Below are positions 1-7,140 of a stretch of DNA of 7,140 nucleotides, one piece after another. Source of the stretch: Acidobacteriota bacterium (GTDB lineage Bacteria; Acidobacteriota; Terriglobia; Terriglobales; Acidobacteriaceae). The position numbers were made by a program, and so were the translations under genes. How positions within the stretch are numbered: position 1 is the stretch's first letter; each line of letters starts with the position of its first letter. The DNA is taken from the NCBI GenBank assembly GCA_021810735.1, contig JAJZIF010000196.1:1-7140 (forward strand). Direction: 5' to 3'. Below the pieces are notes generated by a model. The model made no database searches. It had not been told where the DNA came from and was given only the letters and a program-made list of their open reading frames with translations.

Positions 1-843
1 ACCCGAGCGTTCGTCCGCAAACTGCGCAACGCGCTGGATGGAGGCCAGAAGATCGACGGTACGCACGATGACAAAGCGGTTGTTGTCGCGCGGCAGAACC
101 GCCTCATAGTTGGGAAACTGACCGGTCAGTTTGCGCGAAGTCAGGACACGATTGCCAACCTGGAAGTAGAGGGTCTGCTCATCGTCGGAGAAGTCAATGA
201 ATTCTTCCTCCGTATTGGCCAGCAGAGATTGCAACTCCGCCAACGCCTTGCGCGGGATCAGCAATCTTTTCTCTCCGCTGACGGCCAGATTTTCGCCTGT
301 CTTCTCGATGTGCGCGAGGCGATGGCCGTCGGTCGCAACCATGGTCAGGCTGCCTGCTTTGACCAGCAGCAAAGCGCCATTCAACGTATAGCGAGACTCT
401 TCGTTGGCGACGGCAAAGATGGTCTTGCCAATCATATTGCGTAGGACGGAAGCGGGTAGGCGTATGGCTCCCGCAGTAGGAAACGGCAAGACTTGAGGGA
501 AGTTGGCGCGCGCCATGCCTACCATTTTCGTATTCGAGCGGCCCAGCCGAAGCTGGACCCAGTGGTTCTCCATCAACTTGATGCCAATTTCTCCATCGGG
601 CAGCAGTTTGATGTAGTCGTACAATTTCCGCGCCGGAATGGTACATGCGCCGGGCTTCTTGACTTGGGCCGCACAGGAGGTGCGAATGCTTTGATCGAGA
701 TCTGTGGCTGTGATCGTCAGTCGATCCTGGTCTGCTTCCAGTAGAAAATTCGACAGAATTGGGATCGTCGTCTTGCGTTCAACAACTCCCTGAGTGGCAG
801 TCAACTCGCGCAGCAATTGTTGCCGATTTACGCTGATTTCCAT
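1..843 (-). CDS. dnaN: DNA polymerase III beta subunit (sliding clamp), 3' end outside window
   Basis: This is the ring-shaped processivity clamp that holds DNA polymerase III on DNA. I translated 281 codons from the ATG at 843 down to base 1; the family is about 365-380 residues, so all of domains I and II and the start of domain III are present. Recognisable stretches are GVVERKTTIPILSN (residues 19-32), ATDLDQSIR (46-54), VATDGHRLA (169-177) and the clamp hallmark GQFPNYEAVLP (241-251). The start at 843 gives the usual N-terminus (MEISVNRQQL) directly before the first conserved strand. An in-frame ATG at 894 would add 17 residues rich in Pro, Glu and Val. Neither start has a strong ribosome-binding site; 843 has GAGAG 7 bases upstream. 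The gene stands alone behind a 562-base gap, so it probably has its own promoter instead of being read through from dnaA. Confidence 0.97.
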   Translation of the reverse strand, partial: MEISVNRQQLLRELTATQGVVERKTTIPILSNFLLEADQDRLTITATDLDQSIRTSCAAQVKKPGACTIPARKLYDYIKLLPDGEIGIKLMENHWVQLRLGRSNTKMVGMARANFPQVLPFPTAGAIRLPASVLRNMIGKTIFAVANEESRYTLNGALLLVKAGSLTMVATDGHRLAHIEKTGENLAVSGEKRLLIPRKALAELQSLLANTEEEFIDFSDDEQTLYFQVGNRVLTSRKLTGQFPNYEAVLPRDNNRFVIVRTVDLLASIQRVAQFADERSG

Positions 844-917
844 CGCAGTACTCTCGACCACTGGTTTCTCCGGCTGGACTTCCAGGCTTGGCATTCAGAA
901 TCGTCTCTTTTCAACGT

Positions 918-946
918 TATATACCACAGGAGTGTTCCGCTGCGAA
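918..946 (-). promoter_or_regulatory. possible sigma-70-type promoter of dnaN
   Basis: On the minus strand, TTCGCA (941-946) and TATATA (918-923) are separated by exactly 17 bases. Each matches four of six bases of the TTGACA/TATAAT consensus. Transcription would begin near 911, giving a leader of about 17 bases to the ATG at 894 or about 68 bases to the ATG at 843. This is a pattern match only; acidobacterial promoters are poorly characterised. Confidence 0.35.
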
Positions 947-1080
947 GTCTACTCCTACTGTCTCATCATTGTAGAGAACAAACTTATGGGGAGCGATGGA
1001 AATTCGCTGCGGAAAACCGGGGTCAATCGAATGAAAAACAGGCGGCGACTGAGGATGGTAGGGGTCTTTTAAAAATGTGG

Positions 1081-1134
1081 CTAGTACTACTTCTAAACGG
1101 CATAAAAAATGAATATTTAAAATAGTAGTAGAAG
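1081..1134. repeat. two inverted DnaA-trio-like runs around an AT-rich unwinding core
   Basis: On the minus strand, bases 1134 to 1120 read CTT CTA CTA CTA TTT, which is GAA GAT GAT GAT AAA when the opposite strand is read 3' to 5'. On the plus strand, bases 1081-1095 read CTA GTA CTA CTT CTA. The two runs face each other across about 24 bases of almost pure A/T with two small G/C islands. The DnaA-trio (3'-GAT-5' repeats) is established as the single-strand binding element by which DnaA opens oriC in Bacillus subtilis, and the minus-strand run closely resembles it. A near-consensus DnaA box (1143-1151) lies 8 bases from the minus-strand run, on the side from which a DnaA filament would start. 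The plus-strand run lacks a correctly oriented box. Confidence 0.55.
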
Positions 1135-1142
1135 CAGATGCC

Positions 1143-1151
1143 AGTGGAAAA
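1143..1151 (-). promoter_or_regulatory. DnaA box-like site next to the trio run
   Basis: The minus strand reads TTTTCCACT, matching TTWTNCACA at eight of nine positions (last base T instead of A). It lies 8 bases (cagatgcc on the plus strand) from the trio run and points towards it, the arrangement expected for an origin-opening module. Confidence 0.4.
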
Positions 1152-1340
1152 TTGCATAACCAGGGAAAAACCAGCAAACAAGCGGCGGCATGATGCGCCC
1201 TGTTTTCTAAAACCGGGCAGTGGGAAAAAGTAAAACCGGTAAAAGTGGCACCCAAACCGTGGCAGCGCGGAAATTGAATGCCACGTTCTCCACGCTCTGC
1301 ACAGGCGCGACTTTCTCCTATGTTATTTTCTCGCACTCAA

Positions 1341-1349
1341 TGTGCAAAG
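1341..1349 (-). promoter_or_regulatory. second DnaA box-like site
   Basis: The minus strand reads CTTTGCACA, matching TTWTNCACA at eight of nine positions (first base C instead of T). It is in the same orientation as the site at 1143-1151 and about 190 bases from it. A single near-match of this kind can occur by chance; the shared orientation and location in the candidate origin raise its value a little. Confidence 0.3.
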
Positions 1350-1405
1350 CTGATCCCCGCTGTTTGGAAATAGGGCTTTGTGGAGGGCGAGAGATTCACA
1401 GGGAA

Positions 1406-2308
1406 TCATTTTTCCGGCGCAATGCCTAAATCTTTCGCGACTTGGCCGTCCGTGAGCATCTGGGCTGCCTGACTGAGGGTAAGCGATGCTGGAGTGGCCT
1501 TGTAATGGCTGGTAATCTCGTCTTCCTGCTCATTGATGCTTTTAATAATGAACGCGTGCCCGGAGATGTGGACGTGGGTCTGGGTGATCTCCCACTCACC
1601 GGGAGCAACCTGAGACCGAACCACGCGGAAGGTGCCACCCTTTTCTAGCCTTCCCAGCAAGCCCCAGCCGAACTCGACCGGCTGAACGAGGGTCCCGCTA
1701 AGGTCGATCAGGCGCTTTTGTTTGGCGTCCACCACCATCTGACCGGTCATGGAAGCGAATACGCGCGAGGCGTAGGTGGGGGGGTGAAAGGCGGGGTTGG
1801 GTTTGAAATGAAGTGTGATTTCACCATTCGATTCACCGACCTCCGTCCATAAAAAGGCATCGGCCACCATTTTCGTCAATTCGACGCCCTGCTGGTCGTC
1901 GTGCTCGCTTGTTTTACGCTGCTTCGCTAGTACAGATGGATCGTTGAGGATACTTTCCATTTTGGCCCGGTCTTGTGCCTGCTCCTGCGGGGTGAGGGGA
2001 TGGCCGTTCAGTTCGATGGTTTTGGATATGGTGCCCTGGGAGGTCTGAACCACTATCTTCACCGTACCTTTGCCGGGAACTGTGTCGGAGTCCCGATACA
2101 TCCAGTGGGAGTGATCATTCTGGTTGGCGGCCAATTCATTGTTGACCACTTGATGAACCAACTGCAGGGGAGGCAGTGGCTGGGATGTTGCCAACCCGCA
2201 CATGCCAGTGAAGCAGAGTCCCGCCAGGAGGAACCTATATTTGCTCCAAGGAAATCTCGCCGCAGGAATCACGGTTTGAAAAACTTTCCATGCACTAAAA
2301 TCGTTCAC
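1406..2308 (-). CDS. secreted protein of unknown function, probable beta-rich periplasmic domain
   Basis: This encodes 300 residues. I cannot name the family, although the sequence style is one I associate with acidobacterial exported proteins. A hydrophobic segment at residues 26-40 (FLLAGLCFTGMCGLA) followed by TSQP looks like a Sec signal peptide with a long N-region and cleavage near 41-43; neither Cys sits in a good lipobox. Residues 45-60 and 103-132 look helical. Residues 160-270 alternate hydrophobic and polar residues as in beta strands. The stretch GQMVVDAKQKRLIDLSGTL (189-207) recalls the strand-turn-strand pattern of LolA/LppX-like outer-membrane lipoprotein-sorting folds; this is a resemblance, not an assignment. 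The start is GTG at 2308. It is supported by GAGG 5 bases upstream (2314-2317), and there is no ATG before residue 36. It has 465 bases of gene-free DNA upstream and 562 downstream, so it is probably transcribed alone. Confidence 0.75.
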   Translation of the reverse strand: MNDFSAWKVFQTVIPAARFPWSKYRFLLAGLCFTGMCGLATSQPLPPLQLVHQVVNNELAANQNDHSHWMYRDSDTVPGKGTVKIVVQTSQGTISKTIELNGHPLTPQEQAQDRAKMESILNDPSVLAKQRKTSEHDDQQGVELTKMVADAFLWTEVGESNGEITLHFKPNPAFHPPTYASRVFASMTGQMVVDAKQKRLIDLSGTLVQPVEFGWGLLGRLEKGGTFRVVRSQVAPGEWEITQTHVHISGHAFIIKSINEQEDEITSHYKATPASLTLSQAAQMLTDGQVAKDLGIAPEK

Positions 2309-2313
2309 TCCTA

Positions 2314-2317
2314 CCTC
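2314..2317 (-). promoter_or_regulatory. ribosome binding site deciding the GTG start of the secreted protein
   Basis: The minus strand reads GGAAGAGGTAGGAGTG. GAGG sits 5 bases before the GTG at 2308 and is the only good ribosome-binding site near the start of this reading frame. Confidence 0.6.
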
Positions 2318-2514
2318 TTCCTTTTCTTAAGTTTATTACTATACAGCTGCCTTAGATGCGGCTGTGGTCCAACGCTGATACCACGCCTCGCGGGTAGCCG
2401 GGGATGAAAGATCCTTGCCTGGCCGTTGGGCGAGCAGAACCCGTTTTCCCCTCCGGTACGCCAGACCGGTTTCTAGGGGTGGAGGTCGCAACTCGAGGAG
2501 CAGAGACAATCCCG

Positions 2515-2526
2515 AGAACATGTTCT
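2515..2526. repeat. perfect 12-base palindrome AGAACATGTTCT, possible operator
   Basis: The sequence equals its own reverse complement over all 12 bases and lies about 207 bases upstream of the secreted-protein GTG. Dimeric regulators often bind such sites. The half-site GAAC resembles LexA boxes of Firmicutes and Actinobacteria, but there the half-sites are four bases apart and here only two, so I do not call it LexA. Confidence 0.35.
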
Positions 2527-2561
2527 ATCACCGAATGTAGAGAATCAACCCGGAGTTCCGG

Positions 2562-2579
2562 TTGCCTCAGAGGAGGCAA
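2562..2579. repeat. 7-bp inverted repeat with 4-base loop
   Basis: TTGCCTC (2562-2568) pairs with GAGGCAA (2573-2579) around AGAG. It directly follows a smaller stem, CCGGA/TCCGG at 2550-2561. No T tract follows on either strand in the sense needed for an intrinsic terminator: the run of A at 2578-2582 would lie 5' of the hairpin as U in a minus-strand transcript. Confidence 0.5.
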
Positions 2580-2644
2580 AAATGGGTGCAATTGCGAGAG
2601 GCTGTCTTTGCGGGCGATGGTCAGCGAAAGGCTTGGCAGAAATC

Positions 2645-2670
2645 CTGCATGCCGATCGCTCGGCATGCAG
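2645..2670. repeat. perfect 10-bp inverted repeat, possible hairpin 3' of the ferritin-like gene
   Basis: CTGCATGCCG (2645-2654) is the exact reverse complement of CGGCATGCAG (2661-2670), with a 6-base loop ATCGCT. It lies 104 bases after the stop of the ferritin-like gene. In a minus-strand transcript the hairpin is followed by GATTTCTG, a poor U tract, so it may be a weak terminator, an mRNA-stabilising 3' stem, or a REP-like element. The pairing is certain; the role is not. Confidence 0.75.
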
Positions 2671-2773
2671 TGGGAGGGGCGGAAAGAGCGGTGCCTTGCA
2701 GCGTTGAGCGCGATACGGGGAGGTGCGCTCGACGGCGGGTCAACGATCAGGGCTCTTTCGTCACAAAATACTT

Positions 2774-3625
2774 CTAGGTGGAAACGATGGTCCCATTGAG
2801 CCCATTCGGGTAGAAACCGCCGGAAGTTACCCCTGTCGACGTGTTGGCATACACGATGTTCAGGACTTCCTGGGGCGTGCGTTCGATGGCAAGTGCGCCC
2901 TTCTCGCAGAAGTACGCGGAAGTAGTTGGGGGCACATCCATCGAGTCCGTCGCTGAGGAGGTCAGCCCCAGTTGAATGAGGTTCTGACGGATGTTGCTGG
3001 CGTGATAGGCTTCGACGGCGAGAATTTGCGCCGCGTAGGTCAGATCCGGCACGCTGCTGACGAGGTATTGCGCCGCGCCAATGTAGGCGCTGACGCCGGT
3101 ATCCTCGAATGCACGTGCGACCTGAAGAAACAGGGTTTGATTGTTGATGGTGCCGAGAGCGCCCAGGTTAATATTCGGCATGGCAACGGCCGCGCTGCCA
3201 AGAGCGCTGCGGAGAAGTTCCACGTGGGTCTTTTCATCGTCGGCAATCTGAGCCGCGATGGCCGCGATCGTTGGAGAGAAGTTCGTTACCTGGGCGCCCC
3301 CGGTAACGGCGCCTGCCCCGGAACCCATATCGGCGCTGGACAGACCCGTGCCAGTGGTGGCGTACAGGTAGAAGCTGGCTTCCAGGTATTCGAGATTCAG
3401 AGCGAAATTGAGAACGTCGTTCGGTTGGGGAGTGCCGGCCATGACTGGCGGCACGGTTGACTTCATACTGCTACCGCACCCAAGAACCATGGTTGCGCCA
3501 GCGGCGAGACCTGCGGTGCCAAGGCCGGTGAGAAAGCGGCGGCGATTCAAAGCGCGAGAATATTGAATCCGATTCAATTCCTGTTCGGGCGTGAGCACTT
3601 CCACTGCATCAGTCATCTTCATCAT
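2774..3625 (-). CDS. Tat-exported ferritin-like lipoprotein (Ferritin_2-type four-helix protein)
   Basis: This encodes 283 residues. The N-terminus has a twin-arginine signal, RRRFL at 28-32 followed by an Ala/Gly-rich hydrophobic stretch (34-49). It ends in VLGC with Cys50, a plausible lipobox, so the folded protein is predicted to be exported and membrane-anchored. The mature part has the ferritin-like ligand pattern: NLEYLEASFY (77-86, Glu79/Glu82), DDEKTHVELL (129-138, Glu131 and His134), AFEDTGVSAY (172-181, Glu174) and VEAYHASNIR (204-213, Glu205 and His208). Two ExxH motifs on two helices fit a di-metal site. Related proteins are often annotated as ferritin-like or desiccation-related; the actual substrate (iron storage, oxidase, other) cannot be read from the sequence. 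A strong AGGAGG at 3629-3634 lies only 3 bases from the first ATG but 6 from the second, at 3622, so translation may start one codon later. It is downstream of dnaA with a 249-base gap. Confidence 0.87.
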   Translation of the reverse strand: MMKMTDAVEVLTPEQELNRIQYSRALNRRRFLTGLGTAGLAAGATMVLGCGSSMKSTVPPVMAGTPQPNDVLNFALNLEYLEASFYLYATTGTGLSSADMGSGAGAVTGGAQVTNFSPTIAAIAAQIADDEKTHVELLRSALGSAAVAMPNINLGALGTINNQTLFLQVARAFEDTGVSAYIGAAQYLVSSVPDLTYAAQILAVEAYHASNIRQNLIQLGLTSSATDSMDVPPTTSAYFCEKGALAIERTPQEVLNIVYANTSTGVTSGGFYPNGLNGTIVST

Positions 3626-3628
3626 GAC

Positions 3629-3634
3629 CCTCCT
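3629..3634 (-). promoter_or_regulatory. strong ribosome binding site of the ferritin-like gene
   Basis: The minus strand has AGGAGG, the best Shine-Dalgarno sequence in the window. Spacing is 3 bases to the ATG at 3625 and 6 bases to the ATG at 3622, favouring the second Met. Confidence 0.7.
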
Positions 3635-3808
3635 GCAGTTAGTACGGGGTAGAGGAGCGGATGGATTGGATGATCCGAATTTTTTTCTGGAGTTGGCTGC
3701 AAAGATACCTGGCGCGCGAATGGATTCTGAAATGCCGCAGCGAAACGCACCGCTTCGCGTTGTCAGGTGAAAAGATTGTTAGCGGGCGATTCGAGCGCAC
3801 AAGAAAAT

Positions 3809-3843
3809 GCCCCGAAGACTTTCAAAATGAAAGCCTGCAGGGC
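3809..3843 (-). terminator. possible weak terminator after dnaA
   Basis: Starting about 31 bases after the dnaA stop, the minus-strand transcript could fold an inner stem CTTTCA/TGAAAG with a 3-base loop inside an outer GCCC/GGGC stem with an internal bulge. It is followed by ATTTTCTT (about 3801-3808). The imperfect stem and interrupted U tract make this weak. The rest of 3626-3874 shows no gene and no convincing promoter. Confidence 0.35.
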
Positions 3844-3874
3844 AAGATGAAGCGGGCTGACGATTGCGACTCGA

Positions 3875-5293
3875 TTACTTGTTGAGCTGCTCCATCAAAT
3901 TATTGATCATGCGGTTCAGATCGGTGTCGGTGTGGCGCAGCTCGTCGATTTTGGCAATGGAATGCATCACGGTGGTGTGATGCTTGTCTCCAAAGTGGCG
4001 GCCGATTTCCGGTAGCGAAGCTTCCGTCAACTGCTTGGCGAGATACATGGCGATCTGCCGCGGCACGACGATCGAGCGGGAATTGTTCTTCTGTTTCAGC
4101 TCCGTGATCTTCATGCCGAACTGATCGGCGACGGCGCGCTGAATCACCTCAATCGTCACCTTGCGCACCTGGGTGTCGATGAATTGTTTGAGGCATTGCT
4201 GGGTGACGGCCAGCGTAATCTCCACGCCGTGCAGGCTGCACCAGGCCAGCAGGCGGACCAGCGCGCCCTCCAGCTCGCGCACATTGGTGCGCACGTTGGA
4301 GGCGACAAACAGCGCCACATCGACGGGCAAAGTGACGTGCTCGCTCTCCGCTTTCTTTTGCAGAATCGCGACCTTCGTTTCCAGATCGGGCGGCTGGATG
4401 TCGGCGATCAGGCCCCACTCGAAGCGATTGCGTAACCGATCTTCAATCTCCGCCAGTTCTTTCGGCGGACGGTCACTGGCGATGACGATCTGCTTCATGC
4501 TCTCGTGCAGCGCGTTAAAAGTGTGGAAGAACTCCTCCTGAGTGCGTTCCTTCTGCGCCAGGAACTGGATGTCGTCGATCAGCAGCACATCGACCGAGCG
4601 GTACTTGTCGCGGAAGCTGGACATGCGGTCGTAGCGAAGAGAGTTGATCATCTCGTTGGTAAACTTTTCGCTCGACACATAGCAGATCGAGGCCTGCGGC
4701 TGGTGCCGTTTTACTTCATGTCCAATGGCGTGCATCAGGTGCGTTTTGCCATTGCCGACCGATCCATAGAGAAACAGCGGATTGTAGGCCTTGGAGGGGC
4801 GCTCGGCCACAGCTTCCGCTGCGGCGCGGGCAAACTGGTTTCCATTGCCGATCACGAAGGCATCAAAGGTGTAGCGCGGATTCAGTTGCGCGGCGGTGTC
4901 CCAATCGAAGCGCGCTTGCTGCGGTGGCGCGGCTGGATTGCTGTTGTAGCGATTGCGCGTGGGGCTGGCGGAGCGTGTCGGTTGCGGCGCGAAGCCTCCA
5001 TCCTGGCGGACGCGGGGCGCGGGAGCTTCCTGCTCGACAGCCTCGAAGGAAACCTCGTCGACCTCCAGGCCGAGCTGGTCGACGGCTTCCAGGATGTGAT
5101 CGTTGTACCGTTCCCCGATGTGTTCAAACTCGCGCGTGGGCACGGTGACGACCAGAACTCTGCCTTCGATGCGGCTAAAGCGTGTGGGCTTGAACCATGT
5201 GTCGAAGGACTGATGGTTAATCTTTTTCTCAAGTGCCGTCAGAATGCGAAGCCAAGGATTGATGCTTGAGGAAGCTGTAGCGAGAAATGACAT
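3875..5293 (-). CDS. dnaA: chromosomal replication initiator protein DnaA
   Basis: This AAA+ ATPase binds DnaA boxes, opens oriC and recruits the helicase. It has 472 residues from the ATG at 5293, normal for the family. Domain I is at about 1-90 (WLRILTALEKKINHQSFDTWFKP) and a Pro/Arg/Gln-rich linker at about 90-135. The AAA+ core carries Walker A GSVGNGKT (177-184), Walker B LLIDD (237-241), sensor 1 near IASDRP (271-276), the arginine-finger region LRNRF (287-291) and sensor 2 NVRELEGAL (337-345). Domain IV has RQIAMYL (412-418) and the box-binding signature DKHHTTVMHS (436-445). Walker A has Ser where many DnaA proteins have Gly (GGVG), and the signature has His438 where E. coli has base-contacting Asp433. 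An in-frame TTG at 5335 would add 14 residues but has no ribosome-binding site; even the chosen ATG has only weak GAAAGTGA upstream. Confidence 0.98.
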   Translation of the reverse strand: MSFLATASSSINPWLRILTALEKKINHQSFDTWFKPTRFSRIEGRVLVVTVPTREFEHIGERYNDHILEAVDQLGLEVDEVSFEAVEQEAPAPRVRQDGGFAPQPTRSASPTRNRYNSNPAAPPQQARFDWDTAAQLNPRYTFDAFVIGNGNQFARAAAEAVAERPSKAYNPLFLYGSVGNGKTHLMHAIGHEVKRHQPQASICYVSSEKFTNEMINSLRYDRMSSFRDKYRSVDVLLIDDIQFLAQKERTQEEFFHTFNALHESMKQIVIASDRPPKELAEIEDRLRNRFEWGLIADIQPPDLETKVAILQKKAESEHVTLPVDVALFVASNVRTNVRELEGALVRLLAWCSLHGVEITLAVTQQCLKQFIDTQVRKVTIEVIQRAVADQFGMKITELKQKNNSRSIVVPRQIAMYLAKQLTEASLPEIGRHFGDKHHTTVMHSIAKIDELRHTDTDLNRMINNLMEQLNK

Positions 5294-5732
5294 ACTGTTT
5301 TCACTTTCAACGTTGCGGCGCGACTGCCAATGCAAACAAGAAATTCACATTGGGAGCTTGCTCTTTCAAAGCTAAAAAATCAAGCAAATTCCATGTCCAA
5401 TGTACGGGCCTGAAATCCAAAAGGGTGGTGCGAAATATTGACTGCGGCTTGTCCGATACTCGCTGGAAAGTGGTCGGCCTGGGACGGTCGGAGCACATGA
5501 AACGGGTTCTTCGGATGACACTAACGAAAGCCGATACTAGCACATTCATGCGCCGGTGGCAGCAGTGTTTTCTACACAAACTCATTTCTTTTCGAAACTG
5601 CACCAAAGGTGGTGAAAGAGCATCTCGGATGCCATATTTGAACGGATGGAACAAGATGTATCTCACAGAAGTTGGGAAGTGCTGAAAACCTTTTTACCCA
5701 AACCCGCATCCTGCTGACACGCCGTTGGAGAA
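5294..5732. other. gene-free region upstream of dnaA, presumably holding its promoter
   Basis: Small open frames on both strands (5287-5685 plus, 5307-5666 minus) overlap almost completely, give no recognisable protein and are not called. One site, TTTTACCCA at 5692-5700 on the plus strand, matches the DnaA box consensus TTWTNCACA at eight of nine positions. TTCTACACA at 5570-5578 and AAATTCACA at 5341-5349 match seven. An A/T-richer patch at about 5360-5392 lies 70-100 bases before the dnaA ATG and may contain the promoter, but no -35/-10 pair stands out. No trio runs and no strong hairpin were seen. The rnpA/rpmH genes often found next to dnaA are absent. Confidence 0.5.
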
Positions 5733-7049
5733 TCACTTCCGACGGAGAGTACAGAGATAGAATAGCGGACCGGCGGCAGCCAGGATGGTCCCGAAAAGAA
5801 TCGCAGGCAATCCCGATGTAAGGCGATCGGCGCGGGCCGCGACTATGGCGAAGAAAATCAACAGTGTAGGAGCGATGCCAATCGCCACCGCGCCCCAGCG
5901 GCCGCCGGGAACGCGGAAAGTTCGGGCGAGCGAGGGTTCACGCCAGCGCAAAACCGCGAGCGCGATAAATTCCAGAATCAGGCTCAATCCATACAGCAGG
6001 ATGTCGAGTTCGAGCAGCCGGGTGAGGTTAAGACCCAGCGCGAGCGCCCAGGAAGCCGCACAAACCAGGACAGCAACCCACGGAACGCCGTTGTTGCTGT
6101 GGCGCGCCAGCACTTTCGGCAGCAGTCCATCGCTGGCCATGGCAGCGGGAATGCGTGCGTAGGAAAGTGTGAGCGCGTTGAACATGGCAACGCCGGTAAG
6201 GACGCCCCCAACGATGACGCTGAGCGCGAGCCAAGAGGCGAAGCGATGGCTGAAATGAGTGGTCGCCAGTGTTCGCGCGGCGGCCACCCACGATCCGGTA
6301 ACAAAGATCGAGGCGGGGATTCCGCTGAGTGCGACGATTGCAACGGGCAGTACGTAACTGGCCGTCACCAGCAGCACGGCAGCCAGCGTGGAGCGAAGAT
6401 AGTTTCTCCGCGGATTCTCCACCTCGCCGGCGATCGTCGACGCGTTGTCCCACCCCATGTAGTTCCACAGCACAAACAGCAGCGCCGTGACCAGGCTGCC
6501 GTGTGGCGTCCGCGCAAACGAGGCGGACTGGAGCGGATGCTGGCCGACACGCCACAGTCCGCAGGCGAGGATGCCAAGAAAGGGCGTCAGCAGCAACGCC
6601 AGCATCCATAGCGAACCCTGGCCGACGGAATTGGCGCCGCGCAGATTCCAGGCCACACAGATCACGATCACGGCGAGCGACCATGCAAGGCCGCGATGGC
6701 CGGTCGTCAACGCTGGATTCAGTTGACTGAGATACGCGACGGCCAGGGCGGGATAGATGGCCATATCGAAAATGCTGGCGGCAAGCGAGAGCCAGGCCTC
6801 TTGAAATCCCCAGAAGCGGCCGAGAGCGCGGCTGACCCAGATGTAGAAGCCGCCTTCTTCCGGCAGCGCGCTGGCCAGTTCTCCAATCATCAGAGCGGTG
6901 GGCAGACTCCACAGGAAAGGAACGACACAGAGCAGCAGCAAAGCGCGCGCATAGCCCGCCTGGCCGACGATATCTTCCAGGCCATACGGGCCGCCGGACA
7001 CCATGAAATAGGTCGCCGCCACCAGCGGAAGCAGCCGCAGCCGGCGCAT
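5733..7049 (-). CDS. APC-superfamily amino acid/polyamine permease
   Basis: This encodes 438 residues, typical of a 12-helix APC transporter of the inner membrane. Hydrophobic segments alternate with short polar loops throughout. The broken first helix has SGGPYGLED (18-26), the substrate and ion-binding region of the fold. ELASALPEEGGFYIWVSRALGRFWGFQEAW (57-86) is the conserved TM2-TM3 region. GWDNASTIAGEVENPRRNYLRS (199-220) is the conserved TM6 and following loop. The wording is closest to the polyamine-uptake/LAT-like branch of the family, so an amino acid or polyamine, probably cation-coupled, is the likely substrate; the exact one cannot be told. The ATG at 7049 sits ten residues before the first hydrophobic helix but has no good ribosome-binding site. 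The frame stays open upstream to the window edge, so an earlier start beyond 7140 is possible. It ends 439 bases before the dnaA ATG and is likely a separate transcript. Confidence 0.9.
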   Translation of the reverse strand: MRRLRLLPLVAATYFMVSGGPYGLEDIVGQAGYARALLLLCVVPFLWSLPTALMIGELASALPEEGGFYIWVSRALGRFWGFQEAWLSLAASIFDMAIYPALAVAYLSQLNPALTTGHRGLAWSLAVIVICVAWNLRGANSVGQGSLWMLALLLTPFLGILACGLWRVGQHPLQSASFARTPHGSLVTALLFVLWNYMGWDNASTIAGEVENPRRNYLRSTLAAVLLVTASYVLPVAIVALSGIPASIFVTGSWVAAARTLATTHFSHRFASWLALSVIVGGVLTGVAMFNALTLSYARIPAAMASDGLLPKVLARHSNNGVPWVAVLVCAASWALALGLNLTRLLELDILLYGLSLILEFIALAVLRWREPSLARTFRVPGGRWGAVAIGIAPTLLIFFAIVAARADRLTSGLPAILFGTILAAAGPLFYLCTLRRK

Positions 7050-7140
7050 GGAGCGAGGAGCCCGCCACCGGGCAGGTATAAATCTGGATTGGGGATGCGT
7101 ATCGACTTTTGTCGTCCCAGGACAGAAATAGTCTTGCCTG
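7050..7140. other. upstream flank of the permease gene
   Basis: There is no stop codon in the permease frame from 7049 to the window edge, so this could be coding. It could equally be the 5' flank: the minus strand contains TTTATACC around 7075-7082, a possible -10-like element, without a recognisable -35. Nothing else is visible. Confidence 0.3.

Follow-up and report, generated by a model that had tools for sequence, protein, structure and literature searches.

Do the origins of Acidobacteriaceae carry DnaA-trios for one strand only, or for both? The question is raised by a window of 7,140 nucleotides from an Acidobacteriaceae genome (the whole stretch of DNA that was analysed) in which, upstream of dnaN, two runs of trio-like triplets point toward each other across an AT-rich core. 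At the unwinding module known as the BUS, it is established elsewhere that DnaA binds to DnaA boxes and then assembles on the trios of one strand, whereupon the duplex separates. The sequence of the window and of its relatives suggests, with a probability of roughly one half, that the oriC unwinding region of Acidobacteriaceae is a BUS to which an inverted second DnaA-trio run has been added, and that this second run would be used after opening.

The genes of the window follow one another on the minus strand in the order amino-acid permease, dnaA, ferritin-like protein, a 300-aa open reading frame, an intergenic region of 511 bp (1405-895) and dnaN; the ferritin-like gene and the 300-aa frame are what lies between dnaA and the origin with dnaN (5335-1, minus strand). 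The gene dnaA (3875..5335, minus strand) matches Bac_DnaA at 2.6e-73, and the best solved match of its product is the DnaA chain 8btg, which we take to be B. subtilis DnaA. Its listed frame starts at TTG, although translation more likely starts at an internal ATG about 14 codons downstream. The 300-aa frame between dnaA and the intergenic region has no Pfam match, and a search of the window against Rfam matched no family. Of dnaN (1..894, minus strand), recognised by its DNA_pol3_beta domains, the window holds the N-terminal 298 aa, after which the gene runs off the edge. This fragment is 100% identical to that on a contig of the MAG WH2.bin123 (L001), and the two intergenic regions differ at a few bases.

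Read on the minus strand, positions 1151-1120 are TTTTCCACT-GGCAT-CTG-CTT-CTA-CTA-CTA-TTT. The DnaA box TTTTCCACT (1143..1151) has two mismatches to TTATCCACA and is followed by the 5-nt spacer GGCAT (1138..1142) and by the first DnaA-trio run, CTG-CTT-CTA-CTA-CTA (1123..1137), with a trio score of 10 of 10; the 3'-NAN-5' trios of this run, the predicted DnaA target, are on the plus strand. A weak partner box, TTATGCAAT (1151..1159, minus strand), overlaps the first box by one base and has three mismatches to TTATCCACA; at its position relatives have TTATCCAAATTTCCACC or TTTCCACTTTTCC. In the excerpted text of PMC8287927, the BUS rules are a box with at most two mismatches and at least three NAN trios within 16 bp of it, and a second box with at most four mismatches is present in 57% of predicted cases; the box, the five trios after a 5-nt spacer and the overlapping partner box all lie within these limits. 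Beyond the run comes the AT-rich core (1096..1122) of 18.5% GC, a figure that depends on the limits chosen (20.8% for 1096-1119, 9.1% for 1101-1122); the intergenic region (895-1405) as a whole has 46.6%.

A preliminary description of this DNA had placed the two runs at CTTCTACTACTATTT (minus strand, 1134-1120) and CTAGTACTACTTCTA (plus strand, 1081-1095), with the box TTTTCCACT (minus strand, 1151-1143) 8 nt from 1134 and a core of ‘about 13%’ GC. All of these letters are where it put them, and its GC content is roughly right given the range of 9.1-20.8%. Its first run is also correctly located, but in register this run starts one trio earlier, with CTG at 1137-1135. When both strands of the window were scanned, a single box position (at least 7/9) led into four trios scoring at least 8, and this is the box at 1143..1151. 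The mean number of such box-plus-trio positions in 200 first-order Markov windows was 0.36; no Markov window reached a trio score of 10, and none combined a trio score of at least 9 with a facing run of at least 9. By the same rule no box-plus-trio site was found upstream of dnaA (5336-5732), where a second origin had been considered. On its sequence anatomy, the region 1151-1123 together with the core is well supported as a textbook BUS upstream of dnaN.

On the far side of the core lies the facing run, CTA-GTA-CTA-CTT-CTA (1081..1095), which is made up of five plus-strand NTN triplets, against a BUS minimum of three trios, and has its 3'-NAN-5' trios on the minus strand. It scores 9.0 of 10, a value attained by 0.06% of 20,000 local shuffles (P ~0.0006). 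The window holds no box with at most two mismatches beside the facing run on its own side (within 16 bp, same strand). The box-like CTAGCCACA (1084-1076, two mismatches) touches the run but is oriented like the first box, and it is not kept in L002.

The recurrence of the facing run was assessed at loci anchored by a dnaN search of genome contigs, from which the best 80 of 405 loci were taken. The BUS was located without use of the facing side; the facing run was then sought 10-45 nt beyond the first run and scored over four consecutive triplets (C=1, T=1, third base A, G or T=0.5 each, maximum 10). Among these 80 Acidobacteriaceae loci, the best of the 405, a BUS was present in 70, nine of them placed by eye (L009, L023, L061, L062, L064, L068, L074, L076 and L079). 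The ten left out comprise L041 and L063, judged by eye, and L019, L044, L049, L051, L054, L066, L072 and L078, which have no BUS by the rule. At the 70 BUS loci (best 80 of 405), a facing run of at least 8 was found in 40, compared with 4 in direct orientation and a mean of 2.5 in shuffles (largest of 500: 8). With at least 9 required, the counts in this best-80 sample were 21 facing, 0 direct and 0.2 in shuffles; with at least 7 they were 55, 21 and 13.9, about fourfold over shuffles. Elsewhere in the same upstream regions, 4.1% of 1281 windows score at least 8, equivalent to 2.9 of 70. The gap between the first and the facing run is 23-31 nt in 36 of the 40 loci, again from the best 80 of 405, with a median of 27. 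An earlier pass over 60 of 64 rows (dropped were L041 and L063, without a BUS by eye, L029, which was weak, and the window itself) had given 36 facing runs against 3 direct and 2.2 in shuffles. Since the loci share ancestry, all such counts are of non-independent trials.

The same order supplied a further 60 loci, most of them at a greater distance (dnaN identity 53-77%). They were analysed under an altered rule, in which the offsets were widened from 10-45 to 7-48, the first run was shortened from 15 to 12 nt and a box of at least 7/9 was used; because the rule was altered between the samples, this is a second sample and not a strict blind test. By its rule 40 of the 60 have a BUS and 20 do not, among the latter L276, which is probably the same contig as L058; L257, in which a BUS and a facing run can be seen by eye, does not satisfy the rule and was left uncounted. 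A facing run of at least 8 was found in 18 of the 40, against 1 direct and 3.3 in shuffles (largest of 300: 8); for scores of at least 9 the count was 11, with 0 direct and 0.4 in shuffles. At the threshold of 7 the count was 29, against 10 direct and 14.8 in shuffles, about twofold over the latter.

The contrast between facing and direct orientation shrinks under a stricter count of YTD triplets. Three or more consecutive YTD triplets occur on the facing side in 31 of 70 loci versus 17 of 70 in direct orientation, and in 20 versus 11 of 40 in the second sample; five or more occur on the facing strand only (3 versus 0 and 7 versus 0, respectively). Facing scores below 8 are found in 30 of the 70 and 22 of the 40 BUS loci. 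The closest relatives of the window vary likewise: L001, L002, L003, L005 and L008 score 8-9, L007 scores 7, L009 has 7 at an odd place, L010 has 6.5, and L004, L006 and L011 have 6. In the upstream regions of relatives, conservation of the two runs is borne out for the first run with its BUS (70/80) and for many facing runs (40/70), but relatives as close as L004 and L006 score below 8.

Alignment with MAFFT, anchored on the first run and blind to the trio score, also showed conservation of the facing run. The aligned block reads TTAGAAGCAGT in 32 loci of Edaphobacter, Granulicella or Terriglobus type and GAAGTA.CAG.AGT in a second group, of 20 loci; a third set, of 26 loci, shows the facing run plainly in single loci and weakly in the consensus. 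The three groups were sorted by eye, and loci of the L009 and window types were left out. In L234-L263, from the second group of the order, a conserved TTTGATATAAG is present in the core directly before the facing run.

Outside the order the picture is different. Among 40 loci of the class, none of them from genomes listed for the order, 17 have a BUS, and at these a facing run of at least 8 occurs in 3, against 1.8 in shuffles, and one of at least 9 in 0, which is not above chance. The facing run therefore appears characteristic of this order, with the single-run form occurring nearby, as judged from this small sample of 17 outgroup loci. The neighbouring order to which G102 belongs has, in many loci judged by eye, a degenerate first run with a related block, AAGNAGTANAGTA, after it; this block could also be a -10 element of dnaN. 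Upstream of dnaN in L105, L107, L110, L113 and L183-L194, also from the order of G102, a block CTTTATACTT...AAAAAGCGAGTANAGTACG is strongly kept. These loci retain little of the first trio run, and the block may be an origin remnant or a dnaN promoter.

The preliminary description had also taken the site to be where the origin of this chromosome unwinds. The box, spacer, trios and AT-rich core beside dnaN, and the recurrence of this arrangement in 70 of the best 80 of 405 loci, uphold that view. GC skew, sampled in two complete relatives (ZG23-2 and T. roseus) as 20 stretches of 20 kb each, agrees roughly with the dnaN region, but the sign change does not fall at the exact site. In ZG23-2, where dnaN lies at 1.977 Mb, the sign changes 20-35 kb beyond dnaN: the skew is negative before the gene, remains just below zero (-0.017) at 1.9785-1.9985 Mb, is positive over 2.01 to 2.7 Mb and is negative again at 3.2 Mb and beyond, with small positives at 0.6 and 0.9 Mb. 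In T. roseus, dnaN lies at 5.214 of 5.228 Mb, 13 kb before the end of the record, and the sign change falls in the interval 0.035-0.12 Mb, no more than about 0.13 Mb away from dnaN; the skew is negative to 5.15 Mb, has the same sign at 15-35 kb and is positive from 0.12 Mb onward, and both arms contain single stretches of opposite sign. Across the 8-kb flanks of 51 loci, the right skew is above the left in 34 and a clean sign change is present in 8. The skew of the two complete relatives thus backs the region without pinning the site.

A further conserved element of the origin region is the palindrome GTTTTCTAAAAC (1202..1213), about 77 nt from the first trio. It is kept at 10/12 or better in 55 of the 70 BUS loci from the best 80 of 405, and in 52 of these 55 its distance to the first trio is exactly 76 or 77 nt; an exact GTTTTNNAAAAY is present in 30 of the 70 (shuffles 0). 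Because its outer positions do not covary, the palindrome looks like a putative origin site to which a protein dimer would bind. L057, L077 and L079, titled Verrucomicrobia or Rhodanobacteraceae, have an Acidobacteriaceae-type origin and a dnaN 73-76% identical to that of the window, and their titles look wrong. In some genomes of the order a second, diverged dnaN (42-46% identity to that of the window) lies away from the origin, at G002:C1:726823-727674, in G037:C4 and in G234:C8 and C12.

What, then, might select for the facing run? One explanation is that the BUS is of the single-run kind and that the facing run is the conserved site of another origin protein (a regulator, a nucleoid protein or a helicase loader such as DciA), which merely resembles trios. 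The absence of a box beside the facing run is consistent with this, as is the presence in the origin regions of the family of at least one further conserved element, the palindrome at 1202-1213; the related block AAGNAGTANAGTA in the order of G102, which could be a -10 element of dnaN, also fits. However, the facing run keeps its trio pattern although its letters vary from group to group (CTGCTTCTAA; CTACTTCTGTTACTTC), and a fixed protein site is disfavoured because it would be expected to retain its letters. DciA itself was detected in just one of four genomes searched, some of them MAGs. This explanation is rather unlikely.

Less probable still is a hairpin or cruciform, in which the two arms would pair on one single-stranded strand and the structure, not the trios, would be under selection. 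The arms are indeed complementary beyond chance (14.6, compared with 10.4 in shuffles), and over 60 loci a locus's own arms slightly exceed swapped arms, which reach 13.6 (P 0.0035); against partners whose dnaN distance is 0.3 or more, the advantage of own arms is 1.9 +/- 0.5 (SE). In 14 of 81 upstream regions the strongest inverted repeat, judged by eye, consists of the two runs, but in the window itself another pair is the strongest. The own-versus-swapped difference weakens to P 0.077 over 18 non-redundant loci, a partial Mantel test that allows for dnaN distance gives r -0.02 (P 0.64) for the distances of the two arms, and folding of four strands yields z-scores of just -1.1 to -1.6. Complementarity of the arms is thus only weakly lineage-specific, which makes a hairpin less likely than trios as the object of selection.

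Chance would be a natural suspicion for short, degenerate trinucleotide runs within an AT-rich stretch, the more so as many relatives score below 8. It is rejected as very improbable on the window shuffles (P ~0.0006), the Markov windows and both locus samples, in which 40 of 70 loci from the best 80 of 405, and 18 of 40 in the second sample, stand against largest shuffle counts of 8 in 500 and 8 in 300.

The facing run lacks a box in relatives too. At the 47 of 60 loci with a facing score of at least 7, a DnaA box of at least 7/9 lies beside the facing run, on the counting strand, in 1, against 1.8 by shuffling; boxes beside the first run are present in 47 of 47, partly by construction, as the BUS finder required box-like letters there. 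In the available text of PMC6669920, reversal of boxes 6/7 inactivates B. subtilis incC, and for this reason a box-less facing run should not start opening alone. A complete second, mirror-image BUS that opens the DNA independently from the other side, which the inversion of both trio runs around one core might bring to mind, is therefore rejected as scarcely credible, given a facing box at shuffle level (1/47 versus 1.8), none with at most two mismatches in the window, and the loss of incC activity on box reversal in the part of PMC6669920 available.

Since a trio run recurs on the other strand without a box, the simplest reading is that the second run is used after opening. DnaA would first occupy the two boxes, TTTTCCACT at 1151-1143 and the weaker one that overlaps it. 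The oligomer would then extend onto the plus-strand trios of the first run and melt the AT-rich core, a step proposed here by analogy with BUS sites elsewhere, for which it is established. As the bubble passes the core, the second run would become single-stranded, and a DnaA oligomer of opposite polarity could capture its minus-strand trios. The two oligomers might then keep the strands apart and present two opposed ends, one per helicase; this last step is the least certain. DnaA filaments on both strands had already been suggested in the preliminary description, and they remain a proposal here. The chances that the box-less second run is a landing site for such a second oligomer after opening are about even. 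The DnaA encoded in the window has I230 aligned with position 190 of 8btg, and I190 is an ssDNA-binding residue of B. subtilis DnaA in the portion of PMC8287927 available.

A search for the DnaD family (PF07261) found no member in four genomes, two of them MAG-derived, and the B. subtilis and L. lactis controls matched. As a DnaD family protein is missing from all four, the B. subtilis route to the second strand looks unavailable. It may be proposed, tentatively and at odds of perhaps one in three, that in this order the origin DNA itself specifies helicase loading on both strands, by box-anchored opening followed by a box-less oligomer on the second run, such that DnaA alone would mark both strands and no DnaD-like selector would be needed.

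The arrangement shares its core features with the BUS of B. subtilis oriC as set out in the excerpted texts of PMC8287927, PMC6669920 and PMC10721633 (DnaA-boxes 6/7 and DnaA-trios): a box, a short spacer, 3'-NAN-5' trios running away from the box and AT-rich DNA beyond, beside dnaN. The form described in those excerpts has one directional run, whereas here a box-less second run faces it on the other strand, about 27 nt away. The B. subtilis DnaD recognition element (DRE) also serves the strand opposite the DnaA-trios and has been proposed for the second helicase; in the text available from PMC10201434 it consists of the sequence complementary to the trios themselves, with DnaD as its reader, unlike the separate trio run beyond the core found here, in an order where a search of four genomes found no DnaD family protein. 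At the eTrio/DUE modules of Thermotoga maritima and the trios of H. pylori oriC2, TAG-type runs are bound as ssDNA by DnaA complexes, a binding that is predicted here, and in the available part of PMC10316083 those trios are described on one strand only. The same portion of that source describes opposed DnaA oligomers at one origin in the left and right DnaA subcomplexes of E. coli oriC, as is proposed here; there, the opposition is in dsDNA boxes beside the DUE, whereas here it would be in ssDNA trios flanking the core.

The facing run had been called unusual from the outset, and its excess over chance in two samples of one order bears this out. No description of a facing second trio run was found in the DnaA-trio and oriC literature searched (for example the excerpted texts of PMC10201434, PMC8235120, PMC10316083, PMC13220808, PMC10721633 and PMC6669920), which covered few subscription papers; supplementary BUS tables may hold unremarked cases. 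Within the same coverage, the DnaA-trio literature searched had no match for Acidobacteria.

If it is used, a facing strip on the other strand could help to account for the start of replication in both directions. A natural origin family that has trios on both strands, one run with a box and one without, suggests that the functions of box and trio are separable. Such origins make the question addressable with short DNA scaffolds and existing assays.
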